A DNA stretch of 10,059 bases from the NCBI GenBank assembly GCA_030019105.1, contig JASEGY010000102.1, forward strand, positions 1 to 10,059. The letters run 5' to 3'. The notes beneath the pieces are model-generated. The model saw only the letters and a list, made by a program, of their open reading frames with translations. It ran no database searches and was not told where the DNA came from. The DNA comes from a bacterium (GTDB lineage Bacteria > UBA9089 > JASEGY01). Below, piece by piece: positions 1-10,059 of the stretch; within the stretch, counting starts at the first letter, position 1, and each line of letters opens with the position of its first letter. Both the position numbers and the translations under genes were made by a program.

Positions 1-155
1 GACCATGTTGTGTGGCAAGGCAGTTAGCGATTACATGGATGTTCTCATCTGTTGTACCGTCGCATCCGTATCCTTGAATGTAGGGGCGCAAAGAAACCTG
101 CCACCACTTTAGGAGACTCAGGAAGTCTTTCGAATGGCCTCTTTTTATCTCCCTG
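1..155. other. Downstream flank of bioF, no gene recognised
   Basis: This short stretch lies 3' of bioF. I see no open frame of useful length on either strand, no RNA gene and no convincing terminator. The only stem just past the bioF stop is a weak 5-bp inverted repeat (agact/agtct, about 115-127), and it is not followed by a T-tract on the minus strand. A gene extending out of the window cannot be excluded. Confidence 0.5.
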
Positions 156-1445
156 TCAAGGAAAAAGTTGAGGAATAGTCGAGGGAAATAATGTAATGAC
201 CCGATCGATATCCTCTTTCGAATGCGTTGCCATCAGGGTCAGGCGAAGTCTGGATGTCCACTTAGGAACTGATGGAGGCCGAATGGGAAGGACAAGGATA
301 CCGGCCTGATAAAGTTTGGCGGCAGCCCCCATTGTAGTTTGGACATCCCCCAGGATAATAGGAATAATGGGGGTCTCACTTGTGCCCAGATTAAGGCCGG
401 CTGCCCTGAGCTGCTGTCTGAGATAGTTCGTATTCTCCCACAGTCTCTCGATAATATCCGGCTGTTCCCTGATTACCCTCAGCGCAGCTAAGGCCGAAGC
501 TGCCGTAGAAGGGGGAAGGGCCGTCGAATAGATGTACGACCTGGCCTTATTTCTCAGATATTCGATCAAGGTTTTAGAGCCGGCCGCAAACCCTCCCGCC
601 GCTGCCAAGGCCTTGGAAAGGGTGCCCATCCGGATATCTATCTTATCCTCAAGCCCAAAATGAGAGGCAGTGCCTCTGCCTCCTTTCCCAATAACCCCGG
701 TTGCATGGGCATCGTCAACCATCACCAGGCAATCATATCTTTCGGCTAATTCCGTTATCTCAGGAAGGGGGGCAATGTCGCCGTCCATACTGAATATCCC
801 GTCAGTTACGATAAGACGCCGGCGTATCTTCTCAATAACTTGGGGCTCAGAAACCAGGTTTCTTGAAGAAACCTGGTTTCTACCCGCAAGTGCCCCGAAA
901 TATTGAGAAGATACACGTCGGCCGTGTGCGGACTCCGACTCCTTATGCAGGATTCTTTCTAATGCCCCCGCATCTCGGTGGGGATAAACCCTGATTTTAG
1001 CCCCACTTAACCTTGCCCCATCAATCAGGCTGGCGTGGTTTAATTTATCTAAAAGAATGAGATCACCCTTTCCAACCAGGCTGGTGATAATTCCTATGTT
1101 AGCCGCATAACCTGAAGGAAACAAGATGGCCGCTTCAGTGCCTTTAAAGGCGGCAATCTCTTCTTCTAATTCTCGATGAAGGGTGTATGTGCCGGAAATA
1201 AGGGGAGAAGCGCCACTGCCGGTCCCAAATCGTTCTATGGCCTCCTTAGCGGCCTCCCTGACTTTAGGATGATGGGTTAAGCCCAGATAATTATTGGAGC
1301 AGAAAAGAAGCAGTTCCCTCCCCTTGGTCTTAACTAAATGAGGGGCCGGATGTTCTTCCACAACTTTTACTCGTCTTAATAATCCCTCTTCCTCCAGATT
1401 TCTTAGTTCTTGTGCCAGTTCAGTTTCTATAATCATCTGTCGCAT
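156..1445 (-). CDS. bioF: 8-amino-7-oxononanoate synthase (BioF-like) with in-frame palindromic insertion
   Basis: This is a PLP-dependent alpha-oxoamine synthase. BioF condenses pimeloyl-ACP or pimeloyl-CoA with L-alanine to give 8-amino-7-oxononanoate, CO2 and the free carrier, the first step of biotin ring assembly in the cytoplasm. Family hallmarks seen here are SNNYLGL near residue 50, GTGSGASPLISGTYTLH, FPSGYAAN, the LNHASLIDGARLSGA segment, VTDGIFSMDGD, DDAHATGV (D244 and H247, expected PLP contacts) and TLSKA with the Schiff-base lysine K278. YIYSTALPPS follows. At 429 residues it is about 35 longer than usual BioF. The excess is residues 178-210, encoded by an inserted palindromic repeat directly before RRLIVTDG; without it the protein would be 396 residues. 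The SGxSR motif reads SGASP, so its arginine is replaced by proline. The start at 1445 is the first ATG; a second lies at codon 4. No Shine-Dalgarno sequence precedes either, because a 9-bp tandem repeat begins six bases upstream. The related families KBL, ALAS and SPT are less likely from the LNHASLIDGARLSGA and SMDGD context. No other bio genes are in the window. Confidence 0.88.
   Translation of the reverse strand: MRQMIIETELAQELRNLEEEGLLRRVKVVEEHPAPHLVKTKGRELLLFCSNNYLGLTHHPKVREAAKEAIERFGTGSGASPLISGTYTLHRELEEEIAAFKGTEAAILFPSGYAANIGIITSLVGKGDLILLDKLNHASLIDGARLSGAKIRVYPHRDAGALERILHKESESAHGRRVSSQYFGALAGRNQVSSRNLVSEPQVIEKIRRRLIVTDGIFSMDGDIAPLPEITELAERYDCLVMVDDAHATGVIGKGGRGTASHFGLEDKIDIRMGTLSKALAAAGGFAAGSKTLIEYLRNKARSYIYSTALPPSTAASALAALRVIREQPDIIERLWENTNYLRQQLRAAGLNLGTSETPIIPIILGDVQTTMGAAAKLYQAGILVLPIRPPSVPKWTSRLRLTLMATHSKEDIDRVITLFPSTIPQLFP
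816..922. repeat. Palindromic repeat element inserted in frame within bioF, with flanking 8-bp duplication
   Basis: The 91-bp element at 824-914 has perfect 14-bp terminal inverted repeats (gtatcttctcaata at 824-837, tattgagaagatac at 901-914). Inside is a short ggggc/gcccc stem (842-846, 892-896) and a perfect 15-bp hairpin (agaaaccaggtttct at 849-863, its complement at 867-881, loop tga). The bases flanking it, acgccggc (816-823) and acgtcggc (915-922), match at 7 of 8 positions, as a target-site duplication would. Element plus one duplication is 99 bp, or 33 codons, so the reading frame is kept and no stop is introduced. Deleting it restores AHGRRLIVTDG, the expected BioF sequence. It carries no transposase and would need help in trans if mobile. 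The same core hairpin recurs at 1857-1889. Confidence 0.85.
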
Positions 1446-1450
1446 AGAAG

Positions 1451-1549
1451 GATATAAAAGACATAAAGGACATAAAGGACATAAAGGACGTAAAGGACAT
1501 AAAGGACATAAAGGACGTAAAGGACGTAAAGGACGTAAAGGACGCAGAA
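1451..1549. repeat. 9-bp tandem repeat (gacRtaaag) abutting the bioF start
   Basis: Nine uninterrupted 9-bp units of gacataaag or gacgtaaag run from 1460 to 1540. Degenerate units flank them at 1451-1459 (gatataaaa) and 1541-1549. The unit order by variable base is A,A,A,G,A,A,G,G,G. The array begins six bases upstream of the bioF start codon, where the ribosome binding site and promoter would be expected. The unit is three codons long and, read in the bioF frame, stays open as Leu-Cys/Arg-Pro repeats without an ATG. Slippage would therefore change spacing but not frame. Whether it affects expression is unknown. Confidence 0.9.
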
Positions 1550-1642
1550 GGAGATACAGATTATTTAATCTCTGCGAACTCCGCGGAATCTCTGCGTTCT
1601 GCAGCGTTAAAAAAAAGCTGATCGCACAGGTCGCTTTAAAGC
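1541..1642. other. Intergenic segment with 10-bp direct repeat and A8 tract
   Basis: This holds two copies of aatctctgcg (1567-1576 and 1587-1596), a 5-bp stem with a 4-base loop (agatt 1558-1562, aatct 1567-1571) and an A8 run at 1609-1616. The A8 run reads as T8 on the minus strand, downstream of the large gene. No strong stem sits immediately before that T8, so a terminator is not supported. No coding potential is evident. Confidence 0.5.
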
Positions 1643-1665
1643 CTATCCCAAAACCTATTTGGGGG

Positions 1666-1816
1666 GTAGCCGCAACCTTATAGGTTGCGCAGGCTAAAGC
1701 CTGCGACTACCAGTTGGGGGGTAGCCGTAACCTTTAGGTTGCGCAGGCTAAAGCCTGCGACTACCAGTTGGGGTAGCCGCAACCTTTAGGTTGCGCAGGC
1801 TAAAGCCTGCGACTAC
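1666..1816. repeat. Three tandem 44-45 bp three-way-junction repeats
   Basis: Units lie at 1666-1710, 1721-1764 and 1773-1816, separated by cagttggggg and cagttggg. Each unit partitions with no base left over into an outer 6-bp stem (gtagcc with gactac, one mismatch) and two inner 6-bp hairpins. The inner hairpins are gcaacc-ttta-ggttgc and gcaggc-taaa-gcctgc. Their 4-base loops are complementary to each other. Unit 1 has a five-base loop (ttata), and unit 2 has a c-to-t change in the first inner stem (gtaacc). Spacers are far too short for a CRISPR array, and nothing resembles a tRNA beyond the cloverleaf outline. Confidence 0.88.
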
Positions 1817-1920
1817 TACACGTCGGCGGAAGTTCCCCCTCGGTTTGAGGAGCCTGAGAAACCAGGTTTTTTCAAAAAACCTGGTTTCTGAAACTGGCGG
1901 GGAACTTCCGCCGACGTGTA
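1817..1920. repeat. 104-bp hairpin element sharing its core with the bioF insertion
   Basis: The ends are perfect 22-bp inverted repeats beginning tacacgtcggcggaag (1817-1838 and 1899-1920). Nested inside is a perfect 16-bp hairpin (agaaaccaggtttttt at 1857-1872, complement at 1874-1889) with a single-base centre. The core agaaaccaggttt is the same as in the bioF insertion at 849-861. The element sits exactly after gactac of the third 44-bp unit and is followed by ccagttttggg, the expected continuation of that unit's spacer. It therefore looks like a later insertion, perhaps with a 3-bp tac duplication. It has no open frame of its own. Confidence 0.85.
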
Positions 1921-1939
1921 CCAGTTTTGGGATAGACTC

Positions 1940-4900
1940 TTATTTCATCACAATCATCCGCTTAGTTAGAATGCGATTGCCTGCCTGGAGTTGGTATAGA
2001 TAGACGCCGGAAGCCGCTTCTTCTCCGGAGATGTTTCGGCCGTCCCAGTAGGCAGCCCTGTCTTTGGACATGTAACTTCCGGCCACAAGCTCTCCGAGAG
2101 GCAATTCCCTGACCAATCTGCCGGAAAGATCATAGATTCGAATACGAACTTCTGCCTCCCTTTCCAGGGCAAAGGGTATCCAGGTCTCCGGATTGATTGG
2201 GTTGGGGTAATTCTGAAGCAAAGTAGTGGCAGAAGGGATAGTCGCGGCCAGGCCCTGCTGAATTAAAGAGCCCAGGAATTCCCTGATTTCCCGGATGGCC
2301 TCCTGGTTGGATGAAGCGCCTTCTAAGGCTTGATACATGGCCCGATAAGCCGCCAGATGACTGGAATGGTCTATCCCTTCAGTCCCCTGGTCCACCTCGA
2401 AACTCGACGACCCGCAAGACCGAGCCGGTCTGGCAGCGGGTGCCCCGAACTCAAAACTCTTTTCCGGCGCTGAACTGCTTCCATTATGTCTCTTATGCCA
2501 GTTTAGCCCCAGGACAAGGACATCAGACGCATTCACTGTTCCATCCCCATTGGCATCGGCATAAATAGCCGCGGTCGGAGTCCAGGAAAGCACCCTTTGA
2601 CCAATCCAGGAAATTGAGGCATCAGACCGGGCCGAACCGGTGTTGTTCCAGTAAAGGCCAATGGGCAGGACATCCCTGGCATCAACATAGCCGTCGTTAT
2701 TTGTATCTCCCGGCCAAACAGTCAGATACTGAACTAATCCCGAACCGGTAATGATCTGACTGGCCGAAGTAGTTAGCCCGTAGGAACTATTGTTGCTGTC
2801 CTTAGCCACGACATCGCTGAAAGTGAGGTCAATGGTTGTTCCCTGGGTAAGGGTAGAGGAAAGTTCAAAGGTAATCTTGGCCACTGTTCCTTGCCCGTTG
2901 GCCCCCTTGGTGTAATTCGTCCCCTTTCGGCTAATCCCCACTTCTAAGTTTCCGTTATCTACCTGCCAGGTAGGCCCCACTAAGCTGGAGGCATTCTTAC
3001 CCGCACCGATGAGGAAATCTCCGGCCTCAACATCAACCACGCTGAGGTAGCTGCTATCTAAAAAATTCACCTTAATGAAAAGGCCGAACATATCATTTGC
3101 CGGGAAAGCAGCGCTCCCGACTTCTACTTTAACCTCAATTTGAGCGCCCGGCGTTACCGTGTAGGAAGCCTGATCAAATCTAAGGGGAATATTGGTGCTT
3201 GGGGCAGCGACGGTAACTGTCACCTGGTCAGAGAGGCTGTTGTTGCCGCCGTCCCTGACTACTAAGGAAAAGAGATAAGCTCCTACTGTTGTCGGAGTAA
3301 AGGTCGGCCGGGCAACATTAGTTAAGGTCACTGGCGCAGGATTGCCGGCAGCCGACGTCCAGATATATGTCAGGGCATCACCTTCCGGATCAGAACTTCC
3401 GGTCCCATCCAACATAACCAGCGAACCAACCGAGACGGTCTGGTCCGGCCCGGCATTGGCCGCAGGCAATTGACTCACTGTCCGCCAGGAGCTATAATCT
3501 ACATAATCACTCACCTCATTCCCCAATCCAGCCGGATTATATCCTGGCCCCACTAAGGAGGAATCCTTTGGCCCGGCAAGATTACCCCACCAGTTGTTCC
3601 GGGCGTTGATGATAATTGAATTATCGGTATTTAACACCCCAAAATTATTCCCATAGATATCAGATCCGCTCAGGGTGGGTCTGGAAGATGCCCCTGTTAA
3701 GAGGCCAAGATTATTACTGGCCATGGTGACTCCGGTAATAGTTGGTGAAGCCCCCAGGTTACAGTTTATGGCCGTCAGACAATTGGTAAACTGGCTTTGC
3801 TTTATGGCCGGTGAAGAAGAGACACAATTAAGCCCCACACTGGCATATCTTATCAAGACATATTCAAAGGCGGAAGAATCCGAGCTCTGATTCAGGGTAA
3901 TCTCTCCCCAATTGCCCTTAGCCGGTGAAGTGGTTGATCCATCGTTGTTGGTATCACCCCCGGCTTCATCATCGAGCCGCGAGGTGAAGGTGATCATTGA
4001 ACTTGAACTGCCCATGGCCGTTATCCAACCATTGACATTAATGGATCCGACAACCTTGATGATCACCCCGGGATCAATCTTCCATTCAGCAGTGTCTTTA
4101 ACGATCAGGCCCTCGGTAATCAGGAAAGGCGCCCCCGTATCAGACCAGGTAACATTGGCAGCTATACCCGCATTCGCAACCACCTCCTGAATGCGGATGG
4201 CGTTATAGGTATTCCCGGTCATGATATTACCGCTCAGGCGGCCGGCATTATCAGCCGTAATAAGAATGGGATAATTATTGTTGTTATTGACGATCCGGTT
4301 GTTGGTGATGGTTGGTTTGGCCGCATCAGAACCAAAGGTAGTAATTATCCCCCCCTCTAAGGAATGGGGATCAAAGCCGCCATTATTCTGCATGGTATTT
4401 CCGGTAATGACCGGTGATGACCCATTTTCACAACCAATAGCCCGATAGGCGTTATCTTTAAAAACAGATCGTTGAATGGTCGGAGAGGAGGCATTAAGTT
4501 TTAGACCGTACTTAGAATAACGGAAGATGCAGTAGTCGAAAGTACCCGAAGCATCATCCAGATAGACAAACTGCCAATCGCCCATCTGACCGGTAGTGGC
4601 CCCATCATAATTAGTATCCCCGCCGGCAGTATCATCCTGGTAGGAAGTGAAGATAACGCTGTTATTGGCGGTATCTGTTCCCTGGGCGATGATAGTCCCC
4701 TTAACGGTCAGGTCCTGCCCAATCTTGGCCACTACTCCGGGTTTAATAGACAAGCTCACTCCGGGATCAATACTCACCCACTCAAAATAAATCGGGACCG
4801 GAATATTATCAGCGTTGTTCCAGTTCCTGTACCAGGTTGTATCCTTGCTGTGCTTGGATTCAGTCAAATGGATGCCATTATGTTTATTCCCTGAGATATC

Positions 4901-7900
4901 ATTGTCTTTGATCACATAGCTCCCAATAGAATCAGCTAAAGAATGCTTGCCTTTGACTATGGCCCAGCCCCGGTTATTTTTGATCCGGTTATTGGCGATC
5001 GTCTCCGAAGGGGAGGCGTTGGTATTTATCCCCCCTGAGGTATTAGCTGAGATAGTGCAGCCGTTGATGTTGAAGTTAGTGGTATTACCCAGCCAGGGAT
5101 CGCCCAGATTTTCGATCCCCCAGTCTTTATTCCAGGTGATGGTGCAGGTATCTACATTAAGGGTTCCGCTCGGCACTTCAAAGAGGATACCGCTCGACTC
5201 ATTCTCTGTAATAGTGCAGGAGCTAATCCTCGGATGGGAATTGCCCTGGGCATAGATTCCGTAACCGCAGCTTTTGGCAATTCGGGAGTTAGAAATAGTC
5301 GGTGAGGCTGATCTAATCTCCACCGCATCTTGCTTTAAGCCGTTTTGAGAACCGGCATACAGGATGTCACAGTAATTCAGAACCGATGAATCATTGCTCT
5401 GGTCAGCGAAGACAATGCCCCGCCAATCACACGCCTGTGGGGTATCAGCATTTGAGGTAAAGGTAATTCTATGGCTCGATGTCCCTGAGGCATTCAAGAG
5501 TCCCTTGACTAACAGGCTTATATTTTCACCCGTCTTAAATTTGATAACCACGCCGGGTTCGATGGTCAGGGTGGCCGAGTCATTGATAATTAAATCATCT
5601 TCAGATACGTAGGGACTATTGGCTAAGGTCCAGGTATCGGATTCGGCAATAGCCAGGGAGCTAATCTGCCCGTTTATTCGATTCAGATAAGTAGGGGAAA
5701 TAGTAACACTCCAGGTGGCGCTCCACTCGGTGGGATTACCGGCCCCATCCTGGGCCCTGACCCGCCAATAGTATGTCTTGCCGACCACCAGGGCGCTGCT
5801 CACCGTGTAAGAAGTATCGGAATAGTTGGATACTTCTATCTCAGGGGTGGTCAGGGTGCTGTCTCCCAGGTCAATCCGGAGGGTATAAGTGACCCCGGAG
5901 GTGTCGGCCGCGTCAGACCAGCGGAAGGTGGGATAGGCATTAGATGTTCCACTATTAGCCGGTAAAATAAGGGCCGGACCACTGGGGGTAGTTGTATCCA
6001 CCTTGAACTGAACGGTCTCACTCCAGTTGGTATTATTGTGCGCCGCATCTTCACCTTGAACCCGCCAGTAATAAATCCCTTCGCTCATAACCGTCATGTG
6101 GGTGTAAGAGGTGGAGGTAGTAGTAAATATCTCAGGGGATGAGAAACTACCATTATCATCGATCTGAAGGGTGTAAGTAATAGGCGGAGATATTCCCTCC
6201 GTAACCGCGGTCCACTCAAAGGTAGGTGTGCTGTCGCTTATAGAGCTCAGATGAGTGGGAGTAATCGCTTTAGGGAAGCTAAAATCACCCCCTGTCTGAG
6301 TATCAATGATCACGATCCGGGTTCCGGTACTCCAGTTGCCGGCATTGCCGGCCTGATCAGTGGCCTTGACCCGCCAGTAATAGCTTTTATTCGACAGTGC
6401 TTCCGTAACCGTATAGCTGGAAAGGGTTAAAGTTTTATTTATCTCTGGTGAAGAAAAGTCGTTGTTATCGTCTACCTGGAGGGTATAGGTAGCTCCGGCC
6501 TCATCTGACCAATTAAATATCAAGGTTGAAGTGTCAGGGTTGACCACTGCTCCATTCGCTGGGGCAACTAATGTTGGAGCCGAGGGGACGGTAGTATCCA
6601 CCACGAAGGCCCGGCCGTTACTGAAGCTGGATTCATTACCTGCATAATCAGTGGCTGAAATCCTCCAGTAGTAAGTCCCATCAGGGAAGGAAATATTGTA
6701 GCTATTGAACATAGGATCAGAGAAGTATTCCGGGTGATACCAGGTGGAATTTCCGGCATACGGATAGTTAGTATAGACACTGTATGTGTTAGCGAAATCA
6801 GAGACCTTGGAGAATTGGATGGTATAATAAATGGTATCAAAGGTTAAGGCCCCGGCCGTAACCGAGTCGGTCACCGCAGGCCAGGAGAACCAGGGCATAC
6901 TCTCTTTAAGATAGGCCCCATCAGCCGGTGATGTCAAGTAGGGGGCATCCGGGGCAGTGGTATCTACCGTAACCGAACCGGGGGATTCGTTGGATTGCCT
7001 CCAATTCCCGATATTTCCGGCTGCATCCCTGGCCCTTACCCGCCAATAGTAGGTCCCTTCGGACAGAACCGGACTGGGGGTGTAAGAAGTAGTCGGTATC
7101 GTGGGACTAATCCCGGAGATGCTTCGAACCGGGGACGAAAAGTCCGGATCATCGTCTATCTGCAAGTCATAGCTGTCTGCGCCGGTGACTGCCTGCCAGG
7201 TAAAGGTCGGATTACTGCCTACGACCACATTCGTTCCTGGCGGAGGATTAGTCAGGGTGGGAGAATCAGGCGCAGTGGTGTCAATAGTCAGGGAGAATTT
7301 ATTGTTCCCTTCACTCTCGTTGCCGGCCGCATCCGTAGCCATTGCCCGCCAGTAGTAAACCCCATCCGGGAGGGCCTGATAGGCATACAAGGTATAGGTA
7401 GAAGCAGCCAGGTCATTCGCTTCTAAGACAACAGGCGCGAAGGCATTATTTTCAGCTATCTGCAAGCGGCAGCTTATTACTGATTCGCCCCCATTCACAT
7501 CATCCCAATTAAAGGCGGGAGTATTATCATTGGTTACTGTCCCGTGAGACGGACTGACTAAGACAGGGTCAGTCGGGGCGGTGGTATCAAATTTGGTCTG
7601 CCAGATGGCGCTTGGCCCTACATTTCCGGCCCGGTCAAAGGCCTTCACCTGCCAGTAATAGGTGGTTCCTTCCCCAAAGCCTGTTCCGGAATATTGAAAA
7701 TAAGAGAGAGGAGGTGAGCCGGTCAGGGTATCATAAATGATCCAACCAGTAGTCAGATTAATTCCGTCGGTGTCGGCGACAATGCTGTAATAGCTCAGGT
7801 TCTCATCAGTTACATCCTCCCAGTCAAAGATGGGGGTGGTATCATTAGTGGTCGATCCGTTAGTTGGAGAAACAAGAACCGGCTGGGAGGGGGCGACAGT

Positions 7901-9757
7901 ATCGATGACCAGAAGCCATTCAGCGCTCCAACCACTCCCATTCCCGGCCGCATCGTAGGCCTTGATCCGCCACAGGTAAGACCCATCAAGGAGGCTGAGG
8001 CTGTAAGTAGTTCCGGTAATGCCGGTTATGACCTCGACCGGGGTGGTGAATCCAGTCGCTATTTCAGCCATCTGAAGGGTATAAGTTTGGTTGCCGGTGT
8101 TGCTCATGTCATCGGTATCAGTTGCGGCATACCACTCGAAGGTGGGCGACGGATCAATAGAATAACTTCCGGAGACCGGAGACTTGAGGGTGGACGCGGA
8201 GGGGGCATTGATGTCAATAAATACCTTCCAGACCGTGGAAGCAGTAGTATTGCCCGCATTGTCAACGGCAATTACCCGCCACCAGGCAGTGGTGTCGCCA
8301 GTGCCTCCCCAATTGTGGGTTGATTCAAGTTGGGAAGCAGTCAAGCCGGATTTATTCAGCTCCGGGCTGCTAATGGTTGAATCCGTGTTATCTGCCTGAA
8401 TGGTGTAAGTTAACTGAGGTTCAGGATCATTCCAGTCAAAGAACGGCGTAGGGTCGTTGGTATAGCTATTGTTGGATGGTGAAATAAGGGTAACTGCCGC
8501 CGGGGCAGCAGTATCTATGATCACCTTCCGATGAATACTCCAGTTTCCCAACCGGTGGGAGGTATTCACTGCCCTGACGCGCCACCAGTAAGTCCTGTCA
8601 GGTAAAGTAACCGTTGGCTGGTAGAAGGTATTGGTTGGAGTGGCATCAATGAGGGTATCATCAGAGTCAGGGATGGAGAAACTTTCATCCTGGTCGATCT
8701 GTATCTGATAATAGGAAATATCAGACTGACCGTTCCAGCTAAAGAACGGAGTTGAGGTGTCTTTATATGCTCCATCCGCAGGGGTAAAAAGGGTCGGTGG
8801 GTTTGGCCCCTCCGTTGAAATTGGTTCGATGATGAATGTGCTTACTTTGCTCCAGTTACTGACACATCCCACATTGCACTTCACCCTCCAGAACCAGGTG
8901 CCCTCAGCCAGATCAACCGGCAGGTTGTAAGGTGAAGTAGTGGTATCAGACGAATGCCAGGGAGAGGTAAAGGTGTTGTGAGTAGATATTTGAAAAGAAT
9001 AAGTATCAGCCGAATTATCGGTTACCTTTTCCCAGGCAAAGCTCGGCCTGAGGTTATTGGTAATTGAATCATTGGGCAAAGAAATGAGCTCGGGTCCCCG
9101 CACCCTGATAGTCCAGACATTGCTGGCAAAGGCCGCATGTGACCAATTGCTCTGAACCCCGGTATCGGCCCCGTCAGAGGCCCTGACCCGCCAGTAATAT
9201 GTCCCGTTTTTGCCAATGTAAATAGTGCAGGAATTGGTGGTAGAGACAGTGGTCGTATCCGGGGAAGTAAAATTAGAGGCATCGTCTAATTGGATGGTAT
9301 AGGTGTCTGCCCCGGCATTTTCCCAGAGGAAGGTAACCACGTTACTCACGGTGTCACTTTCGCTCAATGGGGTGAGGAGCTTAGGTGGATAAAGATAAAA
9401 TTCCCACGGCCCAGCCCAGCCACTGTCCCAGGAAGGCAGGGTGTTTTTAACGGCCCTGACCCGCCAGTAGAAAGTTGTCCGCACGCCGTCTCCACCCAGG
9501 TAAGTGCTGGAGATAGTATAATTGGTATCACTGGTCTCGACTGCCTTTAGCAAAGGATCAAAGGAGGGATTATCCGCCAGTTCCAGGAAATAGCCGGTGG
9601 CATTGGAGACCCCGTTCCAACTGAAGGTAGGCCGGGCATCATAGATGGCGGTCTCATCCGCCGGTGAGGGATTGGCTGGCATCCCCTGGGCCAAAACCAA
9701 TTTGCTCATAAGTAGAATGAAGATGATAATAAGGCCAATCGTGCTTGTTTTTTTCAT
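1940..9757 (-). CDS. Giant secreted modular protein: 13 Ig/FN3-like repeats, beta-helix, PKD, cohesin, dockerin, sorting domain
   Basis: This 2605-residue protein is probably exported and surface-attached or extracellular. It starts with a clear Sec signal peptide: MKK, a hydrophobic stretch at residues 7-22, and cleavage likely after VLA at 23. Next come 13 Ig/FN3-like repeats (about 27-1352) and three parallel beta-helix modules (about 1369-2091). These are followed by a PKD domain (about 2097-2185), a cohesin-like domain (about 2190-2345) and a dockerin pair with two calcium loops, DTNNDGYVDARD and DANGDGTVNASD (about 2348-2423). After a linker comes a FlgD-Ig/Por-type sorting domain (about 2513-2605). 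No catalytic motif is visible, so adhesion, matrix building or carbohydrate binding is more likely than enzymatic activity; a polysaccharide-active beta-helix cannot be excluded. The start at 9757 fits the signal peptide. A weak ggggt lies eight bases upstream. The frame is intact throughout. I do not recognise a named gene. Confidence 0.93.
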   Translation of the reverse strand: MKKTSTIGLIIIFILLMSKLVLAQGMPANPSPADETAIYDARPTFSWNGVSNATGYFLELADNPSFDPLLKAVETSDTNYTISSTYLGGDGVRTTFYWRVRAVKNTLPSWDSGWAGPWEFYLYPPKLLTPLSESDTVSNVVTFLWENAGADTYTIQLDDASNFTSPDTTTVSTTNSCTIYIGKNGTYYWRVRASDGADTGVQSNWSHAAFASNVWTIRVRGPELISLPNDSITNNLRPSFAWEKVTDNSADTYSFQISTHNTFTSPWHSSDTTTSPYNLPVDLAEGTWFWRVKCNVGCVSNWSKVSTFIIEPISTEGPNPPTLFTPADGAYKDTSTPFFSWNGQSDISYYQIQIDQDESFSIPDSDDTLIDATPTNTFYQPTVTLPDRTYWWRVRAVNTSHRLGNWSIHRKVIIDTAAPAAVTLISPSNNSYTNDPTPFFDWNDPEPQLTYTIQADNTDSTISSPELNKSGLTASQLESTHNWGGTGDTTAWWRVIAVDNAGNTTASTVWKVFIDINAPSASTLKSPVSGSYSIDPSPTFEWYAATDTDDMSNTGNQTYTLQMAEIATGFTTPVEVITGITGTTYSLSLLDGSYLWRIKAYDAAGNGSGWSAEWLLVIDTVAPSQPVLVSPTNGSTTNDTTPIFDWEDVTDENLSYYSIVADTDGINLTTGWIIYDTLTGSPPLSYFQYSGTGFGEGTTYYWQVKAFDRAGNVGPSAIWQTKFDTTAPTDPVLVSPSHGTVTNDNTPAFNWDDVNGGESVISCRLQIAENNAFAPVVLEANDLAASTYTLYAYQALPDGVYYWRAMATDAAGNESEGNNKFSLTIDTTAPDSPTLTNPPPGTNVVVGSNPTFTWQAVTGADSYDLQIDDDPDFSSPVRSISGISPTIPTTSYTPSPVLSEGTYYWRVRARDAAGNIGNWRQSNESPGSVTVDTTAPDAPYLTSPADGAYLKESMPWFSWPAVTDSVTAGALTFDTIYYTIQFSKVSDFANTYSVYTNYPYAGNSTWYHPEYFSDPMFNSYNISFPDGTYYWRISATDYAGNESSFSNGRAFVVDTTVPSAPTLVAPANGAVVNPDTSTLIFNWSDEAGATYTLQVDDNNDFSSPEINKTLTLSSYTVTEALSNKSYYWRVKATDQAGNAGNWSTGTRIVIIDTQTGGDFSFPKAITPTHLSSISDSTPTFEWTAVTEGISPPITYTLQIDDNGSFSSPEIFTTTSTSYTHMTVMSEGIYYWRVQGEDAAHNNTNWSETVQFKVDTTTPSGPALILPANSGTSNAYPTFRWSDAADTSGVTYTLRIDLGDSTLTTPEIEVSNYSDTSYTVSSALVVGKTYYWRVRAQDGAGNPTEWSATWSVTISPTYLNRINGQISSLAIAESDTWTLANSPYVSEDDLIINDSATLTIEPGVVIKFKTGENISLLVKGLLNASGTSSHRITFTSNADTPQACDWRGIVFADQSNDSSVLNYCDILYAGSQNGLKQDAVEIRSASPTISNSRIAKSCGYGIYAQGNSHPRISSCTITENESSGILFEVPSGTLNVDTCTITWNKDWGIENLGDPWLGNTTNFNINGCTISANTSGGINTNASPSETIANNRIKNNRGWAIVKGKHSLADSIGSYVIKDNDISGNKHNGIHLTESKHSKDTTWYRNWNNADNIPVPIYFEWVSIDPGVSLSIKPGVVAKIGQDLTVKGTIIAQGTDTANNSVIFTSYQDDTAGGDTNYDGATTGQMGDWQFVYLDDASGTFDYCIFRYSKYGLKLNASSPTIQRSVFKDNAYRAIGCENGSSPVITGNTMQNNGGFDPHSLEGGIITTFGSDAAKPTITNNRIVNNNNNYPILITADNAGRLSGNIMTGNTYNAIRIQEVVANAGIAANVTWSDTGAPFLITEGLIVKDTAEWKIDPGVIIKVVGSINVNGWITAMGSSSSMITFTSRLDDEAGGDTNNDGSTTSPAKGNWGEITLNQSSDSSAFEYVLIRYASVGLNCVSSSPAIKQSQFTNCLTAINCNLGASPTITGVTMASNNLGLLTGASSRPTLSGSDIYGNNFGVLNTDNSIIINARNNWWGNLAGPKDSSLVGPGYNPAGLGNEVSDYVDYSSWRTVSQLPAANAGPDQTVSVGSLVMLDGTGSSDPEGDALTYIWTSAAGNPAPVTLTNVARPTFTPTTVGAYLFSLVVRDGGNNSLSDQVTVTVAAPSTNIPLRFDQASYTVTPGAQIEVKVEVGSAAFPANDMFGLFIKVNFLDSSYLSVVDVEAGDFLIGAGKNASSLVGPTWQVDNGNLEVGISRKGTNYTKGANGQGTVAKITFELSSTLTQGTTIDLTFSDVVAKDSNNSSYGLTTSASQIITGSGLVQYLTVWPGDTNNDGYVDARDVLPIGLYWNNTGSARSDASISWIGQRVLSWTPTAAIYADANGDGTVNASDVLVLGLNWHKRHNGSSSAPEKSFEFGAPAARPARSCGSSSFEVDQGTEGIDHSSHLAAYRAMYQALEGASSNQEAIREIREFLGSLIQQGLAATIPSATTLLQNYPNPINPETWIPFALEREAEVRIRIYDLSGRLVRELPLGELVAGSYMSKDRAAYWDGRNISGEEAASGVYLYQLQAGNRILTKRMIVMK
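1943..2221 (-). other. FlgD-Ig / type IX secretion C-terminal sorting domain
   Basis: The last 93 residues begin LLQNYPNPINPETWIPF. They continue with EVRIRIYDLSGRLVREL, an AAYWDGRNISGEEAASGVYLYQL core and end KRMIVMK. This is the beta-sandwich found as FlgD-like Ig domains and as Por/T9SS sorting signals: secretion across the outer membrane, often followed by cell-surface attachment. The segment before it (about residues 2465-2505) is a short helix-forming linker rich in Glu, Ala and Gln. Whether this organism has a type IX system cannot be seen here. Confidence 0.8.
2490..3470 (-). other. PKD domain, cohesin-like domain and extended dockerin in tandem
   Basis: The PKD-like domain (about 3205-3468) begins ANAGPDQTVSVGS, contains DGTGSSDPEGDALTYIW and ends with a VRDGGNNS...TVTV strand. 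The cohesin-like domain (about 2725-3190) begins LRFDQASYTVTPGAQIEVKV and contains FGLFIKVNF and the GTVAKITFEL strand typical of the family. The dockerin pair (about 2490-2716) has two EF-hand-like loops, DTNNDGYVDARDVLPIG and DANGDGTVNASDVLVLG. They are separated by about 30 more residues than in a classical cellulosomal dockerin. Both partner types in one chain suggest self-association or recruitment of other secreted proteins; this is inferred. Confidence 0.8.
3485..5650 (-). other. Three right-handed parallel beta-helix modules
   Basis: Three modules start near 5650, 4850 and 4160. Each opens with a Trp-rich strand, then (S/K)I(E/D/K)PGVVIK, a VKGxLxAxGT turn, ITFTSxxDD and a GDW segment. 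PbH1-type coils with SSPTIxxSxFxxN and GIxxxxSxPxIxxxxIxxN patterns follow. The third ends in NARNNWWGNLAGP and VDYSSW, a frequent closing motif of NosD/pectate-lyase-like helices in uncultured bacteria. Asn-ladder and Ser/Thr stacks are evident. No pectate lyase catalytic Asp/Arg set was identified. The likely role is carbohydrate interaction or a rigid surface rod. Confidence 0.8.
5700..9679 (-). other. Array of 13 Ig/FN3-like repeats in the giant protein
   Basis: Thirteen copies of a roughly 100-residue unit are marked by a YYWRVRAxDxAGN-type motif. The motif is encoded near plus positions 9470, 9190, 8888, 8583, 8278, 7967, 7648, 7348, 7038, 6663, 6370, 6064 and 5762. A typical unit runs DTTAPxxPxLxSPxxG, then TPxFxW, YTLQxDxxxxF, the WRVRA strand and AGNxSxWS. 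Early units (1-4) lack the DTTAP linker and the AGN turn that units 5-13 usually carry. Unit 10 has about 25 extra residues rich in Tyr. The DNA copies are well diverged, so this is an old expansion rather than a recent duplication. Such arrays usually act as stalks or binding surfaces. Confidence 0.88.
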
Positions 9758-9765
9758 AATCTTTA

Positions 9766-9769
9766 CCCC
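9766..9769 (-). promoter_or_regulatory. Weak ribosome binding site of the giant gene
   Basis: On the minus strand gggg (within tggggt) lies eight bases before the ATG at 9757. It is the only purine-rich match at proper spacing, and it supports the start that also gives the signal peptide. Confidence 0.4.
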
Positions 9770-9777
9770 ATTTTATA

Positions 9778-9819
9778 GATTTCGGAATGTGGATTTCGGA
9801 TTGCGGATTTCGGCCTTGT
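9778..9819. repeat. Three copies of a 14-bp tandem repeat upstream of the giant gene
   Basis: The motif gatttcgg recurs at exact 14-bp spacing (9778, 9792, 9806), giving units gatttcggaatgtg, gatttcggattgcg and gatttcggccttgt. They lie 20 to 62 bases before the start codon, in the place of the promoter or leader. No function is evident. Confidence 0.8.
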
Positions 9820-9862
9820 TCAGCGTTTGGGCCGCCAGGCCGGCTCGGCCCAGTCGGGATAG

Positions 9863-9900
9863 AGTCCATAGTCCATAACGTCCACAAAGTCCATAGTCCA
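9863..9900. repeat. 13-bp direct repeat agtccatagtcca
   Basis: Copies at 9863-9875 and 9888-9900 are identical, each containing two gtcca units, with another gtcca-like stretch between them. This is part of the low-complexity flank upstream of the giant gene. Confidence 0.75.
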
Positions 9901-9907
9901 CTAAAAA

Positions 9908-9983
9908 AAGCCACGGACTATCAAGAGACATTTTTCAGCTAAGTGGCTTACTCATCCGTGGTAAATGTCTGCCTATCCGTGGC
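9908..9983. repeat. Nested inverted repeats upstream of the giant gene
   Basis: The outer arms gccacgga (9910-9917) and tccgtggc (9976-9983) and the inner arms agacattt (9926-9933) and aaatgtct (9963-9970) are both perfect. A competing pair, aagccac (9908-9914) with gtggctt (9943-9949), shares the left arm. The motif atccgtgg also occurs as a direct repeat (9954-9961, 9975-9982). The element is compact, palindromic and noncoding, and resembles a small MITE-like or attenuator-like fold. Nothing decides between these. Confidence 0.65.
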
Positions 9984-10032
9984 TTGTGAAGAGGTGATTA
10001 ATTAGTATCCTCTTCAAATTTAATGGGTATCT

Positions 10033-10059
10033 GTTGTAAGTTGTAGGTTGTAAGTTGTA
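10033..10059. repeat. 7-bp tandem repeat gttgtaR at the window edge
   Basis: Four consecutive 7-bp units (gttgtaa, gttgtag, gttgtaa, gttgta) run into the end of the window, so the array is probably longer than seen. Confidence 0.75.

Follow-up and report, generated by a model that had tools for sequence, protein, structure and literature searches.

The window analysed here is a 10,059-nt stretch of a draft bacterial genome (source genome G000; 4.34 Mb in 1053 contigs). Its minus strand carries a bioF gene, the only full-length bioF match in G000, with a palindromic element lying inside the reading frame. The features of the locus are as follows.

156..1445, minus strand: bioF with insert (8-amino-7-oxononanoate synthase), 429 codons; TIGR00858 score of 467.9 bits (cut-off 426.45)
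816..823, no strand: left copy of the 8-bp target-site duplication, ACGCCGGC, read from the sequence; sister copies of the element also have 8-bp duplications
824..846, plus strand: left arm, with the terminal inverted repeat GTATCTTCTCAATA at 824-837
849..881, minus strand: 33-bp core, a pair of 15-bp hairpins separated by TCA (minus strand); the minus strand codes for RNQVSSRNLVS
892..914, minus strand: right arm, with the terminal inverted repeat at 901-914
915..922, no strand: right copy of the target-site duplication, ACGTCGGC, like the left copy in 7 of 8 positions
1816..1920, plus strand: second palindrome with the same core (AGAAACCAGGTTTTTTCAAAAAACCTGGTTTCT) and unrelated arms (ACACGTCGGCGGAAGTTCCCC), just past the stop of the next gene

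Upstream of bioF, positions 1446-1815 hold ggacataaaggacgtaaa repeated in tandem, together with a ∼50-bp repeat (gtagccgcaacctttaggttgcgcaggctaaagcctgcgactac) that is present three times. The minus strand of positions 1940-9757 encodes a 2605-aa protein in which, by reading of the translation, putative beta-helix-like stretches and many Ig/FN3-like repeats can be made out, along with a dockerin-like segment and, at the C-terminus, a tail of sorting type.

The element in bioF and its place in the protein

The initial annotation described positions 816..922 as a 91-bp palindrome with perfect 14-bp ends and a perfect inner hairpin between near-identical 8-bp flanks. This description holds base for base, the interval being exactly duplication, element and duplication. 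The outer arms (824-846 and 892-914) are 23 nt long and 87% complementary, with the outermost 14 nt perfect, and the inner arms (849-864 and 866-881) are 100% complementary. The single difference between the flanking 8-mers reads CGA/CGG in the coding frame, both Arg. Folded as single-stranded DNA, the 91-mer (824-914) reaches -31.8 kcal/mol (z -10.9) and the 33-nt core -15 kcal/mol (z -7.4); in each case none of 200 shuffles was as good. The second palindrome of the window (1816-1920), which folds at -46.6 kcal/mol (z -11.4), is kin to the bioF element through the core only.

The element begins on a codon boundary and spans codons 178-208 of 429. Together with one 8-mer it makes 99 nt without a stop, i.e. 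exactly 33 codons just before the RRLIVTDG strand, as first proposed; removing these 99 nt in silico restores a BioF of the anticipated 396 residues, reading ...AHGRRLIVTDG.... Because 91 + 8 = 99, a 91-bp copy never shifts the frame; bioF stayed open for this reason and because the strand with TCA at the palindrome centre reads without a stop. When insertion of the 91-mer with its duplication was simulated at every bioF site in both orientations, the frame was kept in 739 of 2246 cases; thus about one-third of insertions are expected to be in frame and the remainder are presumably lost.

Residues 178-210 are absent from all 13 aligned BioF homologues, as the initial annotation anticipated. 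The BioF of a same-genus genome (G001; 397-aa frame) matches only residues 4-176 and 209-417. The motif RNLVS occurs in none of 119 other BioF homologues (from the best 120 of 7993 matches) and in none of 359 other proteins from three homologue searches (best 120 of each; the 119 BioF relatives included). In homologue P0026 this BioF loop carries a different insert, of ∼31 residues and unrelated to the one here. An AlphaFold2 model of BioF (52 sequences, 426 aa) has a mean pLDDT of 90.1; residues 174-201, within the insert, are below 50 and lie between a helix (156-171) and a strand (207-212). A Foldseek search with this model returned the BioF/serine palmitoyltransferase fold, with query TM-scores of 0.80-0.88 among the 50 matches listed. 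The insert is accordingly predicted to be a disordered loop in an intact BioF fold, and the 33 residues would be tolerated, not used, by the enzyme.

Family A in the source genome

The 14-nt end GTATCTTCTCAATA occurs 123 times in the 4.34-Mb genome G000 (68 + 55 on the two strands), while a control pattern occurs 0 times, so the bioF palindrome is not a product of chance. A nucleotide search of the genome with the 126-bp site gave 88 matches, in which both strands of one copy were often counted. The further copies that the initial annotation proposed to search for thus form a dispersed family, here called family A, with members in frame in other genes. The element tallies below cover the examined stretches of G000, about one-fifth of the genome.

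In these stretches family A comprises 45 distinct end pairs <400 bp apart, 30-395 bp in length, of which 12 are exactly 91 bp and five are 103 bp. In 13/45 elements the two flanking 8-mers match perfectly, and in 20/45 they have at most one mismatch, against 1/1845 in null comparisons at positions 20-60 bases further out; this difference identifies the 8-mers as target-site duplications and the family as MITE-like. In the other 25/45 the two 8-mers differ at more than one position. By the bases that follow the 14-nt repeat, 43 of the 45 elements have one A-type and one T-type end. Interiors vary: 23/45 have the core, and most of the others contain different short inverted repeats. The bioF copy is 99% identical to four sister copies. 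Family A has the hallmarks of a MITE, namely terminal inverted repeats, a target-site duplication of fixed size (8 bp), short length and many copies, with no transposase gene inside.

No transposase with GTATCTTCTCAATA ends was found in the examined stretches of G000, and an all-versus-all comparison of ORFs near family A ends yielded no recurring transposase. Among end pairs ≤4 kb apart in the stretches surveyed for them, three long ones (1604, 1609 and 2065 bp) were considered as autonomous partners and rejected: they enclose ordinary ORFs, and their flanking 8-mers have 3, 5 and 6 mismatches. Similar nuclease-like ORFs (putative Rpn/YhgA type, by reading) lie near family A ends in L098 and L126; a link with the mobility of the family is possible. 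L098 also carries the smallest arrangement, a 30-bp element (L098:5112-5141) made of two terminal repeats back to back and nothing else. Many A-type ends (L103, L105, L124, L150 and others) are preceded by one and the same decamer, ctgcgatttt, which seems to belong to a longer composite repeat.

All 45 elements were put to a through-frame test, which requires one frame to run uninterrupted across the element and for 50 codons or more into both flanks. Three passed, in bioF, C125 and C254, and all three are 91 bp long: 3/12 of the 91-bp copies against 0/33 of the others, with P ∼0.016 if copies are independent, where the in-gene counts are small and family A copies are related by descent. These further in-frame copies bear out the suggestion that the family is protein-compatible. 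In C125 the 91-bp copy lies inside a class A PBP-like gene, whose product has exactly 33 extra residues in comparison with P0121 (88% identical) and P0122 (85%). This copy is 91% identical and has two mismatches in its duplication, and the frame is still open. The 473-codon frame of C254 is a fusion of a YacP-like part (PF05991, residues 14-159) with an unrelated DNA-binding/ATPase-like part carrying a RecG-C-like domain. Its insert starts at residue 150, and to judge from the sequences it may lie in the tail or linker of the fusion. The case is counted as weaker, because each of the three compared homologues aligns either up to ∼162 or from 227 onward, never on both sides of the insert.

A fourth in-frame copy is apparently split between two contigs: C151 and C389 each terminate within one family A copy, the two outer flanks both read ATCAAGGG, and long frames (2305 and 770 aa) are open into the broken copy from both sides. 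The 91-bp copies of C708 and C129, at the extreme 5′ end of long frames, were left out of the in-gene count, since the true start may be downstream of the copy. Two more 91-bp copies (L145:840-930 and L163:3928-4018) lie near gene ends, in a PHP-domain gene (C348) and a nucleotidyltransferase gene (C942), where the last 7 and 14 codons are replaced by YLLNNLGLRNQVS and a stop. L096, considered as a split gene, was rejected: its element lies between two different genes, by reading of the translations.

The 33-bp core

The core AGAAACCAGGTTTCT-TCA-AGAAACCTGGTTTCT has 93 exact occurrences in G000 (46 + 47). A looser form is found 115 times in G000, four times in the same-genus genome G001 and not at all in 17 other genomes of the phylum; the core was not found in viral contigs. 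The examined stretches contain 140 distinct core sites with ≤5 mismatches, 90 of them exact, and the centre is TCA/TGA in 125/140. A core with this centre can be read in the RNQVSSRNLVS frame from a single strand, as one strand has TCA there and the complement TGA.

Known ends were located ≤60 bp from the core, overlaps being possible: A at 35 of the 140 sites, B (GAGCCTATCCCAAAAC) at 16, C (GGCGGAAGTT) at 14, D (TTTCGGCCATTGTGACC) at 27, E (TTCATTCCATTTGAATTTG) at seven and none at 49. For comparison, 1400 positions drawn at random from these stretches gave A 30, B 3, C 20, D 17 and E 9. The core is present in at least four palindrome families besides A, with unrelated arms, and also occurs alone. 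The layers may be nested: a 257-bp site (L142:3788-4044, in C331) has four inverted-repeat layers of different repeat families one inside another (A, a GTCCGTG repeat, C and the core); its folding energy is -80 kcal/mol (z -13.5). A duplication scan around all 140 core sites gave 11/140 against a null of 36/700, which is not clearly above that null and does not establish that core-bearing families other than A are mobile.

When a core site had to be flanked on either side, beyond 45 bp, by 50 or more open codons in frame, 10 of the 140 passed: bioF, C254, C125, C78, C110, HypF twice (C11), PBP1C (C91), an AhbD-like gene (C106) and C55. The last (L235) was not counted, as it is probably upstream of an opposite-strand gene, and the AhbD-like case is weak (a core with four mismatches, in a protein 16 residues longer than the matched TIGR04545 span). 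C542 and C156, where the core is in frame near a C-terminus or contig end, were likewise not counted. In C78 and C110 core-only copies lie in giant Ig-like and beta-helix proteins. The RNQVS-type frame is used in four family A gene copies and in these two core-only gene copies; gene copies from the remaining core-bearing families are read in another frame, of ETRFL type. Since the core module is common to several families and also occurs alone, several genes carry in-frame inserts of RNQVSSRNLVS or ETRFLEETWFL type.

HypF (L248:1661-4645) is an intact frame of 995 codons that matches TIGR00143 in five stretches (728.5 bits, cut-off 466.1). In comparison with the solved protein 3vth it has four extra segments, two containing the core and two consisting of tandem 18-bp units of PARPAR and GGPSRP type, and the same-genus HypF, a 799-aa frame, is without them. 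A partial second HypF-like stretch is present on C146, so this HypF is not certainly unique. A further 52 of the 140 sites have at least 60 open codons on both sides and no through-frame; 25 of these were read by eye, not by homology, and mostly look like cases of one gene ending before the core and another starting after it.

One may speculate that the 33-bp double hairpin, sitting at the centre of five or more families, is a mobile module in its own right that nests in palindromes, enters genes alone and spreads partly because it can be read as the harmless RNQVSSRNLVS; we regard this as possible but doubtful. If it were true, protein compatibility would be something for which the repeat itself has been selected.

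Origin of the insert and comparison with known systems

We think it quite probable that the bioF insert is a non-autonomous, MITE-like palindromic element, inserted in trans and tolerated. A 91-bp copy would have entered bioF through a transposase supplied in trans that acts on the GTATCTTCTCAATA ends, a step that we infer, as no transposase was found in the examined stretches. Insertion would have duplicated 8 bp of the target, a duplication shown by the sister copies, and the gene, remaining open, would have gained 33 residues in the loop before the RRLIVTDG strand. BioF would still work, and under purifying selection gene-breaking insertions would be lost while in-frame loop insertions survive.

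It is unlikely that bioF is instead a young pseudogene, inactivated by a recent insertion and open by chance. The identity of 99% to four sisters means that the copy may be recent, and chance would keep the frame open in about one-third of insertions (the 739/2246 above). However, no other full-length bioF match exists in the genome, the predicted fold is intact with the insert in a modelled disordered loop, P0026 accommodates its own unrelated insert of ∼31 residues in the same loop, and the more diverged PBP copy, with 91% identity and two duplication mismatches, is still open. The opposite reading takes up the word 'domesticated' of the initial annotation, with the 33 residues as a peptide functional in BioF and kept by selection; it is not borne out. 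The recurrence of the RNQVS frame in four family A and two core-only gene copies would fit it. Yet the same-genus and other BioF homologues lack the insert, the insert is predicted to be disordered, the other core-bearing families in genes use the ETRFL-type frame and there is no sign of a peptide function; since tolerance suffices as an explanation, we consider domestication very improbable.

An assembly artefact, with a repeat wrongly stitched into bioF, is still less probable. The assembly is a draft of 1053 contigs, two of which, C151 and C389, indeed break off within a copy, but the flanks of the bioF element are contiguous halves of one gene that join without loss at the 8-bp duplication, and inserts of the same kind are found in other genes. 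The strong hairpin could suggest that the insert is bypassed or spliced before the protein is made (as an intron, an intein or a ribosomal hop). We give this hardly any credence: a stop-free unit in frame needs no removal, and at 91 bp the element is smaller than any known intron or intein.

The tolerated MITE-like insertion invites comparison with several known repeats. Rickettsia and Wolbachia palindromic elements (RPE, WPE) are described, in passages of PMC3767692 and PMC10969869, as ∼100-150 bp long, with several families per genome, and located in ORFs without loss of frame. The likeness to them pointed out in the initial annotation is confirmed in that the bioF element is also a palindrome that keeps the frame of conserved genes (bioF, and the PBP gene as compared with empty-site relatives). 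It differs in its clear 8-bp target duplication, its 99-bp frame-neutral unit and a core common to families with unrelated arms. The bioF element thus works like the RPEs but is probably a separate family, set apart by the descriptions of RPEs in these passages. There are no Rickettsiales among the named BioF and PBP relatives listed, and the in-frame spread of palindromes of the Rickettsia kind is seen here in an unrelated-looking uncultured bacterium.

Outside Rickettsia, intragenic REPs are reported, in passages of PMC3733652, as short palindromes in coding regions of several bacteria, sometimes twice per gene. REPs are 20-40 bp long and tagged GTAG or CGTC, whereas the bioF element is 91 bp long, has GTATC at both ends and is flanked by target duplications; its size and tags are not those of a REP or REPIN. 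Bacterial MITEs, as characterised in parts of PMC10969869 and PMC3733652, have terminal inverted repeats, target duplications, no coding capacity and many copies, and are mostly intergenic; in a giant sulfur bacterium MITEs disrupting genes are described (passages of PMC4853749). Family A differs from these in that a subset of it is frame-neutral and lies inside genes. The repeats described here may be likened, by description, to the small dispersed repeats of cyanobacteria, which are very short, mobile and able to sit within other repeats. Our literature search, with most subscription journals outside it, returned no report of one palindrome core common to several MITE families.

In-frame palindromes being known in Rickettsia and, as intragenic REPs, elsewhere, the kind is already known. 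The size of 91 + 8 = 99 explains how the frame survives, and the system makes it testable whether short repeats evolve translatability and how loop insertions in conserved enzymes originate. What it adds to the known systems is the 8-bp duplication, the frame-neutral size, the empty sites in close relatives and the nested core common to several families.
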